Positions 1 to 64,000 of a DNA stretch of 64,000 nucleotides are shown here, one piece after another (within the stretch, counting starts at the first letter, position 1; each line of letters starts with the position of its first letter). The notes under the pieces were generated by a model, which made no database searches, was not told the origin of the DNA, and saw only the letters and a list, made by a program, of their open reading frames with translations. The position numbers and the translations under genes were made by a program. Source of the DNA: Rhizobiales bacterium IMCC20636 (GTDB taxonomy: Bacteria; Pseudomonadota; Alphaproteobacteria; Rhizobiales; GCA-2746425); assembly GCA_016865015.1 (NCBI GenBank), contig CP018226.1:1581001-1645000 (forward strand), in the 5' to 3' direction.

Positions 1-36
1 TCACCGGACGACGTCCCCTATTCGTCTGGTGGTTAG
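1..36 (+). CDS. Possible C-terminal end of an upstream gene (partial)
   Basis: Frame 1 is open from the window edge to a TAG at 34-36 and gives the tail SPDDVPYSSGG. A strong terminator follows 16 bases later, as expected after the end of a gene. Eleven codons are too few to name a product, and the open frame could be chance. The terminator is the main reason for listing it. Confidence 0.35.
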   Translation, partial: SPDDVPYSSGG

Positions 37-52
37 CTGAATTGAATATAAG

Positions 53-85
53 CCGCCAGCACCGCTCGGTGCTGGCGGTTTTTTT
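53..85 (+). terminator. Rho-independent terminator
   Basis: Perfect 11-bp stem CCGCCAGCACC / GGTGCTGGCGG with a 4-base loop (GCTC), followed by seven T. It ends whatever transcript enters from the left and isolates ettA. Confidence 0.93.
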
Positions 86-233
86 GTGTCCGGATTTTGA
101 ATAACACAGACTTTGGAATTGTCTGGCCGCCGCAGAAACTTGAGAAAACCGCCAATCGGCAATTGCGAGCGGGCATTGATCTGTCGTAGAAGGTGCTAAA
201 TTCTCATTTGACATTGAAGGAACGATCAGCCCT

Positions 234-1889
234 ATGGCGCGGCAATTTATCTATCATATGAGCGGGCTTTCAAAGACCTATTCCGGCGGCAAGAAGGTGC
301 TCGACAACATTCACCTGTCTTTCTACCCGGATGCAAAAATTGGTGTTCTTGGCCCAAACGGCTCCGGTAAATCGACCCTGTTGCGCATCATGGCCGGTCT
401 CGACAACGACTATACCGGTGAAGCGTGGGCTGCGGATGGTGCGAAGATCGGTTATCTTCCTCAGGAGCCGGTGTTGGATGAGTCCAAAGATGTTCTTGGC
501 AATGTCATGGAAGGCGTTGAAGAGAAGCAGGCGATACTGGACCGCTATAACGAACTGATGATGAATTATTCTGATGAGACCGCCGATGAGGGCGCGAAGC
601 TTCAGGACATTATCGATGCTCAGGATCTTTGGGATCTGGACAGCAAGGTTGAAATGGCGATGGAGGCCTTGCGCTGCCCGCCCGGAGATTCTGCCGTCGA
701 TAATCTATCCGGCGGTGAAAAACGCAGGGTGGCTCTGTGCAAATTGCTGTTGTCAGAACCGGATCTGCTGCTGCTTGATGAGCCGACAAACCATCTGGAT
801 GCTGAATCGGTTGCCTGGCTTGAGAAGCATCTCGTTGCCTTCAAGGGATCTGTTTTGATCATCACCCATGATCGCTATTTCCTCGATAATGTGACTGGTT
901 GGATCCTGGAGCTCGACCGCGGAAGCGGCATTCCATATGAGGGCAATTACTCAGCCTATCTGGATGCGAAAGCCAAGCGCATGTTTCAAGAAGGGCGTGA
1001 AGATGAAGCCCGTCATCGTGCATTGGAGCGTGAGCGGGAATGGATCGCCGCCAGTCCGAAGGCCCGCCAAACCAAATCAAAGGCACGTATCAAGGCCTAT
1101 GATGAATTGGTGGAACGCAGTGATGCGCGCAAGCCGGGACAAGCACAAATCCTTATTCCGCCAGGCGAAAGATTGGGGCAGGTGGTTATTGAGATGGATG
1201 GCGTCTCAAAAGGCTATGGCGATCAACTGCTGATCGATGATCTGTCATTCAAACTGCCCCCGGGCGGTATTGTTGGGGTCATCGGTCCCAATGGCGCTGG
1301 TAAAACCACCTTGTTCAGAATGCTCACGGGGCAGGAAGAGCCTGATTCTGGTTCGGTGCGCCTGGGTGAGACGGTCAAGCTTGGTTATGTCGACCAGTCA
1401 CGCGACACACTTGATGCGAGCAAGAATGTCTGGGAAGAAATTTCCGGCGGTGATGAAGTCATCAAGCTTGGCAAACATGAGATGAACAGCCGTGCTTATG
1501 TCAGTACGTTCAACTTCAAAGGTGGCGACCAGCAGCAGAAGGTTGGGAATTTGTCGGGCGGTCAACGGAACCGTGTGCATTTGGCAAAGATGCTAAAATC
1601 AGGCTCGAATGTTCTGTTGCTCGATGAGCCGACCAATGATCTTGATACGGAAACGCTGGGCGCTCTTGAAGATGCGTTGGAAGATTTTGCCGGTTGCGCC
1701 GTGGTCATTTCGCATGATCGAATGTTCCTCGATCGGTTGGCGACCCACATGCTGGCCTTTGAAGGCGATAGCCACGTGGAATGGTTTGAAGGCAATTATG
1801 CCGATTATGAGGAAGACAAGAAGCGGCGACTGGGCGCAGATGCGGTGGAAAACCCACGCCGGCTCAAATACAAGCCATTTACCCGTTAG
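234..1889 (+). CDS. ettA: Energy-dependent translational throttle protein EttA (ABC-F)
   Basis: Soluble ABC-F ATPase that binds the ribosomal E site and, in E. coli, gates the first peptide bond according to ATP/ADP level. The 551 residues hold two ABC domains without membrane segments. The first has Walker [10 protein letters not shown] at about 40-48, signature LSGGEKRR at about 158 and Walker B/switch [12 protein letters not shown]. The second has GPNGAGKTT near 352 and LSGGQRNR near 440. Length and the opening [16 protein letters not shown] match the EttA subgroup rather than Uup or YheS. The ATG at 234 has GAAGGA about 12 bases upstream. The 3' end overlaps the convergent MFS gene by 11 bp. 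Confidence 0.95.
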
Positions 1890-3084
1890 ACTGCGCAATA
1901 TCTGGTCGCTCCCGGGCGGCCAGATACGCCAACAGCGCGATGCCGAGGCAGATCGCATAGAACCAGAATAACATCTGGAACGCGCTAACCGGCGCGTTCT
2001 GAATTGTCTCGTCGCTGATCAGTGCGGCGCTCGTCCATTGCAGAACTCCGACACCCCCGATCGAGAAGAAGTTGAGCAGGGTAACGCCCCTGCCGACGGC
2101 GCTGGGTGGGAAAAACTGGCGGGCATGTCCCATCAGTACCGGATATCCCATACCTGCAAAGCCACACAGGACCAGCATTGCCGTGGCCAGGGACAGGCTG
2201 GATGCGGTCCATACGGCCAGAACAAGCATTGACCCGACGACAAGGGTTCCTCCTGTGATGCACAGCCATTTGCGTGATGGTGCCCATCGATCCAGCGGGC
2301 CGTATGCGATGCTTCCGCAAATCATGGCGATGGCCATCCACAAGGTCAATGTTCCAACGGCGGCTGAGTCCAGTCCGAAGACATTCGATAGATAGGGAGC
2401 GATCCAGTATCCCCTGAACCCGACTGGAACGGCGTAAAATACTGCCATCAACGGGAATATCGGCCAAAGAGATTTCATCTTCAGCAGACTGAGAAACGAA
2501 CTTTGCGCTGCAGGATCGTGGCTTTCCTCGTCCTGAGGCGGGTCTTTGACAAACAACAACACGGCAACACCCACTGCGACCGTCAGCACCAACAGACCAA
2601 GCAAGATGGGACGCCAGCCAAACTGGGTGGCGAGAAATTCCAGAGGCTTTGCGCCTGCCACATTTCCGATGGTGCCAAAGGCAACAAACCATGCAGCCAA
2701 AAGACCAAAACGGGCTGCGGAAAAGGACTTGGCAAAAATATAAATGGGCGCCATCAACACTGGCGAACATCCAATTCCAATCAGGCCCATGGCCCCAATC
2801 AGATGGACTGGCGTGGTGGCAATTGACAGCCAGAATATGCCACCTCCAGCGCCCAAAGTGAACAGGGCTGCTGTCATCCGCCGTGGGCCGTATTTGTCCA
2901 GCCAAATTCCGACCGGGAACTGCGCCAGAGCGAACATGATGAACCAGGCACCAGATGCCAAAGATAATTCTGTTGGAGTGGCACCAAGGTCGGTGCTGAG
3001 ATCATCGGCAAGGACTGCCAGAAACACGCGGTAAAACTGACTCAGAATATATCCAAGAGCGAGTATGGCAATACTGGGACCCAT
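1879..3084 (-). CDS. MFS transporter
   Basis: About 400 residues with twelve predicted membrane segments in two halves, and the typical major-facilitator loop between TM2 and TM3 ([16 protein letters not shown]). The substrate cannot be read from sequence. It most resembles nitrate/nitrite- or sugar-phosphate-type single-component permeases. I take ATG 3084 ([20 protein letters not shown]) as the likely start because hydrophobic TM1 begins directly after it; the frame stays open to an ATG at 3102. The gene stands alone, convergent with ettA and tail-overlapping it by 11 bp. The 3103-3381 gap upstream shows no gene. Confidence 0.85.
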
Positions 3085-3381
3085 GGAATCTCCTCGTGTC
3101 AAGTTCGAAGGATCCCCTTGTGCATCGCCAGAACCGTGGGTGCAAATTGAAAGATTTTGAAGAAGGTCATTTTGTGCCCCTGATTCATGGGCCGTACTGC
3201 GTCACTGACGCAAAACCGGTCACGCAGTCGGGATGATTTGCGCCCAGCAGAGCCAGAGTGATTTTCAGGAGTCGCTTCAGGAACTTGGTGGGGAAAGTTG
3301 AGATTCAGATTCAGGCTCTTAGCCGTGCCTGATCAAGGCCTTCTGATCATCCGATTGCAACATGACGGTCGGATGCGCTGT

Positions 3382-4419
3382 CTACCTGCACAGCCGATAG
3401 GTGCCTGATTTGCCATGCTTACCAAGGTCAAAATGGAAGTGATCCTGATGATGGCGATCCGCTTTCGGACCCAGCACCGTTGTGAAGTAGGTGCAGGCAC
3501 CGGCATTGACATCTCTCAGGAACTGGCGCTCTGCGCGTTTCCCCTTCCATCCGCTGGCAACGCTGACTTTTTTTCCGTTCGCCAGGGTGAAGACGCTGAT
3601 GTCGATTGCATTGCCATATCCATGTTCGGATAATTTTGCGCCTTTGACGCCATTGCGGGTGCGGCAGGCAAAAGAGGCGGCAACGCGCAATTTCACGATG
3701 TCACTGCCGAAATGCTTTCTGGCCGCTGGTTGCACAACAGTTTCCACCCATTTTGCGGTTGCAAGCCCGACTGTGCGCTGAACATTTGCCTGAGGGGACA
3801 GCTTGACGGTTTGAGGAATGCGGATACCAGCTAGTCCAACAAGCTGCCGTTTGGGGCAGGAACTGCGCATGGCGGACGACGAGACTTTTGCCAGAACAAG
3901 CGGGGCCGCCACTCTTGGCTTGTTATTTCTCTGTGGCAAGACCGGTCTGACCGCCGCAATCGTTTCCAAAGGTTTTCTGGTGATGGTTTTGCGGGGCGTT
4001 GGTGCGACCGCCTTTGTTTTTGGCTTGACCCCGGTCAGAGACTGTTTCGGACGGCTGGGTGAAAAGGCAAGGGCAGAGAGACGCTGACGGAAACTGTTGC
4101 CGGTTTTTTCAGTTTTTACGACGTTGCTGAAATTGGTTCTGAGGTCGGCCCTGAGATTTGGACGTGGGCGTGGCACTGGTCCTGAAATCGGGCCACTGAC
4201 GGATGGTCTCGTGACAGCGGCAGCTTGTTGCGGAGGAACTGGCTTCTTCCCCCGGGCTTCGCTGATCTCTCCTTTCAGGCGATTGAAGATACCAATCACG
4301 GAATTTCCGCGTTCAGAGGCCTGCTGGCCAAGAGCACCTGGCACATCTGTCATAAGAATTGCCGATGACAACAGGATTGCAGTCAGGAACAGATGCGGAA
4401 AAGGCGTCTTTTGTTTCAT
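3382..4419 (-). CDS. Extensin-like family protein, LAS-peptidase fold
   Basis: Exported protein of about 345 residues. Start ATG 4419 gives MKQKTPFPHLFLTAILLSSA, a Sec signal peptide ending near VPGALGQ. A long basic, Pro/Lys-rich low-complexity stretch (about 50-185) follows, then the C-terminal extensin-like domain. That domain carries SEHGYGNAIDIS and HHQDHFHFDLG, the His/Asp/His arrangement of zinc D,D-carboxypeptidase-like (VanY/MepA/LAS) enzymes. It also has paired cysteines (CPKRQ, FACRT, GACTYF, YRLCR). A role on periplasmic peptidoglycan is plausible but inferred. The frame stays open upstream to 4482, but those codons precede the signal peptide. Confidence 0.85.
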   Translation of the reverse strand: MKQKTPFPHLFLTAILLSSAILMTDVPGALGQQASERGNSVIGIFNRLKGEISEARGKKPVPPQQAAAVTRPSVSGPISGPVPRPRPNLRADLRTNFSNVVKTEKTGNSFRQRLSALAFSPSRPKQSLTGVKPKTKAVAPTPRKTITRKPLETIAAVRPVLPQRNNKPRVAAPLVLAKVSSSAMRSSCPKRQLVGLAGIRIPQTVKLSPQANVQRTVGLATAKWVETVVQPAARKHFGSDIVKLRVAASFACRTRNGVKGAKLSEHGYGNAIDISVFTLANGKKVSVASGWKGKRAERQFLRDVNAGACTYFTTVLGPKADRHHQDHFHFDLGKHGKSGTYRLCR

Positions 4420-4546
4420 ACCGGAATGAATCATCTTCGTTCGTTGTTGCCAAACCACTCGTTTGGCTTGCATTTGTGGCAAAAAGGCGTCTTTTTAGCG
4501 GCGATTGTGTCCACCACCTGCATCACTTCAGAAAGACGGTTCACAT

Positions 4547-5818
4547 ATGCTCACGAAATTCCAACCTAATCAGACCTACTCACTGACTGCTTTGAATTCT
4601 CGTCATGCCAGTGGTCGTGCAACTGAAACCGAAATACGGGACATGATCGCGATCGGTGCGGCCTCTATTGCTGAAAAGGACCCGGACATCAAGGCCTTTA
4701 CGGCCCAAATTCCACTGAGAGATGTGGCGCCTATGTTGGATTTGCCGTTGCAGGGTTTGCCTGTGGGAGCGAAGGACATTGTTGATACATCCGAATTGCC
4801 GACACAGCTTGGGTCTGCGATTTATGAAGGCTACCGGCCGCGCGCAGATGCGACCATCATTCGGCTGGTGAAACGCGCTGGTGGGCAGATTGCACACAAG
4901 ACTGTCACCACAGAGTTTGCCTTTCTCCATCCCAACAAGACCCGCAACCCTCAAAACCTCAATCATACACCGGGTGGATCGTCTTCCGGGTCTGCTGCTG
5001 CTGTGGCATCGGGCATGCTGCCTTTTGCAATTGGCACCCAAACCGGAGGCTCCATCATTCGTCCTGCAGCCTATTGTGGAACATTCGGCTTCAAGCCCAG
5101 CTTTGGCGCTTTACCCACTATCGGCATGAAGACGTTTTCCTGGAGCCTTGATACGCTTGGCCTTTATGCGCCATCGGTGCGCGATATTCATCTATTCTGG
5201 TCTGCGCTTATGCAGTCACCGCAACCGATGAGCATGGATGATCAGCCACTGACCATTGGCGTGTTGACGCAAAATGTCTGGAATGAGGCGTCGACCGACA
5301 CCCATGAGGCACTAGCGAAGGCAGCAGACGCATTTGCTTCAAAAGGGGTAAAGATCATCGAACTCGACTGGTCGGAGTTGTTCAGTCAGGCTTACGACGC
5401 CCACAAGACCATTCATGATTACGAGGGATGCCGAGCGCTTGCCTGGGAGCTTGACGAGCATGCCGACAAGATTAGCCCTGTCCTGATGGAGTGCCTGATG
5501 GAGGGGCCATTGGTCTCCCGGACCGATTATCTGGAAGCACAACAGATCGCCGCGCGGGCGCGGCGGGCCTTTGCAGAACTGCAGGAGTCTGTGGACGTTA
5601 TCATTACGCCATCGGCTCCCGGCGTCGCACCTGAGAGCCTCAACAGTACCGGTACATCCATATTCAACCGATTTTTCACATTGATGGGTGTGCCTTGCAT
5701 TCATCTTCCAGCCTATCAAAACGAATCAGCGCTGCCTGTCGGTTTTCAAGTGGTTGGTAAATCTGAACAGGATGACCGATTATTGACCCTGGCTAACTAT
5801 CTCTGGAATGGCTTGTAG
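4547..5818 (+). CDS. Amidase (amidase-signature family)
   Basis: Amidase-signature serine hydrolase of about 423 residues, cytosolic (no signal). The Ser-cisSer-Lys triad is visible: Lys in LPVGAKDIVDT, the Gly/Ser-rich signature GGSSSGSAAAVASG, and the nucleophile region IGTQTGGSIIRPAAYCG. Length fits GatA-like aryl/acyl amidases, but no gatB or gatC lies nearby, so it is probably a catabolic amidase rather than the tRNA amidotransferase. The substrate is unknown. Start ATG 4547 (MLTKFQPNQTYSL) is preferred over the upstream in-frame ATG at 4505. It is divergent from the extensin-like gene with about 125 bp between them. Confidence 0.9.
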   Translation: MLTKFQPNQTYSLTALNSRHASGRATETEIRDMIAIGAASIAEKDPDIKAFTAQIPLRDVAPMLDLPLQGLPVGAKDIVDTSELPTQLGSAIYEGYRPRADATIIRLVKRAGGQIAHKTVTTEFAFLHPNKTRNPQNLNHTPGGSSSGSAAAVASGMLPFAIGTQTGGSIIRPAAYCGTFGFKPSFGALPTIGMKTFSWSLDTLGLYAPSVRDIHLFWSALMQSPQPMSMDDQPLTIGVLTQNVWNEASTDTHEALAKAADAFASKGVKIIELDWSELFSQAYDAHKTIHDYEGCRALAWELDEHADKISPVLMECLMEGPLVSRTDYLEAQQIAARARRAFAELQESVDVIITPSAPGVAPESLNSTGTSIFNRFFTLMGVPCIHLPAYQNESALPVGFQVVGKSEQDDRLLTLANYLWNGL

Positions 5819-6013
5819 AGTCCCCATTCACCGGTCTTATAGAAGACGATCAGATAGATTGTTGTATTGAAAAAGGTCAAAAACCGCAACGCAGTAGACG
5901 CTGAACATCATAGTTACGAATTGGTAGCTTCGCAGTGCAGCACATTATTTTCTTTGCAATTATGCCGAATTAGCAAAAACTTTCCCCTGCGCTTTATGGC
6001 GGAGGATTGAAAG

Positions 6014-6106
6014 ATGACGAAGTTGAATGCGTTAAGGGCGACTAATTTTGCTCTGTTGTGTGCGGCGTTTTTGTTTATCGGAGCTATTGTGCTGGGTGCC
6101 GTTTAG
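6014..6106 (+). CDS. 30-residue single-pass membrane peptide
   Basis: Small ORF encoding MTKLNALRATNFALLCAAFL and ending FIGAIVLGAV. It has a short basic N-terminus and one hydrophobic segment covering about residues 12-30. GGAGG lies 8 bases before the ATG and a Rho-independent terminator lies 64 bases after the stop, so it looks like a genuine monocistronic gene. No cysteines beyond one in the segment and no recognised family. Function unknown; it may be a toxin-like or regulatory membrane peptide, or a component of a complex. It occupies the otherwise empty 5819-6223 stretch. Confidence 0.6.
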   Translation: MTKLNALRATNFALLCAAFLFIGAIVLGAV

Positions 6107-6169
6107 GCAGCAATAGCAAATCCGCAACGAGATATAAATTGGCGGGCTTTGGTTAGTCTGGCCGGAAAA

Positions 6170-6196
6170 GGTCGGGCATTGCGCCCGGCCTTTTTT
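6170..6196 (+). terminator. Rho-independent terminator
   Basis: Eight-base stem GGTCGGGC / GCCCGGCC with one G-T wobble and loop ATTGC, followed by TTTTTT at 6191-6196. It lies downstream of the 30-residue ORF and just past the end of the convergent azoreductase gene. Confidence 0.85.
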
Positions 6197-6223
6197 CATT
6201 TTTGGTATAATTTCGCCTGAACC

Positions 6224-6814
6224 TCAGGCGGCTAATTGTTTTATGGATTTTCGAACAGCGGTCAGTTTTGCTTCGCCATCGAACATCAGGCGGTCTGCCG
6301 CGATGATTTCCACATCGTCAATGCCAATGAATCCAAGGACATGTTTCATGTAATTGGTGGCAAAATCCACCTCTGAGCCACTGCCGACCCCACCTGAGGT
6401 GATGACCAGATAGGCGCGTTTGCCTTTCAGAAGGCCGATAGGTCCGTTTTCCGTGTAGGAAAAGGTCTCACCGGTGCGGCAAATCTGATCAATCCAGGCC
6501 TTGAGACTGGCAGGAATTCCGAAATTGTATATTGGCACTCCGATGACCAGAGTATCGGCCTGACGGACTTCCTCGATCAAGGCATCAGAGGTTTGCAGCG
6601 CTGAAACGTGTTGATCAGAGCGGTCCTCCTTTTTTGTCAGGTTGGCTGCTACCCAGTCATCATTTACAACTGCTATGCCGGATGCCACATCACGATGGAA
6701 GATCTGGGACGATTCCGACGTGCTGAGACTTTGAACCAATTCCGAGACAAGCTGTCTGCTGACGGACCCGTTGTGCCGAGCGGACGCGTTGACTTGCAAT
6801 ATTGTATGTTTCAT
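6224..6814 (-). CDS. azoR: FMN-dependent NADH-azoreductase
   Basis: Flavodoxin-fold quinone/azo reductase of 196 residues, the usual AzoR length. It opens MKHTILQVNASARHNGSVSR, the phosphate-binding loop for FMN (SxR...SxS), and contains GVPIYNFGIPASLKAWIDQICRTGETFSYTENGP, which matches the central AzoR signature. Expected role is two-electron reduction of quinones and azo compounds, protecting against thiol and electrophile stress. Cytosolic and monocistronic. The divergent gap to the response-regulator gene (6815-7098) would hold both promoters. Confidence 0.92.
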   Translation of the reverse strand: MKHTILQVNASARHNGSVSRQLVSELVQSLSTSESSQIFHRDVASGIAVVNDDWVAANLTKKEDRSDQHVSALQTSDALIEEVRQADTLVIGVPIYNFGIPASLKAWIDQICRTGETFSYTENGPIGLLKGKRAYLVITSGGVGSGSEVDFATNYMKHVLGFIGIDDVEIIAADRLMFDGEAKLTAVRKSIKQLAA

Positions 6815-6894
6815 CTTTTTCTTTCATCGGTGATTTGCGATGAAGGACAATTAGGGGTGAGGAGCACGCTTTGATAGCCACACTCTTCGCAACA

Positions 6895-6919
6895 CACTGT
6901 CTCCCATGGAGAAACAGTG
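6895..6919. promoter_or_regulatory. Inverted repeat between azoR and the response-regulator gene
   Basis: CACTGT (6895-6900) and ACAGTG (6914-6919) form a perfect 6-bp inverted repeat with a 13-base spacer whose inner bases TCC/GGA also pair. It could be an operator for azoR or for the response regulator. No run of T follows closely, so a terminator is less likely. Confidence 0.35.
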
Positions 6920-7098
6920 CCGCTTTATTGTTGTGTTTTTACATGTCGATCCGTTGCCAAGTTGCTTGAGTGCCGATCTCCACAGTTAGACGTGAAATCT
7001 CGATTCGATGTGGACCAGGTCCGGATTAGAAGGCACTGTTCCAACTCACAGGCAATACACTTGAATTGATTTTGCGGTCTTGACCAAAAGGTAGCGCT

Positions 7099-7707
7099 AT
7101 GAAGTCCGTCTTTGTGCTCGATGACCACAAGCTGTTTTTGACGGGACTGCAGCTTCTGCTCCGCTCGATTGGCAAAGATATCGAGTGCAAAGTATTCGAT
7201 GAAGCCGGGCTGCTCCTGACGGCATTGGAGCAATCTTCGCAAAACCCTGATCTTGTCATCATGGATTTCTACGTGCCTGGCTGCAATGTGCCCGATCTGA
7301 TCGCACAGCTGTCTGACGACTTGCCGACCTGTAAAATCCTCATTGTCAGCGCGTCCATCAATCCATCTGATGAGCGCCGGTCGTTGGATGCAGGTGCGGA
7401 TCTGTTTCTCAGCAAGGCAGTGGATCCACTGGTTCTGGTCGAGTCTGTTTCGTCGCTGTTGAAAGGAGACACCCCGGCCAGTGCAACGCCTGCCAGCACC
7501 TTGTTGGCCAAACGGTTTGAATTGACGCCCAGGCAATTGGAAATTCTCGTTCTCGTATCCAAGGGCTTGTCAAACAAGGAAGTTGCGAGGCTGTTGTCAA
7601 TTTCACCGGAAACAACAAAGTCTCATTTGCGGGATATTTATCAAAGGTTCGGTGTGGCAAACCGAATAGAAGCAATCGATTTCGCGCGGTTGCATGGGCT
7701 CAACTGA
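7099..7707 (+). CDS. NarL/LuxR-type response regulator
   Basis: Two-component regulator of 202 residues. The receiver domain (1-120) has the acidic pair LDDH, phospho-acceptor Asp56 in VIMDFYVPG and Lys in LSKAVDP. The C-terminal LuxR helix-turn-helix runs about 140-200 (LTPRQLEILVLVSKGLSNKEVARLLS...TTKSHLRDIYQRF). It is convergent with the hybrid kinase gene and overlaps it by 8 bp, so the two are probably partners. Because the kinase ends the lanthipeptide operon, this regulator may act on that operon; this is inference from position. The start ATG has a weak AAAAGGTAG leader. Confidence 0.9.
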   Translation: MKSVFVLDDHKLFLTGLQLLLRSIGKDIECKVFDEAGLLLTALEQSSQNPDLVIMDFYVPGCNVPDLIAQLSDDLPTCKILIVSASINPSDERRSLDAGADLFLSKAVDPLVLVESVSSLLKGDTPASATPASTLLAKRFELTPRQLEILVLVSKGLSNKEVARLLSISPETTKSHLRDIYQRFGVANRIEAIDFARLHGLN

Positions 7708-9586
7708 CATCGCCTCGTTGCCAGCTCTTTTCAACAATACGCAGGGCCATAGCCAAATCCTCCTGTAGAAATGGCTTCTTCAGAAAACGACCTCCCTGGT
7801 CCTTGATGTGAAGTATCATGTCCGGGTTGTCATGCTGCGAAATGATCACACATTTTGGCATGAGGTTTTTTGGACTCCGGGCCAGGAAATCGAACACCGT
7901 CAAGCCATCTCCCAGATCAAAATCCACAATCAGAAAATCACTGCGCTCCAGCTTGTCATTCGACGCACCAATGATCTCAGACCGTTTGCCGAGGGTTTCA
8001 ACATCGTAGCCAAGCCTTTGGATCATTTCAGCTATGGTGATTTGGTAGTGCAAACTATCCTCCACCAGCAGAATGCGTCGCCTGGTGTGAGAGGCGCTGG
8101 ATGTGACTGCCATTGAGGCGTCAGAGTTCTGATCCCTGACTTCAGGGTTATCGGCTGCCAGAGGCAGTATAGCTCCAAATAGGGAGCCGTGGCCCTCGCG
8201 ACTTTGGAGTGTTACTTGGCCGTTCATTGCGGTCACAAGATCGTTGACGATGGACAATCCCAACCCGACATTGCCGGATTGGTTAATTTTGCGAGCATCA
8301 ATTTGATAGAATGCGTTGAATATGTGTTGTTGCTCGTTGGGTGAAATACCGGGTCCGGTATCGGCAACGACAATCTCAGCCAATCCGCCGGAACGCCGCC
8401 GGACACCAATCGAAATCCGGCCTTTTTCTGTATATTGAACCGCATTATAGACGAGATTACGCAGAACACGTTCCAAAAACTCCGGATCAGCCCGCAGGAA
8501 CACGGATGTCGGCACATATCTGAGTTGCAGCCCGGCATCCTCGACCACTGGATGCAACTCGTTGACAAGCCTGCTGATCAATGAATGAACATCCGTACTC
8601 TGAAACTTGGGGGCAGGCAGGTTTTCCTTGATCCAGGCTAGTTGTGACACGCTTTCAATCAGACCTTGCGCCGAACGCAGGCATTGCTGGGCAGCTGCTG
8701 TTGAAGCTTTGGCAATCCTTGGCAGGCGCTGATGTGTCAAATTGTTGAGGTGCAGCGCGAGAGCACTCAAGGGTTGGCTGAGATCATGGCTGATCGAGTG
8801 CAAGAAGCTTTCCCGAAGCTTTGTCTCCTTGAGCACGCGCTCCTGTGCCTGATTTTCCAGGGACATTGACCGTTCCAGCGCGAATGATTGCTGCTCAAGC
8901 AACACGCTGGTTTCACGCAGTTTGTAGGCAAGATTGGCTTCGTTGAGATGCTGAATGTGGATGGCGTAGCCAATGCCGATGGAAACAACTGTCGCAAACA
9001 ATAATGTGCAGATCAGAAGCCCCCAGAACGGGGGCTGCTCCCAAAAACAATAGGCGATGCTGGGCAGGAACAGAATGGTACGGCCGAGGATCAAGGCTGG
9101 CAAAAGCCGGGAATTCAAAGTTGCCGAGCCGATGCCGGCGGCTGTCGTCAGGACTATGATCAACAGCATCCGCTCATAGATCAAAGGTGACATGAACAAT
9201 AAAATGCAAAATCCCCAACCGAACATCACGAGCAAATCTGCAAAGATGATCAACCGTTCTGCGATATCCGATTGAACAGGACGATTGGATTGCTGCCGAA
9301 TTTGCAGGAACAGCAAGATGATCGTTCCGATAATCGTGAAGGTGATTTGCACTGTTAAGAAGGCTAACGATGCGATTGGCCCAAACCCTGCGGTGAGGGC
9401 AATCAATCCAACAAAAATTGCGGTGTTGATATTGATCAGCATGCCGATCCAACCGTCAAAAATTGCAGATTCCAGGAGTGCCAACTTGATCTCAACAGGG
9501 CGGTCAGCCTGACTGAGCAGGAATATCTTCTTGGGCAGTTGCGGGGAAAACCGAATGGACGTGTCTTTTTTGCCGTGCTCAGCCAT
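7700..9586 (-). CDS. Membrane hybrid histidine kinase
   Basis: About 628 residues. The N-terminal half holds roughly six membrane helices (about 45-210) and no large periplasmic domain. Next come a coiled linker and a HisKA H-box with His267 (SISHDLSQPL). The ATPase domain has NLVYNAVQYT, DTGPGIS and GLGLSIV. A C-terminal receiver (about 505-628) has LLVEDS, phospho-acceptor Asp in LIVDFDLGDG and KKP. Start ATG 9586 overlaps the upstream membrane gene by 8 bp, which puts it last in the operon led by the lanthipeptide precursor. The H-box type (HDLSQPL) is shared with orphan hybrids that pair with NarL regulators. The ligand is unknown; sensing of the peptide or of envelope stress is speculative. 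Confidence 0.88.
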   Translation of the reverse strand: MAEHGKKDTSIRFSPQLPKKIFLLSQADRPVEIKLALLESAIFDGWIGMLININTAIFVGLIALTAGFGPIASLAFLTVQITFTIIGTIILLFLQIRQQSNRPVQSDIAERLIIFADLLVMFGWGFCILLFMSPLIYERMLLIIVLTTAAGIGSATLNSRLLPALILGRTILFLPSIAYCFWEQPPFWGLLICTLLFATVVSIGIGYAIHIQHLNEANLAYKLRETSVLLEQQSFALERSMSLENQAQERVLKETKLRESFLHSISHDLSQPLSALALHLNNLTHQRLPRIAKASTAAAQQCLRSAQGLIESVSQLAWIKENLPAPKFQSTDVHSLISRLVNELHPVVEDAGLQLRYVPTSVFLRADPEFLERVLRNLVYNAVQYTEKGRISIGVRRRSGGLAEIVVADTGPGISPNEQQHIFNAFYQIDARKINQSGNVGLGLSIVNDLVTAMNGQVTLQSREGHGSLFGAILPLAADNPEVRDQNSDASMAVTSSASHTRRRILLVEDSLHYQITIAEMIQRLGYDVETLGKRSEIIGASNDKLERSDFLIVDFDLGDGLTVFDFLARSPKNLMPKCVIISQHDNPDMILHIKDQGGRFLKKPFLQEDLAMALRIVEKSWQRGDVS

Positions 9587-10091
9587 GCTTGAAGCTCTTC
9601 GGCGCCATTCCAAAACAAATGTGGAAGACCCAGTAAAACATCCAAAGAAACACAGGAATAAATATAACGGCGCGTATCAACCTGACATAGGCGGAAATCG
9701 CGAATGACTGATCGGGAAATACTGAGGAATTGATGCCGGGCATTTCAATGCTGACATCATAAAACCGCGAGAGCACCAACACCGATATGATTGTAATGGG
9801 GGCAGCCAGAGCAAAGGCACCCAGCAGATATTGCGGAAACGTCACCAGTCCGATGCGCCAGAACAATGGTGCAATGAAAGTAGCAAAAAAAAGCCCCAAA
9901 AAAGAGTCCCACAAGGAGTCGAACCAGGATGAGATTCCGATGCCGAACAAGCGCAATGTATTGTCCATGGCGAGCCCGACCACAAACATGACTGCGGATG
10001 CCACAACAAGCGAAAACATGAAGACAGACCACCGGAAGGGTTGCATTTCTGGTGGTCTTTTCAGCCGCAATACGGGGGCTTTGATGCTCAC
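9579..10091 (-). CDS. Unrecognised polytopic membrane protein in the lanthipeptide operon
   Basis: About 170 residues with four or five hydrophobic segments (WSVFMFSLVVASAVMFVVGL, FLGLFFATFIAPLFW, LGAFALAAPITIISVLVL, AVIFIPVFLWMFYWVFHI). I prefer GTG 10091, which has GGGAGG ten bases upstream; the open frame reaches TTG 10109. It resembles small Yip1/DUF-type membrane proteins only in topology. It sits between the small secreted protein and the kinase gene, overlapping the latter by 8 bp. It could serve immunity, export or signalling; nothing in the sequence decides. Confidence 0.7.
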   Translation of the reverse strand: MSIKAPVLRLKRPPEMQPFRWSVFMFSLVVASAVMFVVGLAMDNTLRLFGIGISSWFDSLWDSFLGLFFATFIAPLFWRIGLVTFPQYLLGAFALAAPITIISVLVLSRFYDVSIEMPGINSSVFPDQSFAISAYVRLIRAVIFIPVFLWMFYWVFHICFGMAPKSFKHG

Positions 10092-10154
10092 GTCACAGAC
10101 ACCTCCCAATTGGGTGCAGCCCCAGTTTCTACAAGGCAGCGGATTGTAGCTGCG

Positions 10155-10439
10155 CTAGTTGCAGATTTTGACCTTGGCCGCGCATCGCCACAGTAATGGG
10201 TTCTTGCAGTCATATTCAACTGCTCCCCTCATTCGCAACCTGAACTCGCCTGGATAGAGGTCTTCGAGTTGCGCCATCAATGATATTCTTGCATTGCGTT
10301 TGGCTATGCGCTGCGATGTCGCTGTACCGCTGCTTGTGACAGTGACGGTCTTGCAGGCTGCTGCCTCTGCCGGTTTGTCAGGTGCCGTCATGCCCAGACA
10401 CCAGACAATCGACAAGGCCATGAGAACCGGCGCTCTCAT
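10155..10439 (-). CDS. Small secreted cysteine-containing protein coupled to LanM
   Basis: 94 residues from ATG 10439. The frame is open further upstream inside lanM, but this ATG opens a clear signal peptide (MRAPVLMALSIVWCLGM...) with cleavage expected after AEAA. The mature part, about 67 residues, begins ACKTVTVTSSGTATSQ and has four cysteines in a C...C...WRC...C pattern, suggesting two disulfides in the periplasm. Its ATG overlaps the lanM stop as ATGA, so translation is coupled. I do not recognise a named family. A chaperone, immunity or partner role for the peptide is inference from coupling. Confidence 0.75.
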   Translation of the reverse strand: MRAPVLMALSIVWCLGMTAPDKPAEAAACKTVTVTSSGTATSQRIAKRNARISLMAQLEDLYPGEFRLRMRGAVEYDCKNPLLWRCAAKVKICN

Positions 10440-13402
10440 GTGCTTTCCGCCCGGCGGGTCGTTATAGGCAGGGAGTTGAATGACATCAGAGGTATCATTG
10501 ATGCTGGCTGCTGGTCGGCAAGTCCCAGAGCTGCCATGCCGATTCCTGCCATGCCGTCCATCAAGCCGGGGGAAAAAACGCCATTGATGGTGCCACAACG
10601 AGCACCATGCAAATTCAATCGTGTCAAGATTTCTCCAGTCAGACTGCTGATCTTGCCGGCATCGCTCTCCGGCAGGGACGGCGCAACGTGCTGCAAAGCC
10701 TGCAGGGTGCCCATTGTGCCGTGACACAGACTGTCATCTGAGTAGTCATGTGCCTCCAGTCTGGATATCAGTTCTCGAGCTATCGCTTCCGTGCCCTGGT
10801 GCCTGTTTGGGTCATTTGCCAAAAGTTTTCCTGCGAGACCGTTACACCAGGCAATCGGTGTGTCCTGGATATTTCTCAGTTCAAGTTCGGGCGCTGTTCG
10901 CACAAGCTGCTCAAGCAAATCAAGACCTTTCGTGCATATGTCTTTCAGTTTTTGGTCATTGTTTTGGCTGGCTCGGGCCAATGCCAGTTGCAAGCCTTCA
11001 GCCCCATGCGCCATTCCTGCAGCGGCAAATAGTTGGTGCGTGGTCTCATCGTTCCCGATGGCTTTCTCCAGCCTGTCCACGATCTCTCCTGCGATTGATT
11101 TTTGAAGAGCGTAACTGGAGTGATCATGCTGAATTGCGAGCAGCAATCCCGCCAACCCATCGACCAATTCCAAGGGTGCTTCAGAAAGCTGAAGGTTGGT
11201 GATGGTCGACATCATCTGTCGGCTGACTTCCAGACATTCAAGCTCAGGGTATTCTTTGGCCAATAGGGGAAGTGCGAAAAGCAAACCTCCGGTTCCGGAA
11301 AAACCGCCAAGTCCCATCCCGGTGTTCTGTTGCAGGGTGAGTGCAGACAGAAGCTCAACTGTTGCAGCCTTCGCAATTGTCTGAATGGACGCATCATCCA
11401 GGACACGACCGGCCTGTGACAGAAATAGGGCAATGCCCGGCAGCCCGCTATACAGATCCAGCCCGGCCAATTGGGCTGTCAAAGTGCCGCCGCTACCTTC
11501 CTGCACAGTGAACCAGCTTGCATGACCATTTGTGACAAGCGCGTGCTCACAGATCTCCAAGGCTGCGCTCTGCATGACTGCCAATGCTGTTTCTTGAATG
11601 CCTTTTTGAGGTTGTTTGCTGGAGGGCTGGCTGGTCGCGGATGCAACTGAACGCGTTATCGAGTGATCGGCTTTGGTCAATGCAACTTTTATCAGCCAGA
11701 ATTGACGTTGCATATCTTCAGGGCCCAATTCGGTGATGATCTGTCGGGTGATCGCCATGCCGATCTGGGGAAGCCTGTTTTCCATCACCTGACCGTCGCA
11801 TGCCAAGATGTCCTGACTGTTCACTGTCGTTTCAAAATAGGGCACATCGTCGCGCCATAGCGCAGCCATTTCGGACGGGCGCAGTGTTGTTAGAATATCA
11901 GACTGGTTTGCTTCCTTCAGAGCATCATTGAACCAGCTCTGCTTTTTTTGTTGGCTTTCAAAAAGGTCCGGATGTGAGCCATCAGCCAACAGGAACAAAT
12001 AGGTCTGGGTTCCACGAATGACGATCCGAATGGGGTCGCTGCCAAAGTCTGCAAGAGGACCATTTGCAGAGAGAAGCGTCTCCCGGTTTTCTTCAAGAAC
12101 GGCGTAGGCTTTCCGAAAGCCCTCCAGGACCTCATCCAAATATGGCTCGGGTGAGATTCTCTGGTCATCCAACATGGGCACGTTGGCGTCGCCTGTCAGT
12201 GTTTGATGCTTTTCCACCAGCCTCATCTCATTGGATCCGGCATCGTGCCACATGGGAATTGCAAAAGGGGTTTCCTGGCCTGCGGTGTCGGACATTCCAG
12301 CCAGATTGATTGTATTGTCGCCGTCACTCGCCGCGGTTTTGCGAACGGGGAGGAGCCCTGTTGCGGCAACAGAGGTGTCATGGATTCTGCGCAGAGCTTT
12401 TGAGGCTTGGGGTTGGGTGGCATCCGGGCGCAGGTCACCAGCGAGAGGGTGAAACAACGTCTCAAGGTCAATAATGATGGGCCAACCACCCTGTGCGATC
12501 AGATTTTCGCTGTGCAGGTCGGTCAGCCCAAGCACGCGGGCAATCGCCAGCAATGCGCCAAGCCGGTTGAAGTAATCTGCAAGTTCACCTGCATCTGATA
12601 CGGCCCGATGATCAATGTGTTCGCACCAGCCGTGTGATCCCATATTCAACGCATCAACGCTGCGTATCATCTCGCTGCCGCAAGCGGTGTTGAACCAGGA
12701 TGCGAAACGCCTGTAATGCACTTCAACCGCCAGATTGCGCGGCTTGTAGACCAGTGTCCGTCCGTTGCTGAATTCAATACTTCTGACCGATCGACCGTGG
12801 CGGTGCGTATCTCCCAAAGATGATCGGATGGCAGAGATTGTATCGTTTTGCTCACATGAGAAATGGCTGTTGAGCTGCTCCCAGTCTGTCTGCAGATGCT
12901 CAAGAAACTCCAACGCAGCGACACTCCAATTTTGGCAGATGGCGCTTGTCAATTCACACAGCAGAGGATTTCGTCTTAAAAGCGCTTCAGAAAATTCAGA
13001 ATCCTGAAGGCATTCAGCGAAGATTTCATAGCTGTTGCTACCATTTTGAGCGTCGAGCAGGCCTGTGGCCTGTGCGGCGGAAAACTCCAGGACGACAGTG
13101 CGCGATACCTTGGAAAAAACAGTTTGCCAGAGCGGCTCGACCATTTCGGCATAAATGGAGCTTATGTGATCGGGATGAATGATTCCCAGTTGCCAAAGCT
13201 GTGTGATTTTTTGACCAATTGGTTTTGTTGAAAGTTCAACAAGTGGCCATGCGACGTGGGCGAATTCACATCCTTCTGCTGGCAGAGAGTAGCGTTCCTG
13301 CGGGGACGCATTCGCAAAGGCATCGCCGAAAAAAGTCTCCCAATCTGCGTGCTGCTTGCAGTCTGCAATTCTCAATTCGTCTGCATTGCTTTGGAAGGTC
13401 AT
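10436..13402 (-). CDS. lanM: Class II lanthionine synthetase (LanM)
   Basis: Bifunctional RiPP enzyme of 988 residues that phosphorylates and eliminates Ser/Thr and then cyclises Cys onto the dehydro residues. The N-terminal dehydratase domain shows the kinase-like motifs VYKPR (about 218-222, Lys220), DLHSEN (295-300) and IIDLETLFHP (about 310-319). An elimination-region motif IRIVIRGTQTY is at about 458-468. The C-terminal LanC-like cyclase starts near 645 (LYSGLPGIALFL) and has AHG (798-800), AWCNG (Cys853) and LCHG (Cys893-His894), the three zinc ligands. All catalytic motifs are present, so the enzyme should be active. The gene lies 137 bp downstream of a candidate precursor gene on the same strand and overlaps the next gene by ATGA. 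Confidence 0.96.
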   Translation of the reverse strand: MTFQSNADELRIADCKQHADWETFFGDAFANASPQERYSLPAEGCEFAHVAWPLVELSTKPIGQKITQLWQLGIIHPDHISSIYAEMVEPLWQTVFSKVSRTVVLEFSAAQATGLLDAQNGSNSYEIFAECLQDSEFSEALLRRNPLLCELTSAICQNWSVAALEFLEHLQTDWEQLNSHFSCEQNDTISAIRSSLGDTHRHGRSVRSIEFSNGRTLVYKPRNLAVEVHYRRFASWFNTACGSEMIRSVDALNMGSHGWCEHIDHRAVSDAGELADYFNRLGALLAIARVLGLTDLHSENLIAQGGWPIIIDLETLFHPLAGDLRPDATQPQASKALRRIHDTSVAATGLLPVRKTAASDGDNTINLAGMSDTAGQETPFAIPMWHDAGSNEMRLVEKHQTLTGDANVPMLDDQRISPEPYLDEVLEGFRKAYAVLEENRETLLSANGPLADFGSDPIRIVIRGTQTYLFLLADGSHPDLFESQQKKQSWFNDALKEANQSDILTTLRPSEMAALWRDDVPYFETTVNSQDILACDGQVMENRLPQIGMAITRQIITELGPEDMQRQFWLIKVALTKADHSITRSVASATSQPSSKQPQKGIQETALAVMQSAALEICEHALVTNGHASWFTVQEGSGGTLTAQLAGLDLYSGLPGIALFLSQAGRVLDDASIQTIAKAATVELLSALTLQQNTGMGLGGFSGTGGLLFALPLLAKEYPELECLEVSRQMMSTITNLQLSEAPLELVDGLAGLLLAIQHDHSSYALQKSIAGEIVDRLEKAIGNDETTHQLFAAAGMAHGAEGLQLALARASQNNDQKLKDICTKGLDLLEQLVRTAPELELRNIQDTPIAWCNGLAGKLLANDPNRHQGTEAIARELISRLEAHDYSDDSLCHGTMGTLQALQHVAPSLPESDAGKISSLTGEILTRLNLHGARCGTINGVFSPGLMDGMAGIGMAALGLADQQPASMIPLMSFNSLPITTRRAEST

Positions 13403-13479
13403 CTTCTTGTCCGGTTTCCACCTTGCTAGACTGGCTTGCGTTCAGGCGCTTCGTTTCACAAAAAACCATGAGAATTTCA

Positions 13480-13520
13480 TGCGCCGACAACAGTGCTGTG
13501 TGCATTCTATCGGCGGCGCA
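13480..13520 (-). promoter_or_regulatory. Stem-loop between precursor gene and lanM
   Basis: TGCGCCG (13480-13486) and CGGCGCA (13514-13520) form a perfect 7-bp stem with a 27-base loop that contains ACAGTGCTGT. It lies in the 137-bp gap between the precursor and lanM. No poly-T follows on the minus strand, so a processing or attenuating hairpin that keeps precursor mRNA above lanM mRNA is more likely than a full terminator. Confidence 0.4.
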
Positions 13521-13539
13521 TAAATCGGCAGGGTGATTG

Positions 13540-13911
13540 CTACAGCCCGGTTCTGATGATCAAGCAGCAAGCTACGCCGCCGGTGAAACCGCTTGTTCCC
13601 TTACAGCCGACGCCATGCGTGAAGCATCCGCCGCGCGCGATTTCATCGCCACTAATGGCTTTGAGTTGATTGATTCTTGCCTGGCCAATTTCCTTTTTTT
13701 GAGCAGGCGTCATTTCTGCAAGTTCCTTGTTGAGCATTTTCTTGAGCTCAGCAGGTTTTGCCTTTTTGGTGCTCAACGTCTTTGATTGCGCCATTCGCTT
13801 TTCCGAGGCAGGCATTGCGCTGGTGTTCTGCGCTGCAATCACCGGCGTGATGAAATTTGGCAAGGCAACAGCCAATGCCAACATTGCAGTTGTGGTTTTG
13901 GATTTGGTCAT
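13540..13911 (-). CDS. Candidate lanthipeptide precursor with Sec signal (LanA-like)
   Basis: 123 residues from ATG 13911 (GGAG six bases upstream; an in-frame ATG at 13923 would add MEKT). Residues 1-27 form a textbook Sec signal (MTKSKTTTAMLALAVALPNF, cleavage after VIA or VIAA). Residues 28-93 are charged and helical, Lys/Glu-rich and cysteine-free (KPAELKKMLNKELAEM), like a RiPP leader. A double glycine follows at 94-95. The last 28 residues contain all four cysteines of the protein (96, 103, 115, 116) with Thr98, Thr106, Ser107, Thr110 and Thr121, and are rich in Gly. That is the composition of a LanM substrate core. A Sec signal on a class II precursor is unusual. Modification is inferred. 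Confidence 0.8.
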   Translation of the reverse strand: MTKSKTTTAMLALAVALPNFITPVIAAQNTSAMPASEKRMAQSKTLSTKKAKPAELKKMLNKELAEMTPAQKKEIGQARINQLKAISGDEIARGGCFTHGVGCKGTSGFTGGVACCLIIRTGL

Positions 13912-13989
13912 GGTCTTCTCCATTCTGGTTCCCCCGAAAACCAGAATGGACTGTTACAGAGCTCGGCAATATCCCCCAGATGGGGCAGA

Positions 13990-14016
13990 CCCAATGGGGC
14001 AGGTCAGACCATTGGG
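13990..14016. promoter_or_regulatory. Inverted repeat upstream of the precursor gene
   Basis: CCCAATGG (13990-13997) and CCATTGGG (14009-14016) form a perfect 8-bp inverted repeat with an 11-base spacer, so the half-sites are 19 bp apart, about two helix turns. It ends about 79 bp before the chosen precursor start, in the right place for an operator. The neighbouring NarL-type regulator is a candidate binder. Confidence 0.5.
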
Positions 14017-14170
14017 ACTGACCTTGTGTTCATGAAAAGCAGAGTGCCGGTTGCAGGCGGAAATGAGCAGACAAGGGCGCGGGCTCGCTGAGCCGAAGGC
14101 TCCAACGCGGTGAGCCGCGATGGAGTGTTTTCAGATTTGAGCGTGGTCTATGGCAGGCGCTGAAACGATA

Positions 14171-15085
14171 TCAGGCCGCCTGCGTATCTGTTTCAACCGC
14201 CTGAAGTTCCGGGCCAAGGCCCATCAGGTGGCACACCGCAAACACGATTTCTGACCGGTTGAGGGTGTAAAAATGAACATCCTCGAAACCCCGTTCTGCC
14301 AGATCAAACACCTGCTCAGCCAGAATTGCGGTTGAGACCAGCCTTTGCGTATCCAGATCATCATCCAGGCCATTGAAGGCCAGCTTCAGCCAATAGGGCA
14401 CATTCGCGCCACAGCGCTCGGCGAATGATCGGGTCTGCGAAAATTTGTAGACGGGAAGCACGCCCGGGATGATCGGAATGGAAATTCCAGCTGCGCGGAC
14501 CCGCTCGACAAACGCTTCAAACAGGTCATTGTCGAAGAAGAACTGGGTGATGGCCCGGCTGGCTCCGGCATCCACCTTGCGTTTCAGATTATCCAGCTCA
14601 TGTTCCCAGCTCGGGCTGTCCGGGTGGCGCTCGGGATAGGCCGCGACGGAAATTTCAAAACCGCCACGTTTGGCAATGCCGCCCACAAGATCAGCTGCAT
14701 TCTGGTAGCCTTGCGGGTGCGGCACAAAATGACTGCCACCATTTTGCACGTCTCCGCGCAGCGCCACAATATGTTTCACGCCAGCCTTGGCGTAACCATC
14801 GACCACCGCATCGACTTCGTCCCGTGTGGCATCGACACAGGTCAGATGCGCCGCAGGGCGCATGGATGCGTTTTTGGCCAACTCCGCAACTGTCCGGTGT
14901 GTGCGCTCTCTGGTGGTGCCGCCAGCGCCATAGGTGACGGACACAAAGGACGGGCCAAAAAGGCTCAACCGGTTTATGGCCGACCAGACCTGCTTTTCGC
15001 CAGCATCTGATTTGGGCGGAAAGAACTCGAATGAAATACGCTTGGCGTGTTTCTGATGGGATCGGAGGTTTGCAACAATAGACAT
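14171..15085 (-). CDS. metF: 5,10-methylenetetrahydrofolate reductase
   Basis: Flavoprotein of 304 residues that reduces methylene-THF to methyl-THF for methionine synthesis. It shows SFEFFPPKSDAGE near 20, where the conserved Glu serves catalysis, VSVTYGAGGTTRERT near 50, HIVALRGD near 110 and AITQFFFDND near 180, all standard MetF motifs. Length is typical for the bacterial enzyme, with no regulatory domain. The ATG shares one base with the stop of the ArsR-methyltransferase gene (TGATG), so the two are translated together. The gene lies directly after the lanthipeptide locus, read in the same direction. Confidence 0.96.
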   Translation of the reverse strand: MSIVANLRSHQKHAKRISFEFFPPKSDAGEKQVWSAINRLSLFGPSFVSVTYGAGGTTRERTHRTVAELAKNASMRPAAHLTCVDATRDEVDAVVDGYAKAGVKHIVALRGDVQNGGSHFVPHPQGYQNAADLVGGIAKRGGFEISVAAYPERHPDSPSWEHELDNLKRKVDAGASRAITQFFFDNDLFEAFVERVRAAGISIPIIPGVLPVYKFSQTRSFAERCGANVPYWLKLAFNGLDDDLDTQRLVSTAILAEQVFDLAERGFEDVHFYTLNRSEIVFAVCHLMGLGPELQAVETDTQAA

Positions 15086-16107
15086 CAGGCTGTTTCCGAA
15101 TTGATGGTTGATAGGGTTCTGGCTGTGTCGTCGGCCATTATAATACGTGGATCCTGTGCAAGCCAGATATTGACTGTCAGTGCATCTGCGCGCGGTTTTT
15201 CGGGCGTCAGATGCGTGGTGGAAATCAGATCGAGACCAATTTCATCGACCCAGTTCGCAATTTGGGCTTCGTCGAATCCAAGCCTGCGATGCGCATGTTC
15301 GCTGCGCAGGAATTCCAGTTCATGCGGCGCAAAATCCACAATCAGCAGACGTCCACCGGGACGCAATGCCTGTGCAATTTCCTTTATAGCGCGACCTGGG
15401 TCATCAAGGAAGTGAAGAACCTGATGAACAACTGCGACATCGAATGTGTTGCGGGCAACGGGCAGGTTGAAAATGTCGCCGAAACGAACCTGCGCATGTG
15501 ACGTGTTGCTGGCGTCCAGATTGGCGCGGGCCACAGCCAGCATTTCCAGGCTGGAATCGATGCCAACTCCGTCAGAATAGTGGTTTTGCAAAAGTTCCAG
15601 CATGCGACCGGTTCCGGTCCCAACATCCAGAAGTGTTCCAAACGGTTTGTCGCCGATAATCTCCAGCACAGCCTTTTCGACGGCCTGCTCTGAAATATGG
15701 TGGCTTCTTATGGTGTCCCAGTCCTGCGCACTTTGCGCAAAATAGCGCGCTGCACTTTCGGCGTTGCGGGATTTGACTTCGGCCAGACGTTCCTGATCGC
15801 GCTGTAAAACATTGTCAGACGGGTTGAGCGTTTCGAGCAATGTTTGGGTGGTCAAGCCGACTGCGCTTTTGGACGGGCGGTAATACACCCAGGAGCCTTC
15901 CGGGAACCGTTCAATCAATTCCGCTTCCACAAGGAGCTTCAAATGGCGGGAGACGCGAGGCTGGGACTGGCCGAGAATCTGTGTCAGATCCTTGACCGTC
16001 AGATCTCCACTCTGCAGCAACGCCAACAGGCGCAACCGAGTGGTTTCCCCTGCGCCACGCAGCGCTTCGACCAGTTGGTCCAGTCCGATAGTTTTTGGTG
16101 CCCGCAT
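15085..16107 (-). CDS. ArsR-type regulator fused to SAM-dependent methyltransferase domain
   Basis: 340 residues. Residues 1-95 form an ArsR winged helix (RLRLLALLQSGDLTVKDLTQILGQSQPRVSRHLKLLVEAELI). Residues about 130-300 form a class I methyltransferase fold with LLDVGTGTGRMLELL and VVHQVLHFLDDPG. The fusion and its coupling to metF match regulators of methionine/S-adenosylhomocysteine metabolism (SahR-like) in proteobacteria. The methyltransferase fold there is thought to sense SAM or SAH. It probably represses its own operon through the repeats just upstream. No metal-binding cysteine motif of classic ArsR proteins is seen. Whether it retains catalysis is unknown. Confidence 0.88.
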   Translation of the reverse strand: MRAPKTIGLDQLVEALRGAGETTRLRLLALLQSGDLTVKDLTQILGQSQPRVSRHLKLLVEAELIERFPEGSWVYYRPSKSAVGLTTQTLLETLNPSDNVLQRDQERLAEVKSRNAESAARYFAQSAQDWDTIRSHHISEQAVEKAVLEIIGDKPFGTLLDVGTGTGRMLELLQNHYSDGVGIDSSLEMLAVARANLDASNTSHAQVRFGDIFNLPVARNTFDVAVVHQVLHFLDDPGRAIKEIAQALRPGGRLLIVDFAPHELEFLRSEHAHRRLGFDEAQIANWVDEIGLDLISTTHLTPEKPRADALTVNIWLAQDPRIIMADDTARTLSTINSETA

Positions 16108-16120
16108 CGTCTTCTCTAAT

Positions 16121-16146
16121 GATATAACAATATCTTTATATCTTTA
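16121..16146. promoter_or_regulatory. Candidate operator of the ArsR-methyltransferase/metF operon
   Basis: GATAT (16121-16125) and ATATC (16130-16134) form a 5-bp inverted repeat. Overlapping it are two tandem copies of TATCTTTA (16131-16138, 16139-16146). The AT-rich cluster starts 14 bases upstream of the start codon, where an autorepressor would bind. Confidence 0.55.
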
Positions 16147-16198
16147 GGTCATTTCGATTGGGCGTGCAAGCGGATAGTTGATCGTTGCGACTGGCGGA

Positions 16199-19100
16199 TC
16201 AGCTCTGGCCAAATCCGCCTGCCGTTGGTGTGACAATCGTTACGGCTTCGCCAGCTTTCAGAATGGTCTGGTCGCAGCCTTTGAGTTCCTCGATCTGTCC
16301 ATCAAGGCGCCGCACATACGTGCTTCCCAGCTGACCTGGCTCGCCACCTTCAAGCCCATGGGGCCGGATGGTGCGGTGTGAGGACAGAATGGCGCAGTCC
16401 ATTTCTTCCAGAAAACGAATTGTACGCTCAGTGCCGTCGCCCGCAGTCCATTTCCCTTTTCCGCCTGTGGCTCTGCGGATATGAAAATCTTCCAGCAATA
16501 CGGGAAAGCGGAATTCCAGGATTTCCGGATCAGTCAGCCGCGAGTTTGTCATGTGTACATGGACACCGGAGGTGCCGTTGAAGCCATGTCCTGCGGGGGA
16601 GCCGGAGCAGATAGTCTCGTAATATTGGTACGTGTCGTTGCCGAAGGTGAGGTTGTTCATGGTGCCTTGGGAAGCCGCCATGACACCTAATGCGCCGAAC
16701 AAGGCGTTGGTGACGTGCTGACTGGTTTCCACATTTCCCGCCACAACCGCCGCCGGGTAGCTTGGCCGCAGCATGCAATCATCAGGGATGATGATGTTGA
16801 TCGGTTTCAGACAGCCTGCATTCATGGGAATGTCGCCATCGACCATCACGCGGAAGCAATAGAGGACCGCTGCACGCGTGACCGGTTCGGGAGCGTTGAA
16901 ATTGGTTGCCTGCACCGGGCTGGTTCCGGTGAAATCAACCGTCGCTTCGCGCTTCTCCCGATCGACCGTGATCCGGACCTTGATGACCGCACCCTGATCG
17001 GTGGGATATTCAAAGCTGGAGTCCTTCAGCACTTCGATGACCCGGCGTACGCTTTCCTCCGCATTGTCCTGAACATGAAGCATATAGGCCTGCACCACTG
17101 GCAGGGTGAATTGCTCCACCATTTTTGCCAGTTCCTGAACGCCCTTTTCATTGGCCGCGATCTGAGCTTTCAAATCTGCAACATTCTGGACCACATTGCG
17201 CACGGGGTAGGGGTGGTTAGTCATCAGATGGACCAGGCCTTCTTCCTGAAACGCGCCCTGATCGACAAGCTTGAAATTATCAAACAGGACACCTTCCTCA
17301 TCCACATTGGTGGCCAAAGGCGTCATCGAGCCAGGGGCTGATCCGCCGACATCCGCGTGGTGCCCACGACTGGCCACCCAGAAGCGGACAAAGCTGTTGG
17401 TTTCATCGAAGACCGGTGTGCAGACCGTGATATCCGGCAGGTGGGTCCCGCCATTATAGGGCGCATTGAGAGCAAACACGTCGCCGGGTTTGATGGCGCC
17501 CTTGTTGAGACGAATTATGGTTTCCACCGAACGGTCCATTGACCCCAGATGCACCGGCATATGTGGGGCATTGGCGATCAGGCTTCCCGTGCCGCTGAAC
17601 ACAGCGCAGGAAAAATCCAGCCGTTCCTTGATGTTCACCGAATAGGCGGTGTTCTGCAGGGTGACACCCATCTGCTCGGCAATAGACATGAACAGATTGT
17701 TGAAAATCTCCAGCAGAACCGGATCTGCGCCGCCACTTGCAGCTTCCGTCCCGATGGCAAATCCGCGATCGAGTTTCACGGTGCGGTTCAAAATGATGTG
17801 ATTTTTGACGTTGACTTCGGCAGTCCAGCCCGGCTCGACCATGATGGTCTGATGCGGTTCGATGATAAGGGCGGGGCCTGAGATGCGATGTCCATAAGCC
17901 AGATTGGCGCGGGGAAAAATTCCGGTGCTGTGCATCTTGCCGCCGACAAAAACGTCAACATGCTGATCTGTTGCGGCCGGGTGCTGTGACCCGGCCATAT
18001 CAGCTTCATCGATTTCCGCTCCACCGCCGACGCCTTCAACCTCCAGAGACTCAACCACCAGCACCTTGTTTTCAAAAACAAAGCCGAATTGCTTTTTGTG
18101 TGCGGCCTCGAATTTCGAGCGCATCTCGTTGGTGTCGGACAAGGGGACCGGAATGGCACTGTCTGTCCCGTCATAGCGAATATGGGCAAAGCTGTTGATG
18201 TGCATGTCGCTATTGTCGACGCCTTGCTGGGTCAATTCTTCGCGCACGCGCTGTTCAAGCGTTTCCTGAACGAGTTCAAGTTCTGATTCAGAGTCAGAGC
18301 CCAGCTCCAAGGCTATGGTTTTATTGCGGTTTGCACGAATGTCGGCCAGTCCCATTCCATAGGCGGAGAGGATGCCGGAGAAGGGGTGAACAATGACTGT
18401 TTCCATGCCCAGCGTGTCCGCAATGGCACAGGCATGCTGGCCGCCAGCGCCGCCAAAGCAGGTCAGTGCGTAATCCGAAACATCATAGCCGCGCTGAACT
18501 GAAATCTTCTTGATTGCATTCGCCATGTTCTCAACGGCGATTTGCAGAAAGCCTTCTGCAATTTCTTCTCCCGAATGACCATCACCAATGTCGTTTGCAA
18601 GGGCTTCAAACCCTGCGCGGACGGCTTCGACATCCAGTTGCTGGTCTGCGGTCTCGCCAAAAATGGCCGGGAAGAATTCCGGGCGTAATTTGCCGAGCAT
18701 CACATTGGCGTCGGTAACGGTGAGTGGTCCGCCACGCCGGTAGCAGGCTGGTCCCGGATTGGCACCTGCACTGTCAGGCCCGACCTGAAAGCGGCCCTTG
18801 TCGAAATGCAGAATGGATCCACCGCCTGCGGCAACCGTGTGGATCATCATCATGGGTGCGCGCATGCGCACACCGGCGACCTCTGTTTCAAACGCGCGCT
18901 CCAGTTGGCCGTCATAATGCGAGACGTCGGTAGATGTGCCTCCCATGTCAAACCCGATGACCTTGCGATGCCCGGCTAGCGCCGATGTTTCCACCGCGCC
19001 GACGACACCGCCGGCAGGCCCGGACAGGATTGCGTCTTTTCCCTGAAACATATCTGCTGCCGTGAGGCCGCCGGATGATTGCATGAACATCAGCCGGGTA

Positions 19101-19819
19101 TCACCCTCGCCAATGTTCAACTCGCTGGCAATCTGGTCCACATAGCGCCGCAGGATTGGCGACAGATAGGCGTCCACCACGGTTGTATCTCCGCGTCCGA
19201 CGAGTTTCATCAAGGGCGATACATCGTGGCTGACGGAGATTTGAGAAAACCCGATGTCCCGGGCGATTTCTGCCAAAAGCTGCTCGTGCTCCGGCGCACG
19301 CCAGGAATGCATCAGCACAATGGCGAGGGAGCGAATGCCCGTGTCAAACACGGATTGCAGATCGCGCCTGGCAGTTGCCTGATCCAGGGCCTTTTCAACG
19401 GTTCCGTCAGCCTGGATGCGTTCATCCACCTCAACCACCGCTTCATAGAGCAGCTCAGGCTTGATGATCTCCTGTGCAAAAATGTCAGGTCTTGCCTGGT
19501 ATCCGATCTCCAGGGCATCGCGAAACCCTTTGGTAATCACGAGCAAGGTGCGCTCACCCTTGCGCTCCAGCAGTGCGTTGGTAGCGACGGTGGTTCCCAT
19601 TTTGACGGCTGCGATCTGGTCGGCCGGGATGGGCTTGTCAGCAGCAATATTCATAAGCTCACGAATGCCATGAATGGCGGCATCACGATATTGCTCAGGA
19701 TTTTCGGACAGCAATTTGTGGGCTTGCAGCGAACCATCAGGTTTTCGGGCAACTATGTCGGTGAATGTGCCACCGCGATCAATCCAGAAGTCCCATTTTC
19801 CAAATGTCTTACCGCTCAT
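16199..19819 (-). CDS. Fused hydantoinase A/B protein, 5-oxoprolinase-like
   Basis: 1206 residues, the length of full ATP-dependent 5-oxoprolinases, combining HyuA-like and HyuB-like halves. The first half opens [19 protein letters not shown], an ATP-grasp/actin-like nucleotide loop, and has [16 protein letters not shown] near 290 and [15 protein letters not shown] near 335. The second half starts near 690 ([37 protein letters not shown]) and contains [15 protein letters not shown] and RGHHADVGG. It would open a 5-oxoproline or hydantoin-type lactam using ATP. No separate hyu genes follow, and the cupin and TRAP genes downstream in the cluster probably share its substrate. Confidence 0.88.
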
Positions 19820-19939
19820 TGCTGCCTCTTGCCATTGTCAGAAACACGATGTCCTAGGGCTAGGCCTAAGCCTTTTCATGCGCAGCGGCAAGCCTTGCCG
19901 CGCATGTCAGATGGTGTCGGGCAGGCGCTTTGCAGGCGC

Positions 19940-20476
19940 TTATTTTTCAGCATCAACAAGAATGAATGCAATCAGGCATGGCTCGGTTCCGCGATTGGAC
20001 CATGCATGGTTGGTGCCCTGCTGGACCACCGTGTCACCGGCCTTCAACAGGTACTCGTCCTCATCCATCATCATGTAGATCTCACCGCTGAGTATGACGG
20101 TATAATCGAGTGACTCGGTGCGGTGCATGAATGGATGGCGGGCATTTTCAACGATGTTCGCACCTGCGCCCATTTCTGCAAAGGCAGATTTTCCGTCCAG
20201 CTTCGCCAAGACTTCCGGGTCTTCAGGATCGAACTGGACAATGCGAAACACCGATCCGTTCTTCGGCGGGTGCAGGATCAGCGGTCCGGTGACCGGATCG
20301 TCAGCGCGCTCCATTGCAGCCGGAGTCTTGTCGTTCATCCACAGATTTGTCAGTGTGACGCCGGGGCGGTTGGGACGGGCCAGAATGCAGCTGGCCTGCT
20401 CATCGGAGATGACGGTTGCGACACCGTTCTCATCATGGCCGGTGACAACACGTCTGAATTTCTGCGACATAGACAA
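19940..20476 (-). CDS. Cupin-domain protein
   Basis: Single-cupin protein of 178 residues. Motif 1 is HPFMHRTESLDYTVILSGE (His, His, Glu metal ligands) and motif 2 is GDTVVQQGTNHAWSN (His). The N-terminal 90 residues are an extension common in cupins of hydantoin and carboxylate catabolism clusters. It lies 7 bp after the TRAP permease start, between permease and oxoprolinase, so a role in the same catabolic route is likely. The reaction cannot be specified: isomerase, dioxygenase and binding protein are all possible. Confidence 0.85.
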   Translation of the reverse strand: MSMSQKFRRVVTGHDENGVATVISDEQASCILARPNRPGVTLTNLWMNDKTPAAMERADDPVTGPLILHPPKNGSVFRIVQFDPEDPEVLAKLDGKSAFAEMGAGANIVENARHPFMHRTESLDYTVILSGEIYMMMDEDEYLLKAGDTVVQQGTNHAWSNRGTEPCLIAFILVDAEK

Positions 20477-20483
20477 TTCCTCT

Positions 20484-22361
20484 TCAGCTCTTCAAAATTT
20501 GGATGGGTTTGGTGAGTGCCCAGATTGCGCCAATTGCGGCCAGACCAATTGCGTCAGTCAGAATGCCCTGATGCAGCAGCGCAATACCAGCCAGTCCGAC
20601 AATGATCCGCAGTGGCACATTCAGTGGCGCGCGGAATTGACCCACGACAAAGGCTGCGATGCAGAACACACCAAGGCCACCGCTGACCACTGCAAGGAGA
20701 ATCTCACTCCAGGGGCCTTGCATCAGCAGTGCCGGGCCATAGAAGAACATGAACGGCAGAATGTAGCAGGTGATGCCATATCCAAAGGCGGTCCACCCGA
20801 CTTTGTTGATGTTGGCCTTTGCGATACCTGCTGCCACATAGGAGGCGAGTGCAACCGGTGGCGTGATTGTGGACACGCAGCCATAGAAAAACACAAACAA
20901 ATGCGCGGTGAGCAATGGAACGCCCATTTTCGCAAGCGCGGGGGCAACGACCGTTGCCAGTATGAGATAGGCTGCCGTGGTGGGCAGGCCCATGCCCAGA
21001 ATGATGGCCGTCAGCATGGTGAACAACAGGGCCAGGAATGTGATGCCGCCTGACGCGGATATGATCAGCCCGGAGATTTTTGATCCAAGGCCGGTGCTCC
21101 CCAACGTGCCTGCAATGATGCCAGCCGCAGCGCAGGCGATTGCAATCGGGATGACACTTTTGGCGCCTTCGGTAATGGCTTGTGCCGATTTGCGCAGAAT
21201 ATCGAAGGATATGCGGCGCTCCCAGACCACATGCAGAACCAGCAGCACGATGATGGAATAGAATGAGGCTTTGAAAGGCGAAAAGCCGTTCAGCATCATG
21301 GCGATCAGTGTGCCGAAGGGGATGATGTACTGGCCGCCCTTGACGATAATCAGCCAGAGCGGTTCGTCATCATCGACTGGCTGCTCTATGGGCTGGATGT
21401 TGCTCTTGGCGGCACGCAGATGAACGACAAAAAACAGGGAGGCAAAGAACAGCAGTGCCGGGATGATCGCAACGCGCATGACATCTGAATAGGGAATGCC
21501 GACGATCTCGGCCATGATGAAAGCCGCAGCGCCCATCACCGGGGGCATGATCTGGCCGCCAGTCGAGACGACGGCTTCAATCGCGCCCGCCTGATGCGGT
21601 GCGTAGCCTTCCTTTTTCATCATCGGAATGGTCAGAGTACCGGTCACTGCGACATTGCCTGCCGCAGAGCCGGAAATCATGCCGAGCAATGTGCTGAAAA
21701 TGACAGCTGTTTTCGCGCCTGCTGCCCGCGTGTTTCTAGTGAGCCGGTTGGCAAATCGAAAGAAGAAATCGCCAGCACCAAAGATACTCAGGAAGGATCC
21801 ATAGATCGAGAACAAGATGATGTAGGTGGCCGACACGCCAAGGGGGATGCCGTAGACACCCTGAGATGTGGTGGTCAACAATTCAGACATGCGGGTGACG
21901 CTGTAACCGCGACTGGCGAGAGCGCCGGGCAGAAACTCGCTGTAGAACGGATAGGTGAAAAAGGCGAGACAGATCAGTGACAGGACAAGGCCGACGCCAC
22001 GGCGCGCGCCTTCCAGCACGAGCGCAATCAGCAGCAGTCCGACCCAGGCATCCAGAGCCTCGGTTTCGCCGCCGCTCATGGCAATGTCTTTCCAGCGTGA
22101 CATGATATAGAGGCTGGTGGCGCAACTCAGAAACACCAGGCCAAGACGCGCAATCTTGTCCAAAAGCGCGTTTTCAAATCTTTGCAGGGTCGGGTTTGTG
22201 AGAAACAACAGGACCAGCATCATCATCAGATGAAACACGCGGATGTCTCGCGTCGACAGAACTAGCAGTCCGGCGACATTCAGCAGATGGAACAGCCCGA
22301 CCACAAATGCCACGATCAGAATCGCGTGTTTGAACAGTCTATCCATTAGGGTCCGTTCCAT
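20484..22361 (-). CDS. TRAP transporter fused permease (TAXI type)
   Basis: 625 residues with about 18 hydrophobic segments, the fused DctQ-DctM (4TM plus 12TM) arrangement found with TAXI binding proteins. DctM signatures are visible: FSTLLGMISGSAAGNVAVTG, EAVVSTGGQIMPPVMGAAAF and MLTAIILGMGLPTTAAYLI. It works by Na+ or H+ coupled uptake with the binding protein encoded 82 bp upstream. The C-terminal 90 residues hold three additional membrane segments typical of this family. It is read with the downstream cupin and probably the oxoprolinase. Confidence 0.93.
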   Translation of the reverse strand: MERTLMDRLFKHAILIVAFVVGLFHLLNVAGLLVLSTRDIRVFHLMMMLVLLFLTNPTLQRFENALLDKIARLGLVFLSCATSLYIMSRWKDIAMSGGETEALDAWVGLLLIALVLEGARRGVGLVLSLICLAFFTYPFYSEFLPGALASRGYSVTRMSELLTTTSQGVYGIPLGVSATYIILFSIYGSFLSIFGAGDFFFRFANRLTRNTRAAGAKTAVIFSTLLGMISGSAAGNVAVTGTLTIPMMKKEGYAPHQAGAIEAVVSTGGQIMPPVMGAAAFIMAEIVGIPYSDVMRVAIIPALLFFASLFFVVHLRAAKSNIQPIEQPVDDDEPLWLIIVKGGQYIIPFGTLIAMMLNGFSPFKASFYSIIVLLVLHVVWERRISFDILRKSAQAITEGAKSVIPIAIACAAAGIIAGTLGSTGLGSKISGLIISASGGITFLALLFTMLTAIILGMGLPTTAAYLILATVVAPALAKMGVPLLTAHLFVFFYGCVSTITPPVALASYVAAGIAKANINKVGWTAFGYGITCYILPFMFFYGPALLMQGPWSEILLAVVSGGLGVFCIAAFVVGQFRAPLNVPLRIIVGLAGIALLHQGILTDAIGLAAIGAIWALTKPIQILKS

Positions 22362-22378
22362 TCCTTTTGGAAATCAGG

Positions 22379-22415
22379 ACCTTGCGGAGGGGAGGGAACC
22401 GCCCGCCCGCAAGGT
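22379..22415 (-). promoter_or_regulatory. Hairpin between TAXI binding-protein and permease genes
   Basis: ACCTTGCGG (22379-22387) and CCGCAAGGT (22407-22415) form a perfect 9-bp stem with a 19-base GC-rich loop. Position between a periplasmic binding-protein gene and its permease suggests an mRNA-stabilising hairpin that keeps binding protein in excess. No poly-T follows. Confidence 0.65.
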
Positions 22416-22443
22416 GAAATTCAAGGTGTCCAGAGAGACGGTT

Positions 22444-23376
22444 TTACTCTGCAAAATACTTTGCAGCGCCGGGATGAAGCGGAATTTTCAGCTCCAGTGA
22501 TGCGGCTGGAACGATCTGTTTGGCAAAAGCGTTTTCAGCCCGGAATTCATCCATGTGATCGTAGATTGCCTTTGTGATCTTGTAGGCGACATCATCATCC
22601 ATGCCTGCATCCACAATCAGCATATTGTTGACGCCAAGGACCTTGCCATCGGTGTCTGTGCCGTAAGTTGCCATTGGCACCACAACTTCATTGTAATTGG
22701 GATATTTTTCCAGCGCTGTGGCCATTTGCTCGTCTGTGATTGGAATGAACTTCAGCTTCTTGTTGGCCTGGGCCTGCATCACAGCGCCTGCCGGATAGCC
22801 ACTGAGAGCGAAAGCTGCGTCAACATTGCCATCTGCCAACTGGCTGAACCCATCGCCATAGGACAGGAAACTGGGCGTGATATCATCCATCGAGATGCCT
22901 GCAAGGCCAAGGACCTGTCCCAGAAACGGAATGGTGCCGCCACCAGCAGGTCCGACAGCAATGCGTTTACCCTTCAGGTCTTCGATGCTGTTAATATCGG
23001 AGCCGTCCAGTGTCATCATGTGCAGAATGCTGAAATGCAACGACCCGATGGCGCGCAGGTTCATAGCGCCGGACTTCTTGTAAGGGCCAACGCCCTTATT
23101 GGCCAGAACGGACAAATTGTTGTTGGTGATGGCTATATCGACTTCACCATTGTTGATCAGGCGCGGGTTTCCAACAGAACCGGCTGTGACAACCGGGACC
23201 ATCGTCAGGTCTTCAGCATAGTTGTTGACCAGGGTCGAAATCGCCTGGCCGACCGGATAGAAAGCGCCGCCCTGGCTGGCCGTTCCGATGCGCAATTCGT
23301 TTGCGTGGCTTGCGCCTGCCGTCAGGACCAGAGCCGCGGCAGTGGCAGTTGTCCGAACAAGTGATGTGAAGTTCAT
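22444..23376 (-). CDS. TAXI-family TRAP solute-binding protein
   Basis: About 310 residues. Start ATG 23376 (MNFTSLVRTTATAAALVLTA) opens a signal peptide ending in ASHA before NELRIGTASQGGAFYPVG, the hallmark TAXI opening. It also shows VDIAITNNNLSVLANKGVGPY and GKRIAVGPAGGGTIPF. Periplasmic receptor for the fused permease downstream. Ligands of TAXI systems are mostly dicarboxylates or amino acids such as glutamate. A 5-oxoproline-like ligand would suit the adjacent oxoprolinase but is inference. Divergent from the DctP gene, sharing the 23377-23618 promoter region. Confidence 0.94.
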   Translation of the reverse strand: MNFTSLVRTTATAAALVLTAGASHANELRIGTASQGGAFYPVGQAISTLVNNYAEDLTMVPVVTAGSVGNPRLINNGEVDIAITNNNLSVLANKGVGPYKKSGAMNLRAIGSLHFSILHMMTLDGSDINSIEDLKGKRIAVGPAGGGTIPFLGQVLGLAGISMDDITPSFLSYGDGFSQLADGNVDAAFALSGYPAGAVMQAQANKKLKFIPITDEQMATALEKYPNYNEVVVPMATYGTDTDGKVLGVNNMLIVDAGMDDDVAYKITKAIYDHMDEFRAENAFAKQIVPAASLELKIPLHPGAAKYFAE

Positions 23377-23618
23377 AATTCTTCCTCCCAGTTGATGATC
23401 CATATTGAAATTGGCGGAGTGCCAAAGCCCTCCAACCAGAACCATATTGTCCTTAGGAGTAACCGAAGGCTTCAGATTGGCGCAAGAAAAATCGACAATT
23501 TACGGCCAATTTGAAAAAAACCGTTTATTTATTGCCGTTTCACTTCAAATCAGGGATAGTGAGGTGGGAATGGGATGGTACAGTTCGACATATGAACGGC
23601 CAAAATGGGAGGATCGTA

Positions 23619-24668
23619 ATGACTTATTTTAAAACAGGTTCGAAGTTTCTGGTGGCCGCTGCCACTGCGGCAATGGTGACCACAAGCGTTGCAAATGCTG
23701 CGATGATTGATGGCCCAAAGGTGTTTTGGAAAATCTCCATGTGGGGTAATCCGCGCGCCTTGTCTGATGGCATGGAAGCCATGGCCAAGAAGGCTATGGA
23801 AGAGACAGATGGAAATTTTGAAATCAAGATTTTCTATGGTGCTCAATTGTCCAGCAATCGAGAAAATCTGGATGGCATCAAGTTGAATGCATTTGAAGGT
23901 GCAGCTATCTGTAACTTCTATCACCCGGGCAAAAACCCTGCCTGGATGGTGTTTTCATTGCCTTTCCTGCCACTGGGAGACCCGCAGGTCGATAAATATG
24001 TCCGCTCACGGATGATGGAACATCCGGCGATTGTGGCTGATATGGAAAAATGGAATGCCATGCCATATGTCTCCGGCTTGCTTCCACAATATGAAATTCT
24101 GGGAAAGGGCCCCGCTCCAACGACCCTTGAGGGCTGGAACGGACTGCGCGTGCGTGCTGGTGGTGGACTTGGCACCGCCATGGAAAAACTTGGCGCAGTC
24201 AAGCAGACATTGCCAGCCGGTGAAACCTCGACAGCATTTCAACGCGGCGCGCTGGATGCAGCAGCGTTTCCATACACATATGCGCATGTGTCATTCAAGA
24301 TATCTGACGAAGCCGACTGGTACACAAGCAATCTTGCGCCCGGTACGTCTGAATGCGGTTGGGTCTTGAACAAGACCTCCTATGAGGCACTGCCACCGCA
24401 ATATCAGAAATTCCTCATGGATAATCGCGATCTGGTCATGGACACCGAGCTTGCATCCTATGCCGCTCAGGACGAAAAAAACCTTCCGATGTTTGAAAAG
24501 ACGATGGAAAAGATCGTCTATACGGACGAACAGCTCGCCCAGTTTCGGGAAGCTGCCGGCCAGCCTGTGTGGGATGAGTGGATTGCGGCCAACAAAGACA
24601 AATTTGATGCCCAGGGCGTGTTTGATGCTGTGTTTGAATACGCTGAGGAAGCAAAAGCTGCACAATAG
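23619..24668 (+). CDS. TRAP transporter solute-binding protein, DctP type
   Basis: About 349 residues from ATG 23619, with GGGAGGA 8 bases upstream; the frame is open to 23511 but those codons precede the signal peptide. Signal peptide TGSKFLVAAATAAMVTTSVA ends before NAAMIDGPKVFWKISMWGNP. DctP-family features are GAQLSSNRENLDGIKLNAFEGA, the conserved Arg region WNGLRVRAGGGLGTAMEKLGA and AFQRGALDAAAFPYTY. The Arg normally holds a carboxylate, so an organic acid is likely. First gene of dctPQM plus a GlcG-like gene. Different family from the TAXI protein across the divergent promoter. Confidence 0.93.
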   Translation: MTYFKTGSKFLVAAATAAMVTTSVANAAMIDGPKVFWKISMWGNPRALSDGMEAMAKKAMEETDGNFEIKIFYGAQLSSNRENLDGIKLNAFEGAAICNFYHPGKNPAWMVFSLPFLPLGDPQVDKYVRSRMMEHPAIVADMEKWNAMPYVSGLLPQYEILGKGPAPTTLEGWNGLRVRAGGGLGTAMEKLGAVKQTLPAGETSTAFQRGALDAAAFPYTYAHVSFKISDEADWYTSNLAPGTSECGWVLNKTSYEALPPQYQKFLMDNRDLVMDTELASYAAQDEKNLPMFEKTMEKIVYTDEQLAQFREAAGQPVWDEWIAANKDKFDAQGVFDAVFEYAEEAKAAQ

Positions 24669-24705
24669 GCTTTTCCAGGGGGCTTGACCCCAGCAATGTT
24701 TCGTC

Positions 24706-24730
24706 AGGACGGCGCGTCATGTGCCGTCCT
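24706..24730 (+). promoter_or_regulatory. Hairpin between dctP-type and dctQ-type genes
   Basis: AGGACGGC (24706-24713) and GCCGTCCT (24723-24730) make a perfect 8-bp stem with a 9-base loop in the 95-bp gap after the binding-protein gene. Only two T follow, so partial termination or mRNA protection favouring the binding protein is more likely than full termination. Confidence 0.6.
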
Positions 24731-24763
24731 TCGCCGCGCAAATTCCAGAGATAGAGGTGGCAC

Positions 24764-25420
24764 GTGACTTTTTTACCCGTCACACCTACGGACAGTGCTG
24801 GCATCGCAATCGATGCGGCAGATCGCAAACTGTCACCGTTTGAAGATTCCCTGAACCTGATAGCGGCTTTTGCAATTCTTCTTCTGATGTTGCTTGGCAC
24901 CTCGCAGATATTTCTGCGCTCGGTGCTTAATTCGCCGATTGCGGGTTATATCGATCTTGTTGAGCTGTCGATGGCCAGTATGGCGTTTCTGGGGGCTGCC
25001 TATTGCCAGCGTCTTGGTGCCCACATCCGGATGGAGTTGTTGATCGGCATGCTGCAGGGCAGGGCGCTCTGGTTGGCAGAAATCCTTGGCACTCTGGCTG
25101 CCCTTGGCATTATCGGTGTCCTGATCTGGTACAGCTGGGGTCATTTCCTGCGTGCTTTTCAGCTGGGCGACACCACAATTGATGCCGAATACCCGGTCTG
25201 GCCCTCCAAATTACTGGTGCCCATCGCGTTTTCTTTCTGGTTTCTACGCCTTTTCATCCAGCTCCTTGGATATGTCAGGCTCTTTCTGAGGCCGGAACTG
25301 GAGCCTGTTGGCGTGACCAGAATTATGGCTGCTGCAGATCAGGCGCGTGAAGAGATTCATGAAGTGCTGGGCGACGATGTGCCTGAACCCGACGAGACAG
25401 ACGGAAAGTCAGACTCATGA
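24764..25420 (+). CDS. TRAP transporter small permease (DctQ type)
   Basis: 218 residues, GTG start with AGAGGTGG upstream. Four membrane segments (AFAILLLMLLGTSQIFLRSV; ELSMASMAFLGAAYCQRLGAHIRM; ILGTLAALGIIGVLIW; SFWFLRLFIQLLGYV) give the DctQ fold. The motif GAAYCQRLGAHIRMELL matches the conserved GAxxxxRxxxHIxVD-like region. The C-terminus is an acidic cytosolic tail of about 40 residues, longer than average. Its stop overlaps the next ATG (ATGA), so small and large permease are translationally coupled. Confidence 0.92.
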   Translation: MTFLPVTPTDSAGIAIDAADRKLSPFEDSLNLIAAFAILLLMLLGTSQIFLRSVLNSPIAGYIDLVELSMASMAFLGAAYCQRLGAHIRMELLIGMLQGRALWLAEILGTLAALGIIGVLIWYSWGHFLRAFQLGDTTIDAEYPVWPSKLLVPIAFSFWFLRLFIQLLGYVRLFLRPELEPVGVTRIMAAADQAREEIHEVLGDDVPEPDETDGKSDS

Positions 25421-26739
25421 TTATCGGCATTGGCTTTAGCGATCCGTTTCTGGTTGGCCTGATTGGTGTCGGTCTGTTGTTCTTGCTTGTCGTCATTGGC
25501 GTGCGGGTTGTATTCGCTGCGGCAATTGTCGGTCTGTTGGGATTGGTGGAGTTGTTGGGGTGGGGCCCGGCTGCTGGAATTGTTGGCACCATCCCTCATT
25601 CCAAATCCTCGACCTACGCGCTGAGCGTATTGCCAATGTTCATTTTCATCGGGTTCATTGCATTTCATGCGGGCATGACACAGCAATTGTTTGACGCTGC
25701 GCGCAAATGGGTTGGCTGGGTGCCCGGTGGATTGGCCGTGGCAACCGTGTTCGCAACGGCAGGCTTTGCTGCCGTGTCGGGGGCATCAACCGCAACTGCT
25801 GCCGTATTCTCCCGGGTGGCCATCCCTGAAATGCTCAAATATGGCTATGACAGACGCTTGGCAGCTGGTGTTGTCGCTGCCGGTGGAACGCTGGCATCCC
25901 TCATTCCGCCATCTGCGATTTTGATCATTTATGCCATCATTGTGGAAGAATCCGTTGGCGAATTATTGCTTGCAGGTTTTCTGCCCGGGGCTGTTTCTGC
26001 TCTGGTCTATGCGGCAATCATCATCATTTGGGCCCTGTATCGGCCTGACGCCGGACCTTCCGTGTCTGGCTATTCCTGGAAAGAACGCTTCATGGCGCTT
26101 CCGGGTGTCACTCCGATCATCATTGTTGTCTTCATCATCATGTCGGCGATCTACAATGGTTGGGCAACGCCGACTGAAGCCGGTGCGCTGGGCGCATTTG
26201 TGATCTTTGTTCTTGCGCTGGCCCGTGGGACAAAAATTCACACGATGAAAAATGCGCTGATGGAAGCGGCCAAGCTGACTGTCATGATCTTTTCCCTGAT
26301 CTGGGGTGTGCTGATCTTTGTCCGGTTCCTTGGATTTTCCGGTCTTCCGGAAGCCTTTACGGAATGGATCATCGGTCTTGATGCATCCCCGATGGTGATC
26401 ATGATCTGCATTCTTCTGGCCTATGCCGTTTTGGGCATGTTCATGGATGCCATAGGTATGCTGCTGCTGACTCTGCCAGTGGTTTATCCAGCTGTGATCG
26501 CGCTTGGGTTTGATTCAATCTGGTTTGGTATCATTGTGGTAAAAATGGCAGAGGTCTGCCTTATTACTCCGCCGATCGGGCTGAATTGTTTCGTCGTCAA
26601 CGGCGTTCGACCGGATATTCCGTTGACGGATGTCTTCCGGGGGATTGCGCTGTTCTTCGTTGCAGATGTCATTACCATTGCTCTGTTGCTGAGGTTTCCG
26701 GAGATCGTGACCTGGTTGCCGGATTTGATGAGAGGCTGA
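25417..26739 (+). CDS. TRAP transporter large permease (DctM type)
   Basis: 440 residues with about twelve membrane segments, the usual DctM length. Signatures are ATAGFAAVSGASTATAAVFSRVAIPEM, AAGGTLASLIPPSAILIIYAIIVEESVGELLLAGFLPG, and GMFMDAIGMLLLTLPVVYP near the C-terminus. It forms the ion-coupled channel with the DctQ-like subunit. It is coupled by ATGA to the previous gene and stops 2 bp before the GlcG/HbpS-like gene. Confidence 0.95.
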   Translation: MIIGIGFSDPFLVGLIGVGLLFLLVVIGVRVVFAAAIVGLLGLVELLGWGPAAGIVGTIPHSKSSTYALSVLPMFIFIGFIAFHAGMTQQLFDAARKWVGWVPGGLAVATVFATAGFAAVSGASTATAAVFSRVAIPEMLKYGYDRRLAAGVVAAGGTLASLIPPSAILIIYAIIVEESVGELLLAGFLPGAVSALVYAAIIIIWALYRPDAGPSVSGYSWKERFMALPGVTPIIIVVFIIMSAIYNGWATPTEAGALGAFVIFVLALARGTKIHTMKNALMEAAKLTVMIFSLIWGVLIFVRFLGFSGLPEAFTEWIIGLDASPMVIMICILLAYAVLGMFMDAIGMLLLTLPVVYPAVIALGFDSIWFGIIVVKMAEVCLITPPIGLNCFVVNGVRPDIPLTDVFRGIALFFVADVITIALLLRFPEIVTWLPDLMRG

Positions 26740-26741
26740 TC

Positions 26742-27239
26742 ATGAAACTGAAAACCGTCCTGCCGCTCGATGCGGCGGCTCATATTGTTGACACGGCGCT
26801 GTCTATCGGCAGGGAAAAGGACATGCATCCACTGACTGTGGTGGTGCTGGATGTTGGTGGGAAGGTGATTGCCTGTAAAAGTGAAGATGGCTCCGGCACG
26901 TTGCGCTTTGGCATTGCTCTTGGCAAAGCCAACGGGGCTTTGGGGATGGGTATTTCCAGTCGGTTGATCAGAGATCGGTTGTCACAACGCATAGCCTTTC
27001 AAAGTGCGCTGGCAACGGCGGCAGACGGAAAGTTCATTCCGGTGCCTGGCGGCGTTCTGATTGAAGATGCTGAAGGCTACACAATTGGTGCCGTGGGCAT
27101 CAGCGGAGACACGTCTGAAAAAGATGAGTATTGCGCCATCGAGGCGATTCACAGGGCGGGCTTTGCCTCAGAGCCGGTAGCTGTCGACCCGGATTGGACA
27201 CGGTCCTATTTGTCTGATGTCGAGAAGGAGGGCGGTTAG
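26742..27239 (+). CDS. GlcG/HbpS-like heme-binding family protein
   Basis: 165 residues from ATG 26742, two bases after the DctM stop; the same frame is open to 26586 but overlaps dctM. It has the DUF336/HbpS core: HPLTVVVLDVGGKVIACKSEDGSG, LGKANGALGMGISSRLI, PVPGGVLIEDAEGYTIGAVGISGDTSEKDEYCAIEAI. GlcG-like proteins often sit in carboxylate catabolism operons, and some bind heme or corrinoids. No signal peptide. Its presence at the end of dctPQM supports a hydroxy-acid-type substrate, but its biochemical role is not established. Confidence 0.85.
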   Translation: MKLKTVLPLDAAAHIVDTALSIGREKDMHPLTVVVLDVGGKVIACKSEDGSGTLRFGIALGKANGALGMGISSRLIRDRLSQRIAFQSALATAADGKFIPVPGGVLIEDAEGYTIGAVGISGDTSEKDEYCAIEAIHRAGFASEPVAVDPDWTRSYLSDVEKEGG

Positions 27240-27249
27240 TATCACTGCC

Positions 27250-27879
27250 TTACAATTCGAAACGCTGATCAAAGAAACGCTTGTTGGTTTGCAGCGCGGG
27301 CTTGTCCCTGTCTTCCGGGTTCAGCAGCTTGAAGGTTGGTTTCCCCTCAAACTGAACTGGCAAAATCATAACCCGAATGAATGCCGTTGTATCAGCTTCC
27401 TGCGCCGTTGCCTGGGCTGGCGAGTTGGCGTCTTCAAACCATGCCTGACCCGGTTGCATGATCTCTGTATGGTGTTCGGATTTAAGCTCAAGCGCACCAC
27501 AGGTCAGATATCTGATGCCGGGGCCGGGATGCATGTGCCAATAGGCGCGGGCTCTGGCCGGAAAGGTAACCCGATCCAACCGCAAAATGGCAGGGGAAGC
27601 ATCAAGTGACAGTTCTTGGCTCAACACCAATTCCGATTGTTCGGGATCGTTTGAACTCGTGTCTGATTCACCAATCTCAAATCTTATGAATGTAACAGGT
27701 GTGGTGGCGCTGATACTCTCATCGGGAGCAACATAATTTCCTTCGCCTGCCGAAATCACGCGCTCGCCAATGGCAAGGCTGCCACGCTCTACCCAAACCG
27801 CCTGATGACACTTCGGAGATTCTAATTGATCATGCGGTGCGAGAGAACAGCGGAAGAGAGATATGAAGAGTTTGGCCAT
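27250..27879 (-). CDS. Bicupin-like protein
   Basis: About 209 residues from ATG 27879 (MAKLFISLFRCSLAPHDQ), chosen because it follows the divergent gene's promoter; the frame is open to 27969, which would overlap that gene. Two beta-barrel halves are suggested: residues about 10-85 (HQAVWVERGSLAIGERVISAGEGNYVAPDE) and about 110-190 with YWHMHPGPGIRYLTCGALEL and MQPGQAWFEDANSPAQ. Only the second has an H-x-H metal site. Function unknown. It is convergent with the GlcG-like gene, 10 bp apart, and may be regulated with the TRAP cluster. Confidence 0.75.
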   Translation of the reverse strand: MAKLFISLFRCSLAPHDQLESPKCHQAVWVERGSLAIGERVISAGEGNYVAPDESISATTPVTFIRFEIGESDTSSNDPEQSELVLSQELSLDASPAILRLDRVTFPARARAYWHMHPGPGIRYLTCGALELKSEHHTEIMQPGQAWFEDANSPAQATAQEADTTAFIRVMILPVQFEGKPTFKLLNPEDRDKPALQTNKRFFDQRFEL

Positions 27880-27932
27880 TGCCAGATTTCCAATGCGAGT
27901 GCTGTTATTGATAACGGATGCCGGGTGAGAGA

Positions 27933-29375
27933 ATGAAAGCGGAGACTGCAGAGGCTGGCGGGCAAACACCCCGGATCAGTGCCGTTACAGCGATGGTACT
28001 GGCGGTCCTGTCATTGTCAACGCTGGCACACGAATTTCTGGATTCGACCACCGGGTTGATACTTGCGAGATGGGCGTTTCTTGCCTTGTGCCTTTGCGTG
28101 GTTACGCATTTCTCGGTCCGGGAATGGGTGCTTACACTTCTGGCTTTGGCTCTCGCAGCCGGGCTGGTGGTGCAAAATCATGATTTTCCGACACTTCTGA
28201 TTGCGCTCGACAGAGCTGCGTTTTTTGCAGCCTTCATCTATCTGGTAACCCTGCTGAAGGAGGCCGCACAGCGTTCGGAATCCGTCCTGGAGCTGGGGCT
28301 CTACACGACCCGCCAACCGCGTGGCCGACGCTATTATGGATTGGCTATTGGCGGTCACTTCATGGGCGTGCTGCTCAACTTTGGCGCGGTCAGCCTTCTG
28401 ACTCCGATGATTCAGCGTGGTGCCAGAACAGCCAGTAACGATCCTCAGGCGATCCGACGTGCCGAACAACAGCAAATCTCGGCATTGCTGCGCGGTTTTT
28501 CCTGGATGATCATGTGGTCGCCAACCGCATTGACCCAAGCGGTCCTGTTCACAACTTTTCCATCCATTGATCACTCTGTCACAATCGTTCTGGGCATCAG
28601 TGCGGCGATCATCATGATCCTGATCGGGCGCTTTGAAGATCGACTGCGCTGGCGCCATGTTCAGCTTCCACCAGTCGCGCAGACACAGGCGCTGCCGGTG
28701 CAATCGGTATTCCGCTTCGGGATCATCTGTGCCTTGCTGATTGGACTGACCTATTGCGTTTTTCTGCTTACCGATGTGTCGGCTGCGATCGCCCTTATGC
28801 TGGTTGCGCCGGTGATGATGGTGGCCTGGATTTTCGAACAACAGCTCAAGACCGGGGTCAGGAACGTTGTCACTTCAACGATTGCCAATGTGTGGGGCAT
28901 TCTATCCCAATCCTCGATCAATATGGGCCGGAGCGCCTTCATGCTCGGGGCTGCCGGGTTTATCGGCGAGGCTGCAGCCAAACTGGCACCTGTCGGACTT
29001 GTTGCGCAGTCGCTTGAGCGTGTGGATATGCCGGATTGGCTGTTCCTGATGGCCTTGCCCGTCCTGATCAGTCTGGCTGGCCAGATTGCCCTGTCGCCCA
29101 TATTGATCGTGGTCTTTCTGAGCGCCATCATCAACGCATTGCCGGTGTTGCCGGCAGACCCGAATCTGATTGTGTTTGCATTGGGTGCAGGCTGGGCGAT
29201 GAGCATGACAGCTTCGCCGAACGCATCCGCAACCTTGCTGGTTTCGAGCGTCACGGGTATTGCGCCAACGACGCTGACCTGGCGGTGGAATGGGGTCTAT
29301 GCACTGATGTGCTATGCGACGTTTTCGGCCATGTTCATTGTTCTTGCACAGTGGTTTCCAGGGCCTGCTGGATAG
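27933..29375 (+). CDS. Unassigned polytopic membrane protein
   Basis: About 480 residues from ATG 27933 (alternative ATG 27918). Roughly twelve hydrophobic segments in two halves, each with a long Arg-containing cytosolic loop: RRYYGLAIGGHFMGVLLNFG and RTASNDPQAIRRAEQQQ in the first, FEDRLRWRHVQLPP between halves. Repeated helix-breaking stretches (FGAVSLLTPM, WSPTALTQAV, SMTASPNASATLLVSS) resemble re-entrant loops of ion-transporter-superfamily permeases such as CitM and ArsB, but I cannot place it in a named family. Divergent from the bicupin gene with about 53 bp between starts, so they may share control. Confidence 0.75.
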   Translation: MKAETAEAGGQTPRISAVTAMVLAVLSLSTLAHEFLDSTTGLILARWAFLALCLCVVTHFSVREWVLTLLALALAAGLVVQNHDFPTLLIALDRAAFFAAFIYLVTLLKEAAQRSESVLELGLYTTRQPRGRRYYGLAIGGHFMGVLLNFGAVSLLTPMIQRGARTASNDPQAIRRAEQQQISALLRGFSWMIMWSPTALTQAVLFTTFPSIDHSVTIVLGISAAIIMILIGRFEDRLRWRHVQLPPVAQTQALPVQSVFRFGIICALLIGLTYCVFLLTDVSAAIALMLVAPVMMVAWIFEQQLKTGVRNVVTSTIANVWGILSQSSINMGRSAFMLGAAGFIGEAAAKLAPVGLVAQSLERVDMPDWLFLMALPVLISLAGQIALSPILIVVFLSAIINALPVLPADPNLIVFALGAGWAMSMTASPNASATLLVSSVTGIAPTTLTWRWNGVYALMCYATFSAMFIVLAQWFPGPAG

Positions 29376-29435
29376 GGACAATTCCAATGCATCTGGTGCT
29401 TAATTCGTGTCAATTCACGGATTCAAATCAGAAAT

Positions 29436-30314
29436 CTAGCGCGTTTTCTTCAGAAAGAAGATGATGCAGACAATCAGGCTTGCGACCATCCAGGCTTCCG
29501 GTGCCACCACTTCTCCAAGCACAATTTGGGACAGTACCAAAGTCACAAATATCTGGAGCAGTTGAGTTTGCCCGACAAGTGCTACCCCGCCAAGGGCGAG
29601 GCCTGCATTCCAGAAAACAAAGCCAATGAACATGGAGAACAGGCTGACATAGGTAAAGCCAATCCAGGCTGACATGGAAATGCTGCCGATGGATTCGGGA
29701 AAACTCAACAGGCTGCCGAGGATCGAAAAAGGCAGACATAACAGCAGTCCACGGCTGATGACTTCCCAGCCGGGCATTGCGCGGGATAACCGGCCGGAGA
29801 TTGCATAGCCAAACGAGGCAAAAAGTGCTGCGACGAACAGCCAGGCGTCTCCCGCTCCCAAACCGGTTGCGCCATCCCTGAGAGCAAATCCGACGACCAG
29901 CCCGCATCCGATCAGGCTTAACATCCAGAACCAGATGCCGGGTCGTTCCCTGTTGATAAAGGAAGAGAACAGCGCGGTTGTGATCGGCAGAATTCCCAGA
30001 ACTATGCCGCCATGTGAGGCGGGGACTGTGGTCATCGCCAGTGCCATAAAAAACGGAAATCCAATCACCAGACACAGGGCCGCAACAAAAAGCGGAAGGA
30101 AATCTGCCCTGACGAATGGTTTGCGGCCCATGATCAAAAGTAGAATCAGCGCGCATCCTGCCGCAACAACTGCCCGGCCGTAAGTGACAAAGGCCGGAGA
30201 CATATCTGCAACGGCCAGGCTGGTAAACGGCAGCGTGCCGCCAAAGAAGATAACGCCGACCAGACCGAGCAGAAGCCCGAGGCCAGTTTTTTCGGCGGAC
30301 ATTGGCATGGACAT
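29436..30314 (-). CDS. EamA/DMT-family transporter
   Basis: 292 residues with ten membrane segments arranged as two EamA repeats (about 10-145 and 155-290). Repeat landmarks are ITTALFSSFINRERPGIWFWM after helix 4 and VGQTQLLQIFVTLVLSQIVLGE near the end. Probably exports a small metabolite or amino acid. Substrate is not predictable. ATG 30314 or ATG 30302 could start it. Divergent from the TerB-DnaJ gene by about 45 bp. Confidence 0.9.
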   Translation of the reverse strand: MSMPMSAEKTGLGLLLGLVGVIFFGGTLPFTSLAVADMSPAFVTYGRAVVAAGCALILLLIMGRKPFVRADFLPLFVAALCLVIGFPFFMALAMTTVPASHGGIVLGILPITTALFSSFINRERPGIWFWMLSLIGCGLVVGFALRDGATGLGAGDAWLFVAALFASFGYAISGRLSRAMPGWEVISRGLLLCLPFSILGSLLSFPESIGSISMSAWIGFTYVSLFSMFIGFVFWNAGLALGGVALVGQTQLLQIFVTLVLSQIVLGEVVAPEAWMVASLIVCIIFFLKKTR

Positions 30315-30359
30315 AGGTTGGCCGTTTTCGTTTTGGAAAAAATACTCTAAACGGTGGGT

Positions 30360-31061
30360 ATGAGTATTTTTCGAACACTACAAGAGTGGCTGGAGAGCAG
30401 TGTCGACGCTGGCGGTGCTTTTCTGGACCGCATCACAAAGGCGATCGCGGATCTGACTGACCCGAAGGCGCGGCGGCAGGCAACGTTTTCCATTGCCATG
30501 ATCGCCTTGTCTGCAAAAATGGCAAAAGCTGACGGCATTGTCACATTGGATGAAATCCATGCGTTTCGTGATCTGTTTGAAATACCTCAAGCGGAACGAA
30601 CCAATGTCGCGCGCCTGTTTGACCTTGCCAAACAGGATACAGCCGGCTTTGAGGCCTATGCTGCGCGTATCGCGCGCTTATATGGTGATGATCTGCAAAC
30701 TCTGGAAGATATCATGGACGGCCTGTTTCACATCGCCAAGGCCGATGGTGTTCTGCATGAAAGAGAACGGGCGTTTCTGCAGCAGGTTTCCGGTATTTTT
30801 GGATTCAGCGATTCCGCCTATGAGGCGATTGAGCTGCGCCATATTGATCATGGAGATGCTGATCCTTATCAGGTGCTGGGTGTGTCGCCTGATATGGACC
30901 TGCAAGAGATCAAACGGGTCTATCGCGCCAAGGTCTCCGAATTTCATCCCGATCGCATGATCGCGCGCGGTGTGCCCCCGGAATTCATTTCCATTGCAAA
31001 TGACAGAATGGCGTCTATCAATCAGGCTTGGGAGCAGATTGGCCGGATGAAGCGTTCATGA
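30360..31061 (+). CDS. TerB-like/DnaJ-domain protein (DjlA-like)
   Basis: 233 residues from ATG 30360 (GTG 30354 is possible). The central TerB-like helical domain spans about 40-150 (ALSAKMAKADGIVTLDEIHAFRDLF; AKADGVLHERERAFLQQV), with the duplicated AKADG metal-site motif. The C-terminal J domain, about 170-230, is DPYQVLGVSPDMDLQEIKRVYRAKVSEFHPDRMIARG with the HPD tripeptide that stimulates DnaK. Unlike E. coli DjlA it has no clear N-terminal membrane anchor. Probably a DnaK co-chaperone for envelope or stress functions. Its stop overlaps the amidase start (ATGA). Confidence 0.88.
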   Translation: MSIFRTLQEWLESSVDAGGAFLDRITKAIADLTDPKARRQATFSIAMIALSAKMAKADGIVTLDEIHAFRDLFEIPQAERTNVARLFDLAKQDTAGFEAYAARIARLYGDDLQTLEDIMDGLFHIAKADGVLHERERAFLQQVSGIFGFSDSAYEAIELRHIDHGDADPYQVLGVSPDMDLQEIKRVYRAKVSEFHPDRMIARGVPPEFISIANDRMASINQAWEQIGRMKRS

Positions 31062-31828
31062 GTGTGCCAGTGCTGTCTTCGGCTGACTATAAAGCAGCGA
31101 TGCTTGCACCGTCGCCAAATTTTGGACCAAGGCCGGACGATCAACCGGTTGAGTTACTGATCTTGCACTATACGGGTATGCCCGATGACAATCAGGCTCT
31201 GTCCTGGTTGCAAAATCCTCAATCCCAGGTTTCCAGCCATTATTTCGTCCACCAGAATGGGGAAATTCTTCAACTGGTTCCAGAGAAGGATCGTGCGTGG
31301 CACGCTGGCGTTTCAAGCTGGCAGGGGATCAATGATATCAATTCGTGTTCAATTGGCATCGAGATTGCCAACCCCGGGCACGATTATGGTTACCAAGCAT
31401 TTCCCGATGTGCAGATTGAGGCGTTGAAAGGCCTTTGTCAGGAAATTATAGATCGCCACGCCATCAGGGCGGAACATGTGCTGGCGCATTCTGACATTGC
31501 TCCAGAGCGCAAGGATGATCCGGGCGAATTGTTTCCCTGGGCCTATCTCGCCAAAAACAGGATTGGACATTGGGTTGCGCCCCGACCGCTTGGGGACGGG
31601 CGGTTTTTTCAACTTGGGGATCAAGGCGAACCTGTGGCTGCATTACAGGCGATGTTTCAGCTCTATGGCTATGGATGTCCTCAGAGCGGGCAATATTGCG
31701 AGTTAACGCGCGCGGTAGTTCGCGCGTTTCAGCGGCATTTCAGGCCTGAACTGGTTGATGGAATTGCGGATCAATCTACAATCGCCACACTCCATCAGTT
31801 GCTGTCATCCCTTCAGACGCAGGTATAA
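31058..31828 (+). CDS. N-acetylmuramoyl-L-alanine amidase (AmiD/AmpD-like) with PG-binding domain
   Basis: 256 residues from ATG 31058. The amidase_2 domain (about 25-175) shows zinc ligands in LLILHYTGMP and LAHSDIAPERKDDPG, and the substrate segment DRAWHAGVSSWQGINDINSCSIGIEI. A PG_binding_1 domain follows at about 185-250 (LGDQGEPVAALQAMFQLYGYG; TRAVVRAFQRHFRPELVDG). No signal peptide is seen, so it may recycle anhydromuropeptides in the cytosol as AmpD does, although the PG-binding domain is more typical of AmiD-like periplasmic enzymes. Coupled to the DjlA-like gene by ATGA. Confidence 0.9.
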   Translation: MSVPVLSSADYKAAMLAPSPNFGPRPDDQPVELLILHYTGMPDDNQALSWLQNPQSQVSSHYFVHQNGEILQLVPEKDRAWHAGVSSWQGINDINSCSIGIEIANPGHDYGYQAFPDVQIEALKGLCQEIIDRHAIRAEHVLAHSDIAPERKDDPGELFPWAYLAKNRIGHWVAPRPLGDGRFFQLGDQGEPVAALQAMFQLYGYGCPQSGQYCELTRAVVRAFQRHFRPELVDGIADQSTIATLHQLLSSLQTQV

Positions 31829-31858
31829 GGCCGTCTGCTGTGACTCTGAGCCTCAGAG

Positions 31859-32302
31859 TCAGGCGGTGCGGTCAAATGGCTGGCGCTCTTCGGTGTCGGT
31901 CACCTTGGTATCCAGCGATGATTTACTATCGTGGTAGGCTGCGCGCAATTTCAGAATGATGTCTTCCGGCACCTGGCGAACGACATCCCCGTCATCAGAA
32001 TTGATTGCCTTGAAGACCAGTGTCTCTGTTTCCGGTTCCACTTCGAAGAGACGATCCAACTGCGGATTGATTGATGCAATTCGGGAGCTTTTTTCCTGAC
32101 CGACGGAATCGCGGTCAGCCTTGGCCTCAGCTTTGTCATCCCGGCGCTCGGATGCCTTGTCAGATGCCGTTTCAGCCGGGACGCTTTTGGGTCGCGAAGT
32201 TTCAGTTGCGACCGGTGGCACACTTTCACGCGCCGGTGCCGTGGCTGGCTTTGTCACCGCAAGGGGAGGCGGTGCGCCAGCGATATTTGATGAGATGTCC
32301 AT
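31859..32302 (-). CDS. FlaG-like flagellar protein
   Basis: 147 residues from ATG 32302. The first 85 residues are low-complexity Ala/Pro/Lys/Glu. The C-terminal part (LVFKAINSDDGDVVRQVPEDIILKL) matches the FlaG pattern of a charged strand followed by VxRQxPxEE, as found in FlaG near filament genes. Its position at the edge of the flagellar locus agrees. FlaG is linked to filament length in other bacteria; here that is inference from a short match. It is the outermost minus-strand gene, separated from the flgN-like gene by a MITE copy. Confidence 0.6.
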   Translation of the reverse strand: MDISSNIAGAPPPLAVTKPATAPARESVPPVATETSRPKSVPAETASDKASERRDDKAEAKADRDSVGQEKSSRIASINPQLDRLFEVEPETETLVFKAINSDDGDVVRQVPEDIILKLRAAYHDSKSSLDTKVTDTEERQPFDRTA

Positions 32303-32465
32303 GATCGGACCCTCCATGGGTTGGTTTCTTCCAAATTTGCGAGAGCGCTTCTGACACTCCGCCACTGGGAAACATACACAGGGAGTTTTAGGATTTAGTC
32401 GTCAATGTCTTTACGATTTGCTCGGTTCCGGTAATAATTTGGAAACAGATTGACATCAACGTTTA

Positions 32466-32726
32466 GAGCTTTTCTCCTCTATACGGAATCATTTGATGCC
32501 CCGAAACAGCTCATCCAGCCAGGCAGTCAGTACAGCGCGATGCGGTGCATCGGGCAAGCTGGCTAACGCCGCTGGTGGGCTGTTCCGGGGCGCCGAAGGC
32601 CGGATTTGCGCGCTCGCTGGGCATCGTTACAGCCCACTTGTGGTCGTAAAGACCACCGCGTGGCCCGCGCCTTGCCAGCAAACGCGCAAACCCGGTCAAA
32701 TGCTTCCGTATAAAGGAAAAAGACTC
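32466..32726 (+). mobile_element. MITE-like element, copy 1 (261 bp)
   Basis: Non-coding 261-bp element flanked by TA at 32464-32465 and 32727-32728. Left end GAGCTTTTCTCCTCTATACG and right end (reverse complement) GAGTCTTTTTCCTTTATACG are terminal inverted repeats with mismatches. Same length and orientation as copy 2, and by hand alignment roughly nine in ten bases agree. TA duplication and ends fit an IS630/Tc1-mariner-mobilised MITE; no transposase is in the window. Its right terminal base supplies the G of the TAG stop of the flgN-like gene. Confidence 0.88.
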
Positions 32727-33121
32727 TAGTAGCCTTTGTCGACTGCGATGCCACGTCTGGCCGGAAGTGGCCCGGTTGGCTTCATGCCGTTTGACCCGTA
32801 GGAATTTGCCGAACGCGGTCCGTTGACCACATCTGCAACACGCTTGATAATGCCACTGCTGATATCGCGCGCCATTGCAAGTGCTGACATGTTGTCGGTC
32901 AACAGGCGGTTGAGGTCTTCAAACGCATCTGCCAGTCCCGATTTGGATTGCTCGTCAAGCTGACTGACCTGGTAATGAAAGTCTGAAATTAGCTCGTTCT
33001 TTTCAGCCTGCAGCCCAAATGTTCCATCGAAATCTCCGGATCGAACCAGTTTTGTTTCTTGATCCAGCACGGCGCTCAACTTGCCAATCAGAGGCGAAAT
33101 GTCATTGTTGTGTGTGGTCAT
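32726..33121 (-). CDS. FlgN-like flagellar chaperone candidate
   Basis: 131 residues, cytosolic, mostly helical: ISPLIGKLSAVLDQETKLVRSGDFDGTFGLQAEKNELISDFHYQVSQL is the heptad-like, charged opening of FlgN/FlaF-type type III chaperones. The C-terminal 30 residues are Pro/Arg/Gly-rich. ATGA overlap with flgJ and the flgI-flgJ operon support a role in hook-associated protein export. The stop codon TAG is created at the junction with MITE copy 1 (TA target plus the element's terminal base), so the original 3' end may have been altered. Assignment to FlgN rests on position and length more than on motifs. Confidence 0.65.
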   Translation of the reverse strand: MTTHNNDISPLIGKLSAVLDQETKLVRSGDFDGTFGLQAEKNELISDFHYQVSQLDEQSKSGLADAFEDLNRLLTDNMSALAMARDISSGIIKRVADVVNGPRSANSYGSNGMKPTGPLPARRGIAVDKGY

Positions 33122-33414
33122 TGGTTGGCCTGCTCCTGAAGTTGCAGCAATTCGGTGTAAATCTGGTCGGCGATGCCGATGCCGCCATTTTCCGAAATGG
33201 CCTTGGCAAACTGTTCCACCTGCATACTGCGCCAGGTGTCTGCCCCCTGACCTGAGAATTCATCATCTTCTCCAAGTCCTTCAAATGCTGAAGCGAGCAT
33301 GACGTTCAGAAAAACGGCCTCAAACTCTTCTGCTTTTTGGCGAATGGGATCATAGGCAGCGGGATGGGTCTGGGCTCGTGGTTGCTGGCTCGCCAGTGGG
33401 GTGAGTGCATCCAT
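33118..33414 (-). CDS. flgJ: Rod-binding protein FlgJ (short alphaproteobacterial form)
   Basis: 98 residues containing only the rod-binding domain: AEEFEAVFLNVMLASAFEGL followed by GADTWRSMQVEQFAKAISENGGIGIADQIY. The peptidoglycan-hydrolase domain of the enteric protein is absent, as usual in Alphaproteobacteria. It caps or assembles the rod in the periplasm. ATG shares one base with the flgI stop (TAATG), and its stop overlaps the flgN-like start by ATGA, so the three genes form one translational unit. Confidence 0.9.
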   Translation of the reverse strand: MDALTPLASQQPRAQTHPAAYDPIRQKAEEFEAVFLNVMLASAFEGLGEDDEFSGQGADTWRSMQVEQFAKAISENGGIGIADQIYTELLQLQEQANQ

Positions 33415-34541
33415 TACATAACCTCGATTTCGGCTTGAAGTGCTCCGGCTGCCTTGATTGCCTGCAAAATTGAAATCATATCCCTTGGACCAATCCCCAG
33501 CATATTCAGCCCGTCTACAAGTTCCTGAAGTGAGACTCCTGAACTGATAACTGCCAACTGCGTTTCAACTTCCTCGCTGGAGATTTCGGTGTTTGGAATG
33601 ACCGTCGTTTCTCCCTCGCTGAAGGGGGCTGGTTGGGAGACATCAGCAAATTCACTGACCATGACTGTCAGATTGCCCTGAGCCACGGCGACTGTGGAAA
33701 TCTGCACCTCGCGCCCCATGACAATAACACCGGTGTCTTCATCGATGACGACTTTGGCTGGTAGGTCAGGCTCAATCAGCAATTGTTCAATATCGGTGAT
33801 CAGATCAACAATATTTCCGTTGAACGACTTGGGCAGATAAAGCTGCACGGTTGCCGGGTCTTTTGGTTCGGCAATGGGCTGACCCATCAGATCATTGATG
33901 GCGAGTGCCACACGACGCGCAGTGGTGAAATCCGGATTTCTAAGAGCAATGCGCAGCCGGTCAAGAGTTGCCAATTCAAAGCCAACCTCACGCTCCACCA
34001 GAGCTCCGTTCGAGATGCGCGCAGAGGTAGGTACGCCACGGGTCAGACTGGCTGCATCGCCCTGTACGGAAAATCCGCCGATGGCCAATGATCCTTGAGC
34101 AATGGCGTAAGTTTGTCCGTCGGCTCCCATCATCGGGGTTACCAGCAGAGTCCCGCCTTGCAGGCTTCCAGCATCCCCAAGGGCGCTGACGGTGACATCA
34201 ATTCGGGTTCCAGGGGTTGCGAATGGCGGCAGGTTTGCCGTGACCATCACGGCTGCAACATTTGCAGTGCGCAGCTCTTCGGCAACCGTGTTAACGCCCA
34301 TGCGCTCCAGCATCGACTGCAGACTTTGGCGCGTAAAGGGAGAGTTTGTGAGAGAATCACCTGTGCCATTCAGCCCGACAACCAGACCATAGCCAATCAT
34401 CTGGTTTTCGCGAACACCTTCAAAATCGGCAATATCCTTGATTCGTGATACGGCGCTGGCATGCCCCATCAAAAAGGTCATGCCAATACTAACCATCAGA
34501 ATAGAAAAGATAATTCGTATCCAGAGGCCGGGTGATGGCAT
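33414..34541 (-). CDS. flgI: Flagellar P-ring protein FlgI
   Basis: Periplasmic P-ring subunit of about 375 residues. Signal peptide from ATG 34541 (MPSPGLWIRIIFSILMVSIG) ends near ASAVSRIKDIADFEGVRENQ, the standard FlgI N-terminus. Family landmarks are IGYGLVVGLNGTGDS, TRQSLQSMLERMGVN, VMVTANLPPFATPGTRIDVTVSALGDA and VGIGPRDMISILQAIK-like C-terminus (NMLGIGPRDMISILQAI). The frame is open to 34586. First gene of flgI-flgJ-flgN-like, divergent from fliX, and CtrA-like boxes lie between. Confidence 0.97.
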   Translation of the reverse strand: MPSPGLWIRIIFSILMVSIGMTFLMGHASAVSRIKDIADFEGVRENQMIGYGLVVGLNGTGDSLTNSPFTRQSLQSMLERMGVNTVAEELRTANVAAVMVTANLPPFATPGTRIDVTVSALGDAGSLQGGTLLVTPMMGADGQTYAIAQGSLAIGGFSVQGDAASLTRGVPTSARISNGALVEREVGFELATLDRLRIALRNPDFTTARRVALAINDLMGQPIAEPKDPATVQLYLPKSFNGNIVDLITDIEQLLIEPDLPAKVVIDEDTGVIVMGREVQISTVAVAQGNLTVMVSEFADVSQPAPFSEGETTVIPNTEISSEEVETQLAVISSGVSLQELVDGLNMLGIGPRDMISILQAIKAAGALQAEIEVM

Positions 34542-34608
34542 GGCATGGGAGCAGTATCTATGCCTGATTTTCCAGTTCTGCGCCATAAATGCGATCCATC
34601 AATTATCT

Positions 34609-34623
34609 TTAACACTTGGTTAA
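34609..34623. promoter_or_regulatory. CtrA box, perfect, between flgI and fliX
   Basis: TTAACACTTGGTTAA fits TTAA-N7-TTAA exactly. It lies in the 129-bp divergent gap, 68 bp from the flgI start and 48 bp from the fliX start. In Caulobacter, CtrA controls fliX/flgI at the same place. Confidence 0.75.
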
Positions 34624-34642
34624 GGATAATCGTTAAAAATGC

Positions 34643-34657
34643 TTAACAACTTGCTAA
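34643..34657. promoter_or_regulatory. CtrA-like box near fliX start
   Basis: TTAACAACTTGCTAA fits TTAA-N7-TTAA with one mismatch, centred about 21 bp before the fliX ATG (34671). Together with the perfect box 34 bp away it makes a pair of sites in the divergent promoter. Confidence 0.5.
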
Positions 34658-34670
34658 CAAAGGACCAGTC

Positions 34671-35078
34671 ATGCGTATTGAGGCCTATGGGCACTTAACG
34701 GGATCTGCTCGCGTACGAGCCAAAGCTAAAAGCACAGGTTCGTCCTTTTCACTCGACAGCTCCGAAGATGCTGGTTCTGCCAGCGAAGTTGGTGGGCCCA
34801 TTGCACAACAAAACGTTTCTCTGGGAACGTTGCTCTCCCTGCAATCATCTGACGTTGAAACCATCGAGCGTCGTGCGACAACCAAAGGGCATTCCCTGCT
34901 GAACGAATTGTCACAATTGCAAACGGCGCTTTTGGGCGGCTCTGATGTGCCTGAGCAGTTGATGGCATTGAAGCAACGCCTGCCTGAGTTGCAATTGACC
35001 GGCGACGTCTCTCTCGATCTGATTCTGCGTGAAATCGATTTGCGCATGCGTGTTGAATTGGCAAAGCGTGGACTTTAA
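34671..35078 (+). CDS. fliX: Flagellar assembly protein FliX
   Basis: 135 residues, no signal. Opens MRIEAYGHLTGSARVRAKAK and ends in the helical LPELQLTGDVSLDLILREIDLRMRVELAKRG, the conserved C-terminal core of FliX (class II flagellar regulator). In Caulobacter FliX couples early basal-body assembly to FlbD-dependent transcription. Divergent from flgI as in Caulobacter, which strengthens the call. No flbD gene is seen in this window. Confidence 0.88.
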   Translation: MRIEAYGHLTGSARVRAKAKSTGSSFSLDSSEDAGSASEVGGPIAQQNVSLGTLLSLQSSDVETIERRATTKGHSLLNELSQLQTALLGGSDVPEQLMALKQRLPELQLTGDVSLDLILREIDLRMRVELAKRGL

Positions 35079-35235
35079 GTTGTTTTTGTGTAAGGAATTC
35101 TTCTGAGTAGACCTTTTAAAACAACGGGTTACACGAAATTGCAATTTTACGGGAATGTAATCGTCAATCCTGTTGTCTCAGAAAAGGCCTATGGGTATAG
35201 TCCGGCCAATCGGGGCTAGAATTAAGGTCAAGCGA

Positions 35236-35652
35236 ATGTCTGCTGTTGCTGATATTGATTACCGTCCGTCTGAGGACGAACCCTTTATGAATGAACGCCA
35301 AAAGGCGTATTTCAGACGTAAACTCAACGACTGGAAAGAAGACATTCTTCGCGAAAGTCAGTTGACGCTGGATACACTCCAGCAGGAAAACTCCAATCAT
35401 CCTGATTTGGCCGATCGCGCGTCTTCCGAGACTGATCGCGCGGTTGAATTGCGTGCCCGTGATCGGCAGCGCAAACTGATTTCTAAAATTGACTCAGCTC
35501 TCTCTCGCATCGAAGATGGCAGCTATGGATTTTGTGAAGAAACCGGCGAGCCTATTTCACTGCAACGCTTGAGCGCGCGCCCAATTGCGACCATGTCGGT
35601 TGAAGCGCAGGAACGGCATGAGCGGCGTGAACGCGTTTATCGCGACGATTAA
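35236..35652 (+). CDS. dksA: RNA polymerase-binding transcription factor DksA
   Basis: 138 residues from ATG 35236 (MSAVADIDYRPSEDEPFMNE), the standard alphaproteobacterial start; the frame is open to 35173. Coiled-coil hairpin with tip region DLADRASSETDRAVELRARDRQRKLI, where the Asp/Ala acidic tip reaches the polymerase secondary channel. The zinc-finger region reads YGFCEETGEPISLQRLSARPIATMSVEAQE, so only one of the four usual cysteines remains; this is common in Rhizobiales DksA. Mediates ppGpp-dependent control of rRNA and amino-acid genes. Located between fliX and a terminator. Confidence 0.95.
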   Translation: MSAVADIDYRPSEDEPFMNERQKAYFRRKLNDWKEDILRESQLTLDTLQQENSNHPDLADRASSETDRAVELRARDRQRKLISKIDSALSRIEDGSYGFCEETGEPISLQRLSARPIATMSVEAQERHERRERVYRDD

Positions 35653-35682
35653 ACCAAAAGTTTGTTGGCACTACGAATGATA

Positions 35683-35714
35683 GGGCGCTCTCCTGTGTGG
35701 GAGCGCCCTTTTTT
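35683..35714 (+). terminator. Rho-independent terminator after dksA
   Basis: Perfect 8-bp stem GGGCGCTC / GAGCGCCC with a 10-base loop, followed by TTTTTT at 35709-35714. It ends the fliX/dksA transcript before the convergent flgH. Confidence 0.93.
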
Positions 35715-35757
35715 GTCGGGCTCTGGAGTCAAACGGGTCTTCTGATTGCGTTATCTT

Positions 35758-36501
35758 CTAGAAGGGCAGGACGATGTCGAGCACTTGCTGACCATAGCGT
35801 GGTTGCTGGACATCTGTAATCTGTCCACGGCCACCATAGGAAATGCGTGCTTCGGCAATTTTCTCAGATGGAATGGTGTTGTTGGCTGCAATGTCCTGAG
35901 GTCGAATGACACCAGCGACAATCAACTCACGCACTTCGAAATTGACCCGAACCTCTTGCTTGCCTTCAATGACGAGATTTCCATTCGGCAACACCTGGGT
36001 GATGACCGCGGAAACGCGTGTGCTCAAGGTTTCAGAGCGGTTCACAGTCCCACTGCCGCTGGAACTGCCGGTGCCACTCAGGTCGACTGCAGCTGAGGCT
36101 TCTGATCCGTTTGGTAAAACCTTGTTGAGCAGACTGCCCACAGCGCCGGAAGCCCCCATCGATTGACTGCCATTGCGTTGGCGTTCGGTGCTGTTGGCAA
36201 TGTTTGCGGTGTCTGTAATGCTGACCAGAACCGTTACCAAATCTCCAATCTGGCCAGCTCGCTGGTCATCAAAGAAGGTTCTGCGTCCAGACTGCCATAA
36301 TGAATTCGGGCTGTATTGGGCCAGAGTGGGTGAGGGCATCGGCATTTGAACCGGTTGATAGCCGATCTGTGTTGTCGGATCCTGGATGGCAGAAAGAGGC
36401 GGTTCCTTGCCGATCTGTGCAAGCTTGTCTGCGGTGCCACAAGCTGCCAGAGCCGTGGATAACATGGCAAGGGCTGTCAGATTCTGGAAAACAGTTTTCA
36501 T
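35758..36501 (-). CDS. flgH: Flagellar L-ring protein FlgH
   Basis: Outer-membrane L-ring lipoprotein of 247 residues. Lipobox LAAC places the lipidated Cys at 21 after signal MKTVFQNLTALAMLSTALAA. Family motifs: SLWQSGRRTFFDDQRAGQIGDLVTVLVSI near 70-100, and the C-terminal LIVAGVIRPQDIAANNTIPSEKIAEARISYGGRG. Last gene of flgF-flgG-flgA-flgH; its ATG overlaps the flgA stop by four bases. Confidence 0.97.
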   Translation of the reverse strand: MKTVFQNLTALAMLSTALAACGTADKLAQIGKEPPLSAIQDPTTQIGYQPVQMPMPSPTLAQYSPNSLWQSGRRTFFDDQRAGQIGDLVTVLVSITDTANIANSTERQRNGSQSMGASGAVGSLLNKVLPNGSEASAAVDLSGTGSSSGSGTVNRSETLSTRVSAVITQVLPNGNLVIEGKQEVRVNFEVRELIVAGVIRPQDIAANNTIPSEKIAEARISYGGRGQITDVQQPRYGQQVLDIVLPF

Positions 36502-37508
36502 CGGACGACGTCTCTCAGATTTGCTTGATTCATGGGTTTATGGAGTTTCAGTTCAACGCGGCCACGGCCAATGACCCTGGCGTCGATTACGCGTTTGGAG
36601 TGGGTGTTGATGACACTGATTGTGTCGCCTTCCGCGCCTGCTTCCATGGCACGGCCATCGGCTGAAATTGAAAGCCGACCGGTGCGCAATTCGATAACGA
36701 CCCTGTCGTTTCTGGCAATCAAGGTTGGCGGCTGCACATCATTTGCGGAAATTGGAACACCAGGGCGCATCGCACGGCGGGCTTCGAAACCGATCAGCGC
36801 GTCGGGGAAGGCTGGTTCCATTCGCTCGGCGCGGGATTGTGGCACACGCTGAATTTCCAGATCGCCCCTGCGGATAACTTCGCCCCGGGCAATGGGCCGG
36901 GTCAGCACTGTGACGTCACTCATCGGTAATGCGGTTCCACGCAGGCGATGCTTTTGTTGCCGGTTCCCCTGATCGATACTCAGCAGTACCTCAAAGCGGC
37001 TCAGGCCGCCCTGGCTTGTCAAGGGTGTGCTCAGGCTGAGCGACACGATGCTGACCGGCTCTGGAGACAAGGCATCGGCAGGAATTGACCAGATTGCATC
37101 GGAAAACCGCAGGGCAATATCTTCCCAGCTCGAAATATTAATTCGCCGGGCGATTTCCTGCTGCAGGACAACGCTGATATCCTTTGACGTGATCATGCGC
37201 GCTTCACGCCGGACTTCAACTTCCTGAATGCCGACAATATCCACATCGGTCAGACCGGCGCGTGCCGCTGCCAATGTCACAGCATGGGTATCAACCATGC
37301 CGCTCTCTCCAAGATCGGGGGAGCGGAATACCGCTGTTTCAGAATGAAGCCCGGCATCATGAAACAGATCTCCCAGTGTCACAATTTCCGAGGCCACAAT
37401 TACAATTGGTTTGAGGACGGCAATGCTCTCGGCGCGCACAACACTGATAGACACCAGCGAGGCGAGGGTGGCGGCCAGAAGACTAAGAAGACAATAGATG
37501 ATTTTCAT
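36498..37508 (-). CDS. flgA: Flagellar P-ring assembly chaperone FlgA
   Basis: 336 residues from ATG 37508 (MKIIYCLLSLLAATLASLVS), a signal peptide ending near VRAE; the frame is open to 37568 but overlaps flgG. The C-terminal SAF/ChapFlgA domain (about 200-336) includes VTVLTRPIARGEVIRRGDLEI, FEARRAMRPGVPISANDVQPP and SISADGRAMEAGAEGDTISVIN. It is longer than the roughly 220-residue enteric FlgA by an N-terminal domain, as usual for Alphaproteobacteria. Acts in the periplasm to assemble FlgI into the P ring. Lies 7 bp after flgG. Confidence 0.92.
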   Translation of the reverse strand: MKIIYCLLSLLAATLASLVSISVVRAESIAVLKPIVIVASEIVTLGDLFHDAGLHSETAVFRSPDLGESGMVDTHAVTLAAARAGLTDVDIVGIQEVEVRREARMITSKDISVVLQQEIARRINISSWEDIALRFSDAIWSIPADALSPEPVSIVSLSLSTPLTSQGGLSRFEVLLSIDQGNRQQKHRLRGTALPMSDVTVLTRPIARGEVIRRGDLEIQRVPQSRAERMEPAFPDALIGFEARRAMRPGVPISANDVQPPTLIARNDRVVIELRTGRLSISADGRAMEAGAEGDTISVINTHSKRVIDARVIGRGRVELKLHKPMNQANLRDVVR

Positions 37509-37515
37509 CTCGGAC

Positions 37516-38301
37516 CTAGCGGAGGTTAGCGGTGGAGGAAAGCATCTCATCAGCGGCTTTGATGACACGTGAATTCATTTCATAGGCGCGCTGCGCTGCA
37601 ATCAGGTCCGATATCTGGGTCACTGCATTGACGTTCGCCATCTCCAGATGCGACTGGAGCAAATTTCCGTAGCCGGGGTCTTCCGGGTTGCCAATCTGTG
37701 CTGTGCCACTGGCGTCGGTTTCGAGGTAGAGATTGTCACCAATCGCTTCCAGGCCGACCTTATTGGTGAAATTTGCCAGTTGAATCGTGCCCAGTGTTGT
37801 CGGAGACACGTCATTGGAGAGAAAGGCTTGCACTTCGCCCTGCGCACTGATTGTTACGCCACGCGACTCTTCGGGGATAATGATACCGGTGCCAACTGTG
37901 TAACCATTTGAGTTGACGATCGTGCCTGTCGCATCTCTTTGAAACGAACCGTCCCGCGTATAAGCGGTGCGACCATCCGGAAGCGTTATGGAATAGAAAC
38001 CCTCGCCACGAATGGCAACGTCCAACTCACGTTCGGTTGTCTGCACGCTGCCCTGAGACATGATCCGAGGTGTCGCGGTGGTTTTTACACCGGACCCGAT
38101 TTCCACGCCTGCCGGAACCATCGTTCCTGTATCAGACGTGCTTCCGCCGGGGCGACGCAGGCTCTGGTACAACAAGTCCTGAAATTCGGCACGGCTGCGT
38201 TTGAAGCCGGTCGTACGCATATTGGCGATGTTGTTGGAAATGACTTCGACGTTCAATTCCTGAGCCAACATTCCTGTTGCAGCTATGCTGAGGGCTTTCA
38301 T
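37516..38301 (-). CDS. flgG: Flagellar distal rod protein FlgG
   Basis: 261 residues, the usual length. Opens MKALSIAATGMLAQELNVEVISNNIANMRTTGFKRSRAEFQDLLYQ with the rod-family ANDNIAN-type motif, and has the C-terminal helix SHLEMANVNAVTQISDLIAAQRAYEMNSRVIKAADEMLSS. Middle domain D1 includes GEGFYSITLPDGRTAYTRDGSF. Secreted by the flagellar type III system, so no Sec signal. Forms the distal rod passing through the L-P ring encoded by flgH and flgI. Confidence 0.97.
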   Translation of the reverse strand: MKALSIAATGMLAQELNVEVISNNIANMRTTGFKRSRAEFQDLLYQSLRRPGGSTSDTGTMVPAGVEIGSGVKTTATPRIMSQGSVQTTERELDVAIRGEGFYSITLPDGRTAYTRDGSFQRDATGTIVNSNGYTVGTGIIIPEESRGVTISAQGEVQAFLSNDVSPTTLGTIQLANFTNKVGLEAIGDNLYLETDASGTAQIGNPEDPGYGNLLQSHLEMANVNAVTQISDLIAAQRAYEMNSRVIKAADEMLSSTANLR

Positions 38302-38344
38302 AAGTCTTTCCTAAACCATACCGTAATTGTCTGAAATCATTGTC

Positions 38345-39079
38345 TTAGGCCTGAACGCTGCCGAGCTTTTGAACAGCACCCTGACGCAGATCATCAATTC
38401 GTTTCAGCATGTTTGCGAGAGATTGGTAGGCCCGACTGACTTCAATCATTTCGGTCACTTCAATCACGCCTTTGATGTTCGAGCCTTCCAGCGCTCCCTG
38501 GGTGAATGCGGCTTGTGTGGGTTCAGCATCTTCACCGGAGAAGAGGCTGTTTCCTTCACGGGTCAGCAATTGCGGGAATTCGAAGGTTACGGCCTGAAGC
38601 TTGTCTTTGATCCCGGCGCTTGAGGAAATGGTTCCATCTGCCGCAATGTTAATGTCTGTTTCAGTGTTGTTGAAGCTGATCGGGCCGCCTTCGCCTTGTA
38701 CCGGCATGCCTTCGCTATTTGTCAGGAACCCCTCCTGATTGATTTGAAACGCTCCGTTGCGCGTGTAGCGCAGCCCGGCTTCCGTTTCGATAACGAAGAA
38801 AGCGTCTTCCGACAGGGCGACATCAAGCGGATTGCCGGTCAGTTTCACTGCACCGGCTGCGAAATCGGTCGCGGTGCCGCGATCCCAGACATATGACAGA
38901 TCCCGATCCTGTATTTGAAATGTGGAGGCCTCGGCGACTGGCATGACATATTCAGAGAATAGGGAGCGCTCGGCCTTGAAGCCGCTGGTGTTGATATTCG
39001 CCAGATTATTGGCGACCACATCCATCTGCCGTCTCAGTGCTGTTTGTCGCGACAGACCGATGAGTTCTGCGTTTTCCAT
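38345..39079 (-). CDS. flgF: Flagellar proximal rod protein FlgF
   Basis: 244 residues. Opens MENAELIGLSRQTALRRQMDVVANNLANINTSGFKAERSLFSEYVMP (ANNLAN motif) and closes VIEVTEMIEVSRAYQSLANMLKRIDDLRQGAVQKLG, both typical of rod/hook proteins. Length and the FlgF-like N-terminus separate it from FlgG. First gene of the flgFGAH operon; the region 39080-39305 upstream is shared with divergent fliL and carries a CtrA-like site. Confidence 0.95.
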   Translation of the reverse strand: MENAELIGLSRQTALRRQMDVVANNLANINTSGFKAERSLFSEYVMPVAEASTFQIQDRDLSYVWDRGTATDFAAGAVKLTGNPLDVALSEDAFFVIETEAGLRYTRNGAFQINQEGFLTNSEGMPVQGEGGPISFNNTETDINIAADGTISSSAGIKDKLQAVTFEFPQLLTREGNSLFSGEDAEPTQAAFTQGALEGSNIKGVIEVTEMIEVSRAYQSLANMLKRIDDLRQGAVQKLGSVQA

Positions 39080-39253
39080 TCAATGCCCCCATGCAACTAT
39101 TCACCTTTTCTTAAGCGAATTTCGTGCCAACGAGAGAGTTGTTTAAAATCAGACACTTAACGTTTCAGGACGTATTTCAGCCCGGCAAATTCGTGCAAGT
39201 TGCCGCTTTTACTCGGCAAAAATTGCCCATCGGCGTTTACCATAAAGACTTTG

Positions 39254-39268
39254 TTAACGATTTTTTAC
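39254..39268. promoter_or_regulatory. CtrA-like box upstream of fliL
   Basis: TTAACGATTTTTTAC fits TTAA-N7-TTAA with one mismatch, 37 bp before the fliL ATG (39306). It would serve fliL and possibly divergent flgF. Confidence 0.5.
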
Positions 39269-39305
39269 GCATAAACAGATGGATGCAATTGGGGATTCTT
39301 ATCTG

Positions 39306-39812
39306 ATGAGCGACGTAACTGCCGACGCTATTGATGAGCCTGAAGAAGGTGCCGAGGAAACCTCCCCTAAGGGCGGCAAACTCAAGAAGATCCTTATGAT
39401 CGCGGTGCCTGTAGTGCTGCTGTTGGGCGGTGGGGGCGGTGCCTATATGATGGGTATATTTGATGGCGGCACGACCCCCGGGGTGGACAAGCCAGAGCCA
39501 CCAAAAGAAGTTTTCTTTCTGGATTTACCGGATTTGACCGTTAACCTTTCATCAGTGGAGCAACGTGCCCAGTTTCTGAAACTGTCGGTTTCCCTTGAAG
39601 TTGCGGACAAAGCCACGCTTCATGCAATTGAGCCCTTCATTCCACGCGTTCTGGACGCCTTTCAGGTCTATCTTCGGGAATTGCGGACAAGCGATCTTGA
39701 AGGTTCGGCTGGCATCTTTTTGCTGAAGGAAGAATTGCAGAGGCGTATTGAGCTTGCGATCTACCCCGCAAAAATCAACGACATCCTGTTTAAGGAAATT
39801 CTGATCCAATAG
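39306..39812 (+). CDS. fliL: Flagellar basal body-associated protein FliL
   Basis: 168 residues from ATG 39306. A single membrane anchor (ILMIAVPVVLLLGGGGGAYMMG) follows a 30-residue acidic cytosolic tail. The periplasmic stomatin-like domain includes FFLDLPDLTVNLSSVEQRAQFLKLSVSLEV and ends LFKEILIQ, the classic FliL terminus. FliL rings stabilise stator units around the motor. Twelve bases before fliM, in operon with it. An ATG at 39279 is in frame but unlikely. Confidence 0.95.
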   Translation: MSDVTADAIDEPEEGAEETSPKGGKLKKILMIAVPVVLLLGGGGGAYMMGIFDGGTTPGVDKPEPPKEVFFLDLPDLTVNLSSVEQRAQFLKLSVSLEVADKATLHAIEPFIPRVLDAFQVYLRELRTSDLEGSAGIFLLKEELQRRIELAIYPAKINDILFKEILIQ

Positions 39813-39824
39813 GATCCGGCGGTT

Positions 39825-40982
39825 ATGGAACAAAAAGCACAAAAAAAAGAAGATGAGTCCGAATGGACTGCCGCGCTGAGCGAGCAGGGTTCAACGGCTG
39901 ATGCGGATGGGTCCGACGAGTGGGCTCAGATGGTCGATACGGCCGATGAGGATGCGCCATCCAAACGCGGCGCTGAGCGAATTCTCAATCAGGAAGAAAT
40001 CGACAACCTTCTGGGGTTTTCACCTGATGACGGCGTTCTGGGCGAGCAGAATGGCATCCGCGCCCTGATCAATTCTGCCCTGGTTTCCTATGAACGTTTG
40101 CCAATGCTGGAGATTGTGTTTGATCGCCTGGTGCGTTTGACGACTTCCAGCATGCGGACCTTCACATCCGACAATGTGGAAGTGTCTTTGGATTCAATAT
40201 CTTCGGTGCGCTTTGATGATTATCTGAATTCCATTCCGTTGCCGGCAATCCTGTCTGTTTTTCGCGCAGAAGAATGGGATAATTTCGGCCTGATCACCGT
40301 TGATTCCAACCTCATCTACTCCATTATCGACTCACTGCTCGGCGGCGGCAGAGGGATGCAGGCGGTTCGTGTGGAGGGGCGACCCTACACCACGATTGAG
40401 ATGAACATTGTTCGCAAGCTGATTGAAATCATTCTGGGCGATGCTGAAAATGCATTTCAGCCTTTGACGCCTGTGACGCTCAATCTGGAACGACTTGAAA
40501 CAAACCCGCGATTTGCAGCCATTACGCGTCCGAACAACGCGGCCATTCTTGTCGAACTGCGTGTGGACATGGAGGACCGGGGCGGTCGGGTGCAGATGCT
40601 TCTGCCCTATGTCACGATTGAGCCCATTCGCGATCTGCTTCTGCAGATGTTCATGGGGGAAAAATTCGGACGTGACGCGATCTGGGAGGGCCATCTGGCA
40701 TCCGAGATTTATGCCGCCGAGATCGAAGTCGACGCCGTTCTTGTGGAACAGGAAATGTCCTTGCGCGACGTGATGGCACTGCAGCCTGGTCACACAGTCA
40801 TGTTTGATGTGTCTCCGCAGGACCCTATTGAAATCAAATGCGGCGATGCTGCTTTGACCAAGGGCATCATGGGACGCATTGATGATGCAATTTCATTGAA
40901 AATATCACACAGCCTGAAACGGCCGAAAATGTCTCTTGCAGCGTTTGAGAATGCCGCACAAACCAATTCAGAGGTTGGATAA
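39825..40982 (+). CDS. fliM: Flagellar motor switch protein FliM
   Basis: 385 residues. The CheY-P-binding motif ILNQEEIDNLLGF lies at about residues 54-66, behind an extra acidic 50-residue N-terminal extension rather than at the very start as in enterics. The middle domain has GIRALINSALVSYERLPMLEIVFDRLVRL and LGGGRGMQAVRVEGRPYTTIEMNIVRKLIEIILGDAENAF. The SpoA C-terminal domain covers about 300-375. Component of the cytoplasmic C ring. Four bases separate its stop from the DUF6468-like gene. Confidence 0.97.
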   Translation: MEQKAQKKEDESEWTAALSEQGSTADADGSDEWAQMVDTADEDAPSKRGAERILNQEEIDNLLGFSPDDGVLGEQNGIRALINSALVSYERLPMLEIVFDRLVRLTTSSMRTFTSDNVEVSLDSISSVRFDDYLNSIPLPAILSVFRAEEWDNFGLITVDSNLIYSIIDSLLGGGRGMQAVRVEGRPYTTIEMNIVRKLIEIILGDAENAFQPLTPVTLNLERLETNPRFAAITRPNNAAILVELRVDMEDRGGRVQMLLPYVTIEPIRDLLLQMFMGEKFGRDAIWEGHLASEIYAAEIEVDAVLVEQEMSLRDVMALQPGHTVMFDVSPQDPIEIKCGDAALTKGIMGRIDDAISLKISHSLKRPKMSLAAFENAAQTNSEVG

Positions 40983-40986
40983 TACT

Positions 40987-41445
40987 ATGATGGGCCTTGC
41001 AATTGATATTCTGGTCTCGGTGCTTTTGGTGGTTACTATTGGCTATGCTGCTGTGCTGAACAGGCGTCTGAAACGACTTCGCGATGAAGAGGATTTGATG
41101 CGGGCTACAGTTCAGGAATTGGTCAACAGCTCTGCTCTTGCCGACCGGGCACTCAAGGAATTGAAAGCAATGGCTGAGAATTCCGATGCTGTTTTGAGAG
41201 CGCGCCTGATGGAAGCAGAAACCATGACTGGTCGATTGGACCAGGCGACAGAGCGCAGCAATATGGCCTTGTCTCGTCTCGGCGCTGCTGGCGTTCCCAT
41301 TCCGGATGCCCCCGATGCACGTCAGGTCAGGCAACCAGCGCAAAAAGCTGAACCAAATCAGGAATCTGCCTCAGTTGCGATCAGCCCTGCCTTCGCCAAT
41401 CTGCGAGAATCTGCTCTGCGTCTGTCCGCAAGGGCGCAACAATGA
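40987..41445 (+). CDS. DUF6468-like flagellar-locus membrane protein
   Basis: 152 residues from ATG 40987 (MMGLAIDILVSVLLVVTIGY), four bases after the fliM stop. One N-terminal membrane helix and a cytosolic helical domain of about 90 residues (LKRLRDEEDLMRATVQELVNSSALADRALKEL). A conserved gene of unknown function found between fliM and motE in many Alphaproteobacteria. The C-terminal 45 residues are low-complexity Ala/Pro/Gln. It overlaps the next gene by ATGA, so stoichiometric production with the MotE-like protein is likely. Confidence 0.8.
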   Translation: MMGLAIDILVSVLLVVTIGYAAVLNRRLKRLRDEEDLMRATVQELVNSSALADRALKELKAMAENSDAVLRARLMEAETMTGRLDQATERSNMALSRLGAAGVPIPDAPDARQVRQPAQKAEPNQESASVAISPAFANLRESALRLSARAQQ

Positions 41446-42077
41446 AGGATGTTCGTCTGTTACCAATTTTGATGGTGGCATGCTCGGCAATGCTGGCTCT
41501 CAAGCTCCTCGGCTTCATGCAGGTGCCAGGTTCGGTCTGGCACCAGTTTGCTGGCACGGCGAATGTCTTTGCACAGGAAACTGGTGGAGATTCTGATACT
41601 GAAATACAGACGCCCGTCATTGGTGGGCAGTCTGGTCGGGGCACCGAATTATCCATCCTGGAAAGCTTGCGCAGCCGTCGTACCGAGTTGGCGAAACAGG
41701 AGGAAGAATTGCAGTTGCGTGAAAATCTCATCGAGGCTGCCGAAGGTCGTCTCGAAAACCGGATCGCGCAGTTGGAAGCACTGGAGCAGCGTTTGCAGGC
41801 CGCGACGGAGGCCGAGTTGGGCGTGCGCAAAGAGGAACTGCGTGGGCTTGTCACCATGTATGAAACGATGAAGCCGAAAGAGGCCGCGCGTATTTTTGAC
41901 CGCCTGCAGATGGATGTTCTGATTGACGTTTCGAATTCCATGAATCCGCGTAAAATGGCGGCTATTCTGGCAAGCATGAACCCGGAAGCTGCACAAAGAC
42001 TGACAATCGAAATGGCAAAATCGGGACGTCGGGATGCGCAAAGCAGCACTGATCAGCTTCCCAAAATCGGCGGGTAA
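41442..42077 (+). CDS. MotE-like flagellar stator chaperone
   Basis: 211 residues. N-terminal membrane/signal segment (LLPILMVACSAMLALKLLGF), then a long coiled coil at about 70-130 (RSRRTELAKQEEELQLRENLIEAAEGRLENRIAQLEALEQRLQ). The MgtE-N/FliG-M-like C-terminal fold follows (MYETMKPKEAARIFDRLQMDVLIDVSNSMNPRKMAAILASMNPEAAQRLT). This architecture equals MotE, described in rhizobia as a periplasmic chaperone that stabilises MotC. Position in the fliLM operon agrees. A FliG-like protein role is less likely because the N-terminus is exported. Confidence 0.85.
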   Translation: MKDVRLLPILMVACSAMLALKLLGFMQVPGSVWHQFAGTANVFAQETGGDSDTEIQTPVIGGQSGRGTELSILESLRSRRTELAKQEEELQLRENLIEAAEGRLENRIAQLEALEQRLQAATEAELGVRKEELRGLVTMYETMKPKEAARIFDRLQMDVLIDVSNSMNPRKMAAILASMNPEAAQRLTIEMAKSGRRDAQSSTDQLPKIGG

Positions 42078-42195
42078 AGCGCCGTGAATGCTACAGTTTC
42101 AGCGGCTAACGTAACCTCTCTTTAACAGAAAAACCGTTAGGATTGGGCAACTGACAGACAATGTCCGTCTGAGTTGCAGCCTGATCGGTGTCCGC

Positions 42196-45100
42196 ATGTC
42201 TATATGCTTATGGCTTCGACGAATGTCGTTGCTGATTTTGTTTTATTTTTCAGTTCTGTCGCCAGTGTTTGCGATCCCTGCTTCCATCGTGGCCGAGAAC
42301 AGCGCTGGTTATGGTCGAATGGTGATCACTTTTGACGGTGAAAACCTTGTTCCCACCTATTCTTCATCCTCCAACAACAATGTCATGGTGATCGAATTTG
42401 AAGACAGTGTTGAAACCAACATTGACTCAATTGCAGCGACACTGAGAGATTATGTGGGCGTTGCCCGCTTGGATCCGAATGGCAAAGGAGTGCGGTTTGC
42501 GCTGACACGCGGCACGCGAATTCACATTCAGGAAGCCGGGGAGAAGCTGTTTGTAGATTTCCTGCCCGGTGGATGGGTGGGTTTGCCACCAACCTTGCCG
42601 GAAGATGTGGTCCGTGCGCTTGCCGAGCGTGCGGAACGTGCGTTCAAAGCTGTTCGGGCGGCTGAGCAGGCAAGCGCGGCCGGCGTGCTGCGGTCGCGGG
42701 TCGAGATGCATATTGGCCGGCATCCAAGCTTCACCAGATTGTCGTTTGGCTGGAATGTTGGTTACAATGCAGCCTTTGTGCGCGATGGCGAAAATGTCGC
42801 GATCAACTTCGACATAACGGCACCTCTGGACTTGACGGATCTGGTGACCAATCTGCCAGCGGGCATCACTCATGCTGAAAGTTTTGAGCAGGACGAAAAG
42901 CTGAATGTTGTGCTGACCGTTGATAATGGTTCGGATGTGCGCGCCTTTCGTGACGGCGAAGTCTATGTGATGGATATTACGGCACCAAGGTCGCAAGCAG
43001 GCTCAGCGCTGACCGGCCTTGATGATTCCGGACGTCCACAGACCGCATTGCTTGGGGGAAATGTTGATGCCGGTGTGCCGGACGCACCTGACGGGGCCAG
43101 TCAGGTTTCGGAAACAAAAGGTGTCATGGATGTTAACGCTGCCCGGTTGCCCCCTCAGGATCAGGCATCGTCCAAAGTTGATAATGATCAGCAGCGGCGA
43201 TTGGCCGAGATCGTCATCGATTCCACCACCTACACCCCTGCAGAAACATCTCTGGAACCAACAGGCATGGGCGGCGAGCGCCCACAGGCACCGCCGCGTC
43301 CGGTCCCCGAAGCCAGCTTTCGGGAAGGCGATGTTGCGGCCACATCCAAAATGCTCGTTGATGCCAAGATAAATGAAGGGACCGCAACTTTTTCCTTTCA
43401 ATTCAGGGACGACGTTGCCACTGCCCTGTTCCTGCGGGGCGATATCTTGTGGATGGTGTTCGATAATACCGAACCGATGCAACTGGAATTGGCCAAATCT
43501 GTTGCTGACAGTTTCGACACCAGCATGACAAAAACTGTCTTTGAAGATGTGACCGTCATTCGCTTCTTCCTTTCCAGACCGCTATTTGCAAATTTGTCAA
43601 AGAGCGGTCCGGCTTGGGTCATGTCCTTGAGTGACAGAATATTTGAGCCCAATCGTGCAATGACACCCAACCCGATTGTTGACCAGCAAGGGCTGGCACA
43701 AATCAAGGTGCCAATGAATGCGGTTGGGCAGATCCATGAGATATTCGATGATGCAGTTGGTGATACACTGACAATCGTAACGAGCTTTGGGCCAAGTCAA
43801 AGCCTTTTGCGCAGTCAACAATTTGCCGAGTTGAGTTTTCTGGCCACAACCCATGGGCTGGCCGTCACATCATGGATCGACGATCTCGAAGTCACCTCAG
43901 GTCCCGGACATGTTCTGTTTGGGAGATCGACGGGATTGTCGCTTTCCTCGAAAGCGCAGAGCAGGGGGTTCAAGCTCACACCGGATCGGTTGGGAGGTAA
44001 TGAACCAGGCGAGGATAACACCTCTTTCGCTGGCGTGCTGCAAACTGCCCGTGTAGAGCCGGGTGAACCGTTTCGCCGGGCGTCCAGTGAGATTTTCAGA
44101 CGCGTCGCTTTGGCCGAACACAGTGAACGCCCGGCTTTGCGTCTTGAGGCCGCACGGTTCTATCTTGCAAACAGCATGCCTCATGAAGCCATCGGGATGA
44201 TCCGGCTGGCGATGACCGAAGAGCCATCGTTTGAAAATGTCCCTGACAATCTGATGCTTAGCGCCGCCGCAAATGCAATGGCTCATCGACCCAAGGAAGC
44301 GGACCGTATCCTGTCGAATCGACGGCTTGAAGACAACGCTGACGCAGCTTTCTGGCGCACAATTGCAACGTCTGACATGCGCGAATGGGAAACCAGCTAC
44401 ACGAATATCAAACGCGGCCATGCTGTTCTGGGTGCCTATCCCCCGGATGTGCAGCAGTCATTCTTGCTATCCGCTGCCAAATCTTCTTTGGAATATAATG
44501 ACCGCGCCTTCGCTGAATCATTGCTGACGCAAATAAATCCGGGTTCTTCGAATCCCAGCCATCTTGCAAAATACTTTTTGCTGCGTGGACGCATTGCGAT
44601 GCAAGCCGGTGATATTGACGGTGCCATGCGGTCCTGGGGTCAGGCAAAAGCGCTCGGCCAGAGGCCGCAAAGTGCAGAGGTCGATTTCTGGACTCTGCAA
44701 CATTTATACGAAAGTGAAGAGATCTCCAGCGAGGAAATGCTGCGGGAACTGGCTGGTTTGTCGCTTCGCTGGCGTGGTGACGAAATCGAGTTGAAAAGCC
44801 TGCGCATTCTGTCGCAGCTCTATGCAGAGGATGCGCAGTACCGCAAGTCATTCCAGGCCATGAAGTCTGCTGTCCTGGTCGATAGCCAATCAGAAACAAC
44901 ACGATCCTTGCAGGACGAAATCAATGGCCGCTTCGAGGATTTGTTTCTTCATGGCGGTGCTTCGGCTCTGGACCCGGTTGAAGCCCTTGCCTTGTACTAT
45001 GATTTCCGTGAATTGACACCAATTGGCGTCAAGGGTGACGAAATGGTGCGCAAGCTGGCGGCACGCCTGATTGATGTTGATTTGTTGACGCAGGCGTCAG

Positions 45101-45819
45101 AACTGCTTGCGCATCAAGTTGACAATCGCCTGCGTGGAACTGCGCGCGCGCAAATTGCTGCGGATCTGGCTTTTGTTCATATTCTGAACAAGGAACCGTA
45201 TCTTGCGCTGCAGGCCATCCGGCGCACCCAACAGGCGCAGCTTCCCAATTTGCTGGACCGCCAGAGGCGCTTGCTGGAGGCGAAAGCTCTTGCAGATGTC
45301 GGCAAACCGGATCTGGCGGTTACCCTGGTCAAGAATTTACAGGGAAGTGATGCAGAACGGTTGATTGCAGATATTGAATGGGATGCTCAAAATTGGCAGG
45401 ATTCTGCGGAATCCTATGAACGGGTTGCGGCAGAGAGTTGGTCGGAGACAGGGCCGCTGAGTCCACTTCAGCGACAGGCCGTTCTAAAAGCCGGCATCGC
45501 CTATTCTCTGGCCGAAGATGATCTGGGGCGCGAACGGTTGCGTGGTAAGTTTGCGGAGAAAATGGGTGACAGCGAAGATGCCGCCGCCTTCGATATTGTC
45601 ACATCTCCAATGGATCAACAGGGATTGGAATTTCGAACAGTATCGCAAAAACTCAGCACCGCGGACACGATGCGCTCATTCTTGAGTGATTACCGAAAAC
45701 GGTACATCGCACCAGCTGACGGCACAATGACAGCCCAGGCACCCGATGCTCCAGATGGTCCAGCCCGGGATGCGACGATGCAAAATGAAGATGGCCTGGC
45801 GGTAGACGGAGCCGTTTAG
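42196..45819 (+). CDS. Large TPR-type exported protein of the flagellar locus
   Basis: 1207 residues with an N-terminal signal segment (MSLLILFYFSVLSPVFAIPA, starting at Met10). Residues 30-130 resemble an AMIN-type beta domain (AGYGRMVITFDGENLVPTYS; VGVARLDPNGKGVRFALTRG) and recur in shape near 390-520. Residues 630-1150 are helical TPR-like repeats (LEAARFYLANSMPHEAIGMIRLAM; KYFLLRGRIAMQAGDIDGAMRSWGQAKALG). Similar giant genes accompany alphaproteobacterial flagellar clusters. A role in periplasmic motor or envelope assembly is inference. The TAG stop at 45817-45819 is formed by MITE copy 2, so the present C-terminus may be shorter or longer than the ancestral one. Confidence 0.75.
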   Translation: MSICLWLRRMSLLILFYFSVLSPVFAIPASIVAENSAGYGRMVITFDGENLVPTYSSSSNNNVMVIEFEDSVETNIDSIAATLRDYVGVARLDPNGKGVRFALTRGTRIHIQEAGEKLFVDFLPGGWVGLPPTLPEDVVRALAERAERAFKAVRAAEQASAAGVLRSRVEMHIGRHPSFTRLSFGWNVGYNAAFVRDGENVAINFDITAPLDLTDLVTNLPAGITHAESFEQDEKLNVVLTVDNGSDVRAFRDGEVYVMDITAPRSQAGSALTGLDDSGRPQTALLGGNVDAGVPDAPDGASQVSETKGVMDVNAARLPPQDQASSKVDNDQQRRLAEIVIDSTTYTPAETSLEPTGMGGERPQAPPRPVPEASFREGDVAATSKMLVDAKINEGTATFSFQFRDDVATALFLRGDILWMVFDNTEPMQLELAKSVADSFDTSMTKTVFEDVTVIRFFLSRPLFANLSKSGPAWVMSLSDRIFEPNRAMTPNPIVDQQGLAQIKVPMNAVGQIHEIFDDAVGDTLTIVTSFGPSQSLLRSQQFAELSFLATTHGLAVTSWIDDLEVTSGPGHVLFGRSTGLSLSSKAQSRGFKLTPDRLGGNEPGEDNTSFAGVLQTARVEPGEPFRRASSEIFRRVALAEHSERPALRLEAARFYLANSMPHEAIGMIRLAMTEEPSFENVPDNLMLSAAANAMAHRPKEADRILSNRRLEDNADAAFWRTIATSDMREWETSYTNIKRGHAVLGAYPPDVQQSFLLSAAKSSLEYNDRAFAESLLTQINPGSSNPSHLAKYFLLRGRIAMQAGDIDGAMRSWGQAKALGQRPQSAEVDFWTLQHLYESEEISSEEMLRELAGLSLRWRGDEIELKSLRILSQLYAEDAQYRKSFQAMKSAVLVDSQSETTRSLQDEINGRFEDLFLHGGASALDPVEALALYYDFRELTPIGVKGDEMVRKLAARLIDVDLLTQASELLAHQVDNRLRGTARAQIAADLAFVHILNKEPYLALQAIRRTQQAQLPNLLDRQRRLLEAKALADVGKPDLAVTLVKNLQGSDAERLIADIEWDAQNWQDSAESYERVAAESWSETGPLSPLQRQAVLKAGIAYSLAEDDLGRERLRGKFAEKMGDSEDAAAFDIVTSPMDQQGLEFRTVSQKLSTADTMRSFLSDYRKRYIAPADGTMTAQAPDAPDGPARDATMQNEDGLAVDGAV

Positions 45820-46079
45820 AGCCTTTCTCGTTTATACGGAATTATTTGATGCCCCGAAACAATTCATCCAGCTAGGCAGCCAGAGCAGCGCGATGCGGCG
45901 CATCGGGCAAGCCGGCTAACGCCGCTGGTGGGTTGTTCCGGGGCACCGAAGGCCGGATTTACGCGCTCGCTGGACGTCGTTACAGCCCACTTATGGTCAT
46001 AAAGACCACCGCGTGGCCTGTGCCTTGCAAGCAAACGAATAAATCCGGTCAAATGTATCCGTATAAACGAGAAAGGCTC
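45819..46079 (+). mobile_element. MITE-like element, copy 2 (261 bp)
   Basis: Flanked by TA at 45817-45818 and 46080-46081. Left end GAGCCTTTCTCGTTTATACG and the reverse complement of the right end are identical; with the flanking TA the perfect terminal inverted repeat is 24 bp. This is the best-preserved copy. Same orientation as copy 1. A 62-codon frame on the minus strand (45864-46052) is open in both copies but differs at about ten residues, so it looks non-coding. The left junction forms the TAG stop of the giant TPR gene. Confidence 0.93.
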
Positions 46080-46097
46080 TAGAGGGTCTTATTCGCC

Positions 46098-46898
46098 CTA
46101 TTCAGCGGCCTCAACTCTTGGTTCTGGCCCGGATTTGAGCGCTGCGGTCAGATCGTTGGCAGCGTGGATCAGAACATCGCGATACATCTGGTAGTTTGTT
46201 GTTGCATCCTGCATGGGTGCGATCAGACATAATGTGCTCATGCACTGGCCTAATCCATCATAAACCGGGGCTGCAAAACAATGGGTATAGGTGTCTGCCA
46301 AACTGTCAAACGAGAAGAAACCGTCTGCCTGCGCAGCCCTGATGCTCACAAGAAAATCCTGCAGTTCAAGCCTTGATCCATCCGGCAGGATGAAATCCTC
46401 TTCAGGAATGAAATCCTTGATTTCTTCATCGGACATATGAGAGAGCAGCAACCGGCTGGAGGCGGTCCAGGGCAGGGGACTGCGTTGTCCAACGTCTGCG
46501 CTGATGCGAAATTGCCGACTGCCCTCATTCATCATGACCACGGTGTATTTGTTGCCATCGACCATGCACAATTGTGAGGTTTCTCTGGTTTGCTTGGTTA
46601 TGAATTCAAGCATGGGCCGTGCCAGCCTGGTGAGATCAAAATTCTCGATATACCCCAGGCCCCAATAGTGCAGCTTGCGGCCCAGAAACACGCGGCCTTC
46701 CGCATCTGTCCGCTCAAGAACGCCCAGACCGGTCAGGATGCCCACCAGTTCATAGACAGAAGATTTTGGCGCTTCCATTCCAACAGCAATTTCAATCGGC
46801 CGTTTGGGCTCTTTGCCCTCGTGCAGATACTGGATAATGTCAAACGCCCGTTCCAGACCTCTGGCTCGGCTCTTTGTGGTTATGGCTGGCTGCGGCAA
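46098..46898 (-). CDS. IclR-family transcriptional regulator
   Basis: 266 residues. N-terminal winged helix about 10-75 (LERAFDIIQYLHEGKEPKRPIEIAVGMEAPKSSVYELVGILTGLGVLERTD) and C-terminal IclR effector domain about 90-255 (PMLEFITKQTRETSQLCMVDGNKYTVVMMNEGS; LPWTASSRLLLSHMSDEEIKDF). Most likely controls the RidA/ABC transporter genes upstream and the divergent aldolase-like gene. Palindromic TTCCA/TGGAA sites of IclR type occur at the ABC promoter. Lies 48 bp downstream of the RidA gene, same strand, with its own operator-like repeats. Confidence 0.92.
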   Translation of the reverse strand: MPQPAITTKSRARGLERAFDIIQYLHEGKEPKRPIEIAVGMEAPKSSVYELVGILTGLGVLERTDAEGRVFLGRKLHYWGLGYIENFDLTRLARPMLEFITKQTRETSQLCMVDGNKYTVVMMNEGSRQFRISADVGQRSPLPWTASSRLLLSHMSDEEIKDFIPEEDFILPDGSRLELQDFLVSIRAAQADGFFSFDSLADTYTHCFAAPVYDGLGQCMSTLCLIAPMQDATTNYQMYRDVLIHAANDLTAALKSGPEPRVEAAE

Positions 46899-46910
46899 TA
46901 TTGTCTCCCT

Positions 46911-46923
46911 GTCGAAATTCGAC
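46911..46923. promoter_or_regulatory. Palindrome upstream of iclR-type gene
   Basis: GTCGAA and TTCGAC around one base form a 13-bp palindrome that starts 13 bases before the regulator's start codon. A second motif (CAATATAG at 46929-46936 plus GAATTCA at 46943-46949) resembles the ABC-transporter promoter site. Autoregulation is plausible. Confidence 0.45.
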
Positions 46924-46946
46924 TACCGCAATATAGAATGTAGAAT

Positions 46947-47336
46947 TCAGCTTGTCTTGCGGTAAGCAATACAATCAACTTCGACCTTGCAATCAACAAC
47001 CATTGAAGATTGCACGCAGGCCCGGGCCGGTGGATTGTCACCAAAATACTTGGAAAAGACCTTGTTGAAGCTCCAGAAGTCCCGCGAGTCATCGAGCCAG
47101 ACACCAATGCGGACAATATCTGCTGTTGTGTAGCCGGCGGTTTCCAGAATTTCTATCATATTGCGAATGGCCTGATCTGCCTGCGCAACGATGCCGCCAT
47201 CGATGATTTCTCCATCGACCATGGGGGTTTGTCCTGAGACATAAAGCCAGCCATCAGCTTCAGTCGCCTTTGCAAATGGCAGTGCCTGCTGTCCGGAGCC
47301 CTTGATTTCGTCAACGCCGTATCTTTTGATTGTCAT
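46947..47336 (-). CDS. RidA-family enamine/imine deaminase
   Basis: 129 residues, typical RidA/YjgF length. Motifs: GWLYVSGQTPMVDGEIIDGGIVAQADQAIRNMIEILETAGYTTADIVRIGVWLDD and the active-site Arg in PPARACVQ near 105. RidA removes reactive imines made by PLP enzymes. That fits the PLP-dependent aldolase-like protein of this island. It is read after the ABC ATPase gene, 10 bp apart. Confidence 0.93.
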   Translation of the reverse strand: MTIKRYGVDEIKGSGQQALPFAKATEADGWLYVSGQTPMVDGEIIDGGIVAQADQAIRNMIEILETAGYTTADIVRIGVWLDDSRDFWSFNKVFSKYFGDNPPARACVQSSMVVDCKVEVDCIAYRKTS

Positions 47337-47346
47337 GATTTTCTTC

Positions 47347-48117
47347 CTAATTGAATTTCGAGCTCTTGAGAAACGCGGCTAAACGTTCCGACTTGGGGTG
47401 TTTGAAGAGTTGCTCGGGAGGCCCTTCCTCACCAATGGTCCCGTCTTGCATGAAGATGATCTTGTTCGACACGTCATGGGCAAACTGCATTTCATGTGTC
47501 ACAAGCAGCATTGTCATGCCGTCATGTGCCAGATCGCGGACAACCGACAGGACTTCGTTGACAAGTTCGGGATCAAGGGCTGATGTGACCTCGTCGAACA
47601 GCATCAGTTTGGGGTTCATTGCGATTGCACGTGCAATGGCGACCCGTTGTTGCTGACCACCTGATAATTGACCGGGGAAGTGGTCCCGCCTGTCATACAT
47701 GCCCACTCTTTGAATCCATTTTTCGGCTGTGGAATAAGCTTCATCTGGTTTCATGCCGCGGGTTTTGACAAGGCCCAGCATGACATTTCGAATAGCCGTC
47801 ATATGGGGAAACAGATTGAAGTGCTGGAACACCATGCCCGTCATGGCCCGTTGCCGGGCGATCTGTTTTTCCGGAAGCAGCACACGCTTGCCGTTTTTGG
47901 TGGCGTAGCCGATCTGTTCCCCGTCAATCGACACCACGCCTTCTTCGTATTGTTCCAACAGATTGACGCAGCGCAGCAGCGTGGTCTTGCCTGATCCGCT
48001 CGAACCGATCAGGCTGACAACGTCGCCCTTGTGCATGGTCAGATCAATGCCTTTCAGCACTTCCAAATCGCCAAACCGTTTGTGCAGATTGGTTATTTCA
48101 AGAACCGGAGCGGACAT
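47347..48117 (-). CDS. Polar amino acid ABC transporter, ATP-binding protein
   Basis: 256 residues. Walker [19 protein letters not shown]-loop region [23 protein letters not shown], signature [40 protein letters not shown] and switch [13 protein letters not shown]. These are diagnostic of the HisP/GlnQ polar amino acid subfamily. Serves the two permeases upstream. In the order binding protein, permease, permease, ATPase, RidA, IclR. Confidence 0.95.
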
Positions 48118-48126
48118 CAGGGTACC

Positions 48127-48789
48127 TTATGTGGGAATTGCGACCTTGCGCTCTACATATCGCCCGATCTTCTCAATCGTGAAATTGATAAGGAAGAAAA
48201 CAAAACCGGCGAAGAAATAGAGTTCAAGGCTGAGATAGGTTCGGGAAATCACCTGCTGGACGGATAGCAACAGTTCGACAACGCCGATGATGGACAGCAG
48301 CGTTGACGCTTTGACGATCTCTGTGGCGGTATTCACCCATGTGGGTAGAATCTGTCGGAGGGCCTGGGGCAACAACACCGAAAAGAATGTTGTGCGGAAT
48401 GTCAGTCCAACCGATTTGGCAGCCTCGGTCTGTCCCTTTGGAATAGCCTGCAGGGCACCTCTTACGATCTCGCCGACATGAGAGCTACAAAACAGGGTCA
48501 GTGCAAAAATGCCTGCCTGAATGGCCGAAAGCTGAATGCCGATCACTGACAGAATGTAGAAGCAGGCCAGAATAAGCACGAAGACCGGGGTTCCGCGCAG
48601 GAAATCGGAATACAGGCGGACAAGGAACCGAACAATTTTACCGCCATAGGTGAGCAGCAATCCGACAACAACGCCCAGAAATGTGCCGAGGAAAATTGAA
48701 ATCAGCGAAATGAAAAGTGTATTGCCAACACCTTCCATGATTGGCCAGCGCGCGCCCCAAATGGCTGTCAATGCCTGAAGAATTTCCAT
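48127..48789 (-). CDS. Polar amino acid ABC transporter permease
   Basis: 220 residues with five membrane helices and the HisM/GlnP EAA loop (GALQAIPKGQTEAAKSVGLTFRTTFFSVLLPQALRQILP). N-terminal segment GNTLFISLISIFLGTFLGVVVG is the standard opening. Two bases after the partner permease and 9 before the ATPase gene. Partner of the second permease in a heterodimeric channel. Confidence 0.94.
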   Translation of the reverse strand: MEILQALTAIWGARWPIMEGVGNTLFISLISIFLGTFLGVVVGLLLTYGGKIVRFLVRLYSDFLRGTPVFVLILACFYILSVIGIQLSAIQAGIFALTLFCSSHVGEIVRGALQAIPKGQTEAAKSVGLTFRTTFFSVLLPQALRQILPTWVNTATEIVKASTLLSIIGVVELLLSVQQVISRTYLSLELYFFAGFVFFLINFTIEKIGRYVERKVAIPT

Positions 48790-48791
48790 GG

Positions 48792-49460
48792 TCAGCTCTG
48801 TCCTGGAACTGCAAGCCGCATTTCGACTCGCCGCAGGACCGCTGCGATGATGTAGCAGGTAACAACATATAGAAGGCTCGCGATCAGCCAGGTTTCGACT
48901 ACGCGAAATGTTTCCACATTGATCTTGCGCGCATAAAACGTCAGTTCAGGAACCGCGATTGCAGCCGCAAGCGAGGTGTCCTTGAACAGCGAAATGAAAT
49001 TGTTGCTGAGTGAGGGCAGCACGTTGCGAAACATGACCGGAATGATGAGATAAAGCTTGGTTCGAAACTCCGTCAGCCCGATTGACAGGCCTGCTTCACG
49101 CAATCCGGTGGGGAGCGACACCAGGCCTGCCCGAAAGACCTCCGTGAGGTAGGCGCCCGAATAGATCGACAGGGTGACAATGAAGGATTCAATCTTGCCG
49201 AAGCGGATACCGAGTTGAGGCAAAGCGAAAAAGGTAAACAGGATCAGCACAAGAATAGGTGTGTTTCTGATTGCAGACACATACGCAGTAGATGCGTATC
49301 TGATGAGACGGTTTTTAGACAACATTCCGAAGGCAGCGAGCAGACCAATCAGACAACCGATTGCGATGGAAATAACGGCCAGGATCAATCCCAATCCCAG
49401 ACCTGCCATGAGCAGATCAAAGTCCCGCCATACCGCCGCAAAGTTGAAATCGTAGTCCAC
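48792..49460 (-). CDS. Polar amino acid ABC transporter permease
   Basis: 222 residues. Opening DLLMAGLGLGLILAVISIAIGCLIGLLAAFGM and EAA loop RAGLVSLPTGLREAGLSIGLTEFRTKLYLIIPVMFRNVLPSLSNNFISLFKDTSL identify a HisQ-type permease. Paired with the following permease. The 41-bp gap to the binding-protein gene holds a short hairpin-like stretch (CAGACC/..GTCTG) of uncertain meaning. Confidence 0.94.
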   Translation of the reverse strand: MDYDFNFAAVWRDFDLLMAGLGLGLILAVISIAIGCLIGLLAAFGMLSKNRLIRYASTAYVSAIRNTPILVLILFTFFALPQLGIRFGKIESFIVTLSIYSGAYLTEVFRAGLVSLPTGLREAGLSIGLTEFRTKLYLIIPVMFRNVLPSLSNNFISLFKDTSLAAAIAVPELTFYARKINVETFRVVETWLIASLLYVVTCYIIAAVLRRVEMRLAVPGQS

Positions 49461-49501
49461 TCGATGCCCTCGAAATATCAGTTTTCAGACCAAAGAGTCT
49501 G

Positions 49502-50335
49502 CTATTTGAACTCGACCGGGAAACCGATCTGTGGCGGAGATAATTCAGCTGCGAACCACTTCTTGAATGAAGCTGCATAAGTGTTGAATTCAACGCCGGT
49601 CATTGCTTCATGCAGAACCGAGTTTACAAAGTTCAGCCAGCGTTGGTCACCGGGTTTTACAGCGCAGCTGTAGCTTTGCGGATTCCAGCCATATCCAGCA
49701 TCCAGATACCTGTCCGGATTTTGGGCCATGAACCAGCTCAACGAGGACTGATCGGTGGCTGCAGCAGCTGAACGGCCGGAGTTCAATGCCTGGTACATCA
49801 GATCAACACTTTCATATTGATCAACATTCGCTTCAGGAAGCGCTGCATGAACCATTTCTTCTGCATAGACGTTTTGCAGAACCGAAACGGTTACATCGTC
49901 GCCTGCTGCCAGAAGATCACTATGGCTTTTGTAATCGCCATTGGCCATCAGCATCAGGCCAACACCTTCGCGATAATAGGGAACCGTGAACTCAACCTGC
50001 TGGGCGCGGCCTGCTGTGACCGTCATGAACTGGCAGGCGACATCGACTTTATCCGTGGCCAGATTGGGGATGCGTGCATCACCGGACTGGTTGACGAATT
50101 CGATCTTGGTCGGATCATCAAACAGGCCCTTCGCAATCAGGCGCAGCATGTCGATGTCAAAGCCGACCAACTCGTTGTTCTCATCCTTGAAGTGCCAGGG
50201 CGCATTGGTGCTTCCGGATCCGGCGATCAGATATCCCCGATCAAGCACGTCCTGCAATTTATCTGCAAATGCAACGCTTCCTGTTGCGCAAAGCAGGGCT
50301 GCGGCTATTCCATATTTAGACAGACTTCTCAGCAT
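49502..50335 (-). CDS. Amino acid ABC transporter substrate-binding protein
   Basis: 277 residues from ATG 50335 (MLRSLSKYGIAAALLCATGS), a Sec signal ending near VAFA; the frame is open to 50635 but overlaps the divergent gene. SBP family 3 features: DVLDRGYLIAGSG near the N-terminus, HFKDENNELVGFDIDMLRLIAKGLF and the C-terminal EFNTYAASFKKWF. DKVDVACQFMTVTAGRAQQVEFTVPY is the ligand-contact Thr/Arg segment for alpha-amino groups. The exact amino acid is unknown. Divergent from the aldolase-like gene with IclR-type sites between. Confidence 0.94.
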   Translation of the reverse strand: MLRSLSKYGIAAALLCATGSVAFADKLQDVLDRGYLIAGSGSTNAPWHFKDENNELVGFDIDMLRLIAKGLFDDPTKIEFVNQSGDARIPNLATDKVDVACQFMTVTAGRAQQVEFTVPYYREGVGLMLMANGDYKSHSDLLAAGDDVTVSVLQNVYAEEMVHAALPEANVDQYESVDLMYQALNSGRSAAAATDQSSLSWFMAQNPDRYLDAGYGWNPQSYSCAVKPGDQRWLNFVNSVLHEAMTGVEFNTYAASFKKWFAAELSPPQIGFPVEFK

Positions 50336-50357
50336 GTTTTCTCTCCTTGCTGGTGTT

Positions 50358-50375
50358 ATTCCAATATAGTGGAAT
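50358..50375. promoter_or_regulatory. IclR-type operator upstream of ABC binding-protein gene
   Basis: Perfect palindrome ATTCCA-ATATAG-TGGAAT. IclR-family operators are commonly TTCCA/TGGAA-type palindromes. A second half-site TTGTGGAAT lies at 50387-50395. It lies 22 bp upstream of the binding-protein start and about 145 bp from the divergent aldolase-like start. Confidence 0.6.
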
Positions 50376-50520
50376 TCATATCTGTATTGTGGAATAAATT
50401 TGACGATGAGAACAGGGTTTGTCAACACTGTTGAGAAACTGAATGGCAAGACTCTGAGAGTCATGCGTAATTCAACCAGCCAAGCGTCGTTGTGCGCACA
50501 TATACTGAAGGAAGACTGAC

Positions 50521-51579
50521 ATGACCGCGCTGCCAATTGATACGCCAGCTGTTCTTGTGGATCTCGATATTGCCGAGAAGAATATCCGCGATTTTCAACT
50601 CTATTGTGATCAGCACAATCTGCGCCTTCGGCCACATATCAAGACCCATAAATTGCCTGCGTTGGCTGAATACCAGCTGGGTCAGGGAGCAATTGGAATC
50701 ACCTGCCAGAAAGTCAGCGAAGCGGAAGCCATGGTTGAGGGTGGCGAGATGAAAGACATCCTGATCACCTATAATGTCATCGGTGCCGAGAAGATTGCAC
50801 GACTGCGCGCGCTTTCAACACGTGTCAACCTGTCGGTGGTCGCAGACAGCGCGCGGGTCATTCTGGGACTCAGCGCTGGCTTTGCCGATGCAGAACACCC
50901 TTTGCCGGTTTTGATCGAGTGCAACACCGGGGCTGACCGCTGTGGTGTCTCAACGCCTGAGCAAGCTGCGGATCTGGCACAGATGGTCGAAGCATCTCCC
51001 GGATTGCAGTTTGCCGGTCTCATGACCTATCCGCCGGCAGGTGGTGCCGAAAAGGTTTCTCAATGGCTTTCGGCGGCGATTGAAAAGATAGAAGATCGCG
51101 GCCTCAAAGTTGGAATCATTTCATCGGGTGGGTCACCGGATATGTGGCAAGCGCATCTGATGCCTGTGGCGACCGAGTATCGCATTGGTACCTATGTCTA
51201 TAATGATCGGTCACTTGTTGAGCGCGGCACGTGTGACGTGTCCGATTGCGCACTGACCGTATTGGCAACGGTGGTTTCTGTTCCATCAGCCAACAGAGCT
51301 ATCATTGATGCGGGCTCCAAGGTCCTGACGTCTGATCTGCTGGGGCTGGAGGGCTATGGCCATGTTGTCGGGCATGACAATATTGTCATCGATCAGTTGA
51401 GCGAAGAGCATGGTCGTCTCGTCAGCAAACAGTCGATCGACCTTGAGGTTGGTCAACAAGTGAGGATCATCCCCAATCATGCCTGTGTGGTTTCAAACAT
51501 GCTGGATCATGTGATTTTGATGCGGGGAGATGTGATTGATCACAAAGAGCAGGTTGCAGCCCGTGGTCAGGTGTGGTGA
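50521..51579 (+). CDS. D-threonine aldolase/D-serine dehydratase-like PLP enzyme
   Basis: 352 residues, fold-type III PLP enzyme with an alanine-racemase N-terminal barrel. PLP Lys lies in RPHIKTHKLPAL near 45; GITCQKVSEAEAMVEGG near 67 and LIECNTGADRCGV near 140 follow. The metal site near the C-terminus is PNHACVV (His, Cys). This pattern belongs to D-threonine aldolase/eukaryotic-type D-serine dehydratase (DSD1-like). Likely cleaves or dehydrates a D-beta-hydroxy amino acid imported by the adjacent ABC system, the imine product being handled by RidA. Substrate not resolved. GGAAG lies about 10 bases before the ATG. Confidence 0.9.
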   Translation: MTALPIDTPAVLVDLDIAEKNIRDFQLYCDQHNLRLRPHIKTHKLPALAEYQLGQGAIGITCQKVSEAEAMVEGGEMKDILITYNVIGAEKIARLRALSTRVNLSVVADSARVILGLSAGFADAEHPLPVLIECNTGADRCGVSTPEQAADLAQMVEASPGLQFAGLMTYPPAGGAEKVSQWLSAAIEKIEDRGLKVGIISSGGSPDMWQAHLMPVATEYRIGTYVYNDRSLVERGTCDVSDCALTVLATVVSVPSANRAIIDAGSKVLTSDLLGLEGYGHVVGHDNIVIDQLSEEHGRLVSKQSIDLEVGQQVRIIPNHACVVSNMLDHVILMRGDVIDHKEQVAARGQVW

Positions 51580-51604
51580 GTACGGATACAGTCCTGGTGC
51601 CAGC

Positions 51605-52363
51605 TTAAAGCGGAACCGGCGTCTGAAAGCTTTCTACCAATGACCCGGCCAGCAGACTCCATCCATCCACAAGCACAAAGAAAATCAGCTTGAATGGCAG
51701 CGAAATCACAACGGGTGGCAGCATCATCATGCCCATTGCCATCAATACAGAGGCGACAACCAGATCGATAATTATGAATGGCAGATAGATCAGAAACCCG
51801 ATCTCGAAGGCCCGTCTGAGCTCGCTGATCATGAAGGCCGGCACCAAAACCCGCATGCTGATATCTTCAGGGGTTTCCGGCTGTTCATCCTTGGACAGAT
51901 CCAGAAACAATTGCAGGTCTTTCTCCCGCACGTGAGACAGCATGAAGGTACGAAATGGTGCTGATGTGGCTTCAAACGCTTCTGCAAACTCGATCTCGCC
52001 CTGAATAAGCGGATCAATGCCATCATTATATGCCCGCTCAAAGACCGGAGCCATGATGAAGGCGGTCAGGAACAGTGCAAGGCTGATCATCACCGAATTG
52101 GGAGGCGCAGTCTGCAACCCGATGGCGGACCGCAGTAGAGACAGCACCACCACAATCCGCGTGAAGCTGGTCACCATCACCAGTATGGATGGTGCCAGGC
52201 TAAGAACAGTAATAAGCGCGACAATCTGAATCGCACGTTCGCTGATCCCGGTGCTGTCACCGAAGCCGATAGAGATATCCTGGGCAAAAGCGCTGCTGGC
52301 AGCAGTGCTCACGATCAAGCCGAAGAGCCAGGGCCAACCGGTCTTGGTCGCTCGAAAGATCAC
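51605..52363 (-). CDS. fliP: Flagellar type III export protein FliP
   Basis: 252 residues with a cleavable signal (LFGLIVSTAASSAFAQD) and four membrane segments. Conserved FliP motifs: LITVLSLAPSILVMVTSFTRIVVVLSLLRSAIGLQTAPPNSVMISLALFLT and the C-terminal VASVLMAMGMMMLPPVVISLPFKLIFFVLVDGWSLL. Core of the export gate with FliQ and FliR, which are encoded 3 kb away on the other strand. Eleven bases after the fliO-like gene. Confidence 0.97.
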   Translation of the reverse strand: MIFRATKTGWPWLFGLIVSTAASSAFAQDISIGFGDSTGISERAIQIVALITVLSLAPSILVMVTSFTRIVVVLSLLRSAIGLQTAPPNSVMISLALFLTAFIMAPVFERAYNDGIDPLIQGEIEFAEAFEATSAPFRTFMLSHVREKDLQLFLDLSKDEQPETPEDISMRVLVPAFMISELRRAFEIGFLIYLPFIIIDLVVASVLMAMGMMMLPPVVISLPFKLIFFVLVDGWSLLAGSLVESFQTPVPL

Positions 52364-52374
52364 TTGTAACTTGC

Positions 52375-54147
52375 TTATGCGCGGCTTGGTATGGCCAGTT
52401 CCTGAAGCAATCGGCTCATCTCGTCATCAACCCGGCCGGGACGTGTTGTGTCCAATGGCGGTTCAGGGCCTTCTGGCACTGATTCTGAAGCAGAATATAC
52501 GCTACTTTCAACAACTCCAGTAGTATCATTCTGTGGATGATCACCAATCAGCATCCCTGCGATTGCATCTTCAAGTTCCATGTCGTCCTGTGCCCCTTGC
52601 TCCGAACTGTACTGTGGTTCGTCTGGTGCTTCAGGCTCAAGACCCATTGCTTCAGCAAGGCCCGCAGACAGATCGACATCCTGTTGCCTGACCAATTCCT
52701 GCTGTTGCATCGGGGCCGCTCTCACCACAGGGGGCGCAGGCGGGATTGGCGCTTCTCTCATCACAGGGCTGGCCATTGCCGGCGGATCCTGTCGGACCAC
52801 GTGATTGACCCGTGAGAGATTGCTGGTTTGCGGCTGCTCCAATTCCTGCATCAGAGCATTTTCCATCTCTGCAGACAGATCTCTGGTTTCCGGCTCTGTT
52901 GGTGCCGGAGAGATTGGTTCAGGTGCCCGGGGTGGTGTGTATGCCACAGGCTGAGGCTGCGTTTGGGGTTGGGGCTTTGGTTGTGGTGGCGCCTGATAAA
53001 AGTCCTGTTCGGCCAAAGGTTGCGCAACGGATACAGGCGGAGCAACCGGTGTTGGCTGGAGCGGCGCCGGATCTGGAGTCCGAACCGGTTCGGGTGTCGC
53101 TTCGACAGGGGGAATCGGCAGTGGTTCCGGTTGAGGAGCTACTGGCGCTGGCGTCGGGGCTGCCGGAACAACAGGAGGAACTGATGCTGGTACTGGCTGC
53201 GGTGCAATTGCAACAGGTTCCGGTGTTGACTGTGGCGCAATTGGTTCCGCGACCGGTGCAGGCGTGCCTGTAAACACAGGCTCAGCTTGTGCTTGCGGTG
53301 CGGGATCAGGCGTGCGGGGCATCTCCGGTGTCATGGGCGCTTCCGGCACAGGAGTGGCTTCTGCTACAGGTGCCACCTCCGGTGCGACAATCGGAGCAAA
53401 CTGCTCTTGTGCAACAGGTACTGGAGCAATTGGCGGCTCAGCGGCAACTGGTGGCGCAGTATAGGTTGGCGGTGCAGAATAGGTCTGAGGCGCAACAGGC
53501 TGGGGGGCAACGGACTGGGGCTCTGGAGCCGCAGTCATGACAGGGCGAGGTGGTTTTGGTGGAGTGACAACCGGATGGTCATCTTGTGCTGTTGGTACAT
53601 CGGGCACCAATTCAAGCTGAATTTCAACAGGCGGGACATTCAATTCATCGCTGTCAGATGTGCTTTCAGGAGGCGGCGGAGGCGGTGCAAGTGAAACCTC
53701 AGGCCGGCTAGCTGCGGCAAGGCCGATACTCTCTGCAACCGCGGCTGCAGATCCGCTCAGCGACATTGTGCGCAGAGGGCGTTGCGCAATGACCCGCCTT
53801 GCAATCTCGTGACCTGGAAGCGGTTGCCCCGAATTTCTGTCAGCTTCATCGGCATAGGGGTCGATATTTGATTCGACAACAACATCAGTGGGGCCGCCGA
53901 TCATCACGAGATGTTCCATGTCATCGCGTCGCACCAACACAAGGCTGCGGGTGTCGTCAATCTGGGTTCGGTCAAGAACGGCCAGACGATGATTCTGCGA
54001 CGTGGGAGTGCGTCGTCCTTTTCCGGTAATCAGACGGAGAAACCAGACAAACAGGCCAAACAGCAGCAAAACTGCCAAAAGTGCCACCATGAACTGCACA
54101 CCCATGGCCGCTTCTTCGCCCATAAACTGCAATAAATACTCACGCAT
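52375..54147 (-). CDS. fliO: FliO-like protein with very long Pro-rich tail
   Basis: 590 residues, against about 100-150 for usual FliO. Residues 1-95 carry the family features: one membrane helix (MVALLAVLLLFGLFVWFLRLI) and the basic strand-rich segment RLAVLDRTQIDDTRSLVLVRRDDMEHLVMIGGPTDVVVE. From about 160 to 480 it is Pro/Ala/Val/Glu-rich low complexity with PxPxPx repeats, predicted disordered and cytosolic. A short terminal region (QELVRQQDVDLSAGLAEAM; DMELEDAIAGMLIGD; DDEMSRLLQELAIPSRA) has helical, possibly binding, motifs. FliO helps FliP assemble; the tail may recruit other proteins. Confidence 0.85.
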   Translation of the reverse strand: MREYLLQFMGEEAAMGVQFMVALLAVLLLFGLFVWFLRLITGKGRRTPTSQNHRLAVLDRTQIDDTRSLVLVRRDDMEHLVMIGGPTDVVVESNIDPYADEADRNSGQPLPGHEIARRVIAQRPLRTMSLSGSAAAVAESIGLAAASRPEVSLAPPPPPPESTSDSDELNVPPVEIQLELVPDVPTAQDDHPVVTPPKPPRPVMTAAPEPQSVAPQPVAPQTYSAPPTYTAPPVAAEPPIAPVPVAQEQFAPIVAPEVAPVAEATPVPEAPMTPEMPRTPDPAPQAQAEPVFTGTPAPVAEPIAPQSTPEPVAIAPQPVPASVPPVVPAAPTPAPVAPQPEPLPIPPVEATPEPVRTPDPAPLQPTPVAPPVSVAQPLAEQDFYQAPPQPKPQPQTQPQPVAYTPPRAPEPISPAPTEPETRDLSAEMENALMQELEQPQTSNLSRVNHVVRQDPPAMASPVMREAPIPPAPPVVRAAPMQQQELVRQQDVDLSAGLAEAMGLEPEAPDEPQYSSEQGAQDDMELEDAIAGMLIGDHPQNDTTGVVESSVYSASESVPEGPEPPLDTTRPGRVDDEMSRLLQELAIPSRA

Positions 54148-54266
54148 TATGCGCCCCTAACTAACTATCGAATATGGAAACGGCCTTTTAGCCGCTCCTT
54201 TACGGAGGTTCTGCTTTTCAATTACGGCAGAATGCAGCCAACACAGTTAGGAAATTGTTAAGAGGG

Positions 54267-54281
54267 TTAAGGTTTTGTTAA
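54267..54281. promoter_or_regulatory. CtrA box, perfect, upstream of flgB and fliO
   Basis: TTAAGGTTTTGTTAA fits TTAA-N7-TTAA exactly, 72 bp before the flgB ATG and 119 bp before the divergent fliO start. A degenerate partner TTAACAATTCATCAA lies at 54296-54310. Confidence 0.75.
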
Positions 54282-54353
54282 CCATATGACCCCCATTAAC
54301 AATTCATCAACTATTTGACACAGCATATGGGCAATTGAAAATGAGGGCCGGTC

Positions 54354-54770
54354 ATGGGTATGGGTGATATGAGCCTTCTGTCGGCTTTGAAGTCCAAAAT
54401 GTTCTGGCACGAATCCCGTCAACGCCTCCTGGCTGAAAATGTGGCCAATGCCGACACACCTGGTTATCGGGTGCAGGATCTGAAAAAACCGGACTTTGGA
54501 CAGATGGCAAGTGCCGCCTCTATGGGCGAATCAAAGATGATGCCGACAGCAGCCACAACACATGCGGGCCATATTCCAACATCCATGGCGCCCCTGAAAA
54601 GCCCGATGATTTCCGGCACCGAGACATCATTTGAGATTACGCCCCAGGGAAATGAAGTGGTTCTTGAGGAAGAGATGATGAAGGTCACCTCCAACCAACT
54701 GGATTATCAGGCTGCTGCTTCGCTTTACAGCAAGACCCTGGGCCTATTTCGCACTGCCATTGGTCGATGA
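54354..54770 (+). CDS. flgB: Flagellar proximal rod protein FlgB
   Basis: 138 residues. Rod-family motif RQRLLAENVANADTPGYRVQDLKKPDFG at about 20-50 and C-terminal helix MKVTSNQLDYQAAASLYSKTLGLFRTAIGR. No Sec signal: exported by the flagellar apparatus. First gene of flgB-flgC-fliE-fliQ-fliR-flhB. Start ATG 54354; ATG 54360 or 54369 are alternatives. Confidence 0.96.
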   Translation: MGMGDMSLLSALKSKMFWHESRQRLLAENVANADTPGYRVQDLKKPDFGQMASAASMGESKMMPTAATTHAGHIPTSMAPLKSPMISGTETSFEITPQGNEVVLEEEMMKVTSNQLDYQAAASLYSKTLGLFRTAIGR

Positions 54771-54792
54771 GGTAATTTGAGAGGAATTTGAT

Positions 54793-55203
54793 ATGGACTT
54801 CCTGGACTCCATGAAGGTCGCAGCATCCGGTTTGCGTGCACAGAGCGGGCGGATGCGGATTATTGCGGAAAATATTGCCAATGCGGACAGCACGGCAATG
54901 ACCAAGGGAGCTGATCCATATCGTCGAAAAATGCCGAGTTTCAAAGCCGCTTTGGATCGTGAAACCGGTGTTTCTGTTGTGGAGATGGGACCGATTCGGC
55001 GTGATCAGTCTGATTTCAAGACGCGTTTTGAACCCGGTCATCCCGCAGCGAATGACGAGGGCTATGTAAAACTGCCAAATGTCAGCACGTTGATCGAGAC
55101 GGTTGACATGCGCCAGGCACAACGCAGTTACGAAGCCAATTTGAATGTTATCCAAAGCACGCGCACCATGATGCAGCGGACGCTCGATATCCTGAGAGGA
55201 TAA
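54793..55203 (+). CDS. flgC: Flagellar proximal rod protein FlgC
   Basis: 136 residues. Opens MDFLDSMKVAASGLRAQSGRMRIIAENIANADSTAMT and ends LPNVSTLIETVDMRQAQRSYEANLNVIQSTRTMMQRTLDIL, both typical of FlgC. GAGAGGAA lies 8 bases before the ATG. 22 bp after flgB and 6 bp before fliE. Confidence 0.97.
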   Translation: MDFLDSMKVAASGLRAQSGRMRIIAENIANADSTAMTKGADPYRRKMPSFKAALDRETGVSVVEMGPIRRDQSDFKTRFEPGHPAANDEGYVKLPNVSTLIETVDMRQAQRSYEANLNVIQSTRTMMQRTLDILRG

Positions 55204-55209
55204 TTCGCA

Positions 55210-55536
55210 ATGGCAATCAACACCTCACTGGGGGCAGCAAACGCCTACTCTGCGGCCGCAAAAGCCATCAGCCAGTCGCCTGCCAAGACAGCAGAAATCA
55301 AGCCAGCATCAGACAATTCTTTTGCGACCATGGTGTCGCAAGCGGCTACAAATGCTGTTGAGACAGGCAAGGCGAGTGAACAGGCCAGCATGGCATTTGC
55401 TACAGGTCAGCCGACGGCCAATATGGTTGAAATGGTAACGGCTGTTGCAGAAACCGAACTTGCGCTGCAGACTATGGTTTCTGTGCGGGACCGAGTCATC
55501 TCCGCATATGAAGAGATTATGCGGATGCCAATCTGA
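55210..55536 (+). CDS. fliE: Flagellar hook-basal body protein FliE
   Basis: 108 residues. The C-terminal helices MVEMVTAVAETELALQTMVSVRDRVISAYEEIMRMPI are the conserved FliE end that adapts the rod to the MS ring/export gate. The N-terminal part is Ala/Ser-rich and variable. Directly between flgC and fliQ, as in other alphaproteobacterial loci. Confidence 0.95.
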   Translation: MAINTSLGAANAYSAAAKAISQSPAKTAEIKPASDNSFATMVSQAATNAVETGKASEQASMAFATGQPTANMVEMVTAVAETELALQTMVSVRDRVISAYEEIMRMPI

Positions 55537-55571
55537 TTGGTAGTTGGCCTGGAACCCCGAAAGAGACAGTC

Positions 55572-55838
55572 ATGACCGGACCGGAAGTGCTCGATTTTGC
55601 CCGTGACGGCATCACAACACTGTTGGCCATCAGTGCCCCGGTTATGCTTGTGGGCTTGGGCGTTGGGGTTATTATAGCGCTGATTCAAGCACTGACCCAG
55701 ATTCAGGAAATGACTCTGGTCTTTGTACCCAAGATCATAGCCATATTTGTAGCCATGCTGATTGCCATGCCTTTCATGGGCCAAACCCTCAACAGTTTCA
55801 TGGACCGGGTCGCCGATCACATCGTCGCTGGACGTTAG
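55572..55838 (+). CDS. fliQ: Flagellar export gate protein FliQ
   Basis: 88 residues with two membrane hairpin helices (TTLLAISAPVMLVGLGVGVIIALIQALTQIQEMTLVFVPKIIAIFVAMLIAMPFMGQTLNSFM). LIQALTQIQEMTLVFVPK is the strongly conserved FliQ loop. Forms the FliPQR gate. 100 bp before fliR. Confidence 0.96.
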   Translation: MTGPEVLDFARDGITTLLAISAPVMLVGLGVGVIIALIQALTQIQEMTLVFVPKIIAIFVAMLIAMPFMGQTLNSFMDRVADHIVAGR

Positions 55839-55938
55839 TGATGCAGGGTCTGGATGGTCGTTTATAATGGTCTGGCAACCCGACTCAGCTTTTGGAAATT
55901 CCGGAATGCTGACATTGTCTGGACAGGCCAGAAACTAG

Positions 55939-56700
55939 ATGGATATCTCGCTCGCTCCTGATCTGGCTTATCGTTTCATGCTGGTTTTCGCGCGTGTCGG
56001 TGTTCTGGTTATGCTCATGCCAGGTTTTGGTCAAAACGGTATTCCCACACGTATACGGCTGGTGTTTGCGCTGTTGCTGACATTGCTGATGGTGCCTCTG
56101 GTTGAATTGCCGGGATTTGCTTCGGAAACCTGGCCAATTGGCGCTTTGGTGCCCATGGTCAAGGAAATTCTCATCGGTCTGTTCATCGGGCTGACTGTGC
56201 GCATGATTCTCATGGCAACGTCTGTTGCCGGCAGCACTGTGGCCAACCAGATGGGGCTGGGACTGGCACAAAGCGTGGATCCGACGCAGGGAATTCAGGG
56301 TGCATTATTTGCAAATTTTCTCGGCGTGCTCGCAGTCACACTGGTGTTCGTCACAGATATGCATCACATTGTCATCGCGGCGATTCACGACAGCTACATC
56401 CTGTTCAAACCGGGAATAATTCCACCCACCAGCGACATGGCGATGATGGCAGTCATGTCCATGGCAGAGGCATTTTCACTTGGCGTTCGAATGGCAGCAC
56501 CGTTTCTGGTGTTTGGCCTGATATTTTATGTTGGAATCGGTGTGCTCAGCAGATTGATGCCGGCCATCCAGATTTTCTTCATCGCAATGCCCGCATCCAT
56601 TTTGCTCGGCTTTGTGCTTCTTGCACTTCTGCTGTCCACCATGATGGCTGTGTATCACGAGTATTTTGCCACGCTGCTTGGCCGTTTTCTGGCGCAATAG
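55939..56700 (+). CDS. fliR: Flagellar export gate protein FliR
   Basis: 253 residues with six or more membrane segments. Features: MLVFARVGVLVMLMPGFGQNGIPTRIRLVFALLLTLLMVPLV at the N-terminus and MGLGLAQSVDPTQGIQGALFANFLGVLAVTLVF in the middle, matching FliR. Completes the gate with FliP and FliQ. Twelve bases before flhB. Confidence 0.96.
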   Translation: MDISLAPDLAYRFMLVFARVGVLVMLMPGFGQNGIPTRIRLVFALLLTLLMVPLVELPGFASETWPIGALVPMVKEILIGLFIGLTVRMILMATSVAGSTVANQMGLGLAQSVDPTQGIQGALFANFLGVLAVTLVFVTDMHHIVIAAIHDSYILFKPGIIPPTSDMAMMAVMSMAEAFSLGVRMAAPFLVFGLIFYVGIGVLSRLMPAIQIFFIAMPASILLGFVLLALLLSTMMAVYHEYFATLLGRFLAQ

Positions 56701-56712
56701 AAAGGAGGGACT

Positions 56713-57774
56713 ATGGCTGATCAACCGGAGCAATCGGAGAAAACCGAAGACCCCACCTCGAAAAAACTGGAAGACGCTCATAAACGCGGGGAGGTGGCCA
56801 AAAGTCAGGAAGTGAACACCTGGTTCGTGCTGATGATGGTCACTTTGATGATTGCCTTTCTGGCACCCACCAGCGCAGAGCAGCTTGGCGGAATGCTGCG
56901 TGGATATCTGTCGAATGCACATACCCTGTCGCTCGACCGTGGGGCAATGGCGGGCTTATGGATGCAGACAGGACGTGACCTGGCAGCGGCGCTCGCAATA
57001 CCGTTTCTGCTGTTGGTGGTGGCTGCGGCACTTGGAAATCTGGTTCAGCACAAACTTGTTTGGTCGGCTGACCCGCTGAAACCGAAATTTTCGAAGATTT
57101 CACCACTGGCCGGGGCAAAGCGGTTGTTTTCTCCGGAAGCCTTGGTCAATTTTGCCAAGGGAGTGGCCAAACTCGGGTTGGTATCAGCGCTTATCATGGC
57201 AGCTCTTTGGCCTGAGCTTGAGCGTCTTGAAACCGTGCTGATCAGCCCGGCTGTTGCGATTCTTCCCTTGTTTCATGACATGGCCGTCAAACTTCTGTTC
57301 GTTACCCTGCTGTTGATGACGATCATCGCCGGTCTGGATTTTATGTGGCAGAAACACCGTTTCTTCGAACGCCAGAAGATGACGCTCAAGGAAGTCCGCG
57401 ATGAGCACAAGGAATCGGATGGTGATCCGGCGGTCAAGGCCAAAATCCGACAACTCCGGATGGAACGTGGCCGCGCCCGCATGATGTCACGCGTACCTGA
57501 AGCAACTGTGGTCATCACCAACCCGACCCACTTTGCTGTGGCTCTGTCTTATGAAGAAGGCATGAACGCGCCAATTTGTGTTGCCAAAGGTGTCGATGCA
57601 ATCGCCCTCAAAATCCGTGAAGTTGCAGAAAACACTGATGTGCCCGTCGTTGAAAATCCACCATTGGCGCGGGCCCTATATGCGACAGTGGAAATCGATG
57701 ATCCGGTGCCGGAAGATCATTACAAGGCAGTTGCTGAAGTCATCGGCTTCGTGATGCGTCTGAAACCAAATTGA
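56713..57774 (+). CDS. flhB: Flagellar export switch protein FlhB
   Basis: 353 residues. Opens QSEKTEDPTSKKLEDAHKRGEVAKSQEVNTW; four membrane helices; the cytosolic domain holds the self-cleavage motif NPTH (about 270-273) in VVITNPTHFAVALSYEEGM. Autocleavage switches export from rod/hook to filament substrates. ATG has AAAGGAGGGACT upstream, an excellent RBS. Last gene of the flgB operon. Confidence 0.97.
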   Translation: MADQPEQSEKTEDPTSKKLEDAHKRGEVAKSQEVNTWFVLMMVTLMIAFLAPTSAEQLGGMLRGYLSNAHTLSLDRGAMAGLWMQTGRDLAAALAIPFLLLVVAAALGNLVQHKLVWSADPLKPKFSKISPLAGAKRLFSPEALVNFAKGVAKLGLVSALIMAALWPELERLETVLISPAVAILPLFHDMAVKLLFVTLLLMTIIAGLDFMWQKHRFFERQKMTLKEVRDEHKESDGDPAVKAKIRQLRMERGRARMMSRVPEATVVITNPTHFAVALSYEEGMNAPICVAKGVDAIALKIREVAENTDVPVVENPPLARALYATVEIDDPVPEDHYKAVAEVIGFVMRLKPN

Positions 57775-57920
57775 TTCAAAATGTATGAAACGTACGCCAG
57801 ATGCACAAAACCCGTGACAGAACGGGCATACGCAAATAAGTCTCTATAAGGTTTTACTTTATTGAAAACTGCCAGTGAGCCAGCAAAAATGCCTGCACGA
57901 GTAACAAAGTTCGGATTGTC

Positions 57921-60503
57921 GTGACAGACTCTCGTTCCAACAAAAAAATTGAACACGATAGCCAGCCAGGACCAGCGGGCGCGGTTGCGCATGGGCAAAC
58001 GCGGATAAAGCGGCTCACAGTAGTTGTCGTTCTGCTGATCGTCTGTGTCGTCGGGCTGTTTTATGTTCCCAAGGAACATGCCGATCAATTGGTCATGGGC
58101 TTTCTGGGCATGTTTGCCACATTGGGGATCCTGAGCCTGTTTCTTTGGGCCCTTGGCGTGGTCGGAGAAAATCCGGATTCCGATGACAACAAATTGTCCC
58201 GACAGTTTGTCGATACATTGTCGGAAGGCATTTGTGTCACCGATAGTGCAGGTCGGATCGTGTATGCCAACCCGTCCTACAAGCAGCTTACGGGCGCTGA
58301 CAATGTTGCTGCTCTGCGCAGCGTTGAAACCATTTTCAGTCGTGATCCTGATGCGGCGGACGCAATCTTCCGGCTGGGACAGATCATTCAGTTGAATCAA
58401 TCCGCCGATGAGGAAATCCGCCTTCCGGTTTCCTTGAGCGCTGCAAATGGATTGACGGGAAAAGTTATTCCTGCGCGCACGGAAAATGGCTTTTGGTACA
58501 ATGTTCAGGTGCGGCCGTTGCCGACTGAGGAGACCGCAAAACCGCTTCAGGTCTGGCGGGTTTCGGACATTACCAACAACCGTAAAACCCAGGAAAACAT
58601 CTTTCAGGAGCTGCAGACCGCGATTGATTATCTGGATCATGCGCCCGTTGGCTTCCTGTCAATCAACCCGGACGGGCGACTTGCCTATCTCAACGCAACG
58701 CTGGCTGAGTGGCTTCAACTTGATATAGCCGAGGTTCGTCCTTCTGATCTGCATCTGTTTGATCTGGTCGATAATCAGGCAGCAGGTCATTTGCTGGCAG
58801 CCAATGGAACGCTGATAAAGCCGGCCAGCGAGACAATAGATCTGGATTTCATGGATGCCAATGGCCGAAGCGTCCCGGTTCGGCTGGTCCACCATGTGCC
58901 ACAAAGCGCTGATGGTGTATTGGGCGCATCGCGCAGTGTGGTCATCAACCGGGCGCGAAGTGGTGATGCTTCCGATGCTCTGCGGGCCGCTGAGGTGCGG
59001 TTTTCACGCTTTTTCAACAACACGCCCATTGCGATTGCCTCTGTCACACGTGATCGGCGGCTGGGCCGCTGCAACGCGCGCTTTGTCCGATTGTTTGGCC
59101 CTGAATTTGTCGAAGGTCGACAGGTCGATCTGGTCAACAGCGTGGTTGAGCGCGACCGTCCCAATCTGCGCGCAGCCCTGACATCTGCGATCAATGGCCG
59201 GTCGGGAATCGAGCCCATTGAAGTCACGCTGGAAGGCTCGGGTGACCAATCTGCCAAGATTTACGTCAGTGGTGTGGAAGCCAATGACGATAATGAAGCG
59301 GCGATTATCTTTGCTCTGGAAACCACAGAACAACGCACGCTTGAAGAACAATTTGCGCAAAGCCAGAAAATGCAGGCTATTGGCCAGTTGGCCGGTGGCG
59401 TCGCCCATGATTTCAACAATGTCCTGACGGCCATTATCGGCTTTTCGGATTTGTTGCTGAACAGCCACAAGCCATCTGATCCGTCTTTCCAGGACATCAT
59501 GAACATCAAACAGAACGCAAACCGCGCGGCTGGCCTGGTGCGGCAGTTGCTTGCCTTCTCGCGCCGTCAGACCTTGCGACCGCAAATTCTGCAACTCAGT
59601 GATGTGATGAGTGAAGTGTCAGTGATGCTGGATCGGCTTTTGGGCGAGAAAGTATCGCTGGAAGTGCGTCACGGCCGTGATTTGTGGCCTGTGAAGGCCG
59701 ATCTGAACCAGTTTGAGCAGGTCATCATGAATCTGGCCGTGAACGCCAGAGACGCCATGCCGGAAGGTGGCACCGTAAAAGTCACCACGCGCAACATGAC
59801 GGCGGACGAAGCCGGACGCCTGGGGCGTGCGGAAGTTCCTGCGGCCGAGTTTGTTCTGATTGAAGTGTCTGATACCGGAACGGGCATGCCTGTGGACGTT
59901 GTATCCAAAGTGTTTGAGCCGTTTTTCACCACCAAGGATGTGGGGCAGGGAACGGGCCTTGGCCTGTCCACTGTCTATGGTATTGTCAAGCAAACCGATG
60001 GCTTCATCTATGTTGACAGCGAAGTGGGTAAGGGCACCACATTCCGCATCATGCTGCCGCGCTATCTGGAAAAAGCGGGCGACGAAACGCTTGCGGAAGT
60101 CAAGAAAGCGCCCGAACACACCGATCTGACAGGGTCCGCCTGTGTGCTGCTGGTGGAAGATGAAGAGGCCGTACGTGCCTTTGCCGCCCGCGCGCTGGCA
60201 TCTCGTGGCTATACTGTCCATGAGGCTTCAACGGGCACCGAAGCACTGGAGTTGATCGACGAGATTGATGAACAGATTGATCTGGTGATATCTGATGTGA
60301 TGATGCCGGAAATGGATGGCCCGACATTGCTGAAGAAGCTGCGCGAAACCCAGCCGGATCTGAAAATCATCTTTGTCTCAGGCTATGCAGAAGATGCATT
60401 TGCAAAAAATCTTGAAGAGGGTGACAAGTTCTCATTCCTGCCCAAACCGTTTTCACTGAAGCAATTGGCAACAGCTGTCAAAGAAGCTCTGATAGATGAT
60501 TAG
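57921..60503 (+). CDS. cckA: Cell-cycle hybrid histidine kinase CckA
   Basis: 860 residues, GTG start. Two membrane helices (about 32-50 and 56-82) with a short periplasmic link. PAS domains follow at about 93-205, 225-335 and 345-460. The HisKA motif is SQKMQAIGQLAGGVAHDFNNVLTAIIGFSDLL with His near 496, then NLAVNARDAMPEGG, SDTGTGMP, GQGTGLGLSTVYGIV, and a C-terminal receiver with LVISDVMMPEMDG (Asp near 791). The extended H-box matches CckA, the top kinase of the CckA-ChpT-CtrA relay. Its TAG stop is formed at a MITE remnant. Confidence 0.93.
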   Translation: MTDSRSNKKIEHDSQPGPAGAVAHGQTRIKRLTVVVVLLIVCVVGLFYVPKEHADQLVMGFLGMFATLGILSLFLWALGVVGENPDSDDNKLSRQFVDTLSEGICVTDSAGRIVYANPSYKQLTGADNVAALRSVETIFSRDPDAADAIFRLGQIIQLNQSADEEIRLPVSLSAANGLTGKVIPARTENGFWYNVQVRPLPTEETAKPLQVWRVSDITNNRKTQENIFQELQTAIDYLDHAPVGFLSINPDGRLAYLNATLAEWLQLDIAEVRPSDLHLFDLVDNQAAGHLLAANGTLIKPASETIDLDFMDANGRSVPVRLVHHVPQSADGVLGASRSVVINRARSGDASDALRAAEVRFSRFFNNTPIAIASVTRDRRLGRCNARFVRLFGPEFVEGRQVDLVNSVVERDRPNLRAALTSAINGRSGIEPIEVTLEGSGDQSAKIYVSGVEANDDNEAAIIFALETTEQRTLEEQFAQSQKMQAIGQLAGGVAHDFNNVLTAIIGFSDLLLNSHKPSDPSFQDIMNIKQNANRAAGLVRQLLAFSRRQTLRPQILQLSDVMSEVSVMLDRLLGEKVSLEVRHGRDLWPVKADLNQFEQVIMNLAVNARDAMPEGGTVKVTTRNMTADEAGRLGRAEVPAAEFVLIEVSDTGTGMPVDVVSKVFEPFFTTKDVGQGTGLGLSTVYGIVKQTDGFIYVDSEVGKGTTFRIMLPRYLEKAGDETLAEVKKAPEHTDLTGSACVLLVEDEEAVRAFAARALASRGYTVHEASTGTEALELIDEIDEQIDLVISDVMMPEMDGPTLLKKLRETQPDLKIIFVSGYAEDAFAKNLEEGDKFSFLPKPFSLKQLATAVKEALIDD

Positions 60504-60545
60504 AGCCTTTGTTGTTCATACGGAATCATTTGATGCCCCGGAAAG
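60503..60545 (+). mobile_element. MITE remnant (left end only)
   Basis: GAGCCTTTGTTGTTCATACG and the following bases to about 60545 match the left 40-odd bases of the two full MITE copies; the rest of the element is missing. The TA at 60501-60502 and the first G form the TAG stop of cckA. On the other strand the remnant encodes the last ten or so codons and the stop of psuG. It has been partly domesticated as coding sequence. Confidence 0.85.
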
Positions 60546-61454
60546 CGCTGCAGCTATTTGTGCGGCCAGAACAGCGTTGTTCTTGACCAGCGCGACATTG
60601 GTTTCCAGACTTCTTCCATCAGTCAGTTCAAAGATCCGCTGCAGCAGATAGGGCGTGACATCCTTGCCGCCTATGCCCGCCGCGCTTGCCTCTTCCAGTG
60701 CTTTTGAAATCAATGGCTCCAGGTCTTGTTGATCAATTTCTGCATTTGCGGGAACCGGGTTGGCTACAACCAGTCCGCCTTCCTGCCCAAGTACGGCGCG
60801 TGTTTGAATAAAATCAGCAATCTGCTCGGGCGTATCCAGCCGCAATGGGGAGGCAAGGCCGCTGTCACGTGACCAGAATGCAGGAAATGTATCGGTGCCG
60901 TAAGACAGCACCGGAACGCCGAGCGTCTCCAACATTTCCAGAGTTTTCGGCACGTCGAGAATCGCCTTGGCTCCGGCACAGACCACAGTGACTGCCGATT
61001 TCAGAAATTCCCCAAGGTCTGCTGAGATATCCATTGTTTCCGACACGCCGCGATGGACGCCGCCAAGCCCGCCGGTTGCAAACACCTTGATTCCGGCAAG
61101 CTGGGCGCAGATCATGGTTGCGGCCACCGTTGTGGAGCCAGCATCTCCCAGAACGAGTGCATGGGCCAAGTCCGCTCGAGACAGCTTGCGCACATCTTTC
61201 AGTTTTGCCAAACGCGTCAGATCATCTGATGAAATGCCAACCCTTATCTTGCCATCCATCACGGCAATGGTGGCGGGAACTGCACCGGCATCAAGAATGG
61301 TTTGTTCAACCGCCAGTGCTGTTTCCAGATTCTGCGGCCAGGGCATGCCATGGGTGATGATGGTTGATTCCAGAGCCACGACGGGTTTCCCGGATGCCAG
61401 TGCGGCCGCGACTGGTTGTGATATTTGCAGGAGCTGTGAAAGGGATTTAGTCAT
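60516..61454 (-). CDS. psuG: Pseudouridine-5'-phosphate glycosidase
   Basis: 312 residues, typical PsuG length. It hydrolyses pseudouridine 5'-phosphate to uracil and ribose 5-phosphate. Signatures: VVALESTIITHGMPWPQNLETA (catalytic Glu, near 28), AHALVLGDAGSTTVAATMICA, TGGLGGVHRG near 132 and CAGAKAILDVPKTLEMLETLGVPV (catalytic Lys). The last residues GASNDSV and the TGA lie within the MITE remnant. Eight-base overlap with the kinase gene upstream. Confidence 0.95.
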   Translation of the reverse strand: MTKSLSQLLQISQPVAAALASGKPVVALESTIITHGMPWPQNLETALAVEQTILDAGAVPATIAVMDGKIRVGISSDDLTRLAKLKDVRKLSRADLAHALVLGDAGSTTVAATMICAQLAGIKVFATGGLGGVHRGVSETMDISADLGEFLKSAVTVVCAGAKAILDVPKTLEMLETLGVPVLSYGTDTFPAFWSRDSGLASPLRLDTPEQIADFIQTRAVLGQEGGLVVANPVPANAEIDQQDLEPLISKALEEASAAGIGGKDVTPYLLQRIFELTDGRSLETNVALVKNNAVLAAQIAAALSGASNDSV

Positions 61455-62460
61455 TCTGGATTCTTTCCTTGTCTGCCGCGATGGTCACAGAGCGCCAGTC
61501 TATGGCGGGGCAGGTGTCGTCTTCCTGCATGGCCAGCCGGGCGGCTGCATGAGCATGTTGGAGGATATTTTCAGCGGCTATAGCAGTCTTGCTGCACAAT
61601 GCAAAAAGGCTGGCTGCCGCAAACATGTCGCCAGCTCCGGTCATGCGAAATCGCTGCCGTGACAAATCGTCTGCTTCTGTCAGATGCGCTACAGGCGCTT
61701 TGACAACCAATTGCATGTCTTGGTCAGGTATTTTGCGCGCAAATGCGCCGCGTTTGGCACCATCGCTGACAATACACAGGGGCAGTCCGATATTGACCAG
61801 TCCTTCGGCTGCTGATGCCGCATCCGCAAAGGGTGTGTCTGCAAGTGCCTCAGCTTCCTGTCGATTGCAGATGATGCCATCGATATGTGGCAGCAACGCG
61901 GTCAGATCAACGGCTTTGGCTGGAGAAACCACCACGAGAAACAATGGCCTGTCGCCTTTCAGGCTGGCTAATTCTGCCAGAGCAGGTGGGGCGATGTTGG
62001 TGTCGGCAATCCAGTGTGTGCAAATCGCACCGGCCAATGCAACCTGACGCGCCCATATCTCATTCATGTGCTCATGCAGCGCCATATCGGCAAGGCCTGC
62101 GATGACGTCACCTGACGGGTCATGCATTACGGTGTAGGTGGGCGTTGCGCCGCCGGGAAAAATGCAGTCAGGAATGATGTTAAGGCCGTCTTCGAGTAAT
62201 TGTCTGCGCACTGTTTGCGCAGACGCATCATCGGAAAAAACCGAGGCAAACATCACCTGTGCCCCAAAATGTGCCAGATGTCTGGCGACATTTGCTGCAA
62301 CGCCGCCAATTGTCTGCTGCCAATGGCCGGGATGCGATTGCCCTGGGTGAAAAGGGGTTTCGAAGAGGCCAACCCGATCGATCAGCGCGCCGCCGAACAC
62401 GCAGAAAGAGGCTGATACCGACTGGTCCTCCAAACCCCGTGCTCTCGCAGCTAACGCCAA
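61447..62460 (-). CDS. psuK: PfkB-family carbohydrate kinase, probable pseudouridine kinase
   Basis: 337 residues. N-terminal GGALIDRVGLFE and TIGGVAANVARHLAHFGAQV, C-terminal RMTGAGDMFAAASLF with the anion-hole GAGD and catalytic Asp, are PfkB signatures. Overlap with psuG makes pseudouridine kinase (substrate supply for PsuG) the best assignment. Start 62460 overlaps the binding-protein gene by 10 bp. A ribokinase role cannot be excluded on motifs alone. Confidence 0.88.
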   Translation of the reverse strand: MALAARARGLEDQSVSASFCVFGGALIDRVGLFETPFHPGQSHPGHWQQTIGGVAANVARHLAHFGAQVMFASVFSDDASAQTVRRQLLEDGLNIIPDCIFPGGATPTYTVMHDPSGDVIAGLADMALHEHMNEIWARQVALAGAICTHWIADTNIAPPALAELASLKGDRPLFLVVVSPAKAVDLTALLPHIDGIICNRQEAEALADTPFADAASAAEGLVNIGLPLCIVSDGAKRGAFARKIPDQDMQLVVKAPVAHLTEADDLSRQRFRMTGAGDMFAAASLFALCSKTAIAAENILQHAHAAARLAMQEDDTCPAIDWRSVTIAADKERIQND

Positions 62461-63728
62461 TTCGCGCCTTTTATCCGTTTCAAGCGCCGTTCCAGAATGG
62501 TGACATTCTCTTCGGCTGATCCATTGGCGGACAAGGTGTTGTGAACTGCGGTCCAGAATTCGCTGCTGACGAGATTATAATTGTGCTTTGTGGCAGCGGC
62601 AGGCAGTTGAACTGCATTTTCCAGAATGCCTTTCCAACGCCGGATACCGGGCTGCTGGGTTGTGACATCCACATCATTGTACAATGCAATGATGGTTGGC
62701 AGTTTTCCCTGCTGAATGGCCCGTTGTTCCTGCACATCACTTGAGGCCAGATAGAGTGCAAGCGCAGTTGCTTCTTCAGGATGTGGTGTGTAACGCGACA
62801 CCGCCACATTCCATCCGCCCAGTGTGGCAGCCGGGCTGGATCCGCCCTGGCCAATGGGCAGGCTCGTCATTTCGAACTGATCCTTCAGCGGGCCATTATC
62901 TGCTTTGCTGCTTGCAAATTCGTCAGACGTACCGCGGAAAAACACTGCATTGCCAGCATCCCAAACCTTTCGGGCATCTTCCTGGGTGTATTCAAGGACT
63001 GCCAATGGCGAAATGTCCCCGATCCAGGACAGGGCAATCTTCAATGCTTCAGCTGCTCTGGTGTTGTTGATGGATATCGTGCCATCCGGCTCTATAATCT
63101 GGCCGCCGCCATGGGATTTGATCCATTCCAGAGCATTTGCCGTCAAATCTTCACCCAGGGCGCCTGGAAAGACGAAGCCCGCCATTTCCAGATTGCCTTC
63201 AGCACGCTCGGCTTCCTGAATGCTGCGTGCAGTATCGACCATCTCCGACCAGCTTGCCGGGACAAAGGCCACATGTTTTTCCAGCAGATCCCTGCGGTAA
63301 AACAGAGCCGCCGCCTCGGCAAAGATCGGAAGGGCGAGTAATTTTCCATCGACAGTCTGCGATTCGATTGTCACGGGAAAGTGGGTCGGGATGACGGTGT
63401 CTGCGGCCACAGCCATATCCAGAAAATGCTCGGACAGCTGGGGGGCCCAGGTTGAGTCTGTCATATAGAGATCGATGTCTTCATTCTGCGCGTTCAGCCA
63501 AAGCGAATAGCGCTCGAATTGATCATTTGTATAGCGTGGCAGAGGGACGATTTCGACCTTGTTGCCGGTGCGGTCTTCATAGACGGCAAGATTGGCACGC
63601 AGAATTTGCAGGTCCCGACCTTCCCAGCCGGTGACAATTGACAAATCGACCGCCAGCGACGCGCTGACATTCCCGAAGGCCGCCATGAAAACAGCAGCAA
63701 CTGCAAGGTATCTGTTGTGTAATCTCAT
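62451..63728 (-). CDS. Extracellular solute-binding protein, sugar ABC type
   Basis: 425 residues. Signal peptide (RYLAVAAVFMAAFGNVSASLA) ends before VDLSIVTGWEGRDLQILRANLAVYEDRTGNKVEIVPLPRY. It belongs to the MalE-like family 1 group: KLLALPIFAEAAALFYRRDLLEKH, NAVFFRGTSDEFASSKADNGPLKD and GGWNVAVSRYTPHPEEATALALYLAS are typical. Overlap with the kinase gene suggests that the imported compound is a nucleoside such as pseudouridine, but no permease or ATPase is present in the window; they may lie beyond 64000 or elsewhere. Highly suggestive but unproven ligand. Confidence 0.9.
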   Translation of the reverse strand: MRLHNRYLAVAAVFMAAFGNVSASLAVDLSIVTGWEGRDLQILRANLAVYEDRTGNKVEIVPLPRYTNDQFERYSLWLNAQNEDIDLYMTDSTWAPQLSEHFLDMAVAADTVIPTHFPVTIESQTVDGKLLALPIFAEAAALFYRRDLLEKHVAFVPASWSEMVDTARSIQEAERAEGNLEMAGFVFPGALGEDLTANALEWIKSHGGGQIIEPDGTISINNTRAAEALKIALSWIGDISPLAVLEYTQEDARKVWDAGNAVFFRGTSDEFASSKADNGPLKDQFEMTSLPIGQGGSSPAATLGGWNVAVSRYTPHPEEATALALYLASSDVQEQRAIQQGKLPTIIALYNDVDVTTQQPGIRRWKGILENAVQLPAAATKHNYNLVSSEFWTAVHNTLSANGSAEENVTILERRLKRIKGANWR

Positions 63729-63952
63729 ACATCATTCCTCTCAAAACCGGACAATTGAAGCAGCTTTGGCTGCGTCAGGCATTCACTCTCGTGCACCGGA
63801 TCAGATGTCAGAAGGTTTTCTATACAATGCTCTGCAGTTAATTGGGAGATTGTATTGCGGCTTTATGTACAACAAATTGGAGTCCGAACCAGACAACGGG
63901 TGGCAATGCATGGTTCAACAGGACAGGATCCAAATCGTAATTTGACCCGTTT

Positions 63953-63962
63953 AAAGCGCTTT
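63953..63962. promoter_or_regulatory. LacI-type palindrome AAAGCGCTTT
   Basis: Ten-base perfect palindrome with the central CG typical of LacI/GalR-family operators, 225 bp upstream of the binding-protein start. The rest of 63729-64000 shows no gene. It could regulate the psu genes or a gene outside the window. Confidence 0.4.
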
Positions 63963-64000
63963 GAGATGGCAAATGATGGTTGTATTCTTCAAAAACACAT

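Follow-up and report, generated by a model that had tools for sequence, protein, structure and literature searches.

A compact class II lanthipeptide cassette with a signal-peptide-like precursor start in three related alphaproteobacteria

The genome of Rhizobiales bacterium IMCC20636 (single contig, 4.79 Mb) harbors a real and compact class II lanthipeptide cassette, which is shared with two related alphaproteobacteria and probably enables these organisms to make a ring-closed peptide. The interpretation towards which we lean, if only by a little, is that of a class II lanthipeptide which is modified in the cytoplasm, exported via the Sec pathway and controlled by its own two-component system. 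The analysis was carried out on a stretch of 64,000 nucleotides of this genome, referred to as the window, in which six genes form the cassette at 7099-13923 according to reading frames, translations and Pfam/NCBIfam scans (Table 1). The same layout, comprising precursor, LanM, small protein, membrane protein, kinase and regulator, had already been given in an initial annotation of this DNA, and all six genes were recovered at the positions reported there. The G+C content of the cassette (0.519) is close to that of the window (0.533).

Table 1 Genes and candidate regulatory elements of the lanthipeptide cassette and one flanking gene (positions in the window)
Feature	Coordinates	Strand	Size	Basis or remark
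Precursor gene	13540..13923	-	127 aa	Translation
LanM, class II lanthipeptide synthetase	10436..13402	-	988 aa	TIGR03897, Pfam, LicM2 alignment
Small protein, likely secreted	10155..10439	-	94 aa	Hydropathy, predicted fold
Membrane protein with about four helices and without family match	9579..10109	-		Hydropathy, Pfam/NCBIfam scans
Hybrid histidine kinase	7700..9613	-		HisKA, HATPase, receiver
NarL-type response regulator	7099..7707	+		Pfam/NCBIfam scans
Oxoprolinase/hydantoinase gene, flanking	16199-19819			
Hairpin between precursor and LanM genes	13476..13524	-		GCGCCG/CGGCGC stem, the same in all three species
Conserved block CCCATCYGGGGGATATTGC, upstream of precursor	13966..13984	-		Candidate regulator site
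Inverted repeat spanning first ATG of precursor frame	13920..13949	-		Sequence, consensus fold

Assignment of the synthetase to class II, as originally proposed, is supported by TIGR03897, which the protein matches with 644 bits against a cut-off of 304. It contains both a DUF4135 dehydratase domain (355 bits) and a LanC-like cyclase domain (LANC_like, 123 bits) as detected with Pfam, and its residues 90-971 align with the solved LicM2, including the WC.G and CHG motifs. Local alignments with 19 other proteobacterial LanM frames yield identities of about 22-33%, and a search of the genome with the LanM protein matched no second LanM. In all three carriers, the LanM frame overlaps the frame of the small protein by 4 nt. 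Neither LanFEG nor LanP was found by Pfam/NCBIfam scans, which in this case covered only the six cassette proteins and the listed flanking genes.

A search for the same gene order in related genomes, as suggested along with the first description of the locus, returned all six genes in identical order and relative strand in three of five congeneric genomes (the own genome, G001 and G002), and the arrangement is therefore more than chance. Identities of the G001 and G002 proteins to those of the window amount to 76% for the precursor, 71-72% for LanM, 73-76% for the small protein, 87-89% for the membrane protein, 85-86% for the kinase and 85-88% for the regulator. The carriers also share their flanks, with metF, an ArsR-type methyltransferase gene and the oxoprolinase gene on one side, and a flavodoxin-fold gene and an amidase gene on the other. 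In case of G003, which lacks the cassette, about 170 bp separate the end of the metF match (14539 of the fetched stretch) from the start of the flavodoxin match (14712). With these two genes being direct neighbors there, the cassette constitutes a single insert of about 6.8 kb, to which kinase and regulator belong. The linked two-component pair claimed at the outset is thereby placed inside the insert, in conserved order. On the same grounds, the possibility that the cassette is part of the metF neighbourhood was ruled out. In G004, the best match to the flavodoxin protein reaches 32% over part of it only and is no close relative; the empty site described above is that of G003.

The distribution of the individual components was traced in samples of relatives, order, class and phylum, which overlap, so that the counts are not additive. 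Of the 61 genomes examined as relatives, three contain LanM, and all three belong to the window's genus, which contributes five genomes to this set. Matches above the TIGR03897 cut-off occurred in 6 of 397 genomes of the order sample (three from this genus; 13 at E ≤ 0.001) and in 8 of 385 genomes of the class sample (own genome included; 20 at E ≤ 0.001), while a three-species LanM profile matched 10 of 398 genomes of the phylum sample, again with the own genome included. The membrane protein (3 of 150 genomes) and the small protein (3 of 111) were detected exclusively in this genus, and the precursor profile matched 3 of 100 relatives and 2 of 385 genomes of the class sample, one of the latter two being the own genome. 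The other one, G701, was dropped as a likely composition match (E 1.3e-6, profile positions 48-124, within an open frame of 806 residues). Among plasmids, neither precursor nor membrane protein was matched; LanM matched 192 records, all below 60% identity and at 27-32% in the five top rows. Two scans of contig collections yielded no relative in the first and only the contig of G001 in the second. The view that the architecture is distinct can therefore be upheld on grounds other than those given initially, i.e. the confinement of the precursor and both accessory proteins to one genus in the samples searched and the signal-like start of the precursor.

This precursor combines, in linear order, a signal-peptide-like segment (about residues 5-31), a variable linker, a charged leader ending in Gly-Gly and a core of 28 residues, which in the window reads CFTHGVGCKGTSGFTGGVACCLIIRTGL. 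The synthetase is thus accompanied by a linked precursor in which a leader precedes a core with Ser, Thr and Cys. All four cysteines (Cys100, 107, 119 and 120) are located within these last 28 residues, and the alignment of the three species gives the core consensus CFTxGVGCxGTSGFTxGVxCCxIIRTG, in which every Cys and Thr is kept. Residues 32-97 are basic (14 Lys/Arg vs 7 Asp/Glu). The frame may instead begin at a second in-frame ATG, located at 13911. According to hydropathy, the N terminus is basic first and hydrophobic next; Ala-rich candidate cleavage sites are present after residues 30 and 31, with weaker ones after 18, 20 and 36, and the alignment shows the signal-like segment to be near-invariant across the three species. 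The N-terminal hydropathies of the three precursors (1.96, 2.11 and 2.07) were reached by 124, 146 and 245, respectively, of 20000 sequences in which the same residues had been shuffled. The 16 candidate precursors from 13 of the 19 other LanM loci, chosen by eye as two sets of eight, do not exceed 1.40; a frame in L084 with a value of 1.56, about 6 kb from LanM, was left out of these candidates. Hence, the precursor start seems to be of a Sec-type, signal-peptide-like nature, hydropathy alone being no proof of a signal. The initial annotation had made no mention of this feature.

Rough dN/dS ratios, to be read as indications in view of short segments and high dS, were obtained for signal segment, linker, leader and core of all species pairs: 0.09, 0.68, 0.08 and 0.09 for own-G002, 0.04, 0.28, 0.07 and 0.05 for own-G001, and 0.04, 0.08, 0.20 and 0.02 for G001-G002. 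Due to these low ratios, signal segment, leader and core of the precursor are regarded as being under purifying selection, which, like hydropathy, shuffles and the comparison with other loci, speaks in favor of a signal peptide. The linker is relaxed in two of the three pairs, though not in G001-G002.

A pathway consistent with this anatomy would begin in the cytoplasm, where LanM would bind the charged leader beside Gly-Gly, dehydrate Thr and Ser residues of the core (T102, T110, S111, T114 and T125) and form thioether rings that involve Cys100, 107, 119 and 120. Once modified, the precursor would exit via Sec, with signal peptidase cleaving near residue 30-31, and an extracytoplasmic protease may cleave after Gly-Gly. 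With Sec export and cleavage after Gly-Gly outside, a C39 exporter would not be needed, and the precursor's own export signal could explain the absence of an adjacent exporter gene. About 70 residues separate the signal segment from the core at the extreme C terminus, a distance that may leave LanM time to act. The kinase-regulator pair would control the precursor operon, perhaps via the conserved block at 13966-13984. A more far-reaching version, i.e. a Gram-negative lanthipeptide route in which Sec replaces LanT, LanM finishes before or during translocation and the product is sensed by its own kinase, is put forward tentatively and is rather doubtful as a whole.

A linked LanT with C39 domain is usual for class II, not strictly defining, and its absence from the cassette, claimed from the beginning, holds true: Pfam/NCBIfam scans revealed no ABC exporter among the cassette proteins. 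Likewise, the C39 domain (PF03412, E ≤ 0.001) was not found in the complete own genome (G000) or in G001, G003 and G004, this genome-wide exporter search covering C39-bearing proteins, while G002, a carrier of the cassette, encodes one C39 protein elsewhere in its genome. The accompanying argument, in which LanT is a normal part of class II clusters and this one is therefore unusual, is weakened, however, by the 19 other proteobacterial LanM stretches. Five of these display an ABC ATPase-like frame, one of them C39-like, and 14 have no linked exporter, as judged by a crude pattern that may miss or add members, with some stretches ending at contig ends; a different pattern marked one further frame, in L061. 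The missing exporter therefore lends weak support to Sec export.

The same comparison favors an ordinary class II lanthipeptide, in which the hydrophobic start would simply be an odd leader and the product would leave through an ABC or type I exporter encoded elsewhere, since export by unlinked genes may be the common case. Gly-Gly typically marks a site of C39 processing, and no such peptidase turned up in the own genome. The Gly-Gly ahead of the precursor core and the C39 protein elsewhere in G002 both fit such an ordinary system and count against the Sec pathway. Nevertheless, we consider it unlikely, given that G000 and G001 carry the cassette with no C39 domain found and that the N terminus of the precursor is more hydrophobic than in the 16 candidate precursors from elsewhere.

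In the hybrid kinase, which likely starts at the ATG at 9586, several N-terminal hydrophobic helices precede HisKA, HATPase and receiver domains, and hydropathy gave no sign of a large extracellular domain. The kinase gene is convergent with the regulator gene, the two frames sharing 8 nt in each of the three carriers, and it is a fair guess that the kinase senses the cassette's own product. A kinase consisting mostly of membrane helices and cytoplasmic domains, itself part of the insert, would also suit an arrangement in which the hydrophobic segment stays uncut and anchors the lanthipeptide at the inner membrane as ligand or partner of this kinase, and the near-invariance of the segment goes beyond what secretion alone seems to need. 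The Ala-rich cleavage candidates at the right place argue against such tethering, in which any binding to the kinase is hypothetical, and we regard it as improbable. A precursor that LanM leaves unmodified, being simply a secreted Cys protein that may form disulfides, would agree with the signal-like start and C-terminal cysteines but is very improbable, considering that precursor and LanM genes are adjacent and present or absent together in all five congeneric genomes, that leader, Gly-Gly and Thr/Cys core are of the lanthipeptide type, and that the genome holds no second match to the precursor profile.

Like the class II systems LicM2 and CylM (TIGR03897), the cassette comprises a two-domain LanM and a precursor with leader, Gly-Gly and Thr/Cys core; unlike them, it displays a signal-like precursor start in a genome with no C39 match and two accessory proteins restricted to the genus in the samples searched. 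Bufferins and other MNIO RiPPs, as described in an excerpt of PMC12452194, resemble the Sec pathway proposed here in having Gram-negative precursors with Sec signals that are modified in the cytoplasm and then exported. While bufferins depend on MNIO enzymes and DUF2063 partners, neither of which was matched when the six cassette proteins were scanned with Pfam, the cassette carries LanM. The same excerpt describes Sec signals as rare in bacterial RiPP precursors, with natural-host use of Sec experimentally shown only for bufferins; Sec signals are already known in other RiPPs, possibly in a lanthipeptide as well. A Sec signal and a LanM substrate are likewise united in one chain in the engineered OmpA-signal display with ProcM (excerpt of PMC5686179), but this system is artificial, and the N-terminal display was largely unmodified, the authors choosing a C-terminal fusion. 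According to this excerpt, Sec export gives ProcM little time and modified lanthipeptides cross Sec poorly, which counts against Sec export here. LanM-like proteins of the CA_C0082 type, located beside agr signalling, also link a LanM-family gene to a sensor system, yet in the excerpt of PMC10301443 they are without zinc motif or linked precursor, whereas the cassette has both motif residues and a precursor. Searches of an open-access library revealed no LanM system with a Sec-signal precursor, and within that scope the cassette can be called undescribed, as assumed initially. If the Sec pathway is correct, a natural peptide would be a substrate of LanM and of Sec alike, a combination treated as a display bottleneck in the excerpt of PMC5686179, and the timing of modification versus export would become testable with the precursor-LanM pair. 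Moreover, lanthipeptides might then be placed in the periplasm of Gram-negative laboratory hosts without LanT, and genome mining should admit precursors with signal peptides.

In the regulatory DNA, the inverted repeat at the precursor start possibly controls translation, and the conserved block further upstream is a candidate site for the regulator. Allowing up to three mismatches, 15 block sites were counted in five genomes, three of them being the cassette sites, and none for a control pattern; as the chance expectation, estimated by hand, is about 9 and at odds with the zero of the control, no enrichment is claimed. Three consensus promoters (5.5 expected), none of them upstream of the precursor, and six terminators (8.2 expected) were found. 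As for the hairpin that lies between the precursor gene and that of LanM, most of its outer pairs are invariant, and covariation can therefore serve neither as proof nor as refutation.

For the two accessory proteins, an immunity role is a guess. The membrane protein, whose start codon is uncertain, matched no known family in Pfam or NCBIfam and nothing among PDB sequences, and its structural model is poor (mean pLDDT 45). For the small protein, the ATG at 10439 was chosen as start, the mechanical ORF list beginning the frame farther upstream. It carries an N-terminal hydrophobic segment and cysteines 29, 78, 86 and 93 in its presumed mature part, and only two weak matches, to a Staufen fragment (E about 0.007), were obtained against PDB sequences. 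Its model (mean pLDDT 74; two of the five models exceed 70) has a predicted beta-alpha-beta-beta fold, for which a structure search returned 368 matches with E values of up to 10, none of them reaching 0.001. The best of these, HP1454 (0.059) followed by dodecins, offer a lead, and a lead only, to a fold of the HP1454/dodecin kind.

Within the cassette, the kinase and regulator genes converge, and their stop-codon ends share 8 nt (7700-7707 of the window), an arrangement which is kept in all three cassette carriers.

Among the 19 other LanM stretches, only L089 displays a conventional-looking LanT arrangement, in which the LanM gene adjoins a C39-like ABC frame (6224-8386 and 8433-11033). In genome G741 (stretch L063, C1:4572122-4574997), two overlapping frames seem to represent one LanM split in two, with the dehydratase part apparently residing in one frame and the cyclase part in the other.

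LanM-linked precursors from two alphaproteobacterial families have a short core in common, which is preceded by an acidic leader in L061, L062, L065 and L066. Candidate precursors near LanM in three further stretches carry repeated core-like units, and in this respect resemble multi-core RiPPs.

Precursors and candidate precursors in stretches around other LanM loci
Stretch	Position	Precursor	Core or repeat
L061	7674-8024	LanM-linked	GSPxCxxTxGCYCxxT-type core
L061	7942-8367	LanM-linked	GSPxCxxTxGCYCxxT-type core
L062	11143-11430	LanM-linked	GSPxCxxTxGCYCxxT-type core
L062	11738-12043	LanM-linked	GSPxCxxTxGCYCxxT-type core
L065	7610-7891	LanM-linked	GSPxCxxTxGCYCxxT-type core
L066	12119-12400	LanM-linked	GSPxCxxTxGCYCxxT-type core
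L058	12907-13302	Candidate, near LanM	IDADASVSAAA...C repeats
L059	12371-12718	Candidate, near LanM	IDADASVSAAA...C repeats
L084	7020-7331	Candidate, near LanM	AAA...C repeats, looser form
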